Notes under the pieces: generated by a model
Seen by the model: the letters and a program-made list of their open reading frames with translations, nothing else
The model's database searches: none
What the model was told of the DNA's origin: nothing
Part shown: positions 1-64,000 of the stretch, in pieces
How positions within the stretch are numbered: the first letter of the stretch is position 1
Layout of the letters: each line of letters begins with the position of its first letter
Program-made: the position numbers and the translations under genes
Assembly: GCF_021065005.1 (NCBI RefSeq)
Contig: NZ_CP069247.1
Coordinates: 372,001 to 436,000, forward strand
Reading direction: 5' to 3'
DNA from: Candidatus Gromoviella agglomerans
GTDB taxonomy: Bacteria; Pseudomonadota; Alphaproteobacteria; CAJXXZ01; G021065005
DNA length: 64,000 nt

Positions 1-257
1 TCATAAGATCGAGAAATAAACTCAATTTCCTTAGACAAGATGTCATCACTTTTTTTCGTATATTCTTTCATTTGCTTAAAAACATCAGAAATCTCGTACT
101 CTAACTGAGAAATTATAATCTCCTTGCCTTTTATACTGAGTTCTATATCATTTTCATACTCATTACAAGCTACTTTGAACTTAGTGAGGACAGACTTAAA
201 AATAATAGCAATGAAAACAGAAAAAGCTAAAGCACAGACTAAATCGACGACAATCAT
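1..257 (-). CDS. atpF: ATP synthase F0 subunit b (partial, runs off the window edge)
   Basis: An open frame starts at the ATG at 255-257 and continues past base 1, so only the first 85 codons or so are present. The start has a strong Shine-Dalgarno (aaggag) a few bases upstream and overlaps the stop of the preceding b' gene in an ATGA arrangement. The N-terminus is one hydrophobic segment (VDLVCALAFSVFIAIIF) followed by a charged, helix-forming stretch, as expected for the peripheral-stalk b subunit. Assignment rests on this layout and on following atpE and b'; the sequence itself is poorly conserved. Confidence 0.75.
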   Translation of the reverse strand, partial: MIVVDLVCALAFSVFIAIIFKSVLTKFKVACNEYENDIELSIKGKEIIISQLEYEISDVFKQMKEYTKKSDDILSKEIEFISRSY

Positions 258-670
258 TTCACATCTCCTTTACAAGACAAAACAATTTTTTCAGAAAACT
301 CCTCTACAATAAGCTCATGATCACATGAAACAGACTGAATCGAGCGAGAACATAAAAAATCTTTTAGCTCCTGATCCATTTTCAATTTTTCACTTCTCAT
401 AAAATGTTCCTTCTCACCACGAAGTTTTTGTACAACTTGATCAAGCTCTTTTTTCCTTAAACACATCAATTTCTCATTTTCTTGATAAACCATTTGCAGC
501 TTCATCTTTAAATCAGATATTTTTGCATCCATAGCTTCAACTTTTTTATCTCTAAACATAAATATCGAATCCATTCTGTGTAACAAAAAGGCTTTCACAT
601 ACCAAAACATCACAGAGAATGTGACAATAATCCAAAATATCTGAGAAGATATATAATCGAAATATATCAT
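254..670 (-). CDS. atpF2: ATP synthase F0 subunit b'
   Basis: 138 residues. One N-terminal membrane segment (about residues 8-28, IFWIIVTFSVMFWYVKAF) is followed by a long charged coiled-coil region. This is the architecture of the b/b' peripheral stalk that links F0 to F1. The gene lies 15 bp downstream of atpE and overlaps the next b-type gene by 4 bp. Two consecutive b-type genes is the alphaproteobacterial pattern (b' then b). It is short for the family (about 160), and residues beyond the membrane segment are little conserved, so the call depends on context. Confidence 0.8.
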   Translation of the reverse strand: MIYFDYISSQIFWIIVTFSVMFWYVKAFLLHRMDSIFMFRDKKVEAMDAKISDLKMKLQMVYQENEKLMCLRKKELDQVVQKLRGEKEHFMRSEKLKMDQELKDFLCSRSIQSVSCDHELIVEEFSEKIVLSCKGDVK

Positions 671-685
671 ACCACAACCAAAATT

Positions 686-910
686 TTACTTAAATAGTAT
701 CAAAAACGCTATGAGCATTGCAAATAAAGCTACAGCTTCAGTCAGTGCAAATCCCATAAATCCAATAGGCATAACATTCTTTTTGACATCAGGATTTCTA
801 GCAATTGCTTGAATAAGTGCTGAGAATATATTTCCTATGCCTATACCAACACCTAACAAACCAAAAACAGCTAAACCTGCACCAATCATACGAGCTGATT
901 CAAGATCCAT
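686..910 (-). CDS. atpE: ATP synthase F0 subunit c
   Basis: 74 residues from the ATG at 910, which has a GAGGT Shine-Dalgarno upstream; the open frame extends to 931 but that start is less likely. Two hydrophobic helices flank a polar loop ARNPDV, and the second helix carries the proton-binding glutamate in ALTEAVALF. The first helix has the glycine-rich GLLGVGIGIG packing motif of c-ring subunits. It heads the F0 block with b' and b. The a subunit (atpB), which normally precedes it, is instead at 33.6-34.4 kb. Confidence 0.95.
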   Translation of the reverse strand: MDLESARMIGAGLAVFGLLGVGIGIGNIFSALIQAIARNPDVKKNVMPIGFMGFALTEAVALFAMLIAFLILFK

Positions 911-996
911 TTTAACCTCACATAATAACAATTCGTGCCGATTATATCAGAAAAAATTCATGCAAAAAACATTTATACAAATTTTATTGCAATATA

Positions 997-2184
997 CTAG
1001 TCACAATTCTCCTTATGTATTAGCAATTCGTAAGAAACAATCATGCAGATAGCAATAAATACAAAGTACAACGGCATTATATATAATGATCCATTATGAA
1101 TGAATCCCATACACAGAGTGAGAAAAGATATTATTATATAATAACAAAACCCAAATATACTAGAAGCAGTCCCCGTACACCATGTATAGTTTATAAGAGC
1201 TGAAGACAAAGAAGTATGAGATACCATTGAGTGACCAAAAGATAATACAGATTGAGAGATTATCAAACACATAGCCATAGCGTCATTAGGAATTTTATTA
1301 ATAAACAAAGTCGAAGATAATGAGAACAAAGCACTAAAGAGAATCAAAATTAATCCAATCCATATTATGAATTTTCTCGATACTTTATCTGCAATTTGTT
1401 TTGTAAAAATTCCACCAAAGAACGATCCCAACACTATCAGTGTAAAAGTGCTATAGTAAAATCTCTCTTCAATTCTCAAAGTCTCTATCATACAAAATGG
1501 AGCTTCAGCTAAGTAACTGAATCTTATACCATTACAACCTGCAACTAACAGACAAAATCCAATTACTTTTTTGTCTACAATCATAATTTTAAACACACGC
1601 ATTATCTTCACATGATTTCTATTATTATCAAGGTGAGTTTCAGGCATATTTTTACGTATAAAGATCTCCATTAACAATGCAACAAATGCAAGATAAGCAA
1701 ATACTCCAACCAACTTAAAGTTATAGCCAAGCCACAAACCAAATATAGAAGCAATCATCACCAACAACCCAGTATAACTTCCATTCCAAGCATATACTTT
1801 AACTAATTCCTTGCCTGAAAACATATCTCGAATAATCACCTGTCCTAAAACACTACCTATACTCGCACCTACACCCTGAATTGCTCTACAGCACATAAAT
1901 TGTGTGGCGTTTTGGGAAAAAACACATCCCAGACAGCCTAATATAAAACACAATAATCCCCATATGACACAAGCTTTTCTACCAAATGAATCTGACATCT
2001 TTCCCCATACCAATACACCGAACGAAAAAGCTAACAAATATATACTAATCGTGTATTCAGAATTTTCTTCAGAAATACCAAATTTCTTGCACAAAGCAGG
2101 CAGTATGGGAGTATAAACAGTCTCAGATATTTGTGGCAATGCAGATATAAATAGAACAGAGGCTCTAATAATAGCGCTACTCAT
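997..2184 (-). CDS. MFS transporter, Bcr/CflA-like
   Basis: 395 residues with about 12 predicted membrane helices. Motifs of the drug:H+ antiporter branch are visible: YTPILPAL in helix 1, the loop 2-3 motif GKMSDSFGRK, and RAIQGVGASIGSVLGQVIIRD in helices 4-5, which resembles Bcr/CflA proteins. The substrate cannot be told from sequence; intracellular bacteria use many MFS proteins for metabolite exchange with the host, so a non-drug role is possible. It stands alone, 87 bp from atpE on the same strand. Confidence 0.8.
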   Translation of the reverse strand: MSSAIIRASVLFISALPQISETVYTPILPALCKKFGISEENSEYTISIYLLAFSFGVLVWGKMSDSFGRKACVIWGLLCFILGCLGCVFSQNATQFMCCRAIQGVGASIGSVLGQVIIRDMFSGKELVKVYAWNGSYTGLLVMIASIFGLWLGYNFKLVGVFAYLAFVALLMEIFIRKNMPETHLDNNRNHVKIMRVFKIMIVDKKVIGFCLLVAGCNGIRFSYLAEAPFCMIETLRIEERFYYSTFTLIVLGSFFGGIFTKQIADKVSRKFIIWIGLILILFSALFSLSSTLFINKIPNDAMAMCLIISQSVLSFGHSMVSHTSLSSALINYTWCTGTASSIFGFCYYIIISFLTLCMGFIHNGSLYIMPLYFVFIAICMIVSYELLIHKENCD

Positions 2185-2441
2185 AAAACTGTACCTCGTG
2201 GATTATTTTACACACAAATCATACTACCATACAAGAATATTATCAAAGATCCTATCTTACTTTGGGAAAAGTTTTTGATAACTAATTTAATAATGTTACA
2301 AAAACAAATTTAATCATGTGTAAGAATTTCATTAACGAATCTACCCAAACAACAAAAAACATCACTGACTAAAATTGCAAACAAAAAACAAAGATTTCTC
2401 AAATAAGCTCATCTTTATAATCAGTACTGCTATTATCATAT

Positions 2442-2900
2442 TTAAGATTCAGATCCATGATCATCTTCTAGTTTTTCTATCATCAACTTAAATGAAGCGT
2501 CTACAACAGGAAATTTTATATGAATAATATGCTCTCCAACTTTGTTTATTGTCGTACGACGTACATAATTTGATTCAACAAAAATCTTATTTTCTTCTAG
2601 CAAATCCACAATATCTTTAGGAGATACCGCTCCATACAAGCTTCCCATATGATTCGCACTTCTAACAATAGTCAAAGTACCAAGTTCATTAATTCGCTGA
2701 GCTAGCTGAATATATCTCTGATTTCTCTCAAAATCTTTCTCTTTTATTTTCTCTAAATCCATCGATATTTTCTTTTTATTGCCTTCTGTTGGATAAACAG
2801 CAACTCCAGAGTTGATAAGATACTTTGCATAACCATTCTTCACAAAAATAACATCTCCAGGATTTGCATTTCTCAATCTACGCAGTAATAACACATTCAT
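2442..2900 (-). CDS. rplI: 50S ribosomal protein L9
   Basis: 152 residues, full length. The N-terminal RNA-binding domain shows the L9 pattern (NVLLLRR..NANPGDVIFVKNGYAKYLI), followed by the long connecting helix and the C-terminal domain (GSLYGAVSPKDIV). In most bacteria rplI follows rpsF and rpsR; here it is alone, while the S6/S18 gene is about 49 kb away at 51.8 kb. The start ATG at 2900 is the natural N-terminus for the family. Confidence 0.95.
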   Translation of the reverse strand: MNVLLLRRLRNANPGDVIFVKNGYAKYLINSGVAVYPTEGNKKKISMDLEKIKEKDFERNQRYIQLAQRINELGTLTIVRSANHMGSLYGAVSPKDIVDLLEENKIFVESNYVRRTTINKVGEHIIHIKFPVVDASFKLMIEKLEDDHGSES

Positions 2901-3024
2901 TTGTCATAATCTCATAAAATCATGTAAGATATTAAAACTTATTCTCAAATACGTCAAATAATTAGCATTGATTGTGGTAAAAAAATATATACACTTAAGT
3001 GTAATATGCCTTATATTTTCTTCA

Positions 3025-3621
3025 TTGAAGTTGAATTCATCAAAAATTGTTGTAATATCCGGTGCATCAGGCTGTGGAAAATCCTCAATCATAAAGCATT
3101 TGTTGAAGAGAAATGAGAATACTTGCTTCTCTGTATCTTATACAACCAGATCCTCTCGAGCAAATGAAGTAGATGGGATTGATTACTTTTTTGTCTCTGA
3201 TGAAACAATGACATCTATGATAAAAAACAATCAAATTGTTGAGTACACAAAAAATTTTGGCAATACATACGGAACATCTGCAATCAATATTCATCAAGCA
3301 ATTTCAAAAGGCATGAACATAATATGCGATGTAGATGAAAGCGGAGCAAAAAAAATCAGTGAATTTGCTCACATGCAAAATATTGAGTGCATAACAATCT
3401 GGATTGATGTGAATAAAGATGAAATTATAGATCGTATAAAAAAAAGAGGATATGATGTCGAGAGAAGATCTTCTTCAATTTTAGATGATTACTCTTCAGT
3501 AAATGAAAAATATGATTTTTTAGTGAAAAACGAGAATGTACTAGAAGCTGTAATGATAATCGAAAAAATAATTAATCAAAATTTGCACGAATCAAAATCC
3601 ATCACTAAAAGCCAAACATAA
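3025..3621 (+). CDS. gmk: Guanylate kinase
   Basis: Phosphorylates GMP to GDP with ATP. The P-loop GASGCGKSS, the GMP-binding segment SYTTRSSRANEVDGIDYFF and the lid-region R residues (RIKKRGYD) are all present. The start is uncertain: the frame is open from a TTG at 2968 with no ATG before the P-loop. The TTG at 3025 gives the usual few residues before the first beta strand and is preferred here. No clear Shine-Dalgarno precedes either. The extra upstream codons would encode a hydrophobic tail foreign to the family. Confidence 0.9.
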   Translation: MKLNSSKIVVISGASGCGKSSIIKHLLKRNENTCFSVSYTTRSSRANEVDGIDYFFVSDETMTSMIKNNQIVEYTKNFGNTYGTSAINIHQAISKGMNIICDVDESGAKKISEFAHMQNIECITIWIDVNKDEIIDRIKKRGYDVERRSSSILDDYSSVNEKYDFLVKNENVLEAVMIIEKIINQNLHESKSITKSQT

Positions 3622-3716
3622 ACCTTTCTCACTGATACAATTTCAAAAAATAATTAATGAGTTGACAAAAATGCAAAAATTGATGTACTGAATTATAAAG
3701 ACATATAAAGTAAAAA

Positions 3717-4649
3717 ATGAATAAGATATTGGTAATTGGATCAGGTCCAGCCGGATGCACAGCTGCAATATATTGCTCTAGAGCACTCTTAGATACATAC
3801 ATGCTTATCGGTGATCAACCTGGAGGTCAATTGACAATCACATCTGAAGTTGAAAATTATCCTGGATTTATCGACTCAATACATGGACCAATTTTGATGC
3901 AAAATATGATCGAACAATCAAAAAAAGTTGGTACTAAGATAATCGAAGGAAACGCAACATCAATAGAAAAAGTAGGACTCAAATTCCAAGTACATTATGA
4001 GTACGCTGGCGAAAAAAATTTAAATACATTTGATGCAATCATTATATGCACCGGAGCACAAGCAAAACATCTAGGAATCGAGAGTGAAAAGGATTACTGG
4101 GGCTATGGATTATCAATGTGCGCAACATGTGATGGACCTTTTTTTAGAAACAAAGAAATACTCGTTGTCGGAGGAGGAAATACTGCAATGGAAGAAGCTC
4201 TGTTTTTATCAAATATATGCAAATCGATCACAATTTTACATAGAAGAGACTCATTTCGCGCAGAAAAAATAATGATTAATCGCGTAATGGAAAAGCAAAA
4301 TATAAACATCATGTGGAATACAGAGCTAAAAACCATACATGGCGACAAAAAAGTCACATCTGCAACAGTGTTTAATAACAAAACAAACATTGAAAGTAAA
4401 ATCCAATGCGATGGAATATTTGTAGCAATCGGACATAAACCGAACACAGAAATCGTAAAAAATCTTCTGGAACTAGATTCCGATGGGTACATTATAACAA
4501 ACAAAAGCGACTTGTATAAGACAATGACTAGTATGCCAGGTATATTTGCCGCAGGAGATGTATGCGATAAAACGTATAGACAAGCAGTAACAGCAGCTGG
4601 AATGGGATGCATGGCAGCTCTCAACGTGCAGAAATATTTGGATACATAA
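3717..4649 (+). CDS. trxB: Thioredoxin reductase
   Basis: 310 residues, typical length. N-terminal FAD-binding GSGPAGCTAA (residues 8-17), the redox-active CATC at residues 135-138, the NADPH-binding GGGNTAMEEA (about 152-161) and the C-terminal FAD motif GIFAAGDVCD are all intact. It should transfer electrons from NADPH to thioredoxin. It is a single gene with no partner next to it; thioredoxin itself is not in this window. Confidence 0.97.
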   Translation: MNKILVIGSGPAGCTAAIYCSRALLDTYMLIGDQPGGQLTITSEVENYPGFIDSIHGPILMQNMIEQSKKVGTKIIEGNATSIEKVGLKFQVHYEYAGEKNLNTFDAIIICTGAQAKHLGIESEKDYWGYGLSMCATCDGPFFRNKEILVVGGGNTAMEEALFLSNICKSITILHRRDSFRAEKIMINRVMEKQNINIMWNTELKTIHGDKKVTSATVFNNKTNIESKIQCDGIFVAIGHKPNTEIVKNLLELDSDGYIITNKSDLYKTMTSMPGIFAAGDVCDKTYRQAVTAAGMGCMAALNVQKYLDT

Positions 4650-4798
4650 TTATTTGATTCATCTCTTGCTTCAAGAAATGGTAAATTTACAACTTTATCA
4701 ATGAAATTACTCACTACAAAAATTAAAGAGCTAAAATTTATATTGCAATTTTAAGATACATGTATACATTATAATTCACGCTTAATCATAGAAAATTT

Positions 4799-5572
4799 AT
4801 GAACAGTAATGAATTAGGCTTACCCATATTTTATCAAAAATTTCCACAGTACTTTGATAGATTGAATAATCACTATACGGACCTCAAAAACGAAGTTGTA
4901 GAAAAAATTTTGCAAAAATATGAAGTAAAAACTGTTTTAGACATGACTTGCGGAACAGGAGCACAAGTTTTATATCTATCTAAATTAGGATATCAAATAG
5001 TTGGGTCAGATTTCAGTCCAGATTTGACAAAAATAGCTAAGGAAAAAGCGGCAAAAATTTCTGCAAATTGTGATTTTTTGAATGGAGATGTTCGCACTAT
5101 AAAAGTTGGTAATTTTGATGCTGTCATTACTATAGATAATGCAATAGGTCATCTTACTCAGAGCGATTTCGAAATTGCTATAAGAAATATTCATCAAAAT
5201 CTCAGTAATAACGGCATTTACGTATTTGATATTTTGAATCTAGATTCAATGACCGATGATATAATTCAAGCAGATAATAACCGTATGAGTACAACAAGCT
5301 TTGCAATTGATGGCACAGAAATTCACCAATCTAGATACGCATATATTGATAGAAAAAACGGTTACTTCACATCAGAAGATGATTTTATAATTAATGATGA
5401 GAATATAAAGAACAAGTGTACGCTGAAAATTTACACTATGAATGATCTACAATCTATTTTGAATAAAAATGGGTTTCAAGTAATTGAGCAACATAAAGTT
5501 GATGCTTACACATTTGAAGAAAGCGAGAATGGTTATAGTATAATCACAATTGCAAGAAAAACGATTTTTTAA
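4799..5572 (+). CDS. Class I SAM-dependent methyltransferase, substrate unknown
   Basis: 257 residues. The Rossmann-fold SAM site is clear: motif I VLDMTCGTGAQ (about residues 45-55), the acidic end of beta 2 in IVGSDFSPD, and a motif II/III region FDAVITIDNAIGHL. The C-terminal half has no diagnostic substrate motif. The general pattern resembles small-molecule methyltransferases of the Methyltransf_25 type rather than rRNA enzymes, but this is a weak inference. It is flanked by intergenic DNA on both sides. Confidence 0.75.
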   Translation: MNSNELGLPIFYQKFPQYFDRLNNHYTDLKNEVVEKILQKYEVKTVLDMTCGTGAQVLYLSKLGYQIVGSDFSPDLTKIAKEKAAKISANCDFLNGDVRTIKVGNFDAVITIDNAIGHLTQSDFEIAIRNIHQNLSNNGIYVFDILNLDSMTDDIIQADNNRMSTTSFAIDGTEIHQSRYAYIDRKNGYFTSEDDFIINDENIKNKCTLKIYTMNDLQSILNKNGFQVIEQHKVDAYTFEESENGYSIITIARKTIF

Positions 5573-5742
5573 ATTCTTAATAAAGATTTCAATAAAGAAT
5601 ATGATTTTTGACTTTCATTAATTAATCACTCGTCACAGCGCATTGTGTACTCTGTTGGATTTAAACAAACTCAAATGAGATGCAATGATTTCAAAACAAC
5701 TCAGAAATACAATAATTTTTCAAAAAAACCAACCTCATAAGG

Positions 5743-7497
5743 TTATATTCTGACTCCATTATGTGCCTGAATGTTCCACAATTCTTTATAAAGAATGCAA
5801 TTATCTATCAGATAATCATGAGTACCACTTGCAATTATTCTTCCTTTATCAAAAACTAGAATTCTATCCATTTTGACAATATTGCACAATCTGTGAGCTA
5901 TAGTAATCACTGTTTTATTCTTAACTATAGATACCATCGATTCATTTACCTGCTTTTCTGTTATCAAATCAAGCTGAGATGTAGATTCATCTAAAACGAT
6001 GATCTTAAAATTGCCTAAGATAGCTCTCGCTATACATATTCTTTGCTTCTCTCCACCAGATAGTCTAGCACCATCATCTCCAATAACAGTATCATACCCG
6101 TTAGGCAATTTCATTATAAAATCGTGAGCAATCGCTTTTTTCGCAGCATCAACCAAATCTTCATGACTAGATCTTGGATTTGCATACATTATATTTTCTC
6201 TAATGGATCTTTGAAATAACATAGGTTCTTGAGGAACATATCCTATAAATGAGTTTATTCCGTCTCCAGGAATAGAAGATATATCTTGATCATCAATAAG
6301 AATTTTACCTTTTGTTGGATGGTATATTCCAAGAAGCAAGTTAACGAAAGTTGATTTGCCAGCACCAGAGTAACCAACAATTCCGATTTTCTCTCCAGCT
6401 TCTATCAACAGAGATTTTGTTTCAAAAGCAGAAATACTATCATTATACTTAAATGACACATTAGAAAATTCAATTTTTCCTTCAGAAATTAATACATTTG
6501 ATTTTATAGTATTTGATTCTGATCTCAGACAAATATCAGGATGTTGAATGGACAGAAGTGCTTGATTCATTTTTCCAACTTCATGAAACAATTTCGACAA
6601 ATCTATCGCAACTTCCCAAAATCTTGATGCAACAATCGTGTTAACTGGTATTACATTCACAAAATCAGTGATAGTACAAACTCCAGACTTATAACCATCT
6701 ACCAAAATATATATCGAATAGAATTGAATTAACAAATATGATATACCATAGTATGTAAAAACAATAAAATAAAAGTACCGAAGCTGAAAATCAGCTTGGC
6801 GAATTTTTTCCAATTCCTTTTCCATTAATCTCTTTTCATGATTCTCATTCTTGAATATCTTCACACTCAAAATATTGCCAAAGATATCTACGACCTTACC
6901 AATCATCATAGATATCTTACTGTAAATATCAGATGCCATAAAATTTATTTTCTTTGAAATCAATAAGCTAAAAGTTAGAAAGGAAATAACCCAGAGTAAC
7001 ATTATAATTCCCAATTTAGTGGATGATTGAGAAACTACGTATACACTCACCAATAAAAACATGAATTTCGGCAGCAGTTCTTCAAATATTATTTCCATAA
7101 TTTTTCCTATTGTACTTGCAAAATTCTCTACTTTATTTGATAAATTTCCGATCATATGCTCTGTAAAGAACTTATAACTTTTATCGATTAAATTATCGAT
7201 CGCATACTGAGAGGCAGATTTTCTTATATTAGAATCAAATTTTGCTGTAATGAAGTATCCATCTAATCTATATTGCACAAATAACATCACCTCAAATATT
7301 ATCAAGCACAATATCGGCCAAGAAGATAAAGTGATTGCATTACCTGCAGCTGCGTAGTCCACTAATGACTTCATAAGGTATATTATAACAGGCTCAGATG
7401 CTACAGAAGTTGCTGTAAAAATCATCAGCAAGACGTACCACTTATGCTTAAGTATCGTATTGATTATGTATGGTATCACTCCAGGCTTATTAGCCAT
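5743..7497 (-). CDS. ABC transporter half-molecule (permease fused to ATPase)
   Basis: 584 residues in the ABCB/MsbA layout. An N-terminal membrane domain with about six helices (residues 15-310) is fused to a nucleotide-binding domain. Walker A is GYSGAGKST (375-383), the signature LSGGEKQR (479-486), Walker B IIVLDEST (499-506) and the switch histidine lies in TIAHRL. It probably works as a homodimeric exporter of a lipid, peptide or drug. Nothing nearby identifies the substrate, and it has no exporter-linked peptidase domain. Confidence 0.88.
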   Translation of the reverse strand: MANKPGVIPYIINTILKHKWYVLLMIFTATSVASEPVIIYLMKSLVDYAAAGNAITLSSWPILCLIIFEVMLFVQYRLDGYFITAKFDSNIRKSASQYAIDNLIDKSYKFFTEHMIGNLSNKVENFASTIGKIMEIIFEELLPKFMFLLVSVYVVSQSSTKLGIIMLLWVISFLTFSLLISKKINFMASDIYSKISMMIGKVVDIFGNILSVKIFKNENHEKRLMEKELEKIRQADFQLRYFYFIVFTYYGISYLLIQFYSIYILVDGYKSGVCTITDFVNVIPVNTIVASRFWEVAIDLSKLFHEVGKMNQALLSIQHPDICLRSESNTIKSNVLISEGKIEFSNVSFKYNDSISAFETKSLLIEAGEKIGIVGYSGAGKSTFVNLLLGIYHPTKGKILIDDQDISSIPGDGINSFIGYVPQEPMLFQRSIRENIMYANPRSSHEDLVDAAKKAIAHDFIMKLPNGYDTVIGDDGARLSGGEKQRICIARAILGNFKIIVLDESTSQLDLITEKQVNESMVSIVKNKTVITIAHRLCNIVKMDRILVFDKGRIIASGTHDYLIDNCILYKELWNIQAHNGVRI

Positions 7498-7692
7498 ACC
7501 CTTTCTATTTTTATGAATATGGCTCAGATTGTATATGATTTTTATACCTCAGTAAAGGATGCATTTTCTTCTTTGATTTACTTATATCTCTTGGTCAATA
7601 GATAACTGATCAATAAATCATATGAAACAATTTCAAAATCTGCTAACAATTTATAGTTTTTATTTTAATTTCATGTTACAATCTCAATTCGT

Positions 7693-7779
7693 GGAGAGGT
7701 GCCAGAGCGGTTGAATGGGGCGGTCTCGAAAACCGTTGTACTTATATAAGTATCGAGGGTTCGAATCCCTCCCTCTCTT
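7693..7779 (+). tRNA. tRNA-Ser (anticodon CGA)
   Basis: A cloverleaf with a long variable arm, as in class II serine tRNAs. The 7-bp acceptor stem pairs GGAGAGG with CCTCTCT (first pair G-U), the T arm is gaggg-TTCGAAT-ccctc, and the anticodon loop is CTCGAAA, giving CGA. The discriminator appears to be T rather than the usual G of bacterial serine tRNAs. CCA is not encoded. Confidence 0.92.
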
Positions 7780-8101
7780 TAGATTTTTTATGTATTATGA
7801 ACTTTGTTAGCAATTTTTTCTATAAAAGTTTATATGTTATTTGCACTATCTATTTTCGAAAGAATTTTTTTCATCAATACACAAGCATTTTATTACATCT
7901 CTTGTTATTTGTTTTCACTTCTATAGGAAATTAACCAAAAATTCTTTATAAAAACACGAATGGTATTTTTAACACAAAGAGAGTAAGTTGATACAAAAAA
8001 ACATTCAACAAAACTTATTCATGAGCTTCTTAAAAGATTGAATATCAAAAAGACAGATTGAAATTAATTTTTCACTAACGATATACAGTACAAAAGTTGA
8101 A
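7780..8101. other. Intergenic DNA, no gene recognised
   Basis: About 320 bp of AT-rich DNA between tRNA-Ser and the 3' end of sodB. Both strands are interrupted by stops and no RNA motif was recognised. A weak A+T-rich tract runs through it; nothing specific can be claimed. Confidence 0.5.
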
Positions 8102-8710
8102 TTAGGCAATTAAATTTTCATTAACAAAGTTCCAGTTCACAAAATCCCACATGCTATCAAGATATACTCCTCTATTATTTCTATAATCTATGTAATACGA
8201 ATGTTCCCACAAATCACATACAAATAGAGGACGTAATTGTCTGAATAATGGAATATCAGCATTTTGAGTGCAAGTTATTTCCAATTCAGCTTTTTGATCT
8301 ACAACCAACCAACACCATCCGCTTCCAAAGTGAGAAATTGCTGCTTTTTTGAATTCATTTTTAAAATTATCGATAGACTCATACTTTTCGCAAATTTTTT
8401 CCTTCAAAGTCATAGGAATTTCTATTTTTTCTCTCGATAGTCCAAACCAATAAAAATTATGATTCCATGCTTGAGCAGCATTATTAAAAATCGACATCAT
8501 GTTTGGTAAATCAATTGATGCACGAGCCTGTAATATCACTTTCATCAATCCATCATTATCATTTATAGATTCATCGATTCGAGATACAGAAAGCATTGCA
8601 TTCAAGTTATTTATATATCCTAAATGATGCTTTCCATAATGGTAATCTATAGTTTCTTTTGACAAAAATGGCTCAAGCGAATCAAAAGGCAATTTGATTA
8701 AAGAAAACAT
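8102..8710 (-). CDS. sodB: Superoxide dismutase, Fe/Mn type
   Basis: 202 residues. The N-terminal helix carries the first metal ligand in YHYGKHHLGYINNLN, the second lies in QAWNHNFYW, and the C-terminal pair is in DLWEHSYYIDYRN. The glycine-tryptophan block GSGWCWLV matches SodB. It converts superoxide to peroxide and oxygen in the cytoplasm. Iron versus manganese preference cannot be fixed by eye, although alphaproteobacterial relatives are mostly iron enzymes. Confidence 0.95.
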   Translation of the reverse strand: MFSLIKLPFDSLEPFLSKETIDYHYGKHHLGYINNLNAMLSVSRIDESINDNDGLMKVILQARASIDLPNMMSIFNNAAQAWNHNFYWFGLSREKIEIPMTLKEKICEKYESIDNFKNEFKKAAISHFGSGWCWLVVDQKAELEITCTQNADIPLFRQLRPLFVCDLWEHSYYIDYRNNRGVYLDSMWDFVNWNFVNENLIA

Positions 8711-8905
8711 AATCTAGGACAAAACATATTTGCTATTATGTCGTAATTTTAATACGATTTCAATTTTTTTATTCTTATATTCATATGTTATCAACAGAAT
8801 AATTGACTCAGATTCAAGCAATATTATAATTAACAACATATTGTTAGTAAAAAATTTTAAAAAGCTATTTCAAATTCTCAAAAATTTTGTTAGATTTATT
8901 TGAGT

Positions 8906-8981
8906 TCCTCGGTAGCTCAGCAGGCAGAGCAAGTGACTGTTAATCACTGGGTCGTAGGTTCGAATCCTGCCCGGGGAGCCA
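8906..8981 (+). tRNA. tRNA-Asn (anticodon GTT)
   Basis: Full cloverleaf: acceptor TCCTCGG with CCGGGGA, T arm gtagg-TTCGAAT-cctgc, anticodon loop CTGTTAA. The discriminator G is followed by an encoded CCA. Confidence 0.96.
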
Positions 8982-9158
8982 TTTTTTGTTTTAACTAGTT
9001 TTACGTGTTTTTGCAAAGTTATCTTTTGAATTAATATTCTTTAGTCAGATTTGTAAAAAAATCATTAACATCAACTAAATTCAAGTTTTTTTTCAAAATA
9101 TACATTCAAATAGATCTACGAAATATGTATCATGATTCATTACTCTCATTGATTGTCG

Positions 9159-10001
9159 ATGAATAAAGTTGCATTAGTATCAAAAATTCTATCTAGCACA
9201 ATATACGCAATAAACAACGCATTTACTAAATTCATATCCACAAATGGAGTCAATAACTTGGTATTTATAGATACTCTTTTATGCACAATCACAACGATAA
9301 TAACAATAAAAATCAAGAAATTATCTTTCAAAACTAATTTTTTCAAATATCATTTTTTGCGCGGAATAGTATATGCTTTTGCGACTATGATGTGGTTTTC
9401 TTCTTTGAAAAACTTACCTATAGGAGTTGTTACTACAATCGGGGCTAGCAGCCCTATTTGGACTATTTTGGGGAGTATAATATTCCTGAATGAAAAGTTC
9501 ACTAAAATAAAATTTTTAGCAGTAATTTTGGGAATTGTTGGATCTATCATCATGATTTATGAAAAGATGGCATTTTCTATATCAATCGATATTTACCTCT
9601 TCATGCCAATACTTGCCAACATAGCATACGCAGCTTGTAATATCTTAGCAAGAAAAGTTAAGACAGAAGACGAATACATAACTACATTTTATCAATTATT
9701 TTTCGCTTTACCAATAATTGCCATATTTTTTGGAGTAAATTTATCAGTATTATGTGAATTTAACTGCATTGCCTTGGCTATATTGTGTCAATCTATTATG
9801 AGAACAATCTCATATATTCTATCTACAAGAGCAATAAAATATGCAGAAGTCATATCTCTTATTCCAATTGGAATGATCAGACCCTTCATAGGTTATATAA
9901 TTGGAATATCTTTATTTCATGAAGCAATCAGCATGAATCAAGTTATTGGAACGATTACAATATTAATGTCTGTTCTGATTGGAGCAAAAATAAAAGAATA
10001 G
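9159..10001 (+). CDS. DMT-superfamily (EamA) transporter
   Basis: 280 residues with about ten hydrophobic helices in two EamA repeats. The motif VVTTIGASSPIWTILGSIIFLNEK in the first repeat and AEVISLIPIGMIRPFIGY in the second are typical of drug/metabolite transporters such as the rickettsial SAM carrier type. The ATG at 9159 is preferred to a TTG two codons upstream. A closely related paralogue lies downstream at 10306, so this is a tandem duplication. The substrate is unknown; metabolite uptake from the host is a reasonable inference. Confidence 0.82.
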   Translation: MNKVALVSKILSSTIYAINNAFTKFISTNGVNNLVFIDTLLCTITTIITIKIKKLSFKTNFFKYHFLRGIVYAFATMMWFSSLKNLPIGVVTTIGASSPIWTILGSIIFLNEKFTKIKFLAVILGIVGSIIMIYEKMAFSISIDIYLFMPILANIAYAACNILARKVKTEDEYITTFYQLFFALPIIAIFFGVNLSVLCEFNCIALAILCQSIMRTISYILSTRAIKYAEVISLIPIGMIRPFIGYIIGISLFHEAISMNQVIGTITILMSVLIGAKIKE

Positions 10002-10305
10002 TTTTCATCTAATCATGAATAATATTTCAAGTCTGTTTTTCATCAAAATTTGATTAATGCAAGATGATTTTATATGAAAGATTTTTTCATTTATTGCATT
10101 GAGTTATTTTTTAATCCCAATATTCTAGTCGCATTTGAAATGCATTGTTAGCGATAGATAATATATTTACTGCACGATCTTGATTTGGACTTTAAATTTT
10201 TCATTTATTTGACTATTTCTTAAACGATTACTTAATTATCAAACTAATATTTACATAAATTAATCCTATATGCAATAATCATGCCGAAAGGTTAAAAAAA
10301 CTGAT

Positions 10306-11148
10306 CTGAACAGAATTGCCATTATATCCAAAATTGTTGCAAGCAGTATATACGCTCTTAGCAACATTTTAGTAAAATTGATATTTACTTCTGGCATTGA
10401 TAATTCTTTGTTTTTAAGCAACACACTATCCGTAATCATTTCTTTTGTGATTGTAAGGATACGCTCAGTATCTCTAAAAAGCCCTTATATGGTAATACAC
10501 TTCACTCGTGCAATTGCCTATGCTTTCGGCTCAGTAATGTGGTTTATATCTATTACAAAATTACCTTTGAGTGTGGTTATGACAATTGGATCAACTAGTA
10601 CAATATGGAATATACTGGCAAGTATGTTGTTTTTAAACGAGAAATTCACATTACCAAAATTCACTGCAGTATCAATTGGAATATTTGGTTCTATAATGAT
10701 GATCTTTCATAAGATGAGTTTTTGTATCACTATTAATTTTTATCTGTTCAGTCCTATTCTGGCAAATATTTGCTATGCTATGTGTAATGTTTTAGCAAAA
10801 AAAATGAAGAATGAGAATGAAAATATCATGACTTTTTACATGTTATTATTTTCTTTACCAATAATAGGAATATTCATAGGATATGATTGCTCAAAAATTT
10901 TCCACATCAATCTTATTTCACTTTTGATACTCTTTCAGGCAATTTTGAGTGTAACTTCTTATTACTTTACTAATAAAGCAGTAAAATTTGCAGGCTTAAT
11001 ATATCTAGTGCCATTTGGCTTAGTAAGACCATTAATCGGATACGTAGTAGGAGTAATATTTTTTAAAGAGAATATCAATATTGTACAAATACTAGGAAGT
11101 ATTTTAATTTTTTCTTCTTGTTTAATTGCCGCAAAATCAACTGAATGA
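10306..11148 (+). CDS. DMT-superfamily (EamA) transporter paralogue with no normal start codon
   Basis: Similar along its whole length to the gene at 9159 (for example VVMTIGSTSTIWNILASMLFLNEK and IYLVPFGLVRPLIGY). The homologous N-terminus (LNRIAIISKIVASSIYAL) is present in frame, but the codon matching the neighbour's ATG is CTG at 10306. No ATG, GTG or TTG lies between the upstream stop at 10276 and that position; the first is a TTG at 10378, inside the first membrane repeat. Either CTG or another rare codon is used, or initiation is damaged. The rest of the frame is uninterrupted, so it may still be expressed. Confidence 0.7.
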   Translation: MNRIAIISKIVASSIYALSNILVKLIFTSGIDNSLFLSNTLSVIISFVIVRIRSVSLKSPYMVIHFTRAIAYAFGSVMWFISITKLPLSVVMTIGSTSTIWNILASMLFLNEKFTLPKFTAVSIGIFGSIMMIFHKMSFCITINFYLFSPILANICYAMCNVLAKKMKNENENIMTFYMLLFSLPIIGIFIGYDCSKIFHINLISLLILFQAILSVTSYYFTNKAVKFAGLIYLVPFGLVRPLIGYVVGVIFFKENINIVQILGSILIFSSCLIAAKSTE

Positions 11149-11269
11149 TTTTTTACTTCAACTGTATCAGACAAAACTTCATATATAAAGGATAAATTAG
11201 CTATAGCATAATCTTAAACATGTTACAAATGAGTTTTTTTAATAAAGTCTTTTCATATAATTTGCAAAA

Positions 11270-11518
11270 TTACTTTTTTCTCGTATTACTAACTAAAATA
11301 TAAGTTGTCAAAAACGAAATAACTAACAAAATCAGAGACACCATAATGTACAATTCATTTTCAAAAATACATTCAATGATAACAATAATAGAAACAATGA
11401 GCACAGACACGTAATCCAACAATATTATTTTGTGCAATACATTTGTCGCTTTATTTAAGCTAGATATATTTATCAAAATCGCAGCGCATAAAATTACACA
11501 AGAAATCCACAATAACAT
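11270..11518 (-). CDS. mrpF: Mrp-type Na+/H+ antiporter subunit F
   Basis: 82 residues with three hydrophobic helices. The central segment NVLHKIILLDYVSVLIVSIIV matches the conserved MrpF/PhaF loop and helix (normally containing a D-R pair). It lies 4 bp downstream of mrpE on the same strand, the usual E-F order. The other Mrp subunits A and C are at 34.5-37.8 kb. The family is membrane-embedded and works only as a multi-subunit complex exchanging Na+ for H+. Confidence 0.75.
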   Translation of the reverse strand: MLLWISCVILCAAILINISSLNKATNVLHKIILLDYVSVLIVSIIVIIECIFENELYIMVSLILLVISFLTTYILVSNTRKK

Positions 11519-11522
11519 ATTT

Positions 11523-11858
11523 TCACCATAATTTAGATATACAATTTTCTAAACCATTTCTGATGCTTAAAATAACAGCTTCTTCATCAGAATTATCTAA
11601 TGCATGAATAGTTATGTTTTTGCCATCAGAGGAAACTGATATCGTGCCTGGAGTCATAGTAATCACATGGAGCAATATAGATATTTTATATTTACTCTGC
11701 AAATTCGTCTTAAACGTAATATACCCACTTGAAAACTTTGATTTTGTGCTAATCGTCATTTGAAGCACTTGAATGCTAGAAATAAATATCTCATAAATCA
11801 ATTGCAGAGCAAAAATCATCCAAAAATAAGGAATTTTTACCACACGAGTTAGTTCCAT
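11523..11858 (-). CDS. mrpE: Mrp-type Na+/H+ antiporter subunit E
   Basis: 111 residues. One or two N-terminal membrane helices are followed by the family's diagnostic segment ILLHVITMTPGTISV and a cytoplasmic end with IHAL, matching the MrpE pattern (LANxITLTPGT...VHxL). It is shorter than the usual 160 residues, chiefly at the N-terminus. It forms a two-gene unit with mrpF. Confidence 0.82.
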   Translation of the reverse strand: MELTRVVKIPYFWMIFALQLIYEIFISSIQVLQMTISTKSKFSSGYITFKTNLQSKYKISILLHVITMTPGTISVSSDGKNITIHALDNSDEEAVILSIRNGLENCISKLW

Positions 11859-11927
11859 ATATTATCGCAAATAAACATTTTTAATTATACAGTTTTTTAA
11901 AACTCCAAACCAATATTTCTCTGATGA

Positions 11928-12293
11928 TTGATTAATTTTTCAATTCCTATCTATCAAAAAACTCTACTAACTGATAGAGTAGCATTAAGGAAATTTTTGA
12001 TATTAAACAGGATGTGGGAATTTTTACTTCATATTCTCATTTTTTTCGGATCAATTTTAATGTTAATGTCTTCTATATCAGCAGCTAAGAATATTCATAG
12101 TTCTGATCTTAATATTTTTCTACATATATTTGGACAAGGTACTTCTTTTGGAATGATGATAATCCTTATCGCAAGTGTATTTTTCAATAAAATGTTCATG
12201 GTGATTTTAGCCATTGCATTGATTATTTTACCGATTTCATCTTCATATATAGCAAAAATTTTGCAGAACAAGCATAAGTTCAATAAATTTTAG
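11928..12293 (+). CDS. Small membrane protein, possibly antiporter subunit G
   Basis: 121 residues with three hydrophobic helices. Its middle part, with GSILMLMSSI then a histidine and IFGQGTSFGMMI, loosely follows MrpG (two helices, then a conserved H and T-G). It lies next to mrpE and mrpF but is divergently transcribed, which is not the normal arrangement. The match is weak; it may be an unrelated membrane protein. Confidence 0.45.
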   Translation: MINFSIPIYQKTLLTDRVALRKFLILNRMWEFLLHILIFFGSILMLMSSISAAKNIHSSDLNIFLHIFGQGTSFGMMIILIASVFFNKMFMVILAIALIILPISSSYIAKILQNKHKFNKF

Positions 12294-12389
12294 ATGATTT
12301 TAGATTCTTAATACCATTTAACCCATCATTTGAATTTATAGTAAAAATCCTGTACATAATTCAAAGCATCGTATATGATTTCGTCGTGT

Positions 12390-12482
12390 GGAGAGATGGC
12401 CGAGTGGTTGAAGGCAACGGTTTGCTAAACCGTCATACGTTTTTTTAGCGTATCGAGGGTTCGAATCCCTCTTTCTCCGCCA
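12390..12482 (+). tRNA. tRNA-Ser (anticodon GCT)
   Basis: Class II cloverleaf with a long variable arm. Acceptor GGAGAGA pairs with TTTCTCC, the anticodon loop is TTGCTAA, and the T arm is gaggg-TTCGAAT-ccctc. The discriminator is G and CCA is encoded. Confidence 0.96.
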
Positions 12483-12732
12483 AAGTAAGATACTGATGGT
12501 AATGTGAATTGACTTCACAATCAAATATGTTTTGAGTTTAGTTTTGATATACTCATTATGTTAACAATTTTGTTGGTTTAATATATAAAAAATGCAATTT
12601 TTTTGTCAAAAGATGATCCATTAAATAAATTATTCTAGGCGCATAAGAGATATTAATTCTTTTTATGATTTATGATATCGTTTCGTTTTAAGTTTCCTCT
12701 TGGAAAATGAAAATTCTTCGCTTTGCGGTTGA

Positions 12733-13094
12733 AAGCTAGTTCGAGATAAAATTCGATCAATTATGCAAAAATCTGGAGATAATCCATCATATAAATCAAT
12801 GAATAGATATGAATTTTTAACAGAACTCAAAAAAAATTAGTTGAAGAATCTCAAGAGGTTTGTACAGCACATGATATAGATGATTTACGTGAAGAGCTAG
12901 CTGATCTTTTGCAAGTAATCACTACTATATGCAATTTTCATGAGTGGACTCTTCAAGAAATCATTGAAATTATGGAAAAAAAAGCTCAAACTAATAGAAA
13001 ATTTGATGACAAAATATACATAGATTATGTTGAAGTTAATGACGATAACTTAAATATCGACTATTACAGAGGAAAATTTCGCGAAATTGAGTAG
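12733..13094 (+). pseudogene. Frameshifted NTP pyrophosphohydrolase of the all-alpha (MazG-like) type
   Basis: Two adjoining frames together encode a recognisable small NTP pyrophosphohydrolase. The first (12733-12840) reads KLVRDKIRSIMQKSGDNPSY; the second, ending at 13094, continues KLVEESQEV...DDLREELADLLQVI...EIMEKKAQTNRKFDDKIY. These match the KLVRDKI, E-x-x-E and EELADLLEV motifs of house-cleaning pyrophosphatases. The join falls in a run of eight A at 12829-12836; a ninth A would restore the frame. There is also no start codon in the first frame, because TGA lies directly before KLVRDKI. Most likely a decaying gene, although polymerase slippage on the A tract could give some product. 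Confidence 0.75.
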
Positions 13095-13250
13095 TTTTTA
13101 GTTAAGCGATAAATATCATATAAAATTTATATCTAAAATTATTTTGTACAAAAAAAACTTTTGTAAATTTCTGTATTAAAGAACTATTCTTTTCAAGAAT
13201 GAGCGATAATTTTCAGGATTCACTACTATTGAGATTGAAAAAACTGTCAT

Positions 13251-14330
13251 TTACAACTGTCTTTCTGTATTTGATAAAAATGATCCTATGCCAACTGAAA
13301 ATAATAGATAAGAACTACCTCCATATGACATAAACGGCAAAGGAACTCCAACAACAGGAATAATTCCAGTAACCATACCGATATTAATGAATATATGGAA
13401 AAATAACAGATTTGCAAATCCCATCATGACTAATTTATGAAAAATGCGAACATTCTTCATAGATAAAAACATAGCAGATATTACAATACACATGTACGAA
13501 ACTACTAAACAAAAACATACCAAAAATCCCCACTCTTCTGCAACAAGTGAAAATATAAAATCTGTACGCTTTTCTGGTAAAAAGTTCAAAATCGACTGAG
13601 TGCCATTAAGAAAACCCTTTCCGTATAAACCTCCAGATCCAATAGCAATTTTTGACTGAGATATTTGATATCCCGCACCTAAAGGATCATTCTCAAATAT
13701 TAAATTCAATATCCTTGCTTTCTGATATGGTTTTAAAAATCGCCAAAGAATAGGAAGAGAAGTCGTCGTCACAATAATCAAAAATATGAAAAAGTTCTTA
13801 TGAAGGCCAGCGAAAATTAAAATACTTCCACCCAATGCAATTAAAATAACTGCAGTACCTAAATCAGGCTGAATTACTACAAGTATGAAAAGTAAAAAAA
13901 CCGCCAACATTGGAGGAATCCACTGTATCCACCGAGTAATTTGCTTTATATCATGAAAGTATCGCGCCATGACGAAAATCACAACCATTTTTGCAAATTC
14001 TGAAGGTTGCAAATTAAACGATCCTATTCTGAGCCAACGAGTAGTACCTCGTCCAGATCCAAAAAATCTCAGCGCAACAAGCAAAATAGCAACTACAAAA
14101 AACATAACATATGCAGAACGATAAAAAAATCCAGTCCCATAAATATACATGTATGAGATAATGCACACACCAAAAAACATAAATATTGATTGCTTATAGG
14201 TAAAAATCATTAAGTTATCCAGTACAGATCCGGAATATATATTTACCAATCCAAAAGCAGAGATTAAGCAAAAAAATAAGAAAATTAACATGTGCAACAA
14301 AAAATGCTTTTTTCTAAAAATATAAAACAC
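13251..14330 (-). CDS. rodA: Peptidoglycan glycosyltransferase RodA (SEDS family)
   Basis: 359 residues with about ten helices. SEDS landmarks are present: NLQPSEFAKMVVIF, GSGGLYGKGFLNGTQ, the catalytic-loop region PEKRTDFIFSLVAEEWGF, and VGVPLPFMSYGGSS near the C-terminus. It polymerises lipid II into glycan strands during side-wall growth, with its partner PBP2 encoded just upstream at 14490. It is the last gene of the mreB-mreC-mreD-mrdA-rodA block. Confidence 0.95.
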   Translation of the reverse strand: MFYIFRKKHFLLHMLIFLFFCLISAFGLVNIYSGSVLDNLMIFTYKQSIFMFFGVCIISYMYIYGTGFFYRSAYVMFFVVAILLVALRFFGSGRGTTRWLRIGSFNLQPSEFAKMVVIFVMARYFHDIKQITRWIQWIPPMLAVFLLFILVVIQPDLGTAVILIALGGSILIFAGLHKNFFIFLIIVTTTSLPILWRFLKPYQKARILNLIFENDPLGAGYQISQSKIAIGSGGLYGKGFLNGTQSILNFLPEKRTDFIFSLVAEEWGFLVCFCLVVSYMCIVISAMFLSMKNVRIFHKLVMMGFANLLFFHIFINIGMVTGIIPVVGVPLPFMSYGGSSYLLFSVGIGSFLSNTERQL

Positions 14331-14489
14331 TGAATGCTACTCACACATCGTTTGATAGTAACATACTTTCTGATGCGAGTATATTAAAGATAAAAGCTTT
14401 TCTGATAATTTTCATATGATTCACAAACATCATCAGGAAATTTTGAAATTTTTTGAAAATTTTATCTGTATAATCATTAATGATTTTAT

Positions 14490-16190
14490 CTAAAGAGATT
14501 TTTCTCCATTTATAATAGAGTTAAATATTTTCGCGCATAGATTTACTGAGAATTTTCCCCATCCACCGTGTTCGACTATAATACACAAAGTGTGATAGAC
14601 ACCGTTTATTTCTCCACTACAAACGGACATCGAGTGATCTTTTTCCCACCAATCATTTGCTTGATTAAGTAATTTTTTTCCTTCACTATCACGTTTCACT
14701 TTAACGACCTGAGTAGTAGTAGTCTTCCCAATCAATTCAATCCCATTAACATAAGATTTGTAGCTAATACCAGTCCCTATAGAGTCATTAAATGCACGAT
14801 ACATTCCACTCAAAACGAGATTCATATCATCTATTCTCACATTAAGCCCAGAAACACTATTAGAACTTCCTTTTATTAAAGTCGGAACTACCGCTTTATT
14901 CGTTACTAATCTCGTCATCATAGTACATAAATGCAGAGCTGTAGTAGAAAAATACCCATGACCTATACTAGCCAAAACCGTATCAGCCAAGTACTTAGCT
15001 TCTCTCTCATCTGGTAATACTCCTGTTTTCAATTCAGGGATCAAATCAAAATCTTGGTTTATTCCAAATTTTCTGAAGAATTCAGACATTCTCTTTATTC
15101 CCACCATTTGTCCAATATTGTAAAAAAAGATATCACATGAGCACGCAATTGCTTCTTCTAAATTGACATAACCATGACCATTTTCTTTCCAACAGTGAAA
15201 TACATGTCCTCCAATAATCATCGATCCAGCACAGTGAAATCTACTATAAGAGTCGATCTTTTCGTAATGAAGAGCAGATAGACCTATGACCATTTTCATG
15301 ATAGAACCTGGCATATACAATCCAGAAAATGCTCGATTAACTAATGGGGAAAGTGGATGCTGAAACAAATTAATTCTATCGGTTTGACAAGATAATAGTT
15401 CATAGTCAAATGAAGGATATGAACAAGCACTCAATATTTCTCCATTTTCATTCATAATCACAGCACATGAAGCAACTGTATTTTTCTTTAATGTATTAAA
15501 AACTATTTCTTGAATATTAGCATCGATCGAAATATTAACGTTTTTTCCTGAAATCGGATATTCAGTATATAGAAATTTCTTAACATTACGACTTGCATCC
15601 ACTTCAAATACATGCTGCCCATCAGTTCCAACTAACTTATCTGACATCATTTTTTCTATTCCAGACTTCGGCTTATTATCTTTATCAATATAACCCAGAA
15701 CGTGAGCGCATTCGTATGGTTTAGTGTAAAATCTCTTATCAACTTGATCGATAAAAATATTTGGCAGCTCAAATTTTCGCTCTTCAATATCTATCATCTC
15801 ATCCCATGTCAACTCACTAGCTAAAACGCACATATAACATGAATGTTTCTTACGAAGAAGCAAAATATCATCAAAAGAATTGATGCGCGATTTTGGTGAA
15901 ATTTTCTTCAATTGTTGAAGAGTATCTTTAATTTTTTGTTCATCTTTTGCAAAAATAATCACTCTAAACAACTTGTCATTACCAGCTAGCATTAATCCAT
16001 TTCTGTCAAAGATCTTGCCTCTTGGATGATTAATTTTTATGCAAGTCACCGAATTATTTCGAGATATCTTTGAAAATTTCTTAAATCCTTTAATTTGCAG
16101 AAAAAATAATCTGTGTATAAGAATTATGAAAAAGATTAACTTGCCAACCAAAAAGATAAAAAGTCTCCTAGAGAAAGAAAACTTACTCAT
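14490..16190 (-). CDS. mrdA: Penicillin-binding protein 2 with an altered KTG motif
   Basis: 566 residues. An N-terminal membrane anchor (about 11-32) and the dimerisation region with RGKIFDRNG are followed by the transpeptidase domain. The catalytic SxxK is SIMK at 296-299 and the second motif is SCD at 351-353, as in PBP2. The third motif, normally K-T/S-G-T, reads KTTTTQ at 489-494, so the conserved glycine is threonine. The codons there are four consecutive ACT triplets. The start overlaps mreD by 4 bp. It should crosslink the peptidoglycan made by RodA, but activity is uncertain because of the changed motif. Confidence 0.93.
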   Translation of the reverse strand: MSKFSFSRRLFIFLVGKLIFFIILIHRLFFLQIKGFKKFSKISRNNSVTCIKINHPRGKIFDRNGLMLAGNDKLFRVIIFAKDEQKIKDTLQQLKKISPKSRINSFDDILLLRKKHSCYMCVLASELTWDEMIDIEERKFELPNIFIDQVDKRFYTKPYECAHVLGYIDKDNKPKSGIEKMMSDKLVGTDGQHVFEVDASRNVKKFLYTEYPISGKNVNISIDANIQEIVFNTLKKNTVASCAVIMNENGEILSACSYPSFDYELLSCQTDRINLFQHPLSPLVNRAFSGLYMPGSIMKMVIGLSALHYEKIDSYSRFHCAGSMIIGGHVFHCWKENGHGYVNLEEAIACSCDIFFYNIGQMVGIKRMSEFFRKFGINQDFDLIPELKTGVLPDEREAKYLADTVLASIGHGYFSTTALHLCTMMTRLVTNKAVVPTLIKGSSNSVSGLNVRIDDMNLVLSGMYRAFNDSIGTGISYKSYVNGIELIGKTTTTQVVKVKRDSEGKKLLNQANDWWEKDHSMSVCSGEINGVYHTLCIIVEHGGWGKFSVNLCAKIFNSIINGEKSL

Positions 16191-16624
16191 ATCAATTTTT
16201 TCCTTTTTCGATTAAACACATGTAAGAAAAAAACATAAAATAACAAATTAGCAAAAAATCCAATCATATATTTTTGAGATCCAATATCATTGGAACAAAA
16301 ATACTGAATAAATATCAATGTTGTATCAAATATAAATTTCAATAACTCGTTACTAATCATAGCTCTTTTAAAGAAAATTGACATAAAAGAACTCAGCAGC
16401 AAAAATATAGATTGCATTTTATTAAAACTACTTAAAAATGATATTGCAAAAATCATATAAAATTTAAATTTTTTTCTTGAAGCTAAGATATAAGAAACAG
16501 TTATCATCGTATTAAATTTTACGAAATTTGAAAATAAAAAAAGGTCGATAAAATACAAAAATACTACAATCAAGTAATCATAAAATCGAGCAAAATTACA
16601 TTTGTAATTGTTATATAAATTCAT
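16187..16624 (-). CDS. mreD: Rod shape-determining protein MreD (by position)
   Basis: 145 residues, strongly hydrophobic, with about four to five membrane helices. MreD sequences are poorly conserved, so the call depends on its place: it overlaps mreC at its start (ATGA) and mrdA at its end, exactly between them as in the standard mreBCD-mrdA-rodA order. It is F- and K-rich, as expected at this GC. Confidence 0.75.
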   Translation of the reverse strand: MNLYNNYKCNFARFYDYLIVVFLYFIDLFLFSNFVKFNTMITVSYILASRKKFKFYMIFAISFLSSFNKMQSIFLLLSSFMSIFFKRAMISNELLKFIFDTTLIFIQYFCSNDIGSQKYMIGFFANLLFYVFFLHVFNRKRKKLI

Positions 16625-17385
16625 AATCGCCGCCTTGTTGAAAAAGCTATAGTTGGCAAAATTACCAAACTTGACACAACATATTTATCAACATTTTCGT
16701 GTTGTATGAGACTATTAACTTTGCCTACAAAAAAACTCTTGTCATCTATTTTTGTTATTACATCCTCTCCGATCTCAAATTTATCATTTGAAGACTTTGA
16801 GTTGATTATGAGCTCTCCACCATTTCCATATGCAATTCCTTCAGAATTACTTAAAAAGCCCTTGATTTTTATTTTAAAATCCTTGTGTGAAATGGATATA
16901 CACCTACAATAACAATCATTAATCGATACTACTCGCCCAACAACTCCATCAACACTGAGAATAAGATCTCCTGATTCAACTCCAATTGTAGATAAAAATA
17001 AAAATTCATTTCCTGGCAAATTAACGACTCTTGCAAAAACAAAAGAATTCTTAAAATCTATGTCATTTTGCTTGAAAAATAAAGCAAGTTTGTTTATCTC
17101 ATCATTGAAATCAGTTTCAGACTTTATATCTATCAATTGCATCTTCAATTTATCGTTTTCTCTTTGTAGAAATTCATTTCTGTATTTTATATACAGTATG
17201 TTTGAACAAAAATAATAGGATTTCTTTATCCATAATGCAAAAAAATCAGAAGGCATAAGCAGGTAATCAAAAATCCATTTAGTATGAGTCAAAACAAAAT
17301 TTTCGCAAACGTTATGAAAAGATATGAATAAAATAGTCACAATCAATTGCAAAAAATCTCCAATTTTATTCTTATTAAAAAACAT
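16621..17385 (-). CDS. mreC: Rod shape-determining protein MreC
   Basis: 254 residues. One N-terminal membrane helix is followed by a coiled coil (about 75-100, NEFLQRENDKLKMQLIDI) and the beta-rich periplasmic domain with VFARVVNLPG, SGDLILSVDGVVGRVVSIND and NSEGIAYGNGGELII. It links MreB to PBP2 in the elongasome. It lies 6 bp downstream of mreB and overlaps mreD. Confidence 0.93.
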   Translation of the reverse strand: MFFNKNKIGDFLQLIVTILFISFHNVCENFVLTHTKWIFDYLLMPSDFFALWIKKSYYFCSNILYIKYRNEFLQRENDKLKMQLIDIKSETDFNDEINKLALFFKQNDIDFKNSFVFARVVNLPGNEFLFLSTIGVESGDLILSVDGVVGRVVSINDCYCRCISISHKDFKIKIKGFLSNSEGIAYGNGGELIINSKSSNDKFEIGEDVITKIDDKSFFVGKVNSLIQHENVDKYVVSSLVILPTIAFSTRRRL

Positions 17386-17391
17386 ATTAAA

Positions 17392-18447
17392 TTAAATTGA
17401 TAATGAACACAAAACACCAGACAATCTATCCATGTCTTCTATAACTTTTCCAGTACCATTAACAACACATAATAATGGATCATCTGCAACTCTAACACTC
17501 AATCCAGTATCTTCTGATACAGCAATACTGATATTTTTTAAGCAAGAACCTCCTCCAGTCAATACAATTCCATTCTCTGATATGTCTGCAGCTAATTCTG
17601 GAGATATATTGCTCAAAACACTTCTAATTCCAGAATTTATATCATTAATACATCCTTTCAAACTTTCAGACAATTCTCTTTGGCTTATCGTTATCTCTTT
17701 TGGAATTCCTCGAAATATATCTCGTCCTTTTACACATATTACATCTTCTTTTTCGTTCTTCAAGATCTTTGCACACCCAATTTCTTTCTTTATCCTCTCA
17801 GATGAGTATTCTCCTATCAAAAGATTAAATTTATCTTTAATATACGATGTTATACTTTCATCCATTTTATCTCCAGCTACTTTTATAGATTGAGAAAAAA
17901 CGATTCCACCCAAAGCAATAACAGCAATCTCAGTTGTACCTCCTCCTATATCAACAACCATGCATCCTTTAGCCTCTACAACATCCAAACCAGCTCCTAT
18001 AGCTGCTGCCATAGGCTCTTCTATCAAAAAAACCTCTTTTGCACCTGCAACAATTACAGCTTCTTGAATAGCTCTTCTGTCCACCAAAGTTGCTCCATAT
18101 GGAATGCATATAACAACTCTTTTTTTTGAGAAAATCCTTCTTCCATAAGCTTTGATTATTGATTTTTTCATAAAATACTCAATCATTTTCTCAGCAACTT
18201 CAAAATCCGCAATAACTCCATCTTTCATTGGCCTTACAGCAATAATTCCACTTGGAGTTCTTCCTATCATCGATTTAGCCTCATATCCGACAGCTAAGAC
18301 CATCTTTTTTTCTTTGTGAGCCGATAAAGCAACTACAGAAGGTTCATCTATAACTATTCCCTTTCCCCTAACATAAACCAAAGTGTTTGCAGTACCAAGA
18401 TCTATACCTATATCGCAAGAAAAAATGTTAAATAAATTCTTGAACAC
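17392..18447 (-). CDS. mreB: Rod shape-determining actin homologue MreB
   Basis: 351 residues, full length. Actin-fold ATP-binding motifs are intact: phosphate 1 IGIDLGTANTLVYV, phosphate 2 MVVDIGGGTTEIAV and the adenosine motif VLTGGGSCLKNI. It polymerises under the inner membrane and positions the elongation machinery. First gene of the five-gene block. A 306-bp non-coding region upstream presumably holds its promoter. Confidence 0.97.
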   Translation of the reverse strand: MFKNLFNIFSCDIGIDLGTANTLVYVRGKGIVIDEPSVVALSAHKEKKMVLAVGYEAKSMIGRTPSGIIAVRPMKDGVIADFEVAEKMIEYFMKKSIIKAYGRRIFSKKRVVICIPYGATLVDRRAIQEAVIVAGAKEVFLIEEPMAAAIGAGLDVVEAKGCMVVDIGGGTTEIAVIALGGIVFSQSIKVAGDKMDESITSYIKDKFNLLIGEYSSERIKKEIGCAKILKNEKEDVICVKGRDIFRGIPKEITISQRELSESLKGCINDINSGIRSVLSNISPELAADISENGIVLTGGGSCLKNISIAVSEDTGLSVRVADDPLLCVVNGTGKVIEDMDRLSGVLCSLSI

Positions 18448-18753
18448 AACAATAAAAAAGCTCTCTTATAAGAGTAACGTTTTTTATACATAAATCAACG
18501 GGATTTTAAAAAAATGCAATCCTTTAACACATTAAAACCATAAATTATTTCGATAAATAGATTTGAATATGATTATGAAAAATAAAATTGCTTTTTTGCA
18601 AAAACAAAAAAGATAATGTACTTTCTTTTTCAATACAGAATAAACTCAAATTACAAATTCTTATATTTTTTTGTAAGATTTTACTACTTTATTACATCAA
18701 AGATGTATATATATTTATTTCACAAAATCAACATCGTTAAAACTTAATTCATT
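18448..18753. other. Intergenic region upstream of mreB
   Basis: A 306-bp AT-rich gap between mreB and the 3' end of parA. It contains no recognisable gene or RNA. It should hold the promoter of the mreB operon, but no confident -35/-10 pair was picked out. Confidence 0.45.
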
Positions 18754-19554
18754 TTAATTACCTCTGTTTAAAAACTCTTTTGAAGCTTCAAAAAAACAGT
18801 CACTAACGAAGTTTTTAGAATCGTATATTACAAGTGGCTTTCCAAATGAAGGAGATTCTGATACTCTCACACTTCTAAAGATTTTGCTTTCATAGACTAA
18901 TCTTCCCAAATGAGATCTAACATCATTTTCTACTTCGAAACTAAGAGAGTTCCTCTTATCAAACATCGTCAGAATTATTCCTTCTATTTCTAAATCTTTG
19001 TTTTTTTCTTCTTTTATTAACTTAGCATTTTGTATCAATCTACTCAATCCTTCAAGTGCATAATACTCAGCCTGAAGAGGAATTATTACTTTTGCAGAAG
19101 CGACCAAAGCATTTAATGATAAAAGACACATCGAAGGAGGGCAATCAATAAAAACATAATCATAAAGAGAGCAAATTTCTCTTATTACATATTTTAAAAA
19201 AAACTCTTTGTAATCAAATTGAACTAAATCTAAGAATGCAGCTGAAAGATCTTGAGAAGAAGGTATTATATCAACATTCTGTATGCAAGTTTTTGAAATG
19301 ACTTGCCTAAAAGAGGATTTTCCGAAAAGAAAATCATGAACACTTGCAGATCTATTTTTTACACCCATTCCAGTAGTTGCATTTGCTTGAGGGTCAAAAT
19401 CGATCAGCAAAACTTTTTTATTCATTAATCCTAAACAAGCTGCAATGTTGATAGAAGTTGTCGTTTTTCCCACACCACCTTTTTGGTTAAAGAAAGAAAA
19501 GACATTTGAACAAACAGGTAAATTTTTACAATCACTCACTAGAAATGTTTTCAT
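18754..19554 (-). CDS. parA: Chromosome-partitioning ATPase ParA (Soj)
   Basis: 266 residues. The deviant Walker A FNQKGGVGKTTTSINIA (about residues 24-39), switch II with DFDPQANATTGMG, and Walker B YVFIDCPPS are intact. ParA moves ParB-parS complexes away from the pole. In most chromosomes parA and parB are adjacent; here parB is about 12.5 kb away at 32.0 kb on the other strand. An N-terminal extension of some 15 residues precedes the first beta strand. It lies next to rho, a common neighbour near alphaproteobacterial origins. Confidence 0.95.
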   Translation of the reverse strand: MKTFLVSDCKNLPVCSNVFSFFNQKGGVGKTTTSINIAACLGLMNKKVLLIDFDPQANATTGMGVKNRSASVHDFLFGKSSFRQVISKTCIQNVDIIPSSQDLSAAFLDLVQFDYKEFFLKYVIREICSLYDYVFIDCPPSMCLLSLNALVASAKVIIPLQAEYYALEGLSRLIQNAKLIKEEKNKDLEIEGIILTMFDKRNSLSFEVENDVRSHLGRLVYESKIFRSVRVSESPSFGKPLVIYDSKNFVSDCFFEASKEFLNRGN

Positions 19555-19699
19555 TCCTTCTCCATTTTATTAACAAATTCTGAAAACTTGCAAAATTAAA
19601 GAGATTTTACAAAAGCTTATCAGTAATTTATAAAAAAAACATGACATATCGAGTTTTTTCTCGAATATTAGATCATTATCCATAGTAATTTCATTTGTT

Positions 19700-20956
19700 T
19701 CATGTATTCATTTGATGAAAAAATTCTTCATTTGATGAAGACTTCTTTATTTTATCTATCAAAAAATCCATTCCTTCAACCGCACCCATAGGAGATATGA
19801 CTTTTCTCAAAATTCTCACTCTAGAAATTTCATCATTTGAAAATAGCAGATCTTCTTTTCTTGTTCCTGATTTATTTATTTCTATACAAGGAAAAATTCT
19901 TTTTTCCTGTAATCTTCTATCTAAAACCAACTCCATATTGCCTGTACCCTTAAACTCTTCAAAAATTACTTCATCCATTTTTGATCCTGTCTCTACTAGA
20001 GCTGTTGCTATAATAGTCAAAGAACCACCTTCTTCTATGTTTCTAGCTGCTCCAAAAAATCTTTTTGGTTTTTGAAGAGCTGTAGAATCAACACCACCAG
20101 TTAAAACTCTACCGGAAGAAGGAATAAATGAGTTATAAGCCCTCGATAATCTAGTAATTCCATCCAATATTATAACAACATCTTTTTTCATCTCAACCAT
20201 TCTTTTTGCTCTTTCAAGCAATATCTCCGCAACCATCACATGTCTTGAAGGAGGTTCATCAAATGTTGAAGATATAATCTCAGCTTTTACTGATCTCATC
20301 ATATCTGTCACCTCTTCTGGTCTTTCATCTATCAAAAGTATCATTAAATGAACATCTTTATGATTTTCTTCCACCGCTTTGGCCAATTTTTGCAAAATCG
20401 TAGTCTTTCCTGCTTTAGGAGGAGCAACAATGAGTCCTCTTTGACCAAATCCTATAGGAGCAATCAAATCGATAAGTCGAAGAGTTACATCTGAATCCTT
20501 TTCAAGATGAAGGTTTATTCTTCTAGATGGATAAATCGGAGTGAGATCTCCAAAACGCTTAATTCCAGCTCTCATTGAAGCTTTCTTTGCTGTTTCTAAA
20601 TTAATCTGTAAAATTTCTTTACAAGAAAAATATCTATCACTTTTATTTTGATGAAAAATCTCACAAGTAATGAAATCTCCAGTTCTTAGACCAAAATTCA
20701 CAATCTGTTGTGGAGAGATGTATATGTCAAAACCACTAGGAAGATAATTACTCTCCTTATATCTCAAAAATCCAAATCCTTCTTGAAATACATGCAAAAC
20801 ACCGTTAGAAATCACACTTTCTTTGGTAGAGTTAATAATTCCAAAAATTAAATCCCTTTGATTTAAGAAATCATCTTGAATTTCTTTTTTCTTAGCAATT
20901 TTTTCTAAATCAAGATAACTTGATGATATTAAACTTTCTAAAATGATGTTTTTCAA
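19700..20956 (-). CDS. rho: Transcription termination factor Rho
   Basis: 418 residues, full length. The N-terminal RNA-binding domain has GFGFLRYKESNYLPSGFDIYIS, and the motor domain has the P-loop APPKAGKTTIL, Walker B ILLIDERPEEVTDM, the Q loop and R-loop region SGRVLTGGVDSTAL and KRFFGAARNIEEGGSLT. It unwinds RNA to release transcripts and is a cytoplasmic hexamer. It borders the candidate replication origin on its upstream side. Confidence 0.98.
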   Translation of the reverse strand: MKNIILESLISSSYLDLEKIAKKKEIQDDFLNQRDLIFGIINSTKESVISNGVLHVFQEGFGFLRYKESNYLPSGFDIYISPQQIVNFGLRTGDFITCEIFHQNKSDRYFSCKEILQINLETAKKASMRAGIKRFGDLTPIYPSRRINLHLEKDSDVTLRLIDLIAPIGFGQRGLIVAPPKAGKTTILQKLAKAVEENHKDVHLMILLIDERPEEVTDMMRSVKAEIISSTFDEPPSRHVMVAEILLERAKRMVEMKKDVVIILDGITRLSRAYNSFIPSSGRVLTGGVDSTALQKPKRFFGAARNIEEGGSLTIIATALVETGSKMDEVIFEEFKGTGNMELVLDRRLQEKRIFPCIEINKSGTRKEDLLFSNDEISRVRILRKVISPMGAVEGMDFLIDKIKKSSSNEEFFHQMNT

Positions 20957-21303
20957 CGAATTAAATTTTAAACTTCATTCTTGAATGATACAATTTTTAG
21001 AATCTTTCTAACAAGGTTTTTATAACAATAATAATAATAATATAAATATATGTTGTTTATGGAGCTGTGGATAAATACCAATTTTTCATAAAATCTATAA
21101 AATTACTCAATATTATTGAGTATTTTAACTTTTTTGAGGTATGTGAGTAATCTGTTGAGAATTTGTGAATAATTTTGTTTTTCATTTTTTTATTCACACT
21201 TTATCAACAGGATATATACAAGATATATACAACATATCAACAGATTTAAATAATTGAATTTTTGAAAAAAAAAAGTACAATGTAGAAAATATTTTTCGTA
21301 AAA
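20957..21303. other. Candidate chromosomal replication origin (oriC)
   Basis: A 347-bp, very AT-rich gap between divergent rho and rpmG. It holds one perfect DnaA box (TGTGGATAA, 21066-21074, minus orientation) and single-mismatch boxes TGTGAATAA at 21164-21172, TTATTCACA at 21190-21198 and TTATCAACA at 21201-21209. A related ATATCAACA lies at 21234-21242, and there is a perfect inverted repeat at 21104-21122. Genes switch from mostly minus to mostly plus here, and the plus strand changes from C-rich to G-rich. The nearby parA, parB, mipZ and parS sites fit an origin domain. Not proven. Confidence 0.55.
21104..21122. repeat. Perfect inverted repeat in the candidate origin
   Basis: TACTCAATA and TATTGAGTA are separated by one base, a perfect 9-bp dyad. 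It is followed by an AT-rich stretch. It could be an unwinding or protein-binding element of the origin, an operator for rho, or a hairpin. No T run in the correct register supports a terminator. Confidence 0.5.
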
Positions 21304-21468
21304 ATGGCTGCTAAGAAAAAATTGCATGTAAAAATGAAGAGTACTCAATCTCATTTTTTTTATGTCTCAAGAAGAAATCCTAAGAATACAACTGAAAAAC
21401 TTGTGTTAAAAAAATATGATCCCGTCATTAGAAAGCATGTTGATTTTAAAGAAGCTTCTCTCAAATAG
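21304..21468 (+). CDS. rpmG: 50S ribosomal protein L33
   Basis: 54 residues. It reads [34 protein letters not shown], then [14 protein letters not shown], which is a clear L33 of the cysteine-free type. It is the first plus-strand gene after the candidate origin and precedes rpsB by 65 bp. Confidence 0.95.
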
Positions 21469-21533
21469 TGTTAATGTTAGTTGATATTTTTTGTTTTTTT
21501 TGATAACCTGCACCAGTTTTCTTTTTTTCTTTT

Positions 21534-22325
21534 ATGATATCGCCTAATTTTTCGGTTCAAGACATGGTTGATGCAAGGTTGCATTGGGGGCATAAGTCCA
21601 ATAAACATAATCCCCTTATGGATGAGTATATATTTAAGAACAGTGGCGGAATATCGATAATAGATTTGAGAAAGACATATAAATTAATGCAGGATGCTTT
21701 ATCTTTTCTTTACAAGATGGCTAAATCTGGAGAGAGAATCCTTTTTGTTGGAACTAAGGAAAATGCTTGTCATATAATAAAAGAAACTGCTGAATCTACA
21801 GGTCAATACCATGTTACTAGCAAATGGCTTGGAGGAATGTTGACTAACTGGTCAACAATAAAAAAATCTATAAAGAGAATGGATGATCTTGAGCAATTTC
21901 TTCAAAAAGATTCTTATACCAAAAAAGAGAAGAGTATTTTTTCTAAAGACCTTGAGAAATCAATAAAAAATCTAAGTGGTGTCAGAAAAATGAGCGACTT
22001 ACCTAAAGTTTTAGTGGTTTTGGATGCAAAAAGAGAAGTTGTTGCCATTACGGAAGCTAAGAAGATGAATATTCCTATCATATGTATCGTTGATACAAAT
22101 GTTGATCCGAGAGGAATAGAGTATCCGATTCCTGGAAATGATGACAGTGAAATTGCAATTTCTTTTTACTTTCATCATTTTAAGGATGCTATATTGCAAG
22201 GTTTGAATGATGGTTTATCATCAGTTAAGAATAAAACATTGAAAGAAGCTAGTGTTGAAGAAGAGTTGGTTAATACTTTTAGTCAGGACTCAGACGAAGG
22301 AAAAGGAGTTAAAAATGAACACTGA
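21534..22325 (+). CDS. rpsB: 30S ribosomal protein S2
   Basis: 263 residues. It shows the S2 landmarks ARLHWGHKSNKHNPLMDEYIF, ILFVGTKENA, SKWLGGMLTNWSTIKKSI and CIVDTNVDPRGIEYPIPGNDDS. The last 11 bases overlap the start of tsf, so the two are translationally coupled. The usual downstream pyrH and frr are not here but at 40.4 and 30.3 kb. Confidence 0.98.
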   Translation: MISPNFSVQDMVDARLHWGHKSNKHNPLMDEYIFKNSGGISIIDLRKTYKLMQDALSFLYKMAKSGERILFVGTKENACHIIKETAESTGQYHVTSKWLGGMLTNWSTIKKSIKRMDDLEQFLQKDSYTKKEKSIFSKDLEKSIKNLSGVRKMSDLPKVLVVLDAKREVVAITEAKKMNIPIICIVDTNVDPRGIEYPIPGNDDSEIAISFYFHHFKDAILQGLNDGLSSVKNKTLKEASVEEELVNTFSQDSDEGKGVKNEH

Positions 22326-23181
22326 GCTAATAAAAAAATTAAGAGATATGACTTCGGCTGGTTTATCAGATTGTAAAAAAGCTTTAAATGAAACTGATGG
22401 TAATTTGGATGAAGCTCTAAAGTGGCTTCGTGCAAGGAGTTTGTCTATTTTAAACAAAAAATCCGATAGAGAAACATCTGAGGGTTGTATTGTTTTAAAA
22501 GTTTTTGATAACTTGGGTGTGATGTCACATGTGAAGTGTGAGACAGATTTTGCTGCAAAAAGTGATTCTTTTTTGTTTTTTGTTAGGAATTTCATTAATT
22601 TTATGCATAAAAATTGTAGTTTAGATAGAAATCAGATCGAAGAGCATTTTAAGTCTACGTTAGCTGATGTGAGTAATGAAGGTTATTGCGCTTTATCTTT
22701 AGGTGAAAACATAACTTGCGGAGATTTCTTTGCTGTGAAGGGTGAAAATATTTTTTCCTATGTTCACGATCCTATCTGTTCAAAAAAATCTGACATCGAT
22801 CTTGGAGTAAAAATCGGAAAAGTTGGTGTGATTTTGTCTCTAAAATCTGATTGTGATACTAGTGATTTGAATGAGATTGCAACAAATTTGTGTATGCATA
22901 TAGCCTATCATAAGCCGCAATTCATGAATAGGGATGAAGTTTCACAGAAGGTAATCGATGAAGAATCATCGGTTTTGATAGAGAAACTTAAGCAGAGTGG
23001 AATTGAAAATGATCCTCATTTTGAGGCTAGGCTCGATAAGATTTTACGAGGAATTTGTTTAAATGATCAGAATTTTGTTAAAGATGAGAAAATAAGTGTT
23101 AAAACTTATTTAATGAATGAATCAATGAAATTTGGAAAAGATATTGTTATCAGTGATTTTATGGTCATGAGCGTGAAGTAA
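22315..23181 (+). CDS. tsf: Elongation factor Ts
   Basis: 288 residues from the ATG at 22315, preceded by an AAGGAG Shine-Dalgarno inside the rpsB end. The N-terminal UBA-like module ELIKKLRDMTSAGLSDCKKAL and the EF-Tu-contacting block VKCETDFAAKSDSFLFF identify it. It regenerates EF-Tu-GTP. It forms an operon with rpsB. The open frame extends upstream to 22252, but those codons are out-of-frame rpsB sequence. Confidence 0.97.
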   Translation: MNTELIKKLRDMTSAGLSDCKKALNETDGNLDEALKWLRARSLSILNKKSDRETSEGCIVLKVFDNLGVMSHVKCETDFAAKSDSFLFFVRNFINFMHKNCSLDRNQIEEHFKSTLADVSNEGYCALSLGENITCGDFFAVKGENIFSYVHDPICSKKSDIDLGVKIGKVGVILSLKSDCDTSDLNEIATNLCMHIAYHKPQFMNRDEVSQKVIDEESSVLIEKLKQSGIENDPHFEARLDKILRGICLNDQNFVKDEKISVKTYLMNESMKFGKDIVISDFMVMSVK

Positions 23182-23388
23182 ATATTTTTTGATTTGGACA
23201 ATCTGTACAACTTGATATTGTGTTTTGTTAACAAAAATCGATAAAGTTTAATCAATTTTTCAGTGAATTTTCACTTTTCTGCAATTTCTCAATATTAATA
23301 ATAATAGAGTTTTTTTGTATAAAAAAATATTATAAACGAATAATAGATCAGCCTATGTCAAGATGTGAGCAAAAAATCTCTCATTAAG

Positions 23389-23655
23389 TCAATGAATCCA
23401 TTGGGATATAATTATCATAAAAGTTGCTAAACTTATAACGATTGAGGTCAAAATCATCGCTTGGGCAAGTGGATTTGACATTTTTTTTGTGCTATTTTTG
23501 GTGAGAATTAAGTTTGTGATTTTATCAAAATCAAGAAATTTTTCGATTGTAACAACATTTTTTGTAGAAAAAGCCTTATGGAGAGTCAGTTTTGAATCTA
23601 TCAAATTTGCAAAAATATCAGAAAAGTTCGCACGGAATTGTTCCACGTGGAACAA
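23389..23655 (-). pseudogene. Truncated duplicate of the mrpC 3' end
   Basis: A minus-strand frame of up to 88 codons is identical to the last 88 residues of MrpC at 34494. It ends with the third membrane helix (NPLAQAMILTSIVISLATF). The first two helices of MrpC are missing. The frame begins at a TTG inside the parS palindrome with no ribosome-binding site. It is probably non-functional as a protein, yet its sequence has not drifted from the intact copy, implying recent duplication, gene conversion or selection on the DNA itself. Confidence 0.85.
23639..23654. promoter_or_regulatory. parS-like ParB binding site 1
   Basis: TGTTCCACGTGGAACA is a perfect 16-bp palindrome, extended to 22 bp at 23636-23657. 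It matches the bacterial parS pattern (GTTnCACGTGnAAC). It lies in copy 1 of the 427-bp repeat, about 2.5 kb from the candidate origin. Confidence 0.85.
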
Positions 23656-23805
23656 TTTAACGAAGATTGCATTATACCTGAGATTTTTTTTAACAATTCT
23701 TAGGACATTTTTATCCTCTTTTGAACAGAAATTTTTATGCTTTTTTTGATTTTTGATGCGAAATCTTTCTCCAAAATATGAAATTGAAAATTTTTGAGTC
23801 TTGAC

Positions 23806-24717
23806 TTATATAAAATTTCTTGTCATTGCTAGAAATTTGCTTTTTCTATTGCTTGCGTTATCACAATTTTGCATAGCAGAAATTTCTGCTAAAATTACTC
23901 GCTTTACATTTTGAATTGTATCGAAGTGATTTCTATGAGCTCCACCAATAGGTTCTTCGATTATTAAATCTATAATGCCCATCTTAAGCAAATCTTGTGC
24001 TGTTATTTTTTGATTTTTCGCTGCAATTTCCTTGTAATTTGTATTTTTCCACAAAATGCTTGAACAACCTTCTGGAGAAATAGTAGAGTACACTGAATGT
24101 TCGAGCATTATAACCTTATTAGCTAGAGAAATTGCAATTGCACCTCCAGATCCGCCTTCACCTATGATGACTGATATATTCGAAACATTCATTTCAACGG
24201 ATTCGTACATTGAGCGTGCTATAGAGTAGGATTGACCTCGTTTTTCTGCTTGAAGTCCGGGAAATGCTCCTGGAGTATCTACCAGAGATATGATAGGCAT
24301 TTTAAAATCTTGTGCTAATTTAATTGCTCTCATGAATTTTCTGTATCCTTCAGGGTGAGACATTCCGAAATTCGTCTTATTTTTGCCGCTTTTGTCATTT
24401 CCGCATATTACAACAGAAATTTTGTCTATTAGTCCTATTCCACATACCATTGCATTATCGTTACCGTTACATTTATCACCTAATATTTCAAAAAACTCTG
24501 ATGTCATGCCGTTTATATAGTCACGAACATTTGGTCTGTTTTCATGTCGTGCAACCAAAACCTTTTCCCACGGAGACAAATTTTGGTATATTTGTTGAAG
24601 CATGGCATTTCTCTTTATCATTAGTAATTCAGCTGATTTTTCATTCTGATTTAGAGAAGAAATTTCATTGTCGAGCTTTTCTACTTCTGATTCAAAGCTC
24701 AAGTATTTTATGTTCAT
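23806..24717 (-). CDS. accA: Acetyl-CoA carboxylase carboxyltransferase subunit alpha
   Basis: 303 residues from the ATG at 24717, whose start (MNIKYLSFESEVEKLDNEI) aligns with the E. coli AccA N-terminus; the frame is open to an ATG at 24777, which would give 323. Crotonase-fold motifs include HPEGYRKFMRAIKLA, ISLVDTPGAFPGLQAEKRGQ and GEGGSGGAIAI. It forms the carboxyltransferase with AccD, which is not in this window. accC is close by at 25.97 kb and accB at 37.9 kb. Confidence 0.96.
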   Translation of the reverse strand: MNIKYLSFESEVEKLDNEISSLNQNEKSAELLMIKRNAMLQQIYQNLSPWEKVLVARHENRPNVRDYINGMTSEFFEILGDKCNGNDNAMVCGIGLIDKISVVICGNDKSGKNKTNFGMSHPEGYRKFMRAIKLAQDFKMPIISLVDTPGAFPGLQAEKRGQSYSIARSMYESVEMNVSNISVIIGEGGSGGAIAISLANKVIMLEHSVYSTISPEGCSSILWKNTNYKEIAAKNQKITAQDLLKMGIIDLIIEEPIGGAHRNHFDTIQNVKRVILAEISAMQNCDNASNRKSKFLAMTRNFI

Positions 24718-24859
24718 TTTATCATAAATATTTTTGCAAATCTTATCAGATATTTTGGGAATTTTATATAAATTCAAATATTAATAAATAGAATTTTGAG
24801 CAAATATAGTCATTTTGTCACTGTATAGTATACTATGGCAAAGTGTGAGGATTTTTTGC

Positions 24860-25783
24860 ATGAACAGAAGTGTGATTTCGATTTGTGGTAGAGATTCAAT
24901 GAGTTTTCTTCAAAGAATGGTATCACAAAAAATATCTTTAAACTCTTGCTATTCATTGCTTTTAAATCGATCTGGATTTTGCTTATATGATTTTTTTGTA
25001 ATTCCTGTTGAAAATGAATTTCTAATCGATATCGATTTAGAGCGTTCCGATGATTTTATGGAGCATCTTAGAAAATATATTCTCTCTAGTGATGTTTCCA
25101 TTAATAAATGCAACTTTCAAGTATGCTCATCAAGAAATTTTCTTGATGTTGGGGTGTTTATAAAAAATGAAATTTTTGATGAAAGTATTTACGAAAAATC
25201 ATCCGAAAATAGAGAAATTATTGCTTATAGAGACACTAGATTTTTTGACATGGGGTATAGATACATAATAAAAAGCTTCTTCTCGACTGATAATTTATAT
25301 GAATTTGATGTGTACTCTGATTATAAAAAAAGAATGATCGAAAATTGTATTCCAAATAAAATCGTTCCTGAAATTTACACACCATTTCATTATAATTTAC
25401 ATAAATTGAATGCAATATCTGATAAAAAGGGATGTTATGTTGGGCAAGAATCAATTAACAGATTCAAGAATTTTGAATCTATAAGAAAGAGGTTAGCTTG
25501 TGTTTCATTCAAGAAAGCTAATGAAAACGATTTCGCAGAGTATATCAATATAAATCAGTTGAATTTAAATGATTTATTTTGTTTATGTGAAAGTGTGATG
25601 AATTTAAGCACAAAATGTTTGAATGAATTTGAAGAGTGTTTTGTTAATTTTGATGAAAGCATAATTTGCTTGAAAATTGTTGACTCATGTCATATTGGAA
25701 AAGAGTTTACGTTTTCATTTCTAGATCAATTATGGAATGTATGTATATATATTCCCAACTACATGCAAGAATTAACAATCTAA
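24860..25783 (+). CDS. ygfZ: Folate-dependent Fe-S cluster maintenance protein YgfZ
   Basis: 307 residues from the ATG at 24860 (GTGAGG upstream). The YgfZ hallmark K-G-C-Y-x-G-Q-E is present as DKKGCYVGQESINR in the central region, and the N-terminal part has the GcvT-like pattern SICGRDSMSFLQRMVSQ. YgfZ supports certain Fe-S enzymes using a folate. It shares the gap with accA, which is divergent. The C-terminal domain is divergent from model proteins. Confidence 0.9.
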   Translation: MNRSVISICGRDSMSFLQRMVSQKISLNSCYSLLLNRSGFCLYDFFVIPVENEFLIDIDLERSDDFMEHLRKYILSSDVSINKCNFQVCSSRNFLDVGVFIKNEIFDESIYEKSSENREIIAYRDTRFFDMGYRYIIKSFFSTDNLYEFDVYSDYKKRMIENCIPNKIVPEIYTPFHYNLHKLNAISDKKGCYVGQESINRFKNFESIRKRLACVSFKKANENDFAEYININQLNLNDLFCLCESVMNLSTKCLNEFEECFVNFDESIICLKIVDSCHIGKEFTFSFLDQLWNVCIYIPNYMQELTI

Positions 25784-25966
25784 ATTCGATGAAGTTGGTG
25801 CGAAAAAATTTCTGAACTTATGAATTGATTTTAAAGGTTTGTATAACTTTTCATGATATTACTTTTACTTTACGATTCTATAGATACAATAAATTGATTT
25901 GAAAAATACACACTTGAAGATTATGCGGTTTTGTTTAAACTATCGATATTGTGTTTGATTATTGAA

Positions 25967-27307
25967 ATGTTTAATAAAATTTTGATTGCTAGCAGGGGTG
26001 ATGCCGCCTTGCGAATAGTCCGAGCGTGTAAAGAAATGGCAATAAAGGTCGTTTCGGTTTATTCTACAGCTGATGCAAATTTACCTCATTTAAAGATGTC
26101 TGATGAAACTGTGTGCATAGGAGGTCCGTTGCCAAAAGATAGCTATCTTAATCTACCAAACATAATGTCTGCAGCGTGGTTAACTAATGTAGATGCAATA
26201 CATCCAGGAATCGGTTTTCTATCAGAAAATGATGAATTTGCACGTGTTGTTGAAACTAGTGGATTAACATTTATAGGCCCATCTCCTGAAAGTATTGCTA
26301 TGATGGGAAATAAAATTTCAGCAAAAAAAGTTGCAAAAGAAATGGGACTTAATGTTATTGAAGGTTCGGATGGAGCTGTCTCAAAGACAGAAGCTGATTT
26401 TTTTGCTAACAAGATTGGCTATCCAGTTCTCGTCAAAGCAGTTGCTGGTGGTGCTGGAAGAGGTATCAGAATTGCTCATAATAGAAATGAACTTATATCG
26501 GTGATTGAAAATGCAAAAAGTGAAGCCAAAAGTTCATTTGGATCGGATGAGATATATATCGAGAAATATCTCCCAACTCCACGTCACATTGAGGTACAAA
26601 TTATATGCGATAAACACAGGAATGCAGTCCATTTAGGTGAAAGAGAGTGCTCGATTCAGAGGAAATATCAAAAATTATGGGAAGAAGCTCCTTCTTCAAA
26701 ATTAACTCCTGATGAACGTAAATTTGTATGTGAAATGGCAAGAGATTTTGCTCAAAAAATGAATTATGTGGGTCTTGGCACTATGGAATTTCTATACCAA
26801 GACGGAAAATTTTACTTTATGGAAATGAATACTAGATTGCAAATTGAACATACTATTACTGAAATGGTGACTGGAATTGATTTAGTCAAGGAGCAAATAA
26901 AAATTGCTGCTGGAGAAAAATTATCCTTTCACCAGTCTGATGTGAAAATTGATGGATTTGCAATAGAATGTAGAATTAATGCAGAAAATGAGAAATTTGT
27001 ATCATCACCAGGTTTGATAGAAGAATATGTTGTTCCAGGTGGATATGGCATTCGAATTGATAGCTACGCATATGCAGGGTACAAAGTTCAACCATATTAT
27101 GATAGCATGATATCGAAATTGATAGCTTACGGAAAGACTAGAAGTGAGTGTATTAGTAGATTAAATCGAGCTCTGGATGAATACAAAATTTCTGGAATAG
27201 ATACCAACATTTTACTACATAAGAAGATGATTTCTCTTGATGAAATGCATAATGCAGATTATAATGTCAAATCGCTCGAAAAATGGATTGAAACTGGAAA
27301 AATTTGA
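25967..27307 (+). CDS. accC: Acetyl-CoA carboxylase biotin carboxylase subunit
   Basis: 446 residues from the ATG at 25967, which matches the family N-terminus MFNKILIASRGDAALRIVRA. The ATP-grasp fold is complete: GAGRGIRIAHN, YLPTPRHIEVQI, GERECSIQRKYQKLWEEAPS, and the catalytic MEMNTRLQIEHTITEMVTGIDLV. It carboxylates the biotin of AccB. The frame is open to 25931, but those codons are extra. It is not next to accB, unlike in most bacteria. Confidence 0.97.
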   Translation: MFNKILIASRGDAALRIVRACKEMAIKVVSVYSTADANLPHLKMSDETVCIGGPLPKDSYLNLPNIMSAAWLTNVDAIHPGIGFLSENDEFARVVETSGLTFIGPSPESIAMMGNKISAKKVAKEMGLNVIEGSDGAVSKTEADFFANKIGYPVLVKAVAGGAGRGIRIAHNRNELISVIENAKSEAKSSFGSDEIYIEKYLPTPRHIEVQIICDKHRNAVHLGERECSIQRKYQKLWEEAPSSKLTPDERKFVCEMARDFAQKMNYVGLGTMEFLYQDGKFYFMEMNTRLQIEHTITEMVTGIDLVKEQIKIAAGEKLSFHQSDVKIDGFAIECRINAENEKFVSSPGLIEEYVVPGGYGIRIDSYAYAGYKVQPYYDSMISKLIAYGKTRSECISRLNRALDEYKISGIDTNILLHKKMISLDEMHNADYNVKSLEKWIETGKI

Positions 27308-27364
27308 AGATACATTTTAGTGATACTTTATAGATAATCAAAAGCAATATATTTGAGAGTTAAA

Positions 27365-27535
27365 TGAGATAGTTTTCTGAATTGATTCAAAAAAATCACT
27401 ATTATTGATAGACATCCCAAGAATGATTGTTGAGATCAAAAATACAAGGCTATTGCGTCAAATCGAGAGAAAAAAAATGTACTATTTATCTGCGTGATTC
27501 CTGAATTTTTGAAATTATTTTTCTAAATTTTCTCT
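27365..27535 (-). pseudogene. Decayed copy of the mrpA 5' end
   Basis: This non-coding stretch aligns by eye, with several indels, to 37635-37810, the start region and first 50 or so codons of mrpA. Shared blocks include gagagaaaaaaa, atgtacta, a 20-base block near cgaatttttgaaatta, and ttttctaaat in the upstream leader. The reading frame is lost. It keeps the orientation of mrpA and lies about 4 kb above the mrpC fragment, mirroring the mrpC-mrpA order at 34.5-37.8 kb. Confidence 0.65.
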
Positions 27536-27600
27536 ATCATTGATTTATAGTAAAATGCTAGTTTCATTTGCAATTTTTGTATATTGATACAAATTTTAAC

Positions 27601-28350
27601 TTATTGATTATTTCTTACTTCTTGCTTGAATTTTGTAATTCCTATTCTGTCGATAAATGATCGATAAATACTTAGTAACTCCTTTACGTCATTTTTTTTG
27701 CTAAAATCAATCTCTCTTTGTAAGTCAGATAAATTCATAGAGTCCAAAGTAATAGAATCACCTAAAATAATACTCGATTCTCCGAAATCATCTTCGTATT
27801 TTCCAAATTCAAAAGAAATGTCATGCAATTTCATATTCATTGCAGAAAAAAAACCCTGAAAAAAGTCATTTACTCTTAGAGAAATAGACTCCATACACTC
27901 TAAATCATCTTTTGTTGCCCAAGAAAATGCAAGTATATGATCGTTATTTACCATGTCATCAATTTTATCACTATTGTTAAAGTAAAATTCCATGATTGGA
28001 TCGTCAAATACTATGAACTCGCTAATTGCAAATTTCTCAAACATTTCATTTGATGGACTATTTCGAATAACTATTCTAAAAGGAAACATTTCAAGTGATC
28101 GAATTAATTGCTCTTTAATATTTATTATGCGAATTGAGTGAGTTTTTATACCAATAAGATTAAGTTTTGACATAAAATATTGAGAAATTCTGTTATTAAA
28201 ACATCCTCGTCCATTAACAGAAAAAGGCTTGCCATTTATTAAAACTTCATCTTTAAATCGTTGAACCAACGTATTTCTCTCTGGTCCATGAAATAGGATT
28301 TTATCCCTTCCTTCATATATCTTATTTAGCCAATTATTCTTCATTATCAT
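27601..28350 (-). CDS. purC: Divergent SAICAR synthetase homologue (PurC-like)
   Basis: 249 residues. The overall pattern is PurC: NKIYEGRDKILFHG at the start, GRGCFNNRISQYFMSKL, EQLIRSLEMFPFRIVIRN, and LHDISFEFGKYEDD. It most resembles the orphan PurC of Rickettsia. Several signature residues are changed: the A-A/C-G-S/R after VVRN reads SPSN, the lysine of D-x-K-L-E-F-G is serine, and the S-P-D...R-x-W block reads TLDSMNL. No other purine-synthesis gene is in the window. It may have a different activity or be decaying, though the frame is intact. Confidence 0.78.
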   Translation of the reverse strand: MIMKNNWLNKIYEGRDKILFHGPERNTLVQRFKDEVLINGKPFSVNGRGCFNNRISQYFMSKLNLIGIKTHSIRIINIKEQLIRSLEMFPFRIVIRNSPSNEMFEKFAISEFIVFDDPIMEFYFNNSDKIDDMVNNDHILAFSWATKDDLECMESISLRVNDFFQGFFSAMNMKLHDISFEFGKYEDDFGESSIILGDSITLDSMNLSDLQREIDFSKKNDVKELLSIYRSFIDRIGITKFKQEVRNNQ

Positions 28351-28511
28351 ATCAATGATTCGAATTGTATAGATTTATATATCATATATACACACTATAT
28401 ACGATGTAATAAAGTATTATTAATTTCCTATTCAATATAATAAAATTATTGAAAATATCAAAAATACTTTTAATAACTGTATAATGTAGCCTAGATCAAG
28501 ATAATTTTACT

Positions 28512-29072
28512 ATGACCGACAACAATTTACTACAGAGAGTTACAGAAGAAAATGGCAATATAACATCAGTAAAATCATTATTAGATGGAAAACTACATGG
28601 AGAGAGTTTTACATACAAAAATGGCATTTTATCTCAACGTGTGTCTTACAAAAATGGCTCTCTTCACGGATCAATGGAGATATATGAAAATGGGGCATTA
28701 ATGCTAATTACAAATTACGAAGAAGGTAAGAAAAATGGAGTAGAAATCATATATGATTCAAAAAATCATCTTCCGCTATCACTCACAAATTATATGAAAG
28801 GAATGCAACATGGACCATCTTTAACATACCATTCAAATGGCATGATCATTACGTATACTCAATATGCAGATGGATTGAAAAATGGAGTTTATAAAAGATA
28901 TGGAAAAAATTCCAATATAGAATACGAAGGACACTACGTAAAAGATAAAAAAGAAGGTATTTTTAAGACTTATCATGAAAATGGAAAGATTGCAATTATT
29001 GAACTATACCAAAGTGGAGCTCTGGCATATCCAATAAAGGAGTATGACGAAGACGGCAAGGAAAAAAAATAG
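28512..29072 (+). CDS. MORN-repeat protein of the YwqK type
   Basis: 186 residues made of about seven to eight repeats of roughly 22 residues with the pattern Y.nG.....Y.nGk.hG, for example KLHGESFTYKNGILSQRVSYKNG, and with GLKNGVYKRY later. This is the MORN_2 / YwqK family, sometimes annotated as antitoxin. No signal peptide or membrane segment is seen. Its last 29 bases overlap the start of the amidase gene, so the two are probably co-translated. An immunity, scaffolding or host-directed role is possible; none is shown. Confidence 0.85.
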   Translation: MTDNNLLQRVTEENGNITSVKSLLDGKLHGESFTYKNGILSQRVSYKNGSLHGSMEIYENGALMLITNYEEGKKNGVEIIYDSKNHLPLSLTNYMKGMQHGPSLTYHSNGMIITYTQYADGLKNGVYKRYGKNSNIEYEGHYVKDKKEGIFKTYHENGKIAIIELYQSGALAYPIKEYDEDGKEKK

Positions 29073-30258
29073 TAAAATTGATTATGTAATAAGATCTATT
29101 GCAATAATTATATGTTATAGCAATATTAAAAAATTGACTACAAGACATGAATTACACACAAAAATAAAAGTACAGGTCCAAAATGCTTTGGCAAGAATAG
29201 AAAAAACATCAAATATGAAATCAGTAAAAACATATGATGTTCTGTCTTTATTTGAGTTGAATTTTTACACTAATCTCATTTTACAAGGAATAAATGTAAG
29301 CTTTGAATACTTCGGAATCGTTCCCATGATCAACTCTACTCACTCAGCCCAATCGTTTATGAAAAACACATTTTCTCCATTTATTGTCTATCATCATACA
29401 GGTACAGATTCTCTTTCATCAGTAATACATAGCTTTAAACGTAAAAAAGCATTCTCTCATCTGCTAATTGCAGTTGAAGGTACTGTTTTTGTTATACTTC
29501 CACTATGGTGTACTGCATATCACGCTGGATATGGAAAATTCTACATAGAAAATAAATTGTTTAGCGATTTTAACAATTGTTTGGGAGTTGAGTTTGTATC
29601 AAATGGATTTGAACAAATATCGACAGTACAACTGAACTCTAATACAGAAAGCAATCAATTCATAGTTGGTAATACAAAGTTTTTTCCATTCTCTTCACAG
29701 CAAAATAAAGTTGCAAAAATTCTACCAAAAATATGGATGCAGGTGTCAAAATGCAAAAATCAATCCCCTTTGGTTGTTTCTCATAATTTAATCGACCCTT
29801 TTCGAAAATTTGATTGCAATCCTCTTGTAGATATAGCAAGTATTAATTTATCTGTAAACAAATCTCTTAAGGTAGAAACAATTTCTATTAATATAGCAGA
29901 TATTAAAAATATGGATACACAAGTTCAAATAGCAAAATTACAAGAATTTTTGATAAATAGGTCAAATTTGATAAAGATTTTCAAATCTCTAAATATATTT
30001 ATTCCAGAAAATTACACCTACCTACATGTTTTTCTGGCAATAAGAGCTGTGATATGGAATTTGTGTTCTATGAACGATTTTATTCATCAAATGTCCCTAA
30101 TTTCAACAGTTGATAAGCAAATAACTCGCTACTGCATGCTAATAGCATATGATATTTTTTTCAATATAAATGATCATCATTTGAAAAATAAATATATTGT
30201 AGAATCAATACTTGTGTTGATCGAATTTGTAGAAAAACTCAGTTCATCACAAAATTAG
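29044..30258 (+). CDS. N-acetylmuramoyl-L-alanine amidase domain protein (Amidase_2)
   Basis: 404 residues. Residues about 112-262 form an AmpD-like zinc amidase: YHHT at 116-119 (first ligand), SHLLIAVEGTVFVILP, CTAYHAG at 156-162, LGVEF, and the second and third ligands in VSHNLIDPFRKFD (H247, D257). The 110-residue N-terminal and 140-residue C-terminal parts are unassigned and mainly helical. No signal peptide is visible. It could recycle muropeptides, as AmpD does (an AmpG-like permease is at 45.5 kb), or act as a secreted effector given its MORN partner and the VgrG. The start is uncertain. Confidence 0.75.
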   Translation: MTKTARKKNSKIDYVIRSIAIIICYSNIKKLTTRHELHTKIKVQVQNALARIEKTSNMKSVKTYDVLSLFELNFYTNLILQGINVSFEYFGIVPMINSTHSAQSFMKNTFSPFIVYHHTGTDSLSSVIHSFKRKKAFSHLLIAVEGTVFVILPLWCTAYHAGYGKFYIENKLFSDFNNCLGVEFVSNGFEQISTVQLNSNTESNQFIVGNTKFFPFSSQQNKVAKILPKIWMQVSKCKNQSPLVVSHNLIDPFRKFDCNPLVDIASINLSVNKSLKVETISINIADIKNMDTQVQIAKLQEFLINRSNLIKIFKSLNIFIPENYTYLHVFLAIRAVIWNLCSMNDFIHQMSLISTVDKQITRYCMLIAYDIFFNINDHHLKNKYIVESILVLIEFVEKLSSSQN

Positions 30259-30313
30259 TATGGTCTTTGTTTTTAATTCAATCTAATATTAGTTGTATGA
30301 AATTTATTTCAGT

Positions 30314-30871
30314 ATGTTTTCTGATATAAAAAATAGAACTGATAATGGTATGAATAAATGTTTCGAGCATTTTCGAGAAGAGCTTTCAAAGCTTCGAAGC
30401 AATAGAGCATCTATTGGTATGGTCGATTCTATAAAATTCAAAGACTCTTACGGTGGAGAAACTATGATAAAACATTCAGCTAATCTCAGCTCATCAGATA
30501 TGTCAATAACAATTCAACCTTGGGATCCAAAAAATATTCCTGCTATTTCTAAAGCAATTATTGATGCTAATATAGGTTTAACCCCAAACTCATCTGCTAC
30601 GTCTATTTTAATTCAAATTCCGAAACTCACAGTGGATAAGGTCAAAGATATAGTAAAAAGAGCAAACGTACTTGCAGAAGAAGCAAAAATTTCTATTCGA
30701 AAGATCAGACAAGAATCAATTGATGTTATAAAAAAATTAAAGCAAAATAAGAGCATATCTCAAGATGATGAAAAGCGATTCTCTGCTGAAATACAGAAAA
30801 TAACCGATCATTACTCGAAAAATGTAGAAGATTTACTCAAACATAAAGAAATTGAATTGTCAAATTTGTAA
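30314..30871 (+). CDS. frr: Ribosome recycling factor
   Basis: 185 residues from the ATG at 30314, the natural family start; the frame is open to a TTG at 30293. RRF motifs include HFREELSKLRSNRASIGMVDSI, MSITIQPWDPKNIPAISKAI and KDIVKRANVLAEEAKISIRKIRQ. It splits post-termination ribosomes with EF-G. It ends 11 bp before uppS, preserving the common frr-uppS order, while pyrH is displaced. Confidence 0.97.
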   Translation: MFSDIKNRTDNGMNKCFEHFREELSKLRSNRASIGMVDSIKFKDSYGGETMIKHSANLSSSDMSITIQPWDPKNIPAISKAIIDANIGLTPNSSATSILIQIPKLTVDKVKDIVKRANVLAEEAKISIRKIRQESIDVIKKLKQNKSISQDDEKRFSAEIQKITDHYSKNVEDLLKHKEIELSNL

Positions 30872-30882
30872 GTTGGAGGCGT

Positions 30883-31731
30883 ATGCATATAGCCATAATA
30901 ATGGATGGAAACAGGAGATGGGCAAAGGCAAATGGAGCCTCTCTTTTGACTGCTTATCGTAAAGGAGTGAGTGTTTTAATGGATATTGCCAAATATCTTG
31001 CTTGTCGTAAAGATGTGCACGAACTTACTGTATATGCATATTCTCTTGCAAACATTAATCGCTCTCAAATGGAGAAAGAAGTCATGAGTACAGTGTTTCA
31101 AGAATCTCTTAAAGAAACTAGAGAAATTTTTGTGTCCCATGATATTAAAGTAAAAATGATTGGTAGAAAAGATTCTCTTAGTAAAGATGAATTAAATCAC
31201 ATAATAGAACTTGAAAATGCAACTTATAATTGCCAATCATTAATATTAAACGTTTGCTTTTATTACAGCGGTCAATGGGAAATTGCTAACGCTGTCCTTC
31301 AGTTATTCAGGAATTTCTTTGAAAATCAACATTTGATGGAGTCTTATGATTCATATATGCATGAATGCAAAAAAAATTATGAACAAACAAATGTAATAAA
31401 TCGAAATGAGTGCAGTGAAAGTGTTGTTCCAAATGCAATCTCAAATTCCCTATCTAATAAACATTTTTCTGAATTCAAAAATCAAAATAATTGTTATCCT
31501 CAATTTATGAACATTGATGAAATACAAAAATACTTGTCAGAACATTTGCTCAGAGATGTCGATTTATGTATTAGACCAAGTGGAGAACAGAGACTGAGCA
31601 ATTTTTTGCTATGGAGTAATGCTTATGCTGAATTTATGTATTCTCAGACTCTATGGCCGGATTTCTCGATAAATGAATTAAATATTATGATTCAAGAATT
31701 TTATAATCGTGATCGACGATTTGGGATATGA
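30883..31731 (+). CDS. uppS: Isoprenyl (undecaprenyl) diphosphate synthase
   Basis: 282 residues with a GGAGG Shine-Dalgarno. The catalytic aspartate is in AIIMDGNRRWAKANG, and the C-terminal substrate motif reads DLCIRPSGEQRLSNFLLW. It makes the C55 carrier lipid for peptidoglycan. It is longer than usual because of an insertion of about 50 residues (roughly 145-200, asparagine-rich) before the C-terminal motif. The NYGGR motif reads YYSGQ. It forms a unit with frr. Confidence 0.93.
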   Translation: MHIAIIMDGNRRWAKANGASLLTAYRKGVSVLMDIAKYLACRKDVHELTVYAYSLANINRSQMEKEVMSTVFQESLKETREIFVSHDIKVKMIGRKDSLSKDELNHIIELENATYNCQSLILNVCFYYSGQWEIANAVLQLFRNFFENQHLMESYDSYMHECKKNYEQTNVINRNECSESVVPNAISNSLSNKHFSEFKNQNNCYPQFMNIDEIQKYLSEHLLRDVDLCIRPSGEQRLSNFLLWSNAYAEFMYSQTLWPDFSINELNIMIQEFYNRDRRFGI

Positions 31732-32009
31732 GACAGAAAGCTGTTGAAATATTTTTTTGAATGTCAAGCAAATGACATGATAATCATATTGAAAACAAAA
31801 AAAGTATTCGTTGAATTCTGAAAATTTTGATATTGTATTTTTTATTAAAAATTACATTCATGTAATGAGTCTCAATATCAAATTCATTATCATTTAGCTT
31901 TTTCGGTAATACTTATAAATATTTTTTTAAATATATATTTACGTTTTTTCAATTATTGCTATATACATTAATTCTCAGTAAAATGTCAAAATAATTGTGA
32001 AATGGTTTG

Positions 32010-32888
32010 ATGAAAAGATCAGTTCTTGGACAAGGGTTATCAGCCTTGATTGGCAATCAATCATCAAATATTTCTGATGTACTATGTGATGATATTATCC
32101 TTAATCCTTACCAACCAAGAAAATTCATCGATGAGATTAAATTACAGGAATTATCACATTCTATCATTGCAAATGGAGTAATTACTCCTATTATTGTTCG
32201 CAAGTCCTCTGATGGAAAATTTGAATTGGTGGCTGGAGAACGAAGACTACGTGCTGCAAAAATTGCAGGATTGAGCAAAATCCCAGCACATATTTTATCT
32301 GTTACTGATGATATTGCTTGTGAAATGGCGTTGCTAGAAAATATTCAGCGAGAGGATTTAACTATAATAGATGAAGCTCATGGTTATCAAAATCTAATTA
32401 CTGTTTTTCATTACACTCAAGAGAAAATTGCTGATCGTATAGGTAAAAGCAGAAGTCATGTGGCAAATATTCTAAGAATACTGAATCTACCAGAAAAAAT
32501 TCAATCAATGATTAATGATGGATTACTTTCTTTTGGTCATGCAAAAATTCTCCTTCAGTCAAAAAATTGTCTTCAAGATGCGGAAATGATAGTTACAAAA
32601 GGCTTGAGTGTGAGAGAGTATGAAAATATTACCAAAGGAGCAAGTGATTTTTCAAAAAAGATTGAAAATCTGAAAAATTTGACAGTCAAAGACTCTTGTA
32701 ATGACAAATTAAAGAAAATTTCAGTGATTGAAGATCAACAAGAATTGACTAGAATTCAGGATTTCATTGCTGAGAAACTAAATCTTAGCGTTAAGGTAGA
32801 AGCTCGAAATGAAGGAATAGTTGTTGAAATATCATGCCAAAATGCATTGGAAATTAGTCGAATTTTGAAAATAATCTCATTATCTTGA
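32010..32888 (+). CDS. parB: Chromosome-partitioning protein ParB (Spo0J)
   Basis: 292 residues from the ATG at 32010. The N-terminal SVLGQGLSALIG peptide contacts ParA; the CTP-binding domain has the C motif AGERRLRAAKIAGL; the ENIQREDLTIIDEAHGY segment and helix-turn-helix KIADRIGKSRSHVANILR follow, then a C-terminal dimer domain. It binds parS and spreads. Three parS-like sites lie at 23.6, 34.7 and 36.7 kb. It is 12.5 kb from parA rather than next to it. Confidence 0.97.
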   Translation: MKRSVLGQGLSALIGNQSSNISDVLCDDIILNPYQPRKFIDEIKLQELSHSIIANGVITPIIVRKSSDGKFELVAGERRLRAAKIAGLSKIPAHILSVTDDIACEMALLENIQREDLTIIDEAHGYQNLITVFHYTQEKIADRIGKSRSHVANILRILNLPEKIQSMINDGLLSFGHAKILLQSKNCLQDAEMIVTKGLSVREYENITKGASDFSKKIENLKNLTVKDSCNDKLKKISVIEDQQELTRIQDFIAEKLNLSVKVEARNEGIVVEISCQNALEISRILKIISLS

Positions 32889-33089
32889 TTGTTGTTCATT
32901 CAATATCATATAATTCGTAATTGAAATCTGTCCTTGAATAATTTAATTAAGGTCGCTTTGTGAATTTTACAAATAAGTGTAAAAAAAATTGAGAAATCTT
33001 TGATGATTTGAGAAATATTATTATCGAAATACATTTAATAAACAACATTTCATTCAAAAAATACTTTTATCAACCTTGTTTTTTTAAAT

Positions 33090-33470
33090 TTACTCAGTGT
33101 AAGTTACAGAATGCTGATCTTCTTCTTCGATTTCGATTCTTCCCATAGCAAATTCACACATGCAATGAGATTCTTTTGTCAAAATTGGTTCACCGTTATG
33201 TCTGATTGTTTTGTGCCCTCTGCTCCATGGAGCATGAACTCCAGGTTTACAAGGTCCTTTAAATCCCGTAAATGTTGGGAACCCTAATGGATTTAGAGGT
33301 GATCTGCATTCATCAAAATCAGGAATGTTCTCAAATGGTTTGAAGTCCATGACTGTTAAGATTGCTCTATTCTTTGGTCCAACAGTATCGTGGTTAGTTT
33401 CTTTCAGTGTTTTATGCCTTATAGGGCTATGATGGCATTTCACTCTTACTCCAGCAAATATCAGATCCAT
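33090..33470 (-). CDS. PAAR-like DUF4280 protein, probable T6SS tip component
   Basis: 126 residues. The DUF4280 pattern is visible: AGVRVKCHHS at the start, ILTVMDFKPFENIPDFDECRSPLNPLGFPT in the middle, a GPCKPGVHAPW segment, and ESHCMCEFAMGRIEI near the end. DUF4280 proteins are PAAR-like caps for VgrG spikes. Cysteine and histidine positions fit a metal-stabilised tip. It stands alone between parB and atpB, 5 kb from vgrG. No effector domain is fused. Confidence 0.8.
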   Translation of the reverse strand: MDLIFAGVRVKCHHSPIRHKTLKETNHDTVGPKNRAILTVMDFKPFENIPDFDECRSPLNPLGFPTFTGFKGPCKPGVHAPWSRGHKTIRHNGEPILTKESHCMCEFAMGRIEIEEEDQHSVTYTE

Positions 33471-33597
33471 AAATTGAATTTTAAGGCATGTAGTGCATTA
33501 TAACTGGAAACATCTTTAATTCTAGTTAAATTCATTATCTTTATAACAAGATTTGAAAATAAAAATTGTCATAGTATATTTATTCCAATTTGATGAG

Positions 33598-34374
33598 TTA
33601 ATGCGATCCTAGATTTAATGCATCTCCGATATATATTGATGTCAGCGTTACAAATATGTAAGATTGTAAAAAAGCAACCATTATCTCAAAACCAACCAAA
33701 ATTACGTTTATCGAAAATGGCAAAACGCCAATTGTTATTCCCAATATTATCACAAAACTCGCGAAAACTTTGATCATTGCATGTCCTGCAACCATATTTG
33801 CAAAAAGTCTTATTGCTAAGCTAAATGGGCGAGAAATGAATGAGATTATTTCGATTGGAATTAATATTGGGAGTATATATTTCGGAGTTTCTTTCGGTAT
33901 AAATATCGATAAAAATTTTAATCCGTGTGCTCTAAATCCTATTATAATTGAGATTAAAAATGCAAACATTGATAGAAATGTCGTGACAACAATTTGTGCA
34001 GTGAACGTGAATCCAAATGGAATCATTCCAAGCATGTTTCCCATCAAAATGTAAAAAAATAAAGAAAATATAAATGCAGAGTACTTCTCTCCATCTTTCC
34101 CTATGTGCTCATGAACTATTTTTTTCACAAATTTTATCGCTATTTCTAGCATAATTTGTTGTTTTGTTGGAGTCCCATTGATTTTTCTACAGCAAAAATA
34201 AGTGATCGAGATGAATATTATCACTCCCATAATCATCATTAACGCTGAATTAGTCAGCGAAATGTCAATGCCGAACAAATGGACATCAAAGATCTTTTTT
34301 ATCTTAAACTGACTTATTGGATCGATCGAAAATTCACTCAAATTAATCATGTCTTTTATGTTTGGAAAATTCAT
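33598..34374 (-). CDS. atpB: ATP synthase F0 subunit a
   Basis: 258 residues from the ATG at 34374 (the frame is open to a TTG at 34419). The proton-channel helix SRPFSLAIRLFANMVAGHAMI contains the essential arginine, and the following GFEIMVAFLQSYIFVTLTSIYIGDAL is typical. It is separated by 33 kb from the atpE-b'-b genes at the window start, an unusual split of the F0 operon. It ends in its own transcription context, next to DUF4280 and mrpC, on the minus strand. Confidence 0.96.
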   Translation of the reverse strand: MNFPNIKDMINLSEFSIDPISQFKIKKIFDVHLFGIDISLTNSALMMIMGVIIFISITYFCCRKINGTPTKQQIMLEIAIKFVKKIVHEHIGKDGEKYSAFIFSLFFYILMGNMLGMIPFGFTFTAQIVVTTFLSMFAFLISIIIGFRAHGLKFLSIFIPKETPKYILPILIPIEIISFISRPFSLAIRLFANMVAGHAMIKVFASFVIILGITIGVLPFSINVILVGFEIMVAFLQSYIFVTLTSIYIGDALNLGSH

Positions 34375-34476
34375 TACAAATTCAACAAAATTTACTGATA
34401 ATAACACGAAGTAGTACAATTAAAAACAAGATTAAAGATTATTATCTCAGAAGCAAAAAACTCCTCTTAAATTGAC

Positions 34477-34903
34477 AAAAATCTCTCATTAAGTCAATGA
34501 ATCCATTGGGATATAATTATCATAAAAGTTGCTAAACTTATAACGATTGAGGTCAAAATCATCGCTTGGGCAAGTGGATTTGACATTTTTTTTGTGCTAT
34601 TTTTGGTGAGAATTAAGTTTGTGATTTTATCAAAATCAAGAAATTTTTCGATTGTAACAACATTTTTTGTAGAAAAAGCCTTATGGAGAGTCAGTTTTGA
34701 ATCTATCAAATTTGCAAAAATATCAGAAAAGTTCGCACGGAATTGTTCCACGTGGAACAATTTAACGAAGATTGCATTATACCTGAGATTTTTTTTAACA
34801 ATTCTTAGGACATTTTTATCCTCTTTTGAACAGAAATTTTTATGCTTTTTTTGATTTTTGATGCGAAATCTTTCTCCAAAATATGAAATTGAAAATTTTT
34901 GAG
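34477..34903. repeat. 427-bp direct repeat, copy 2
   Basis: Same sequence as 23372-23798, offset 11,105 bp, same orientation. In this copy the sequence is the last 136 codons or so of an intact mrpC plus 17 bases beyond its stop. This is therefore the likely source copy. The upstream boundary lies inside the mrpC insertion, not at a domain edge. Confidence 0.93.
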
Positions 34904-35417
34904 CGCAATTTTCTGCTCCTAGCTTGTATTGTTCATGTGCTATTTTGTTGATTTGTAAAGTGTTTTTATACAAAAAATTTATTTCATAATATATTTTTGC
35001 AAAAATCTTATTGTTCATATTGAAAAATTGTAGAAAAACTGGAAATTTACTGAAAAATTGATCAAAATTCATTGAATTAATAAAACATAAATCATTCTCA
35101 TTTGTGAAAAACTCTTCTGGTACAAGATAATTTTGCTCATAACTCAATAATTCATCAATTGAAAATAATTCATATTTATTCATTTTCCAATTCTTTACAA
35201 AATTAGAGTTTGGCTCTGTAACTTTATCGGAAATTGTTTTATGCAAAAATGCGGGTGAAAAACTTTCAAACTCCCCGCAAGCTAGTATTAGCAAATTAAA
35301 TCCGTAACCTAGCAATGTTAGTCCAATAATTTTTCGAACTTTACACTCTGAGAGTAATGTATATATTCCGCAACCTATAATGCAGCTAAATGTTGTGACT
35401 ATTGTTATATAATCCAT
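34494..35417 (-). CDS. mrpC: Mrp antiporter subunit C with a large internal insertion
   Basis: 307 residues, against about 110-115 for the family. Two N-terminal helices (residues 4-20 and about 30-46, with ECKVRKIIGLTLLGYGFNLLILA) and the third helix (NPLAQAMILTSIVISLATF, from residue about 280) match MrpC/NuoK. Between them lie about 225 residues rich in K, N and F with no recognisable domain. The normal loop here is about 25 residues. The gene start overlaps mrpA by 32 bp. A parS-like site lies inside the insertion (codons 220-225, FHVEQF). Confidence 0.85.
   Translation of the reverse strand: MDYITIVTTFSCIIGCGIYTLLSECKVRKIIGLTLLGYGFNLLILACGEFESFSPAFLHKTISDKVTEPNSNFVKNWKMNKYELFSIDELLSYEQNYLVPEEFFTNENDLCFINSMNFDQFFSKFPVFLQFFNMNNKIFAKIYYEINFLYKNTLQINKIAHEQYKLGAENCAQKFSISYFGERFRIKNQKKHKNFCSKEDKNVLRIVKKNLRYNAIFVKLFHVEQFRANFSDIFANLIDSKLTLHKAFSTKNVVTIEKFLDFDKITNLILTKNSTKKMSNPLAQAMILTSIVISLATFMIIISQWIH
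34744..34759. promoter_or_regulatory. parS-like ParB binding site 2
   Basis: TGTTCCACGTGGAACA, identical to the other two sites; palindrome extends to 22 bp (34741-34762). It is inside the coding sequence of the mrpC insertion and in copy 2 of the 427-bp repeat. Confidence 0.87.
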
Positions 35418-37779
35418 TTTTTAGTAGACCAATCAAAGATATTACGCTTAACATTATTCCGCAATCAAAGAAAAGTGCAAGAGAGATATTGTTTATCATA
35501 TTTGTAAAGAATGTTTTTTCAAAAAACAAAGGTGTGACCGATGTGATAATCGATATAGCAATACTCATTTTTAATATTCTCATAAATGTTTCGTTCTTTA
35601 TGTTGAATTTTAAAAATTCGTGTACTTCACAAAATATCAATATCAACGATAAAATGAGTCCTGCAATAAATCCACCACCTGGAACGTTGTGTCCATTTAT
35701 TAGCATGTAAAATGATATAAATACTAAAATGATAGCAAGGATAATTACTGCATTATAGAGAAAATTGACTCTAGATAACGAATGTTTTGGAATGGTGATA
35801 TTTTTTGATTTTAGGACTGAAAATATTATGAGTCCAGAAATTATGAGAACCATCATTTCTCCCCATGTATCAAATCCTCTATAATCTGTTATTATCATGT
35901 TTACTACGTTGGGGGCATTGTTACATGATTTCACATATGAATTTACAAGTGAATTATTAAAATCCAATGTACTCATCGATATAAACAATAAAAATATGCA
36001 AAATCCAAATAATATTGAGATATATTTGCTATTTTTACTTAATTTTGTAGAATTTAATTTGACATTCTTAATCAATGTCATCATAAAAATCAAGCTTATT
36101 GATTCACATAAAAAGTGAGTGATAGCAACATCTATTGCTCCTATAGATAGGTAAATCATTCCTACTCCTGTTCCAACTAATCCAGCAAAAATGACCGTCA
36201 TGAATGTGCTTTTTTGTCTCATGAGTAACATTAGTCCAAATAATGTTAGTATATTTGATATAAGCACAAAAATATTTGGACGTTTTATATATACAATTGT
36301 AAATGAACTCCAATCTATGAGAGCTAAAATCAGTGCGCTTATGATGATACAACTTGTTTTTATAATTTGCGATAAATTATCATGCGGAACTAAGTGTCTT
36401 ATAATTTTTTTTGATATTAATCGTGGAATTCTTGCAAATTCTTCGTTTTTTTGAAATTCAGGTGTTTTTGTCTTTATAAATATAAGTACAAATACAATAA
36501 GGATTGTGCTTCCGTAGAAAAATATGTAACTCTTACAATTTGCATGTGATAAATTTTGACCATAATTTGCAAAAAATATCCTAAAACTGATAATTGTTGC
36601 AAGAAATGTTAGAGCCATTCTAGAATGTAGCAATTCAATGACAAATATTAACAATTTTCTCAAATTGATGTGTGTTGATATAAGCGATTTAGAGAAAATG
36701 TTCCACGTGGAACAATTTATTAAATTTTGATTTATACTCTTGATAAAGAGGTGAAAAAAAATTGAGATATTGAATGCATGAACGATAATTGTGAATAATG
36801 AAAATCTGTTATGTATGAACCATATGCTCTTTGCTCCGTTGATTATTGGTAACCAAGTTGCTGTTGATATTGCAATTACTAAGTATAAAATATCTTTTGT
36901 CGCTATTGATATATTATTTCTAAGAACAAATCCTTTATTTGATGTAAGAACAAATAATGCAGATTTGTATAAAGCGTGGAGTGATAAATTTATTAGGATT
37001 GCTTCGATTGCATTATCAATAGTGTCCTTTGTATACAACGCACATATACATATGCTAAATATCATTGCGCTCACTTGATTCATTGTTGTAATTGCTAGTA
37101 AATGCTTAATATGAGAAGCATTTTTACTTTCAATTGCATTGAATATCGTACTAATAATGGATATTGTTAGCATTATTTTGTACATTAAGCTAAATCCATC
37201 AAATTGAAGAAGTCGCAGCATTAGGTATGTGCCAGCTTTTATTAACGTGCAAGAATGAAGATATGCGCTTACTGATGCGCTTGCGCTCATTGATCTGACA
37301 AGCCAAAAGCTGAGAGGGAATTGCGCTGATTTTACTGCAATTGATATCGATATGAAGATTGAGGCCAAAAATTCTGAAAATGGAGGCAATGTAATGTCAG
37401 ATAGATCTGAGAATCTATAAATATCATTATGTTGAAGGACTAAAAATCCAATCAACATAAATGAGCTACCAAACATATTTGAAATAAAACCAGTGATGGC
37501 ATCTTTTTTTGATTTGTTGTAAAATCCTACTAGAAAATAACCTATTATTGATAGAGCTTCCCAAAATGTGAAAAATACAATTAAATTGTTTGATATTACG
37601 ACTCCACACATTGCTATTCCAAGTAGAAATATTGCTGAAATCAATTTTTTATCACTAGTATTGATAGCAATAAAAATTCCAATGATGATTGTTACGGTCA
37701 AGAATGTTATGGTTATTGAGTCAAATTGAGAGAAAAAAATGTTTTGAAAAAAATGTACTAATTCATTTGCGTTATGCAC
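35386..37779 (-). CDS. mrpA: Mrp antiporter subunit A fused to subunit B domain
   Basis: 797 residues. The N-terminal two thirds is the NuoL-like proton channel: ISNNLIVFFTFWEALSIIGYFLVGF and a long run of helices (KSAQFPLSFWLVRSMSASASVSAYLHSCTLIKAGTYL contains the conserved K and H residues). The C-terminal part has the MrpB motif GHNVPGGGFIAGL and LALFFDCGIM. It appears to lack the first two or three helices of typical MrpA. It overlaps mrpC. Subunits E and F are at 11.3-11.9 kb; subunit D is not in the window. Confidence 0.9.
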   Translation of the reverse strand: MHNANELVHFFQNIFFSQFDSITITFLTVTIIIGIFIAINTSDKKLISAIFLLGIAMCGVVISNNLIVFFTFWEALSIIGYFLVGFYNKSKKDAITGFISNMFGSSFMLIGFLVLQHNDIYRFSDLSDITLPPFSEFLASIFISISIAVKSAQFPLSFWLVRSMSASASVSAYLHSCTLIKAGTYLMLRLLQFDGFSLMYKIMLTISIISTIFNAIESKNASHIKHLLAITTMNQVSAMIFSICICALYTKDTIDNAIEAILINLSLHALYKSALFVLTSNKGFVLRNNISIATKDILYLVIAISTATWLPIINGAKSIWFIHNRFSLFTIIVHAFNISIFFHLFIKSINQNLINCSTWNIFSKSLISTHINLRKLLIFVIELLHSRMALTFLATIISFRIFFANYGQNLSHANCKSYIFFYGSTILIVFVLIFIKTKTPEFQKNEEFARIPRLISKKIIRHLVPHDNLSQIIKTSCIIISALILALIDWSSFTIVYIKRPNIFVLISNILTLFGLMLLMRQKSTFMTVIFAGLVGTGVGMIYLSIGAIDVAITHFLCESISLIFMMTLIKNVKLNSTKLSKNSKYISILFGFCIFLLFISMSTLDFNNSLVNSYVKSCNNAPNVVNMIITDYRGFDTWGEMMVLIISGLIIFSVLKSKNITIPKHSLSRVNFLYNAVIILAIILVFISFYMLINGHNVPGGGFIAGLILSLILIFCEVHEFLKFNIKNETFMRILKMSIAISIITSVTPLFFEKTFFTNMINNISLALFFDCGIMLSVISLIGLLKNGLYNNSHNI
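36699..36714. promoter_or_regulatory. parS-like ParB binding site 3
   Basis: TGTTCCACGTGGAACA, identical to the sites in the repeat but in unrelated flanks, within the mrpA coding region (residues 356-361, NCSTWN, a loop between helices). It is 1,955 bp from site 2. Confidence 0.87.
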
Positions 37780-37891
37780 GAATTTTTGAAATTACTTTTC
37801 TAAATATACATTATATCTGGGAAATGTTGAACATGACTACGTAATTGCAAAAGTAGTATGAAATAACTCAGAGCTGGTAAAACGAAATGAA

Positions 37892-38308
37892 TCACTCAAA
37901 TTCAAGCAAAACCTGTCCATACTCAACTGGTGATCCATTGATAACATGTATCTTCTTCACTGTGCCATCAAAATTTGCTTTTATATCTTGCATTACTTTC
38001 ATAGCTTCAACAATGAAAAGAGTGTCTCCATTTTTCACTATAGATCCAACTTTGATAAATGGCTCTGATTCTGGAGATCTTGCTAAATAGCATATGCCAA
38101 CTGCGGTAGATTTGAATTTTTTTGTTGAATCCATTTCAACGGTTGGAGCAGACTGTTGCTGATGAATTGAATAATCAGCAATATTTTGTTGTAAATTTTC
38201 CTTTTTCAGAATGATCGTCATTTCGCTGTTTGAGTATTCCAGATGTGTCAATTTGTTTCTATTAAAAATCTCTTCGAGGTATGGTATGTCTATCTTATTA
38301 TCCTTCAT
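37892..38308 (-). CDS. accB: Biotin carboxyl carrier protein of acetyl-CoA carboxylase
   Basis: 138 residues. A variable Q/S-rich linker is followed by the biotinyl domain with EAMKVMQDIKANFDGTVKKI; the lysine of EAMKVM receives biotin. The thumb-like SPESEPFIKVGSIVKNGD is also present. It carries the carboxyl group between AccC and AccA/AccD. It is isolated from accC by about 10.6 kb. Confidence 0.96.
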   Translation of the reverse strand: MKDNKIDIPYLEEIFNRNKLTHLEYSNSEMTIILKKENLQQNIADYSIHQQQSAPTVEMDSTKKFKSTAVGICYLARSPESEPFIKVGSIVKNGDTLFIVEAMKVMQDIKANFDGTVKKIHVINGSPVEYGQVLLEFE

Positions 38309-38355
38309 ATTTTATGAAAAACACGTGTAATAACTCAAAATTGTATGATACTTTT

Positions 38356-40314
38356 ATGTCAAATAAAATGCTTTTTTGCATGTATATAGAATTGACTCTC
38401 AAGATTGATGAAAAAGAGCATAAATTGCAACGTATGGTTGTGATTGATGAAGTTTCAACTTGTTTTCGTATTGTTACAGAATTTAGTGAGAGGCATGATT
38501 TTGTCGATATGCTTTTGTCACCAGGCAAAGAAGTACGAATTGATGTTGAGCTCAGTAAGGAATATAAATATAAAAGATATTATCACGGAGTTATCGAAAA
38601 ACTGACAAGAAAAGTAACTCATCGATATAGGGTCGACGAAGACGGTAAAGTTGCTAATTTTGAAGTTGTAATTCGCCCTAAGTTATGGTTATTAAGTCAA
38701 ACGAATTCTTATCGAGTATTTCAAAAAAAGACAACATCGGAAATTTTAGAGAAAGTTTTAAGAGAAGATCATCATATAGAATTTGAAAATCGAGCAGTTG
38801 CTACTACAGATAGTCAAATACATTCCACTTATATTCAGTATAATGAAAGTGATTTGAATTTTGTATGCAGATTACTAGAAGAGGAGGGCATTTTCTTCTA
38901 CTCTGAGCAATCCAAAGATAAGGAATTGATTGTTATCGCTGATAAAATCCCTGATGAAGATGTAGATAGGTGTGATTTTTACAATATTGATCATGCTCAA
39001 GCATTTGATCTCAATAAAATTACCTTTATAGCAATGGAACATAAATTAATTCCAAAATCAAATAAGGTTCTACAGTTTAAGTATGATGTTCCAGTTGTTG
39101 ATGAAGGATTTTATGAAAGTGTTGCTTCAAAGAGGTATGGAGATAGAGTTTTTGATTATACGAGTATGGATTCTAAATCTCAGGAATATGCAGAAAAACT
39201 GTCTGATATCCAAGATAGTGCTCACAAAATATTTTACGGCAACACGACATACATTTCTCTTGCGGCTGGAAAGAGAATAAAAGTCAGAAAACATACAATT
39301 GATGAGTTTAATAATGATTATTTTGTTACCAGTTGTGAGCAAATTTTCTCAAGTCAAGAAAATGATGAACTCCCTTATAGTGCGACTTTTGTAGGAGTAC
39401 ATAAAGATACTCATTTTCGGCCTAAGTTGCTTACTCCTCGACCGATTGTGCCTGGACAAGAAACTGCAATTGTAATTGGACGAAAGGGAGATGTGCCTGG
39501 AGCTCTATATACAAACGAAAATGGAGATGTGAAGATAAGGTTTCACTGGCAATCTGTTAAAGATGAGGATGAGACTATAACTGCTTGGACAAGGGTTGCT
39601 CATAATGCTGCAGGACATCGGTCTGGTAGTTTCCATATGCCAAGAATTGGTCAAGAAGTCTTAGTGACATTCATTCACGGCAATCCAAATGCACCTATTA
39701 TTGTTGGGGGAGTGCCTAATGGAGCTAATAAGGTGAAATATGTTTCTGATGGTCAGCATGAAGTTGAATATTGGATTGCGCAAATTGATCCAGCAGATTC
39801 AGAAAATGTTAATGAAATCAAGTTTGTTAACAAGGTTGGTGAAGATATGGTAGGAATTTATTCTCATAGAGATCTTTCAATTGAGACGAAAACTGGCAAA
39901 ATTGAGATCCATGCGGTAAAAGAAATGAAATTATGCTCCGATACTTTGATTGAGATTGATGCTCCATCTATAATAATTTCTGCTGATAAAATTGAGATTC
40001 GTGGGCGAGATCCAAAAGTTGAGGTTGATGAAATTAGGATTAATGGCAATTTAATTGATATAAAATCTCAAGATACGCGATTTGATTTTAAGAAATTTGT
40101 TGCTCGCTTAGATGATGCAGAGGTGCGTTCTGAGAACTTGCGCATACATTCCGATGATGGTTCTTTGGAATTGCATTTAAATAATGTTGAGGTTCATGCA
40201 AACGCTGAAATAAGCCTAGAAGCTCCAGATGTCAAGATTAAGGCAGATGCATCTATTCATATAGAAGCTGATGGTGAGACTTCAATTAAAGCATCGATGA
40301 TTAAATTGAATTAA
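38356..40314 (+). CDS. vgrG: Type VI secretion spike protein VgrG
   Basis: 652 residues from the ATG at 38356, though the frame is open from 38281 and ATG 38380 is also possible. The gp27-like N-terminal part contains KTTSEILEKVLREDH and YIQYNESDLNFVCRLLEEEGIFFYSEQ. The gp5 OB-fold region reads TNENGDVKIRFHWQ...AWTRVAHNAAG, and MPRIGQEVLVTFIHGNPNAPIIVGGVPNG is the VgrG hallmark. The C-terminus (about 540-652) is a beta-helix with repeated KVEVDEI/DVKIKAD-type strands and no catalytic effector domain. It forms the spike that carries a PAAR tip; the candidate tip is at 33.1 kb. Confidence 0.96.
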   Translation: MSNKMLFCMYIELTLKIDEKEHKLQRMVVIDEVSTCFRIVTEFSERHDFVDMLLSPGKEVRIDVELSKEYKYKRYYHGVIEKLTRKVTHRYRVDEDGKVANFEVVIRPKLWLLSQTNSYRVFQKKTTSEILEKVLREDHHIEFENRAVATTDSQIHSTYIQYNESDLNFVCRLLEEEGIFFYSEQSKDKELIVIADKIPDEDVDRCDFYNIDHAQAFDLNKITFIAMEHKLIPKSNKVLQFKYDVPVVDEGFYESVASKRYGDRVFDYTSMDSKSQEYAEKLSDIQDSAHKIFYGNTTYISLAAGKRIKVRKHTIDEFNNDYFVTSCEQIFSSQENDELPYSATFVGVHKDTHFRPKLLTPRPIVPGQETAIVIGRKGDVPGALYTNENGDVKIRFHWQSVKDEDETITAWTRVAHNAAGHRSGSFHMPRIGQEVLVTFIHGNPNAPIIVGGVPNGANKVKYVSDGQHEVEYWIAQIDPADSENVNEIKFVNKVGEDMVGIYSHRDLSIETKTGKIEIHAVKEMKLCSDTLIEIDAPSIIISADKIEIRGRDPKVEVDEIRINGNLIDIKSQDTRFDFKKFVARLDDAEVRSENLRIHSDDGSLELHLNNVEVHANAEISLEAPDVKIKADASIHIEADGETSIKASMIKLN

Positions 40315-40421
40315 TTTAGAAATTTATAAGACAGAATTTGCAATGAATATTCAACTTTTGTAATCAATCAATGGAGTAAATTCATTTTGTATGTTAAGGA
40401 ATGATGTAATTTTTTCGATAC

Positions 40422-41093
40422 TCAAGGCCTGATTAAAGAGAAACTTGTGCGATTAGTGAACATATCATCAATTACCGAATCTAAAGAAAATATCAATATT
40501 TTGAGATCACTATCTCTAGCTATGGCAATTGCGGCAATATCCATTACATGTAAATTTCGATCAATTACCTCTTTGTATGAAATTTCTTCAATAAATTTAG
40601 CCTGTGGATTGATTTTTGGATCACTATCAAATATTCCTTTTGCACTTGTCATCTTTAGTACAAAATCGCATTCCATTTCTAGAGCCCTTATAACCGCGCA
40701 AACATCTGTTGAGCAATGAGAGTTCCCTATACCGCCTGCAAATAATACAACTCTTCCATTATCAAACATATTCTTTGCTTGAATGAAATTGTATTGATCG
40801 CATATCCCCATCATCGGAATGCTAGAGAAGCATGTTGAGTTTGAAATATTGTTTTGAATAGCTAAACTGTTTATTATTGTTGCTATCATTCCCATTTGGT
40901 CAGATATTACTCTGTTTTGAGAAAATTCTCTTCCTCGAATGAGGTTTCCCCCGCCTACTACTATTGATATTTTACATGATATATTAAGTAATTTATTAAT
41001 AAATGTTATTATTTTGTCCATAGATTTAAATTCAGGTGGGGCGCCCAAAAATTCTCCAGATATTTTTAGTAATATACGTTTATTTATTATCAT
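40422..41093 (-). CDS. pyrH: UMP kinase
   Basis: 223 residues. The amino acid kinase fold shows RILLKISGEFLGA at the start, IVVGGGNLIRG, MGMIATIINSLAIQN, the allosteric and catalytic ILFAGGIGN region and TDVCAVIRALEMECDFVLKMTSAKGIFDSDPK. Makes UDP from UMP. It is separated from tsf and frr, its usual neighbours. Confidence 0.96.
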   Translation of the reverse strand: MIINKRILLKISGEFLGAPPEFKSMDKIITFINKLLNISCKISIVVGGGNLIRGREFSQNRVISDQMGMIATIINSLAIQNNISNSTCFSSIPMMGICDQYNFIQAKNMFDNGRVVLFAGGIGNSHCSTDVCAVIRALEMECDFVLKMTSAKGIFDSDPKINPQAKFIEEISYKEVIDRNLHVMDIAAIAIARDSDLKILIFSLDSVIDDMFTNRTSFSLIRP

Positions 41094-41369
41094 AAATCTG
41101 ATCTGATTTAGTATTAAAAGTTATTAATACAGATGATCGCATATAATTTAGATTTTATAAATCTTTTGAGAATGAAATTTTTTTTTAAGTTATTTTGTTG
41201 ATTTCATTGATTTGAAAATTAATATTTTTGCATTTATGGTATATACATGTAGTGCATATTGTCATACTATACGCTAGTTTGAGAGTTATTGCATTATTAA
41301 GATAAATCTGATTTGATATCTGTGTGGGGTATTTTTCTGAAGTTTTTTTATATTGGAGAAGAGACATAT

Positions 41370-41930
41370 ATGAATGAAATTATCGATGGTGTTTGTGATT
41401 TTGCCTTATCTAAATCTATTGTGCTGGTTGGGTTGATGGGCGCAGGAAAGAGTAGTATTGGGCGTAAATTAGCTCAAGTGTTAAAGCTGCCCTTTCACGA
41501 TTCTGATGAGATAATTGAAAAATCTACTGACCATAGTGTACAAGAAATATATGAACTTTGGGGAGAAAGAGAGTTTAGACAGATAGAATCAAATGTAATT
41601 GCTGATAGATTGGAAGGACAAATTTGTGTTTTGTCTACTGGAGATGGAGCTTTTATGTTTAATATGGATGTTATACACAAATATGGTCTGAGCATTTGGA
41701 TTAATGCAAATGTTGAGTTATTACATAAGCGCGTGGTTCATAGAGAAAATAGACAGCATCTCTCTGCGCAGATAACAGTACAAGAGCTGACAGTATTGCT
41801 AGATGAGCGACGACCTGTCTATTCTAAGGCTGATATTGTGGTCGATAGCTTTGATGAGCCTTCTAGAGTAACTGTAAATAGAATCTTGACCGCAATGCGA
41901 GATTATTTTTCCAATAATATACAAAGATGA
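41370..41930 (+). CDS. aroK: Shikimate kinase
   Basis: 186 residues from the ATG at 41370 (GGAG upstream). The P-loop VLVGLMGAGKSSIGRKLA, the shikimate-binding HDSDEIIE, and the conserved arginine of GEREFRQIE are present. The glycine-rich shikimate motif, normally GGG, reads TGDGAF, with aspartate replacing the second glycine. The lid arginine (ENRQHL) is kept. It catalyses a step of the shikimate pathway; no other pathway gene is in this window. It ends 6 bp before mipZ. Confidence 0.9.
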   Translation: MNEIIDGVCDFALSKSIVLVGLMGAGKSSIGRKLAQVLKLPFHDSDEIIEKSTDHSVQEIYELWGEREFRQIESNVIADRLEGQICVLSTGDGAFMFNMDVIHKYGLSIWINANVELLHKRVVHRENRQHLSAQITVQELTVLLDERRPVYSKADIVVDSFDEPSRVTVNRILTAMRDYFSNNIQR

Positions 41931-41936
41931 GGCAAT

Positions 41937-42764
41937 ATGAATCCTTTTATAGTAGTTTTTGGCAATTCAAAAGGTGGAACGGGAAAGTCTACTCTGGCTG
42001 TGCACTTTGCTGTGAGAATGATGGATCTTGGCTTTAATGTTAGTGTTGTTGATTGCGATACTAATCAAGGGACTATGTGTAGATATTTTGTAAATAGATC
42101 AAAAGAATTACTCCACAATGAGAATATAAAAATGCCTCATTATTCTATACTGACATCTTCGAAAATTGATGGGCATGATCTTTCTCTATTTGATCAATTG
42201 AAGAGAGAATTGAGATTAACTGGAAATCATGAAATCGATTTGGAGAATTTTATACAAAATTCATCAAGTTATGATTTTATAGTTATAGATACTCCTGGGA
42301 ATATAAATGAGCTAATGTTGTTATCTCATTCTTATGCGGATGTTGTGATTACTCCTATCAATAATAGTCTCGTTGATTTGGATATGATTGGCGATATAGA
42401 AGAGAACGATAGAGTGAGATTTGGGTTATATACTGACGTTTTTTGGGAAGCGAAAAAGAAGAAAGCTACAAGAGCTCGAGAGCATATAGAATGGATCGTT
42501 GTAAAAAATAGATTAAATTCAAATCCTAAATCCTCTGTCGTAGATGATATCCTCAAAAAGCTATCTGTAAAATGTGGATTCAAGATAGCTCCTGGATTGT
42601 GTGAAAGATCGATATTTAGAGATCTATTTCGATCAGGGTTGACTGTATTTGATGATTCTGCGAGTTTGAGCTTAAGTCATATTGTTGCTCGTTCTGAAAT
42701 TGATGGAATAGTTAATGTTGTGTTCGATTCTATAAATAGAATGAGATTTACCAACAAAAAGTAA
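41937..42764 (+). CDS. mipZ: Division-plane positioning ATPase MipZ
   Basis: 275 residues. The MipZ deviant Walker A FGNSKGGTGKSTLAVHFAV and the following VVDCDTNQGTMCRYFVNR are close to Caulobacter MipZ, as are FIVIDTPGNINELMLLSHSYAD, VITPINNSLVDLDMIG, WIVVKNRLN and GFKIAPGLCERSIFRDLFRSGLTVFDD. It binds ParB at the origin and inhibits FtsZ, restricting division to mid-cell. Its presence with parA, parB and parS shows an alphaproteobacterial segregation-division system. GAGG Shine-Dalgarno upstream. Confidence 0.93.
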   Translation: MNPFIVVFGNSKGGTGKSTLAVHFAVRMMDLGFNVSVVDCDTNQGTMCRYFVNRSKELLHNENIKMPHYSILTSSKIDGHDLSLFDQLKRELRLTGNHEIDLENFIQNSSSYDFIVIDTPGNINELMLLSHSYADVVITPINNSLVDLDMIGDIEENDRVRFGLYTDVFWEAKKKKATRAREHIEWIVVKNRLNSNPKSSVVDDILKKLSVKCGFKIAPGLCERSIFRDLFRSGLTVFDDSASLSLSHIVARSEIDGIVNVVFDSINRMRFTNKK

Positions 42765-42772
42765 TTATTTGA

Positions 42773-43828
42773 ATGTGTATTGTATGCGATTTTTTGAATT
42801 TTATGTCTGCAGAAAAATTCTCTTCTATCAATACGATCGATGCTTACAAAAGAGATGTGAAGCTTTTATGTAGATATATTTCTGAGACTGAAATTAATTC
42901 CGTTTCTATTGTTGAAAATGTTAATTGCTCATATGAGTCTGATTCAAAAGATGTGTTTGTTGTAGATCGACATAGGTGCGTGAATTCATTGAGTTTTAAA
43001 GCAAAATCTCAAACTAATAAAATATGTGTTTATCCTCAATGTGCTGAAATTGCTTTGAAAAATTGTAATCCAGAGAATTTGACGAATTTCATATCATGGT
43101 TGTACGATACACCTAAAAGTGCAAATTCTATTGCTAGGACGCTATCATGTGTGCGGAGATTTTTTAAATTCTTGCTAAATGAGAAGATAATTGATCACAA
43201 TCCTACCGTTAATCTAGATTCTCCTCGAGTTAAGCGACATATTCCGATAGTTGTTAATGAAAATTTGATGATTCAACTAATCGATTTTTCTTACAAAGAT
43301 AATTCAAAGTATGGTTTGAAGGTGAGTTTGATTTTAGAAATAATGTATGCAACAGGAATCAGAGTATCAGAGTTAATAAAGATTAAATTATCAAATTTTT
43401 CTATTATAGAAAATGATCTCTTACTTACAGTTTGCGGAAAGGGGAAAAAAGAGCGAATCATTCCTCTCACTAATCAAGCGATGCGTTGTTTGGATGAATA
43501 CATAAGAGTTTACGGATTGCATTCAAATGATTGGCTTTTTGGGAGTGATAGATCTCAAAGTAAATATATGACCAGGCAAAGAATTGGCCAAATTTTAAAT
43601 GAAATTGTAAGAAAATCATCATTGAATATTAAGATTTCTCCTCATGGAATTAGGCATTCGTTTGCGACTCATATGCTAGATAATGGATCAAATATACTTG
43701 AAGTAAAGGACTTGCTTGGTCATAGTGATGTTGGTACTACTCAAATATATACTCATGTTATGTCAAAGTCGATGCGGAGTGTGATAGAAAAATACCATCC
43801 TCTCCAAAAATATCAACTTGATGATTGA
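42773..43828 (+). CDS. xerD: Tyrosine site-specific recombinase XerC/XerD
   Basis: 351 residues, longer than the usual 300. The catalytic core is intact: R in ATGIRVSELIKIK, the HGIRHSFATHML block, and H and Y in LLGHSDVGTTQIYTH. The N-terminal core-binding domain contains an insertion of about 50 residues (roughly 50-100). It resolves chromosome dimers at dif; choosing XerC or XerD needs alignment. It lies 8 bp after mipZ, so the two are probably co-transcribed, which links division control with dimer resolution. Confidence 0.9.
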   Translation: MCIVCDFLNFMSAEKFSSINTIDAYKRDVKLLCRYISETEINSVSIVENVNCSYESDSKDVFVVDRHRCVNSLSFKAKSQTNKICVYPQCAEIALKNCNPENLTNFISWLYDTPKSANSIARTLSCVRRFFKFLLNEKIIDHNPTVNLDSPRVKRHIPIVVNENLMIQLIDFSYKDNSKYGLKVSLILEIMYATGIRVSELIKIKLSNFSIIENDLLLTVCGKGKKERIIPLTNQAMRCLDEYIRVYGLHSNDWLFGSDRSQSKYMTRQRIGQILNEIVRKSSLNIKISPHGIRHSFATHMLDNGSNILEVKDLLGHSDVGTTQIYTHVMSKSMRSVIEKYHPLQKYQLDD

Positions 43829-43912
43829 TCTTCAGTAAAATACGAAAAATAAAGTTGATTTGAAATTACCAAACATAAGAATTTGCATTTATTTAATAAA
43901 AGAGAATTTTTT

Positions 43913-44593
43913 CTATAAAAACAAGAAATAAAATAATGAAGCAGCGAGAATGCTATCTATTCTATCTAACATACCTCCGTGACCTGGAATTATGTTCCCG
44001 CTATCTTTTATATTTGCTTTTCTTTTGCAAAAAGATTCGAGTAAATCACCAAGTTGAGATATTATACATATAAATAAACCTTGAAACCACAATACTTTTG
44101 TGAAGAAAATAGCGCTAAATATGATACTAGAAATGTATCCTACTAATACTCCAATCAAAAAGCCAGACCATGTCTTTCCAGGACTAATGTGTGGAGCTAA
44201 TTTTCTTCCTCCCATTAATCTTCCAGATATAAATGCCGATGTGTCTGTAATCCAGCAAATTCCAACTATGTATCCTACTATTTGGTAATCACAAAAAAAA
44301 GAATGAAATGCCATGAAAAATAATCCGAAGAAGATATATAAACTTCCAATCATGATTAGGCTCAAGAATTTGTATATCTCAAATCTCGAAAATTGCTTTA
44401 GCACTTCAGCTGTGTTCGTACATGATTTTTTTGCACATATTGCAAAAGATATTTTGTACCACTCGACGATTGCAAACATAAAGCATATGGAGAAAAACAA
44501 AATTGAAACTAATCCTCCATAATATACACTGATGGAAGTTGCAGTTACAACAATGATAGATGATAGCACTCTTTGAATAATATCGAAATCCAT
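43913..44593 (-). CDS. cdsA: Phosphatidate cytidylyltransferase
   Basis: 226 residues from the ATG at 44593 (the frame is open to 44629). Helix-rich, with the C-terminal CDP-DAG synthase motif SQLGDLLESFCKRKANIKDSGNIIPGHGGMLDRIDS. ISPGKTWSG is also typical. It makes CDP-diacylglycerol for phospholipid synthesis. The neighbouring uppS is not adjacent as in many genomes. Confidence 0.95.
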   Translation of the reverse strand: MDFDIIQRVLSSIIVVTATSISVYYGGLVSILFFSICFMFAIVEWYKISFAICAKKSCTNTAEVLKQFSRFEIYKFLSLIMIGSLYIFFGLFFMAFHSFFCDYQIVGYIVGICWITDTSAFISGRLMGGRKLAPHISPGKTWSGFLIGVLVGYISSIIFSAIFFTKVLWFQGLFICIISQLGDLLESFCKRKANIKDSGNIIPGHGGMLDRIDSILAASLFYFLFL

Positions 44594-44706
44594 GAAATAC
44601 CAATTAATTAATTGGATATTATAGATCAATTTTACTTCATATTGAATATCTTTTGACTTTATTGAACAATTGTTTGTATCTTAATATATCGGTATATTTT
44701 ATTGCG

Positions 44707-45120
44707 ATGAAAAATATCTCACTGAATATGCAAAAGATAATTGATGATGCTACCAATATTCCTAGTGCTATATTTTCATCCTGGTATCGTATCATACCTG
44801 GAGATTTATGGAGATTTAGTTATCCAGAAAAAGTGTATTTGGATTTGATGTACGTGTCCATAGCATCCTACAAAGCAGTATTCTTTATGCATCATATGAG
44901 AGAGATAATTGATAATATTAATGCTGTTATGGGTAGGCATTATATAAATAGAATTACTTTGAAGCAATTTTACTATCGGCCAGTTAATGAAAGTAAAAAA
45001 GATATTAAAGTGACACTTATTAATCAAAATCAAGATATTTTATCAAGTATAAATTCTGTTCAACAAGATAATTTGCGGGAATCTCTCATGTCTTTATATA
45101 ACAGTATGATCAGAAAATAA
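44707..45120 (+). CDS. DciA-like (DUF721) protein
   Basis: 137 residues from the ATG at 44707. A segment SWYRIIPGDLWRFSYPEKV then VSIASYKAVFFMHHMREIIDNINAVMGRHYINRITLKQ follows the DUF721 pattern (W..IVG..L...S.P.., then A..LQH...I...IN...G...V..I). DUF721/DciA proteins load the replicative helicase in many bacteria. The similarity is by eye and moderate, so this is a tentative family call. It sits after cdsA, divergent from it. Confidence 0.5.
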   Translation: MKNISLNMQKIIDDATNIPSAIFSSWYRIIPGDLWRFSYPEKVYLDLMYVSIASYKAVFFMHHMREIIDNINAVMGRHYINRITLKQFYYRPVNESKKDIKVTLINQNQDILSSINSVQQDNLRESLMSLYNSMIRK

Positions 45121-45290
45121 TTTGTATTTAGCAGATGTTCAAAAATGATTGTGTATGATTGAAAAATGTCTTGCGATTCAGTCGATTTTATTCGTTTAAT
45201 AAGTCTGTTGTGATTTAAATATAGTTTTTGTCAACCAATTTTACAGCTGATTATTTACAAATGTTATTCGTACCTATAATATTATCCCTG

Positions 45291-45365
45291 CGGGGTGTAG
45301 CGCAGTCTGGTTAGCGCATCTGCTTTGGGAGCAGAGGGTCGTAGGTTCGAATCCTTCCGCCCCGA
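45291..45365 (+). tRNA. tRNA-Pro (anticodon TGG)
   Basis: Acceptor CGGGGTG pairs with CGCCCCG; the anticodon loop is TTTGGGA (TGG). The T stem has one mismatch. The discriminator is A; CCA is not encoded. Confidence 0.95.
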
Positions 45366-45461
45366 CATTTACCTTGAATAAGTTCTCTGTTTTTTGTACA
45401 ATTTTCCTGTATGGCATGTTTATACTTATGCAGTGCCTTTATTCTACGTTGCGGAGTGATT

Positions 45462-46808
45462 ATGCCTGAAGCTATTGCAAATTTTCACGCGCTTTTTAAG
45501 AAATTGATCCTCTGCTTTACTTCTATTTTTTCGTTTTTTCAATATATACTTCCAGTATTATCAAATAAACGTATGCAATTTGTTGCAATAATGAATTTTG
45601 TTGGTGTAATTCCATATTATCTTACCGGCTCAACATTAATGATTTGGATGGTCGAAGAGGGATTTAGTATATCGAGCATTACTCTTTTGTCAGTTCTGAA
45701 TACTCCTCATGCATTTAAGTTTTTGTGGGCTCATTTGTTCGATTCTATCGAAATACCTTTTCTGTCCAGAAAATTGGGCTTGAGAAGATCGTGGCTTATC
45801 CTTTGTTCATTTGTTACAATCTCATGTTTGTTATTATTGACTTTGATAGATGTGAATAACAGTCGTCTCATGTTTTTTACTGTTATTTTCTGTGCGAATT
45901 TTTTTATTGCGAGCTACAATATTCTCTCTCTTGCTGTTCAAATGGAGATAATAGATAAAAATATGTGGGGAAATAGTGAAGCTATGAATGTTCTGGGCTT
46001 TAGGATTGGTGTTATTGCAGTGTCTGCTGGAGCTCTCCTCATATCTGAATACATATCTTGGATTTGGGTCTACCGTATAATGTTAATGATTGTAATTCCT
46101 GGTATCTTTTTTATTTGTAATGTGAATTTGCCTGAAGTTATCAGGATACCTGTTATAAAGCAATCGAAATCATTGTTTAAAAATTTTAGAAATTCTATAA
46201 TTACGCCTTTAAGTGAGTTGTTTATAAATTCCAATATATTGAGAATTATCATGTTTATGTTGTTTTATACTCTTCATGATCATTTATTGGGGAATCTTCA
46301 TAAGATTTTTCATCTTAGTATAGGATTCTCAAAAATGGATCTGGCTTTTGTTGATAATACATTTGGCATGTTTATGACATTAGTAGGTGGATTTATAGCT
46401 GGATTATCAATTCAAAAATTTGATTTTGCCAGAATTTTGTGTGTTGGATCTTTGATTAGTTTGCTTGTTGGACCAGTATTGCTTCTGCAGAATTTTGTTG
46501 GAGCAAATATTTATCTCCTTTACTTGAGTATTACTATTCAAGAAATTGTTCACGGATTTACTATGACTGTTTTTTTTACTTATCAGATGAATTGCTGCTC
46601 TATTAAATTCGCTGTTTCTCAATTGTCGGTTTTAAAGGCTTTTGATGCATTGGGGAAATATGGATTCGGAGCTCTATCAGGATTTTTGGTAGAGGCTATA
46701 GGTTGGAATTATTTCTTCTGTATCATATCTATTGCTTCAATTCCAGGATTTTTAATCATTAAGGGTATGAATTTTATGCAAGATAATGACAAAATAGTCA
46801 GTGATTAG
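45462..46808 (+). CDS. ampG: AmpG-like muropeptide permease (MFS)
   Basis: 448 residues from the ATG at 45462 (GGAGTG Shine-Dalgarno), with about 12 helices. AmpG signatures are TGSTLMIWMVEEGFS, TPHAFKFLWAHLFDS and KLGLRRSWLIL near the N-terminus. AmpG imports anhydro-muropeptides from the periplasm for recycling. With murB, the amidase and the elongasome genes it supports active peptidoglycan turnover. It lies 15 bp before the tricorn gene. Rickettsiales encode several AmpG paralogues, so substrate may differ. Confidence 0.85.
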   Translation: MPEAIANFHALFKKLILCFTSIFSFFQYILPVLSNKRMQFVAIMNFVGVIPYYLTGSTLMIWMVEEGFSISSITLLSVLNTPHAFKFLWAHLFDSIEIPFLSRKLGLRRSWLILCSFVTISCLLLLTLIDVNNSRLMFFTVIFCANFFIASYNILSLAVQMEIIDKNMWGNSEAMNVLGFRIGVIAVSAGALLISEYISWIWVYRIMLMIVIPGIFFICNVNLPEVIRIPVIKQSKSLFKNFRNSIITPLSELFINSNILRIIMFMLFYTLHDHLLGNLHKIFHLSIGFSKMDLAFVDNTFGMFMTLVGGFIAGLSIQKFDFARILCVGSLISLLVGPVLLLQNFVGANIYLLYLSITIQEIVHGFTMTVFFTYQMNCCSIKFAVSQLSVLKAFDALGKYGFGALSGFLVEAIGWNYFFCIISIASIPGFLIIKGMNFMQDNDKIVSD

Positions 46809-46823
46809 ATTTAAGGGAGTTTT

Positions 46824-49800
46824 ATGTCTGGATATCTGCGTTATCCTTCGATTTATAGAGATGATTTATATTTTACTTTAAGTGGAAATATTTGGCGTAA
46901 ATCTGGTGAGTACACATGCTGCTTGGTGACTGAATTTGGTTATTGTAGACATATTTGCTCTAATGATAAATTTGTCGCATTTACTAGTAATGTTTCTGGT
47001 GGAAGTGATGTTTATTTATATGACCTTAATTCTCAAGAAGTGAAGAGATTGACTTATAAAAATTTTGTCTCAAGTGTTGTGTGTTTCTATCATGATTACG
47101 TGATATTTGCTTCGATGCACGAATCTCCTTTTAGAATAAATAAACTGTTTTATATTAATGTGTACGATCAGACAGATATTGGGTGCTTGCCTTTTGGATA
47201 TGGGAATTTTGTCTCTCTCCCTTCTGCTTCTGAGCGATTTTTGGTCTTATCACGTAATGGATATGGATTTACTCAGTGGAAGGGTTATAGAGGTGGTTGC
47301 GTAGGAGAGATATTAGCAAAAAAGATTGAAAATGAATTTCTTGTAAATGAGAAACTTTCTGTTAATTTGAAAAATGTTGTTGATAATTGTGAAAATGATT
47401 CTTTCTGCTTGCTTGAAGATAAATCACGTGATTTCTTCAATTATTCTCTTGGTAACCCTGAAAAGGGAGTGCTTATTGATCAAAGTGTTTTTTTTATATC
47501 AGAAAAAGATGGGACTGATTGTGTGAATTTTGATGCTATGCCTGGTGAGACTTATTGCGTGCAGCAGAGAAATATATTTTCAGTAAATCTTGTAGATAAT
47601 AAAGTGATTCAGCATACTTTTCATGATGATTTTTCAGTCACTGAATTTTCTATATGTCCTATATCAAAAAATCTCGTTTATAGTTGTGGAGGAGAGCTGT
47701 TTTTACTGAATTCAGCTTCTTCTGAAATAAATTTAGTGAATTTAAATTGCTCAAATAATAATTTTTCTTTACCTAAAATGGTTGATGCATCAAAGTATTT
47801 GCATGATTTCTCTGTTAAAGATGATCATGAGATTGTATCCATTATATCGAGAGGACGTCTCTTCTTGATGCACCCATGGTTATCTGGAGCAACTCAGGTG
47901 CATTCTACAATAAATTACAGATTTAAAATTGCGAAAATATTTGGAAATTATGTTATAGCTGCTATAGATGATGGGTCTAAAGACATTATTGCGATATATA
48001 AAATTATTGACCCTTCCGCTCCATGTATGATTTTTGATCATGATTTTGGTAGAATTGTTGATATTAATCCTTCGAGAAATGGTTGCTATTTAGCTATTGC
48101 TAATCATAGAAATGAACTTTTTTTGATGAAAGTTCTCCATGAAGTCAGTCAAAAGCAGGATGAAAATGATAAGAAGAATGATGCGGAGCAATCTGCTGAA
48201 TTGATTCATATTTTTGATAAAATAGATGAAAATGGACTCAAAATAGGAGAGGTTTTGAATATTGATAAGTCTATTGGGTGGATGTCTGATTCTAGTTGGA
48301 GCTTTAATAATGAATGGATTGCATATACTTATCATGTGAATGATTCTATTTCAGATATAAAATTCTTCTCGATAAAAGAAAGAAATTGTATTACGGTAGT
48401 GCAAAATGGATTTGTTAATTTTGCTCCTCGTTTTTGTCCTTCAGGAAAGTATATGTACTTTTGTTCTCAGAGTATTTTTAAGCCAGAATGGGGAGAGGTG
48501 AAATTTTCAATGTTTTTTCAAAATTCTTCAAAACCTTATTTGTTGACTCTGAGAGATAGTGTTCGATCTCCATTTGTTCTTGGAGAAGCATCTGTTGATG
48601 AAGAAAGTAATTTCGCAATCAATATGAATGGTATTTCAAATAGAATTATTCCATTTCCAGTTGATGCTGGAGATTTTGTTGATATTTTGCCTACTAATGG
48701 AAAAGTCATGTGGGTAACAAAACACGACTCTGAAAATTCTGAATTTGTAATTCAATCATACGATTTCTCTTCTTTGAAAGAAGAAGAAATTGTAACTGGT
48801 GTAAATCACGTAGAGTTGTCTCAAAATTGTAAGTGGTTGATCTATAGCTCAAGTAATAACTCAAAATTGCGTTTGATGAAAGCTGGAGATAGGCCAGATT
48901 CTCAAGAATCCTATAAAAATCATGGATGGATTGATCTTGCCAAAATAAATCTTAAGGTAGATCTGAAAAAAGAGAGAGAGTTCATATTTAATGAGGTTGT
49001 TAGATTGCAAAATGATTTCTTTTGGTCTGAGAATGTTGCTCGTAATTTAAATAAAATATCAGTCAAATACAAACAAGTTATGCATAAGCTTTCTAATAGA
49101 AATGACCTAAATGAGATCATTAAAGAATTTCATGGTGATTTGATGTGCTCTCATGCTTATGTTATCTCTCCTGGAGATGCAGACTTCTCTAAAAGAATGC
49201 ACATCTCTCTATGTGCAGAATTTACATTTGATAAAATTGAGGGTGATTTTTTTAAAATCCTTCAAGAAGCTGGCATATGTGAAGAATTTGCTTACAAGAT
49301 TAAGAAAATATATTCCGGAGATTCTATGAATATTTCACCATTGTTATATTCTGATATTCCTCTCAATGTTGGAGATTTTCTCCTATCTATAAATGGAATA
49401 AAACTTACGCGAGATATCTCTCCAGATCATGTTTTGGAGAGAAGTTCTCCTACCGTGAATGTGGTTGCTCTAACAAAAAATGGAGTTAAACAACTTGTGA
49501 TTAATGGCTCATCATCAGGTAATAGATTCCATATATATAGAGAGTGGGTGAATAATAACAGAAAATTTGTGTCTGATTTCACTAATGGTAAAGTCGGTTA
49601 CATACATATTCCTGATATGTCTTCAAGAGGGTATGCTGAATTTTGTATGTCATTTGCTCGTGAAAGACTCAAAGATGGTATAGTAATTGATGTGAGATTT
49701 AATGAAGGAGGGAATATTTCTACTCTGATTCTTGAGAAGTTGTCGCAGATTAGTTTAGGATATGACTTCAATAGATGGAGTTCAAATGTCATTAACTATC

Positions 49801-50165
49801 CTTTTGAATCAAGAAGAGGGGAAATTGTCTTTTTGTGCAATGAACAAACAGGATCAGATGGCGATATGTTTGTCATGGCTATTAAAGAAATGAAATTGGG
49901 TAAGGTATTTGGGAAAAGAACTTGGGGTGGTGTAGTTGGTATAGATACAAAATTCTCACTTATAGATGGAGGAATTACGTCTCAGCCAGAGCATGCATTT
50001 AAAATGTACTCTAGTAAAAAGATTGAAAATGTTGGTGTTGAGCCTCATGAATTTGTTGATATATCTCCAATTAATTATGCTCGTGAATTTGATCCACAGA
50101 TTGAAGCTGCTTGTAAGGAAATTATGAAAATATTATCATTTTCCACAAAATTTGATTCTTTTTGA
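46824..50165 (+). CDS. Tricorn-type protease
   Basis: 1113 residues with a GGGAG Shine-Dalgarno. The N-terminal two thirds has beta-propeller blades (FVAFTSNVSGGSDVYLYDLN and many repeats). It continues with a helical linker, the histidine region GDLMCSHAYVISPGD (about 770), a PDZ-like part (SDIPLNVGDFLLSINGIKL), and the S41-like protease core GKVGYIHIPDM, IVIDVRFNEGG, and the nucleophile TGSDGD near residue 1010. Tricorn degrades peptides released by larger proteases. No signal peptide is seen, so it is cytoplasmic. It follows the AmpG-like gene in a probable two-gene operon. Confidence 0.9.
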   Translation: MSGYLRYPSIYRDDLYFTLSGNIWRKSGEYTCCLVTEFGYCRHICSNDKFVAFTSNVSGGSDVYLYDLNSQEVKRLTYKNFVSSVVCFYHDYVIFASMHESPFRINKLFYINVYDQTDIGCLPFGYGNFVSLPSASERFLVLSRNGYGFTQWKGYRGGCVGEILAKKIENEFLVNEKLSVNLKNVVDNCENDSFCLLEDKSRDFFNYSLGNPEKGVLIDQSVFFISEKDGTDCVNFDAMPGETYCVQQRNIFSVNLVDNKVIQHTFHDDFSVTEFSICPISKNLVYSCGGELFLLNSASSEINLVNLNCSNNNFSLPKMVDASKYLHDFSVKDDHEIVSIISRGRLFLMHPWLSGATQVHSTINYRFKIAKIFGNYVIAAIDDGSKDIIAIYKIIDPSAPCMIFDHDFGRIVDINPSRNGCYLAIANHRNELFLMKVLHEVSQKQDENDKKNDAEQSAELIHIFDKIDENGLKIGEVLNIDKSIGWMSDSSWSFNNEWIAYTYHVNDSISDIKFFSIKERNCITVVQNGFVNFAPRFCPSGKYMYFCSQSIFKPEWGEVKFSMFFQNSSKPYLLTLRDSVRSPFVLGEASVDEESNFAINMNGISNRIIPFPVDAGDFVDILPTNGKVMWVTKHDSENSEFVIQSYDFSSLKEEEIVTGVNHVELSQNCKWLIYSSSNNSKLRLMKAGDRPDSQESYKNHGWIDLAKINLKVDLKKEREFIFNEVVRLQNDFFWSENVARNLNKISVKYKQVMHKLSNRNDLNEIIKEFHGDLMCSHAYVISPGDADFSKRMHISLCAEFTFDKIEGDFFKILQEAGICEEFAYKIKKIYSGDSMNISPLLYSDIPLNVGDFLLSINGIKLTRDISPDHVLERSSPTVNVVALTKNGVKQLVINGSSSGNRFHIYREWVNNNRKFVSDFTNGKVGYIHIPDMSSRGYAEFCMSFARERLKDGIVIDVRFNEGGNISTLILEKLSQISLGYDFNRWSSNVINYPFESRRGEIVFLCNEQTGSDGDMFVMAIKEMKLGKVFGKRTWGGVVGIDTKFSLIDGGITSQPEHAFKMYSSKKIENVGVEPHEFVDISPINYAREFDPQIEAACKEIMKILSFSTKFDSF

Positions 50166-50291
50166 GGAAATTTATTAAAAACATCTTATGCTTCATTGAT
50201 ATGAATTTATGAATTATATTCTGACATAATAGAATTTATTGACTTAAACTCCATTGTAATTTTTGTTATTTAAATGTATGATAAGCGCGTT

Positions 50292-50364
50292 GGGCGTATA
50301 GCTCAGTCGGTAGAGCATTTGCCTTTTAAGCAAATGGTCGTAGGTTCGATCCCTACTGCGCTCA
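50292..50364 (+). tRNA. tRNA-Lys (anticodon TTT)
   Basis: Acceptor GGGCGTA pairs with TGCGCTC with two G-U pairs. The anticodon loop is CTTTTAA. The T arm is gtagg-TTCGATC-cctac. The discriminator is A; CCA is not encoded. Confidence 0.96.
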
Positions 50365-50439
50365 CTCTTAATTTAAATTTTTATTGACTGTGCTGATAAA
50401 TCAGGATATATACAAATATGGTTTTTTTATTTTCATTAT

Positions 50440-50715
50440 ATGAATAAAGACGATTTGGTGAAAAAGATTGCTGATATTGCTGGAGTCACTAAGGCGCAAG
50501 CATTAGATTGTTGGAGTGCTTGTTTCGATTCCATATCTGAGGCCCTTATATCTGGTGACATAGTAAAAATTAGTGGCTTTGGTTCGTTCCAGGTTGGAGA
50601 GCGAAAGGAAAAGAATGGAAGAAATCCCAGAACTGGTGAAGAAATTTTAATTCCAGCAAGTAAAAGAGTTGTTTTTAAAATGAGTGATGTAATGAAAAAT
50701 AAGATAAATTCGTAG
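50440..50715 (+). CDS. hup: DNA-binding protein HU
   Basis: 91 residues, matching HU: N-terminal MNKDDLVKKIADIAGVTKAQA and DNA-binding arm GSFQVGERKEKNGRNPRTGEEI, ending RVVFKMSDVMKNKI. A nucleoid-associated dimer. The single family member in the window, and HU rather than IHF on the basis of its arm sequence. Confidence 0.93.
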   Translation: MNKDDLVKKIADIAGVTKAQALDCWSACFDSISEALISGDIVKISGFGSFQVGERKEKNGRNPRTGEEILIPASKRVVFKMSDVMKNKINS

Positions 50716-50727
50716 CTAAACTCTAAT

Positions 50728-51702
50728 ATGATTAACGGTGATGTTTTAAAGTTTATAGTATCTGATGGAGATTTAGTTAACGGTAAGTCTAGATTGGATT
50801 CTGTATTGTATAATTTTGTCTCTCCTATGGAGGCTTATTCTCATATATCACGCTCTCAGATTCAGGAATTTGTCTGTGGTGGTTTAGTAAAAGTTAATGA
50901 TCTTGACGTAGAATGGTGCTCTAATTTGATTAGAAGTGGTGATGTTATCTCCCTTATAGTACCTATATTCTCTTTTGATGATCAAATAGTCCCGCAAGAA
51001 GTTCCTATATATGTTGTTTATGAAGATGAAGATATTTTGATAATAAACAAACAACCTGGATTGGTTGTACATCCAGCTCCTGGACATAAAGATTCTACAT
51101 TATTAAATGGTCTCTTTCATCGTGCTCTTTCCTTGAATACATCGTATTATCTTGTTCATAGGCTAGATAAGGATACAAGTGGATTAATAATTATTGCTAA
51201 AAATTTTGAGTCTCGACAGAATTTAATTGATCAATTTGTTACTAAAAGTGCGCGAAGGCTATATAAATGTTTTGTTCATAATGTCCCATTCCCTAGAGCA
51301 AGTATCATTCAGACTAATATCGGTAGACATCCTTCATTTAGGCAAAAAATGTCCGTTCTGAAAGAAGGTGGAAAGAATGCAGTGACTTTTTATAGAGTAT
51401 TAGAAGTTTTTTCCTCTCCCTCCCGTGGAAATGTTGCTAGCTTGGTTGAATGTTCTTTGCGTACTGGTCGTACACACCAAATTCGCGTGCATATGAGGCA
51501 TATCGGATGTCCTATAATTGGTGATTCTACTTATGGATACCGTAATTCGCAAATTAATGAATTGGTTGATTTTGGTAGACAAGCTTTACATGCTTATTGC
51601 ATCAGTTTTGTACATCCATTTACGAAAAAGAAGTTGGTATTTGAAGCTGATATGCCAGAAGATATGTTGAATGTTATTGAAGTCTTGCGTTCTATGAAAT
51701 GA
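50728..51702 (+). CDS. rluD: 23S rRNA pseudouridine synthase RluD-like
   Basis: 324 residues. An N-terminal S4 RNA-binding domain (SRSQIQEFVCGGLVKVN) precedes the catalytic domain with VHRLDKDTSGLIIIAKN (catalytic Asp), and ECSLRTGRTHQIRVHMRHIGCPIIGDSTYG. RluA-family; RluD versus RluC cannot be fixed by eye. It lies 12 bp after hup. Confidence 0.93.
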   Translation: MINGDVLKFIVSDGDLVNGKSRLDSVLYNFVSPMEAYSHISRSQIQEFVCGGLVKVNDLDVEWCSNLIRSGDVISLIVPIFSFDDQIVPQEVPIYVVYEDEDILIINKQPGLVVHPAPGHKDSTLLNGLFHRALSLNTSYYLVHRLDKDTSGLIIIAKNFESRQNLIDQFVTKSARRLYKCFVHNVPFPRASIIQTNIGRHPSFRQKMSVLKEGGKNAVTFYRVLEVFSSPSRGNVASLVECSLRTGRTHQIRVHMRHIGCPIIGDSTYGYRNSQINELVDFGRQALHAYCISFVHPFTKKKLVFEADMPEDMLNVIEVLRSMK

Positions 51703-51841
51703 ATTTTGAGTATTATTATGTAAAGGTGTATTAATTGATTCTCTTGTTTTTTGATGAATCTGCAGTCTAAAAATTGTCTATTGTGTATTGTAAAAGTTAT
51801 TTGAAATTTATAGAATCAGATTGTTGATATTTTTTATTGTT

Positions 51842-52351
51842 GTGGCTATTAATAATTATGAGCTAGTCATTATACTTGAGCAAGGACTTTCTCCTGCGCA
51901 GGTTAATGGATATGTTGATGCCTTGAAAGGTTTTGTAAATGATATTGGAGCTTCTGTTCATGGTGTTGATATGTGTGGTCTGCGTGGGTTGGCCTACGAA
52001 ATTGCTAAGAATCGTCGTGGATATTATATAGTTTTTAGGCTTGTATTGAGTGTTGATAGTTTGAATAATCTTAAGGATAAGTTAAAGTTTGATAAGAGTA
52101 TCGTTCGCTATATGGTGGTGAGAGTCAATGAATTTAAGATGAATCCATTACTGTTGTCTCGTGGGGCAGATGAAGCTGTTGTCAATGAAGTTGGAATTGA
52201 TTACAAAAATATAGATTTTATTAGGAAATATATGAACAGAGTTTCTAAGATTTTACCTAGGACTATTACTAAGTTATCAATGAAGCAGCAGAATATGGTT
52301 GCACAGGCAATTTCTAGAGCTCGTTTTTTGGCTCTGTTGGCTTATATGTGA
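51842..52351 (+). CDS. rpsF-rpsR: Fused ribosomal proteins S6 and S18
   Basis: One continuous frame of 169 residues. It starts with S6 (INNYELVIILEQGLSPAQV, RRGYYIVFRLVLS, IVRYMVVRVNEF) and continues without a stop through a linker NPLLLSRGADEAVVNEV into S18 (IDYKNIDFIRKYMNRVSKILPR, then KQQNMVAQAISRARFLALL). In other bacteria these are two genes that overlap or lie close together. The start is taken as GTG at 51842, but a TTG at 51821 is also open. An in-frame ATG at 52139 could allow S18 to be made separately. The S18 part lacks the usual N-terminal basic tail. Confidence 0.88.
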   Translation: MAINNYELVIILEQGLSPAQVNGYVDALKGFVNDIGASVHGVDMCGLRGLAYEIAKNRRGYYIVFRLVLSVDSLNNLKDKLKFDKSIVRYMVVRVNEFKMNPLLLSRGADEAVVNEVGIDYKNIDFIRKYMNRVSKILPRTITKLSMKQQNMVAQAISRARFLALLAYM

Positions 52352-52499
52352 TTTTGTTGCAAATCAATCATTACACTTTTACTTGGATTTTTTGGAGTTT
52401 ATTGCAATTATCTGCTTTCTTAGTATATTTGTTCGTTTGAAGATTATAACTCCTATGTTTATATTTAATACTACAATTTGTGCAAGATTTCTTATTGAA

Positions 52500-53141
52500 T
52501 TATATGAATATCATAGGTTTTCTATCTTTGAATAGCAATTTTAACACAAATTTTAGCATTCTGCCTGCGTTACAAGCGATTACACTCCCTGCATTGTTCC
52601 ATATTGCGATGTCTTGAAATGAATTGCCTATATATGTAAATTTATTGTCCTTTCTATGCACAAAATTTGTCTGAAGATAGCTTAAAATTAGTTTGTATTT
52701 GTTTTGAGATACTGCATTGATTTTATCATTACTAGCAATGAAACTAGTGAATAATCCTTTAAGATCAAGATCTTTTGATATGATCGAGTTGATATCGTTG
52801 ACGATTTGAGAGCAAATTACCTCATTTGCCCCGCTTGCTAGAAATATCTCGCATTTTTGAGTTCGTAATTGAATTATGTATCTCATTACTGATTCATTAA
52901 TTATTTTGCAATATGTGTTTTTGTTTGAGCAAATATTTCTACATTCTTCTTTTATTATATCGAACATATCAGTTTTTGTGATATTTGACATAAAAGCCTT
53001 GGCTTTTGCAGGGCGAAATGTACAGTAAAGAAAGTAAATGCGAGCTTTGTGGAAAAAATCAAGTGATCTCATAATGTATGATCTGCTGCTTATTCTTAGC
53101 AAAGTTCCATCTAAATCTACAAATATTTTCATAAAGAACAT
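52500..53141 (-). CDS. HAD-superfamily phosphatase
   Basis: 213 residues. HAD motif I IFVDLDGTL is at the N-terminus, motif II ..IFLASGAN, and motifs III-IV KYKLILSYL then FTYIGNSFQDIAIWNNAGSVIACNA. The pattern is like the HAD domains found with UbiA-type prenyltransferases, but no partner is nearby. The substrate is unknown. The start may be the ATG at 53132. Confidence 0.75.
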   Translation of the reverse strand: MFFMKIFVDLDGTLLRISSRSYIMRSLDFFHKARIYFLYCTFRPAKAKAFMSNITKTDMFDIIKEECRNICSNKNTYCKIINESVMRYIIQLRTQKCEIFLASGANEVICSQIVNDINSIISKDLDLKGLFTSFIASNDKINAVSQNKYKLILSYLQTNFVHRKDNKFTYIGNSFQDIAIWNNAGSVIACNAGRMLKFVLKLLFKDRKPMIFI

Positions 53142-53215
53142 TATATACCAGAAATGATAGTATCAAGATAAAATTAATTATGAAATACTAGTGATGATTT
53201 TTTATACGACAAGAC

Positions 53216-54133
53216 GTGAGTTTGCACTATTACGCTAACAAATTTAAATTTTGCAAAATTAATGCGGAAATTCCTAATTGGTTTGGAATTAAAACAAAAG
53301 CTGATTTGCTATTTGAGCCTATTGATTGTGATGAGTTAAGACTTTTTCTCAAAACATTTCCTCATAATTCCAAAATTACTGTAATAGGATGTGCGTCAAA
53401 TCTATTAATATCAAATAACGGAATAGGTGGAGTGACTTTAAAGCTGAATTCAAATTATTTTTCAAAAATTACTATCCACGAGAATTGTATAAAAGTTGGA
53501 GCAGGTTGCTTGGATTTAGTGTTATCAAATTTTGCTGCAAATGCCTCATTGTCTGGTTTGGAATTTCTATGTACGATTCCAGGCTCGGTTGGTGGCGCTA
53601 TCAAAATGAATGCTGGTTCATTTTTTCAAGAAACATTTGATTCGATTGTAAGAGTAAAGGTTATGGATTTTTCTGGAAATATCTTCTATCTTTATAAAGA
53701 TGACATAAAATATTCCTATCGTGAATCAAATATACCAGATGAATACATCATCATCGAAGGTGTTTTTCGACTAAAATACTCAAAATTTGATAAAATTCGA
53801 GATCATATGAGCTTAATAATGAAAAAGAAAAGTGATACTCAGCCATTGAATGCAAAGACAGGAGGAAGTACATTCTGTAATGTTCGAGATTATAATAGAA
53901 CTGGATTAATTTGCTCAGCTTGGAAACTTATTGATGCAGTAGGAGTGAAAAATGTTGGAGAAGCATATATTTCTCCAAAACATGCGAATTTTATTATCAA
54001 TAAAGGTAACTTAGCAAGTGATATTAGCATCTTGATTCAGAATATTCAGCAGAAGGTTTATAGTAAATTTAATGTTAATCTTAAGCTTGAAATAAAAAAA
54101 ATTGGCAAGTGGAATCAATATGAAGATTATTAA
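53216..54133 (+). CDS. murB: UDP-N-acetylenolpyruvoylglucosamine reductase
   Basis: 305 residues from a GTG start. The FAD-binding region has VIGCASNLLISNNGIGG, LEFLCTIPGSVGGAIKMNAGSF follows, and GGSTFCNV holds the catalytic serine. The C-terminus has SPKHANFIINKGNLASDI. It makes UDP-MurNAc from the enolpyruvyl precursor. The rest of the mur genes are not in the window. Confidence 0.95.
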   Translation: MSLHYYANKFKFCKINAEIPNWFGIKTKADLLFEPIDCDELRLFLKTFPHNSKITVIGCASNLLISNNGIGGVTLKLNSNYFSKITIHENCIKVGAGCLDLVLSNFAANASLSGLEFLCTIPGSVGGAIKMNAGSFFQETFDSIVRVKVMDFSGNIFYLYKDDIKYSYRESNIPDEYIIIEGVFRLKYSKFDKIRDHMSLIMKKKSDTQPLNAKTGGSTFCNVRDYNRTGLICSAWKLIDAVGVKNVGEAYISPKHANFIINKGNLASDISILIQNIQQKVYSKFNVNLKLEIKKIGKWNQYEDY

Positions 54134-54251
54134 TCCTGTGTATATGTATCTATATTTGAAATTTTGTTTGTGTTGCAATCTACATCAAGAATAAGGAAAA
54201 TTGATAATCTAATGACTTCTGATATTATGAATTACTCTTGATATAGTTATT

Positions 54252-54863
54252 ATGAGAAAGCTTTTTCAAAGAACTAAAATTCTTGTTTTATTCATAATTG
54301 TTTCAGTAGGTTGTTTTACTCTATCTTCTTGTACTCCAATACTAATTGGTAGTGCTATATCAAGTGGATCAGATTTTGTATACCAAAATGCTATCTCAAA
54401 TCAAAAGAGATTGCTAAATAAAAAATCATTAAATGGATTTGTAATCTCTAAACTCAAATATGGAGTCAAATTCCTTGATTCAAATGTTGATATGCACGAA
54501 GCTATTTTGAGCTTCTCAGGTAATGTCATGAAAATAGAAGGATATATTGCTCTAAATGACCTTAAGATACTACTAAAAGCATGTGATTCCGTGAAAGAAA
54601 TTAAGCGTGTGATCATAAAAGATCCATCAAGTCTTATAAAGATTGATTCAACTAGAGATGTTACCATCGATGAAATGAAGTCTATTTATTTGATGACTGA
54701 AGAGCAAGCTTTGAAATATCAAATTATTATTTCAAATAATATTGTTATTGTATTTTATGACTGTCCTAATACACATGAATTGCATGTTTTACAGATAATT
54801 AAGAAATTATTTAATCCAAATGATGTGGTTTTTCTCCGCTCAGTAAAGTTGTTTGTCTGTTGA
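54252..54863 (+). CDS. BON-domain lipoprotein, DolP/OsmY-like
   Basis: 203 residues. A lipoprotein signal peptide with lipobox LSSC is followed by a short linker and BON-like repeats: KKSLNGFVISKLKYGVKFL... and GYIALNDLKILLKACDSVKEIKRVII. This fits outer-membrane BON lipoproteins that lie next to yraN in proteobacteria, and yraN is convergent just downstream. Function in envelope integrity is inferred from that family. Confidence 0.7.
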   Translation: MRKLFQRTKILVLFIIVSVGCFTLSSCTPILIGSAISSGSDFVYQNAISNQKRLLNKKSLNGFVISKLKYGVKFLDSNVDMHEAILSFSGNVMKIEGYIALNDLKILLKACDSVKEIKRVIIKDPSSLIKIDSTRDVTIDEMKSIYLMTEEQALKYQIIISNNIVIVFYDCPNTHELHVLQIIKKLFNPNDVVFLRSVKLFVC

Positions 54864-54995
54864 TAACAAATGTATTTTTTTGAATCCTCCTTGTATTAAG
54901 GATCACGCAGTTGATCAAAATATTTGTTACAAAAGTGGAATATGTTTTAAATCATAATATTTGTATATGATTTTTATGACCTGATATTCAGGTTA

Positions 54996-55349
54996 TCAAT
55001 CTAATTGCCATGCATTTGGAATGTATAAGATTGGTTTTCCTTGAATGACGATGATTGCACAAAAGCTGCACTCAAAATTGCTATACTCTTGATTCTGTGA
55101 TAGCCAGTAATTTGCAGCATTAACTATCCTTATCATTTGTTTGCTTTTTATTGATGAAGTTGCGCGTTCTACATTTTTACCAAATTTTACTTCGCAAAAC
55201 ATGATCCTCTTGCCTTTTGAGCAAATTATGTCTATCTCCCCGTAAGGTGTTTTTTTTCTACACTCTAATATGTAAAATCCCATAACCCACAGATGATTAA
55301 TTGCAAATCTCTCAGCAAAAAAACCAACCTGATATGATTTTAAACTCAT
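54996..55349 (-). CDS. yraN: YraN family (UPF0102) endonuclease-like protein
   Basis: 117 residues from the ATG at 55349; an ATG at 55355 would overlap the tRNA-Glu gene. YraN motifs are GFFAERFAINHL, ILECRKKTPYGEIDIICSKGK and IMFCEVKFGK, which carry the E-x-D and E-V-K active-site residues of the PD-(D/E)XK fold. The function of YraN is not well defined. Confidence 0.93.
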   Translation of the reverse strand: MSLKSYQVGFFAERFAINHLWVMGFYILECRKKTPYGEIDIICSKGKRIMFCEVKFGKNVERATSSIKSKQMIRIVNAANYWLSQNQEYSNFECSFCAIIVIQGKPILYIPNAWQLD

Positions 55350-55352
55350 AAG

Positions 55353-55425
55353 CATCCCCTAGGGGATTCGAACCCCTGTTGCAACCGTGAGAGGGTTGAG
55401 TCCTAGGCCTCTAGACGAAAGGGAC
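55353..55425 (-). tRNA. tRNA-Glu (anticodon CTC)
   Basis: Acceptor GTCCCTT with AGGGGAT (first pair G-U), and the standard glutamate D arm. The anticodon stem is CAACC/GGTTG with loop CTCTCAC, giving CTC rather than the universal TTC. Discriminator G; CCA is not encoded. The rest is a near match to E. coli tRNA-Glu. Confidence 0.94.
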
Positions 55426-55515
55426 ATAATGAATCATCATCTGACTAATGAAAAATGTCAATAGTAAAATTGCAATGTTTGCAGTATTATAAACAATATT
55501 ACTGATTGATTTTTG

Positions 55516-56466
55516 ATGGAAAAGCGTTCTGATGTATATAGCGCCATAGATTTAGGAACTAATGCTTGCAGATTGACGATTGCTGCAAATGTTGATGGAA
55601 GAGTCAGAATATTGGATACATTTTCTCGAATTACTCAATTCGGAGAAAATTTGCATACAACAGGAGTGTTATCACAAAAAGCTATGGAAAGAGGCATTAA
55701 AACTCTAAAAGAATGTGCCAAAAGAATAGAACAATATGAGATTAAAAAAAGCCTTTATGTCGCTACTCAAGCTTGTAGAAGTGCTAAAAATGCACCTGAA
55801 TTTATTAGACTTGTGAAAGAAGAGACTGGACTTGATCTGAAGATAATTTCAGCAGAAAGAGAAATATATTTCTCGACGATGGCATGTATAGATATAATGG
55901 ATTCAAAGTACAAATACGGCATAGTGTTTGATATAGGTGGTGGCAGTACTGAAATATCTTGGTTTGAAAATAGATATCATAGTAAAAATATAGATATGAT
56001 CGATTTTATATCTGTCCCTTATGGATTTATTACAATTGCAGATCCTGATGATAATAAGATTAAAGAGGCAAAACGACAGTTTATTCATCAGGAAATTTTG
56101 AAGTTTTTTAATAAAAATGAGATATTTAAGCATATATCTAAATGTGATGTTCAGATGATTGGAGTATCTGGTACGATAAATTCTCTCGTGAATATTTTGC
56201 TTAAATCTGAAACTTATTACGGACAATTAGTTCATGGCTTCTTGTTGAGAGTTGAAGATTTAAATAGAATGCTTGACCATTTGCTAAATATTTGTATCAC
56301 AGAAGATGAAGATATACATTTTGTTGCAAATCAAAAGCAAAAATACCTTGTTGATAGCGCAATAATATTAAGGACGATACATTCAATATTTTACCTTCCT
56401 ATAGCTGCTGCTGATAGAGGAGTGAGAGATGGGATTATTACATATCTAATACGAGATAAAAGATAA
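55516..56466 (+). CDS. ppx: Exopolyphosphatase / GppA-type phosphatase
   Basis: 316 residues from the ATG at 55516. The actin-fold Ppx/GppA signatures are SAIDLGTNACRLTIA, ATQACRSAKN, KYGIVFDIGGGSTEIS and the C-terminal ADRGVRDGIITYL. It hydrolyses polyphosphate or pppGpp; which one is not clear. It is shorter than the 500-residue E. coli forms, as in alphaproteobacteria. It overlaps rlmE by one base. Confidence 0.92.
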   Translation: MEKRSDVYSAIDLGTNACRLTIAANVDGRVRILDTFSRITQFGENLHTTGVLSQKAMERGIKTLKECAKRIEQYEIKKSLYVATQACRSAKNAPEFIRLVKEETGLDLKIISAEREIYFSTMACIDIMDSKYKYGIVFDIGGGSTEISWFENRYHSKNIDMIDFISVPYGFITIADPDDNKIKEAKRQFIHQEILKFFNKNEIFKHISKCDVQMIGVSGTINSLVNILLKSETYYGQLVHGFLLRVEDLNRMLDHLLNICITEDEDIHFVANQKQKYLVDSAIILRTIHSIFYLPIAAADRGVRDGIITYLIRDKR

Positions 56467-57131
56467 TGCAAAAAGTGGTGAATAAAAATTTTAAGACTTC
56501 ATCAAAAAAGTGGATGCTTCGGCATATAAATGATCCTTATGTTCACAAAGCTAAGTTGATGCATTATCGATCTCGAGCTGCATTTAAGCTAATCCAAATT
56601 GATGATAAATTTAAGATTTTTTCAAAAAAAAATATGGTGATTGTGGATTTAGGTTGCTCTCCAGGTGGATGGACACAAGTTGTGAGACAAAATTCTGAAT
56701 CTCATAAGATAGTCGGAGTTGATTTGATAGATATGAAACCAATTCATAATGTCACTTTTATTAATGGAGATTTTTGTACACAAGAAACTCAAGAAAGGAT
56801 TAAATCCGTTTTGAATTTGAAAGCAAATCTAGTGCTTAGTGATATAGCTCCACCTCTTTCTGGTAATAAGCAGTGTGATGTGTTTAAAATTGAGGATATA
56901 GCTTGCCAAGTCCTTGAATTTTGTATCAAGAATTTAAAAATTGGTGGCATCGCAATTGTCAAGCAATTTCAGTTTGGAAATAACAGAGTTGTTATGCAAT
57001 ATAGAAAATATTTTAGGTCTGTGAAATTGTTCAAACCTGATGCAAGTAGGCCTGAGTCATCTGAGGTCTATATTGTTGCTGATGGTTTTTTTGATAATGA
57101 CATCATAGGGATGATCGATAAACCTCACTGA
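56466..57131 (+). CDS. rlmE: 23S rRNA 2'-O-methyltransferase RlmE (FtsJ)
   Basis: 221 residues. The SAM site VDLGCSPGGWTQVVRQ and the K-D-K-E catalytic set are intact: K in SRAAFKLIQID, D in LSDIAPPLSG, K in AIVKQFQFG and E in RPESSEVYIVA. It methylates U2552 of 23S rRNA. Translationally coupled to ppx, as in many alphaproteobacteria. Confidence 0.97.
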   Translation: MQKVVNKNFKTSSKKWMLRHINDPYVHKAKLMHYRSRAAFKLIQIDDKFKIFSKKNMVIVDLGCSPGGWTQVVRQNSESHKIVGVDLIDMKPIHNVTFINGDFCTQETQERIKSVLNLKANLVLSDIAPPLSGNKQCDVFKIEDIACQVLEFCIKNLKIGGIAIVKQFQFGNNRVVMQYRKYFRSVKLFKPDASRPESSEVYIVADGFFDNDIIGMIDKPH

Positions 57132-57157
57132 TTATTTACTTGATGTACAAAAAGTTC

Positions 57158-57187
57158 TTGACAAATATAATTGCACATCTGCATAAT
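57158..57187 (+). promoter_or_regulatory. Possible promoter of dnaK
   Basis: A perfect -35 TTGACA (57158-57163) is followed at 18 bp by CATAAT (57182-57187), one mismatch from the sigma-70 -10 hexamer. The same bases also carry a CTTG-like heat-shock -35, so sigma-32 use is possible. Confidence 0.5.
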
Positions 57188-57252
57188 CTACATGGTTTTA
57201 GTTGTGGCTCTGAGTTGCCGTTTTGGGACTTTGAGCTGGCTGTGAGGTGATT

Positions 57253-59118
57253 ATGTCTAAAAATATATCTAAAGTTATAGGAATTGATCTTGGAACTACC
57301 AACTCTTGCGTCGCTGTTATGGAAGGTGGATCTCCAAAAGTAATCGAAAATGCTGAAGGAATGAGGACCACTCCTTCTGTTGTTGCTTTTAAGGGAAGTG
57401 AGACTTTGGTTGGAAATCCTGCCAAGAGACAGGCAGTTACAAATCCACATGGTACTATATATGAGTCTAAGCGTCTTATAGGTAAGAGATGGGACGATTT
57501 CGTTGCCGGAAAAGATAAAGATGTCTTGGCGTATAAAACTACTAAGAGCTCTTCCGGAGATACGTGGGTTTCTGTTAATGGTAAAGATATGAGTCCTGAA
57601 GAAATTGCAGCAGCCGTTTTGAGAAAATTGAAAGAAGCCGCAGAGGCTTACCTTGGAGGAACTGTTACCAAAGCGGTAATAACAGTTCCAGCATATTTTG
57701 ATGATTCTCAGAGGCAGGCTACCAAAAATGCTGGTAAAATTGCGGGTTTGGATGTATTGCGCATCATAAATGAGCCAACAGCTGCGGCTTTGGCATATGG
57801 GTTAGATAAAAAATCTGATGAAATGATAGTAGTTTATGACTTTGGCGGTGGAACTTTTGATGTTTCTGTTTTGGAAAAAGGTTCTGATGGTTCTTTTGAG
57901 GTTAAGGCGACGAATGGAGATACTCATTTGGGCGGTGGAGATTTTGATAATGCAATAATTAATTATGCTATAGATGAGTTTAAGGCTTCTTCCGGAGTGG
58001 ATTTGAAGAATGATAAAATTGCACTACAAAGGCTAAAAGAAGCTGCCGAAAAGGCGAAGATTGAGCTGTCTAGTACGATGGAGACTGAAATAAATCTTCC
58101 GTATGTTACAGCTGATGCATCTGGTCCAAAGCATTTGTTTGTCAAATTGACGCGTGCTAAGTTCGATAGTTTAATTATCCCTTTTGTTGAAAGGTCTATA
58201 ACTTGCTGTAAAAAAGTTCTTGAAGATGCTGGGTTAAAGGCTTCTGATATAAACGAAGTGATCATGGTTGGAGGACAGACTCGTACTCCTAAAGTTGTTG
58301 AAACTGTTGAGAAATTTTTTGGTAAAAAGGCAAATCAGAGTGTCAATCCGGATGAAGTTGTTGCATTAGGGGCGGCTGTTCAGGGTGGAGTTCTATCTGG
58401 AGAAGTTAATGATGTTCTGCTTCTTGACGTTACTCCTTTATCTTTGGGAATTGAGACTTTAGGTGGAGTGTTTACAAGAATAATAGATCGAAACACGACA
58501 ATCCCTACAAAAAAATCTCAGATATTTTCTACTGCTGCTGATAATCAAACATCTGTTTCAATTAAGGTTTGTCAAGGTGAGAGGGAGATGGCTGCTGATA
58601 ATAAGTTGCTTGGTAACTTTAATCTCGATAATATTCCTCCTGCCCCTAAGGGAGTGCCGCAAATTGAGGTTACTTTTGAAATAGATGCAAATGGTATAAT
58701 GCATGTTTCTGCTAAAGATGCCGGCACAGGTAGGGAGCAAAAGATAACTATTCAGTCTAGTGGTGGCTTAAGTGACGAAGAAATTAATCGTATGATTAAA
58801 GATAGTGAAGCCAATAAATCTGCTGATGAGATGAGGAAAAATTTAATAATGTGCAAAAATGATGCGGATTCTTTGATTCACTCTTCTGAAACTACTTTGA
58901 AAGAGCACGAGAGTAAAATTTCGGCAGAGAATAAATCAGCACTCGAGAGTGCCATCATTAAGATGAAAGAAGTGGTAAATGGAGATAATTTGGATGAAAT
59001 CAAGAGCTGTCTTGATGTTTTGCGTAAAGCTTCTATGAAAGTGGGAGAGGATATATATAAGTCTTCTGCGCAAGCTGCGGACTCTTCCTCTGAAAATGCA
59101 TCTGAGGAAAATAAGTAG
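57253..59118 (+). CDS. dnaK: Chaperone DnaK (Hsp70)
   Basis: 621 residues from the ATG at 57253 with a GAGGTG upstream. The N-terminal ATPase has [50 protein letters not shown] and the [11 protein letters not shown] phosphate-binding loop. The substrate domain holds [18 protein letters not shown]. The usual partners grpE and dnaJ are not in the window. Codon and amino-acid conservation is the highest of any gene here. Confidence 0.99.
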
Positions 59119-59849
59119 TTTAGTTTGCGTTCTTGTTTCTTTTACAGGGATAGTATTGATACACTTTGTGTTATCCTACTGTGGAGATGTCTGTCTCATA
59201 TTTTAAGCTGTGCTTTTATTCTTTTACTTCAGTTTTGAGTGAAGTTTCCACGATTTATTTTAATTTTTGTTTGTATTTGCTATATATCATGAAAATTCTA
59301 TTAGTGCTCCAAACTTTTTGCCTAATTTTATCGATAGTGCAATAAAGGTTTGATTTTTGAGAAAATAAGCAAATATTTTAGCAAAGTGGATTTGTTTATA
59401 ATGATTTGTATAAAAAAATCTGTTTTTTTTCATTCGTTCATCTGTAATGATGTTGTACTATTTTCGATATTTTTATCTATATATGACAATTCGCAAGATT
59501 TTCTCTTCAGATAAAATTTGCTTAGTGAATTTTACAGTTCTCTCGAGATGTTTAAATTATTATTATGGAGTTTTATAAGTATCTGCTTTTCTCCAAAATC
59601 TTCAAAAATAACAGCTCATGCTCGCAATAAAACAGGATGTTGTTTTGATCTCTGATTATGTTTAATTGCATCTTTGGCGAGAGTCGACTATACTACCTTC
59701 CGTATGCTTGAAAATACCTAGTCAAGTTCGATTTTTTGAGATCTTTTCAAAAAATGCTTCCTAAAAATACTTATACTACTACACAACTTAACATATGTTG
59801 TGTTATTGCTTCGATCTGGCAAAAATTTGATATCTATAGCCAAACAATG
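59119..59849. other. Non-coding stretch between dnaK and tRNA-Phe
   Basis: About 730 bp without a convincing open frame on either strand. A small hairpin ACTTCA...TGAAGT lies near 59226-59245 and may be part of the end of the dnaK transcript. No known RNA was recognised. It is an outlier in this compact window and may contain a decayed gene or an unrecognised RNA. Confidence 0.5.
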
Positions 59850-59922
59850 TGCCCAAGGCCGGAATCGAACCGGCGACACATGGATTTTCAGTCCATTGCT
59901 CTACCGACTGAGCTACCTGGGC
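59850..59922 (-). tRNA. tRNA-Phe (anticodon GAA)
   Basis: Acceptor GCCCAGG with CTTGGGC; anticodon stem ATGGA/TCCAT with loop CTGAAAA; T arm gccgg-TTCGATT-ccggc. Discriminator A; CCA is not encoded. Confidence 0.96.
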
Positions 59923-60440
59923 ACGTGATTAATGGTACATGTAGTTGTGAGTTTTGGCAATACAATAAATTTTTTGATCATCATTCCCAATATTACTCTT
60001 AACTTTTATGTTCAATTTTGATACTGAATTAATGCAATAAAGTATGAATTTTATTCAATTTTTACTGTTAACGTATTATTCTTTGTATTTCATTTGAGGC
60101 TATTTATCTGGACTCAGTTAAGTATTTTTATAACTCCCAAAAATGTTGAATTAGTTGGTGTATTATATGCTAATTTTGTATTTATTGTTCTTGTCATTCA
60201 CTTTACTTTCTTGTTTGAGTAATATTATTTTATGTTTTTTTAACTTAATGTTATTTCTAATTTTATATAAAAATTCTACAATATAATTCATCTATATAGT
60301 TCTGCTGTATATTTGCGTTTTGATTGTATAACACATTGCATAGATTTTAATCATTGGTCTATTGCTTTATGATTTTTTTATTCATCAAAATCTTAATTTT
60401 TGAAATGTATCTTCAGTAATCAGCATTAAGTTATGTTAAT
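59923..60440. other. Non-coding stretch between tRNA-Phe and a small coding gene
   Basis: About 520 bp of T-rich DNA with no open frame that resembles a protein and no recognised RNA or repeat. Base composition is very low in G+C. It may be eroded DNA. Confidence 0.45.
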
Positions 60441-60929
60441 TTATGAAGGGTTTTGTATGTTTTTTCCAATACCTAAACCTGCGAAGTAAATCTTCATACA
60501 ATCAGAGTCTAGCTGTACGCATTCGACGATAACTTTGAATATATTAACCATTGGATCTCCTAATGCTTTCTCTTGCATATCATCAGCTGGCCGTGATAGA
60601 AATGCTTCTCGTAAATGCTTGAACTTGTTGTTGACTGAGCACAGTTGCTGTTTATATTTTGCGAGTTCATTCAATAAATCAGGCATGTTCTTATATCCAT
60701 TTGCTTGGGAAACTTGATATTCTGCGAATAGTACTTCCATTTCTTTTTTCATTTTGATTGTATCTTCTAATAATTGATTGTTTTGTTCTAGCCAATCTTC
60801 TTTGAGAGTATTTTTTTGACTGTTAGTTTCCTCTTGTTTATCACCTAATATAGGCTCTTTCCTGGAATGCATTGAAAATGTTGTTGTTAATGCAAATATT
60901 ACAAATAGTGCTGTTAGATTTAATACCAT
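60441..60929 (-). CDS. Small exported protein with a coiled coil, function unknown
   Basis: 162 residues, not recognised. A hydrophobic N-terminus (NLTALFVIFALTTTFS) fits a signal peptide or single membrane anchor. Residues about 30-110 are charged and predicted helical, with coiled-coil-like heptads (LLEDTIKMKKEMEVLF, LAKYKQQLCSVNNKFKHL). The C-terminus is ordinary and contains cysteines. It is isolated on the minus strand, upstream of the symporter gene. A periplasmic or surface role is only a guess. Confidence 0.5.
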   Translation of the reverse strand: MVLNLTALFVIFALTTTFSMHSRKEPILGDKQEETNSQKNTLKEDWLEQNNQLLEDTIKMKKEMEVLFAEYQVSQANGYKNMPDLLNELAKYKQQLCSVNNKFKHLREAFLSRPADDMQEKALGDPMVNIFKVIVECVQLDSDCMKIYFAGLGIGKNIQNPS

Positions 60930-61014
60930 ACTAATAAAATAAAAGGAGATAAGTAGATCATATATATTAACTTGAAATCAATCAACTTTTTTAGTTCATT
61001 TAATCAATTTATCT

Positions 61015-62184
61015 TTAATCTTTTGCATTTTCTCTATTTACCACACTACATACGCTCAAGTCTGACCATACATTAGTTGCAGTTTCGAGCATGTCTATTA
61101 AGAGATAGTATGGTAAAATTGCACTCATGATTGATATATTTTGATTTACCGATTCCAAATATGCGCATGACATAAAGTAGCAACCCATAGGGGATCCAGA
61201 ATTACCGATTGCTGATATAATTGATACCACGAAGATTGTAAAAATGTTGGAAATACTCATTTCGAACCCGTTCATTATTGTGACAAACATTGATGAGATT
61301 AATATGAATGCCGCACATGCGTTCATATTTATGATTGTGCACATTGGAAGGACAGATTTTGATATTCTTGAAGAAATATCTAGCTCTTTCTCGCATGTAT
61401 CGATTGCTAATGGAAGAGTGGCAGATGATGATTTTGAAAAGAATGCAAAAGTGAGTACTGGCATTGATTTTTTTGCTAATGTGATTGGGCAAATCCCTTT
61501 GATTTTTAGAAAAATTGGCAAGCATATAAATGCTTGTATTAAATTTGCAATTACGATACATAGTACGCACGTTATTATGTCTGATGATGCAGAACTGAGT
61601 TGAATTTCTTTTACTGCTGATAGGCTAAAAGCCCAGAACATGATCGGAGATATGTTATTGATTATTTTTGTGCATTCAAAAAGCATTTGCATGAATAAAT
61701 TGCAAAATTCATGAATGGCTCGTTTGTGTGTATTGCTTAATTTTGTTGAACTCATGCCTATGATAAGTGCTAATATGGCTATACTTAATGGATTGTGATT
61801 GACAAATGGAGAAAATATATCTTTAGGAAAAACATCTATAAAGTATTGAATTATTGGAGAAAAATTTATCGATGAAGTGAGAATTTTTGTGTTCATTTTT
61901 GAGTGAAAGAAGATTGTGAATACAATAAGTGCTACTAAACAAGATATTGCAGTTGTAATCAAAGTGTATTTCAATACTCGAGTCAATAATTGCTTTACAT
62001 TGTTGTAATTATCTCCTGATAATGCGGATGTTATAGAAGCAAATACTATTGGTAAACTTATGAGTTTTAAATAAGATATAAATAGACTTATGATGTATGA
62101 TGAAATTTCGTTTAAAATAGGTAAATTTGCGTAACCACAAGTAATTCCTGCAGAAATTGAAGCAAACATGGCCTTTTTATTCAT
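61015..62184 (-). CDS. Dicarboxylate/amino-acid:cation symporter (DAACS family)
   Basis: 389 residues with about eight to ten helices and two re-entrant loops. The serine-rich hairpin SKSSSATLPLAID and the conserved NMNACAAFILISSMFV helix match the GltP/DctA family (serine-rich motif and NMDG). The C-terminal part has SAIGNSGSPMGCYF. It probably imports glutamate, aspartate or C4-dicarboxylates from the host; the exact substrate is not clear. Confidence 0.88.
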   Translation of the reverse strand: MNKKAMFASISAGITCGYANLPILNEISSYIISLFISYLKLISLPIVFASITSALSGDNYNNVKQLLTRVLKYTLITTAISCLVALIVFTIFFHSKMNTKILTSSINFSPIIQYFIDVFPKDIFSPFVNHNPLSIAILALIIGMSSTKLSNTHKRAIHEFCNLFMQMLFECTKIINNISPIMFWAFSLSAVKEIQLSSASSDIITCVLCIVIANLIQAFICLPIFLKIKGICPITLAKKSMPVLTFAFFSKSSSATLPLAIDTCEKELDISSRISKSVLPMCTIINMNACAAFILISSMFVTIMNGFEMSISNIFTIFVVSIISAIGNSGSPMGCYFMSCAYLESVNQNISIMSAILPYYLLIDMLETATNVWSDLSVCSVVNRENAKD

Positions 62185-62326
62185 ATATATTTTTTAAAAT
62201 TATGATAAACTATACATTCATGTCATTTCTTTTGGAAGATTAATAACATAAAATTAGTAAGATTTTTGTTGTGCTGAAGTATTTTTTATGTAAGAATCAT
62301 CGCGTATTTTTATTTTTATCGTTAAC

Positions 62327-63808
62327 ATGAAGGCTCATTTGTTGTTGTTATTTTGTGCTTGTGCTCTGACTAATTCCGTTACTAGTAGTGTTAGTGAAAA
62401 CATATATAAGAGAGAAATCGCTCATCTTCCTTCTTTGACTGATATTGAGAGTGATGATAATGTATCAGATTTGATGATGGAAATTAAAAAATTGAGTCAT
62501 AATCAAGCATTGCGGTTTAAGCTATTGGCTTTAAAACGATCTGCAAAAGTTCATGCTGTTTCTGCATTGTTGCCTTCAGCTCAGGCGTTTGCTAGATATA
62601 ATAAGCAATTTCATGATCAGTATGATATGAATGGAGTGGGTGATGTCGGTATTAGATTTGGATATAATCTCATGAATGTTGCTATGGAATCTGTTGAGAT
62701 GGGCTTGGAGCGTGCAAAAGTGGTTGCAGTTAAAGATGTTGAGATGATTGATGCACAGGCAAAAGATTTGGTTGAATTAGTTGAAAATTCTGTAAGGATT
62801 GCTGCAGAGACTCAAAAATTGAGAATGATAGATTATTTTATTAACTATTATCGAAAATTTGTTGATGATGTTGGAAGATCTTATCAGCTAAGGCAAAGAT
62901 CTGATTTGGTTAAAGCAAAGATGAAACTTAGAAAGCTTGAATTGGATAGAAAGAAGTACATACAGACTATCAAAGTTCATCAAGATAAGCATCGTCTTTT
63001 ATTAAACAGAGATTGTGTGAAATTTTATAATTTGCACCTTCCGAATATTGCTCAGCTATCAGATGATAGAGTTATCGAATTGATTAATGCAAATAATACT
63101 TCAATGAAGAAAACTCAAATTGAACATAGAATTGAAATTAAACAAATTAAGCAAAAGCGTTTTAGACAGTCTGGATTAGATATAAATTTGCTGTTGGAGA
63201 CTGGTAGAAATATGCATGACATGGAATCTTCTCAAGGGAAAGGATATATTGAGGTTTCTTTGGATTTGTTTAAAGTGATTTCTTCTACTCTGAATGAAGC
63301 AAAGATGCAAACTTTAGCTGCAAAGAAGAGAAAAGCCTATGAGCAAAAGAAGATTATTGGAGATGTTTTGGCTCAGAAGCACGAATGTGAATTTGCTTTC
63401 GATAGATTCGAGGCTAGTCAAAAGGCTATGCAAGCATCTTATGAGCTATATTTTCTGGAAAGAAATATGTATGTTGATGGAGGAGGTTCATTTGATAATT
63501 ACATTCAGGCAATAGATGGTTATATTGACTCTTGTGTTGATTATTGGGATTCATGGTCTCAATGTCAATTAACGAATATTAGGTCGTATATCTACATTTT
63601 TGGTAAAAACTTCATTGATGGAGTCGTTGATAAGAAAATTCCATCTTTTGATCAAAGAGTACGTTTCGTACAAGGTGCAGCTGCTACTAAAAAGAAGAAT
63701 GCTGTGAAGAGTTTTAGACTTATTAGATCTTTAAAGCAAGTGAATAATAAGGTGAAAGTTAATTCAAGTGTTAGGAAGAATGAAAAAATTAAAAAAAGAT
63801 TAAAATAA
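62327..63808 (+). CDS. TolC-like outer membrane efflux protein
   Basis: 493 residues with a signal peptide (LLLLFCACALTNSVTS). Two related halves of long helices and outer-membrane strand segments follow; RSAKVHAVSALLPSAQAFARYNKQ resembles the first OEP repeat and RFRQSGLDINLLLETGRN the second. The C-terminal tail is strongly basic (KKNAVKSFRLIRS... KKRLK). It could form the outer channel for a type I or RND exporter; no partner is adjacent. The match is at the level of architecture, so moderate confidence. Confidence 0.7.
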   Translation: MKAHLLLLFCACALTNSVTSSVSENIYKREIAHLPSLTDIESDDNVSDLMMEIKKLSHNQALRFKLLALKRSAKVHAVSALLPSAQAFARYNKQFHDQYDMNGVGDVGIRFGYNLMNVAMESVEMGLERAKVVAVKDVEMIDAQAKDLVELVENSVRIAAETQKLRMIDYFINYYRKFVDDVGRSYQLRQRSDLVKAKMKLRKLELDRKKYIQTIKVHQDKHRLLLNRDCVKFYNLHLPNIAQLSDDRVIELINANNTSMKKTQIEHRIEIKQIKQKRFRQSGLDINLLLETGRNMHDMESSQGKGYIEVSLDLFKVISSTLNEAKMQTLAAKKRKAYEQKKIIGDVLAQKHECEFAFDRFEASQKAMQASYELYFLERNMYVDGGGSFDNYIQAIDGYIDSCVDYWDSWSQCQLTNIRSYIYIFGKNFIDGVVDKKIPSFDQRVRFVQGAAATKKKNAVKSFRLIRSLKQVNNKVKVNSSVRKNEKIKKRLK

Positions 63809-64000
63809 AAAGGTTTTAAAGATAAAGAGGTTATATATGCATATCACATTTAAACTTTGAGAATTGCGGTTATGTTTTATTGATAGTTCGTTGTAAGAAT
63901 ACTGTTTGTTAATTTGGCGCCTGGATTGTGAGTTGATTTTCTCCATTTCTCAACGGCAATCCATTAATTAGCTATATTAGCATTTATCATAGCCATGAGT

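Follow-up and report, generated by a model that had tools for sequence, protein, structure and literature searches.

A single reading frame encodes ribosomal proteins S6 and S18 in Candidatus Gromoviella agglomerans and related protist endosymbionts

Few sets of proteins are as conserved as the ribosomal proteins, and S6 and S18 were separate products in nearly all other bacteria that we tested. To our knowledge, it is very rare for two bacterial ribosomal proteins to be naturally fused. An open frame in Candidatus Gromoviella agglomerans raises a question: does this organism encode S6 and S18 as one polypeptide? The sequence-only reading of the window (i.e., the whole 64,000-nucleotide stretch of DNA that was analyzed) had proposed that it does. 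The organism is a Holosporaceae symbiont of Paramecium with a 590-kbp genome and a GC content of 32% (PMC11909080). Its assembly (G000 below) is one contig of 589,967 bp; the window has a GC content of 31%. The features of the locus are these:

51703–51841, forward strand: gap following the upstream gene, 139 bp; no match to the RpsF_leader RNA (RF02893)
51842–52351, forward strand: fused rpsF-rpsR gene encoding an S6-S18 protein of 169 aa; ends in TGA, with GTG as the preferred start
51854–52123, forward strand: S6 domain (Pfam PF01250), residues 5–94
52124–52192, forward strand: junction of about 23 residues, of which residues 108–117 are modeled with low confidence
52139–52141, forward strand: candidate internal start (in-frame ATG) that is present but not conserved in relatives
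52193–52339, forward strand: S18 domain (Pfam PF01084), residues 118–166; begins just before the IDYK motif

Reading of the ORF showed that the frame is open throughout and that its sole stop is the terminal TGA. The stop-to-stop frame comprises 185 codons and opens further upstream, with a TTG at 51821; the GTG at 51842 fits the S6 alignment and is the probable start. The translated frame was scored against the curated cut-offs of Pfam and NCBIfam. The Ribosomal_S6 profile matched over its full length (positions 1–90 of 90; 74.5 bits, cut-off 27, E = 7.7e-21), and the S6 equivalog TIGR00166 scored 58.4 bits (cut-off 42.9). Downstream, Ribosomal_S18 matched over positions 4–52 of 52 (68.2 bits, cut-off 21, E = 6.7e-19), and the S18 equivalog TIGR00165 scored 57.4 bits (cut-off 38.75) over positions 17–67 of 70. 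The latter match begins at position 17, so what the S18 part lacks is the N-terminal tail alone. Unlike stand-alone bS6, the S6 part has no free C-terminus: the frame runs on into S18 without a stop. Where separate genes would have the C-terminal tail of S6, a stop codon, an intergenic gap and the basic S18 N-terminal tail, the fusion has the junction. With both domains above curated cut-offs in one stop-free frame, the proposal that the two proteins are encoded as one is confirmed.

Six-frame searches of the entire 589,967-bp genome returned exactly one S6 match and one S18 match, both inside the frame at 51842–52351, and no second rpsR or rpsF elsewhere. A separate rpsR, which the sequence-only reading had named as evidence against itself, is therefore not part of this genome, and its proposal stands on that point. 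As each protein is encoded once, the cell has no source of S6 or S18 other than the fusion, provided that it is expressed. The gene rplI, which usually lies near rpsR, does not adjoin the fusion gene; an ORF that by eye resembles a HAD phosphatase (DLDGTLL motif; 52500–53141, reverse strand) is convergent with it.

Does the arrangement recur in relatives? Eight genomes of the same order (G000–G007) were examined. In G000, G002 (627,924 bp), G003 and G004 (615,988 bp), S18 is present only as the C-terminal part of the S6 frame, and each genome has one S18. The same layout is found in G001 as a 167-aa frame; its S18 part, at 14 bits, has diverged beyond recognition by Pfam but is still plain in the alignment (GRIL...SKAIKRARYIGVLPY). 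The S18 half of that frame (L013, 1267–1770, reverse strand) is strongly diverged and has a four-residue insertion in its core; the function of S18 in G001 may be changing. The fusions of G001–G004 are 19–28% identical to the window protein, and their neighbors differ, including, by eye from the ORFs, alanine racemase, prolyl-tRNA synthetase and a gyrase/topoisomerase B subunit. From this low identity and the different neighbors, it follows that the fusion is ancient rather than a product of misassembly. Despite such overall divergence, the S18 core (GKIL...AIKRAR...) is kept across the fusions of the order.

Relatives with two separate genes at the locus would have spoken against the fusion. 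No relative of the order was found to have them; G001–G004 are all fused, and G005–G007 are fragmentary (69–83% complete). In G007 (69% complete), an S6 frame of 146 aa was found and S18 was not; that frame (L014, 1447–1887, reverse strand) has an N-terminal extension and includes undetermined bases. Neither protein was seen in G005 or G006, an absence that is weak evidence given how fragmentary these genomes are. At the level of sequence, the fusion of S6 and S18 is thus confirmed as real and conserved in five related protist-endosymbiont genomes.

We then asked how the locus looks beyond the order. A scan of named genomes yielded 80 alphaproteobacterial loci (L015–L094), all of which had two genes. 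These pairs resemble the fusion in that S6 precedes S18, often in the same frame: the rpsF and rpsR frames were in the same phase in 32 of the 80, often with one stop codon between them. They differ from it in having a stop codon between the genes in every case and a basic S18 tail, which is of the RRRKxC type in 77 loci by pattern and in the remaining three by inspection. Scanning the named genomes with the window protein alone found nothing, and doing so with an alignment of the five fusions found only separate genes. A profile of the five fusions was then run against 385 genomes of the class; stop-free, full-length matches were limited to G000–G004 and one further genome, G100, in a screen that is not fully exhaustive, since a long linker could split one fusion into two matches. 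The ten long S18 frames of the class that were checked (up to 270 aa) are not fusions: in every case, S6 lay in a different open frame. A recheck of eight genomes with single matches (G179, G228, G311, G490, G493, G533, G564 and G639) found no fused frame. The sample of the phylum (299 genomes) contained no further fusion. A description of an S6-S18 fusion was not found in the literature searched, whose coverage was partial; an earlier annotation is possible.

The G100 genome, which is 98% complete and belongs to another order of the class, encodes a stop-free S6-S18 fusion of 190 aa (L105) and no other S18. Like the window fusion, it joins S6 and then S18 in one frame and is without the S18 tail; unlike it, it has an acidic linker of greater length (43 residues, with a net charge of −6), and its origin is probably independent. 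A member of the same family as G100, G209, has two genes, and its separate S18 gene (L110, 1432–1671) already is without the basic N-terminal tail. The same is true of G036, from another lineage, whose S18 gene (L106, 2516–2704) encodes a tailless protein of 62 aa. In a tree of the S6+S18 core, which has long branches, G100 and G209 grouped together (98/98 support). A single clade of all six fusions was mildly rejected (AU p = 0.037), and the grouping of the order's five fusions was not (AU p = 0.63). Given the unfused sister G209 and the result for the single clade, the fusion probably arose twice, once in the ancestor of these endosymbionts and once in the G100 lineage.

The sequence-only reading had also noted the loss of the basic N-terminal tail of S18. 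This observation was correct, and it extends to all six fusions. Since the unfused S18 proteins of G209 and G036 are tailless as well, the data suggest that the tail was lost before the genes were joined, and these separate genes are possible intermediates toward fusion.

We compared both halves with the E. coli proteins. In other bacteria, S6 pairs with S18 first, and the heterodimer then docks on the platform of S15 and 16S rRNA; in E. coli, Y23/K24 of S18 and R44/Y48/P49/R85 of S6 are contact positions of the heterodimer, and K60, R61 and R63 of S18 contact rRNA (PMC4647458). In the window protein, three of the four S6 positions are kept (R48, Y52 and R89, equivalent to R44, Y48 and R85), and that of P49 is E53. 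The IDYK motif, which includes Y23/K24, is retained in the window protein and not kept in G001–G003. The rRNA-contact positions correspond to S158, R159 and R161, i.e., K60 is replaced by serine; the R63 position does not vary among the order's five fusions. The AlphaFold model of the fusion (pLDDT 85.7, pTM 0.79) is confident in both domains and weak at the junction alone, with pLDDT below 50 only at residues 108–117. Its S6 half matches S6 chains in the PDB (best E = 5.4e-10; TM-scores by target of 0.84–0.94 and rmsd of about 1–2 Å for the best matches). Among the matches listed, no PDB chain matched both halves.

The reading that we favor, and consider very probably right, is that one S6-S18 protein serves as the cell's only S6 and S18 and does the work of the S6:S18 heterodimer. 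Some features do not sit easily with it: the S18 part has diverged, strongly so in G001, and in the window protein it has lost K60. Moreover, S6 is dispensable in some bacteria, so that a conserved, joined S6 part is not in itself proof that both halves work.

What else could the frame represent? A sequencing or assembly error might have erased a stop between two genes, and a single in-frame stop does separate them in many alphaproteobacteria. However, four separate relatives and one distant genome have the same stop-free fusion, all without the S18 N-terminal tail and the intergenic gap; an error near 52139, which the sequence-only reading had raised against itself, is ruled out by the relatives, and this explanation is effectively excluded. 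It is hardly more credible that the S18 part is a decaying remnant whose function has been lost or replaced. The divergence of S18 in G001 and the missing tail in all fusions would fit decay, but the frame has been kept open, the S18 core is conserved across proteins only 19–28% identical overall, and the S18 domain in the window still scores 68 bits.

Two further explanations accept the frame and have free S18 made from it. Internal initiation could yield S18 in addition to the fusion, for example from the ATG at 52139. This codon, as the sequence-only reading had stated, exists in frame; it would give an S18 of 70 aa, a normal length, and the anti-Shine-Dalgarno sequence of the genome is intact. 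The free S18 that had been proposed from it fares less well: no start codon is conserved at the equivalent position in G001–G004, the bases before the ATG (gaatttaag) have no clear Shine-Dalgarno core, and the product would still be without the basic tail. The lack of conservation makes a separate S18 unlikely, and the ATG is probably unused. A polyprotein cut into S6 and S18 after translation is very unlikely. The linker at residues 108–117, modeled with low confidence, is probably flexible and could be cut, yet no linker motif is conserved across the six fusions, among which linker length and charge vary. We know of no protease that cuts S6-S18.

If, as we favor, the fusion does the work of the heterodimer, its product would stay uncleaved and sit in the 30S subunit. 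The covalent link would fix the ratio of the two halves at 1:1 and bring them together within one chain, with the S6 domain docking on the S18 domain as usual and the short, flexible linker of about 23 residues replacing the S6 tail and the basic S18 tail. The starting state would have been that of other alphaproteobacteria, with rpsF and rpsR adjacent and often in the same frame. From there, we infer a route in which the basic tail of S18 was lost first, after which loss of the stop codon and trimming of the gap joined the genes; the joining would have taken place in the common ancestor of these protist endosymbionts and, probably as an independent event, in the G100 lineage. A broader proposal has, in our estimate, an even chance of being right: that reduced or fast-evolving alphaproteobacteria joined the two 30S proteins covalently on at least two occasions, in each instance with the S18 N-terminal tail already lost. 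S6 and S18 would then enter assembly as one ready-made unit, which would save an assembly step and alter the surface of the platform near the 16S 3' end and the mRNA exit.

The S6:S18 heterodimer of the E. coli 30S subunit (rpsF/rpsR; PMC4647458) is a close known counterpart, with the same proteins, IDYK in S18, the R44/Y48/R85 equivalents in S6 and the same expected place in the platform. The window fusion differs from it in being one covalent chain, in the missing S18 tail, in the serine at the K60 equivalent and in that no RpsF_leader was found. In animal mitoribosomes, a [2Fe-2S] cluster bridges bS18m and bS6m (PMC11791143). Both systems link this pair of proteins by more than ordinary contacts, there by a metal cluster between two chains and in the fusion by a peptide bond. 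The fusion offers a natural test of what keeps S6 and S18 separate, what the S18 N-terminal tail does and whether 30S assembly is limited by formation of the heterodimer. On the practical side, pipelines in which S6 and S18 are counted as separate markers may rate such genomes incomplete or misname the gene.

Finally, we scrutinized the regulatory and translational context. The RpsF_leader search that found no match before the fusion gene finds that of E. coli at 110 bits; the ordinary alphaproteobacteria that were tested do not have the leader either, so its absence is uninformative with regard to the fusion. G000 and G002–G004 retain an intact anti-Shine-Dalgarno end of 16S rRNA, and the window shows a mild enrichment of Shine-Dalgarno cores (10 of 48 ORFs vs. 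4.4 in shuffled sequence). Thus, loss of the S18 tail did not accompany loss of the Shine-Dalgarno system. In E. coli, RimI acetylates the free N-terminus of S18. No RimI-like acetyltransferase was found in any fused genome or in G209, which fits the missing free S18 N-terminus, but genome reduction also predicts such an absence. Upstream of the fusion gene, a 1113-aa ORF (46824–50165, forward strand) resembles, by eye, a tricorn-type protease, with a beta-propeller-like N-terminus, a PDZ-like part and a C-terminal protease-like part; its retention is unusual for a 590-kb genome.
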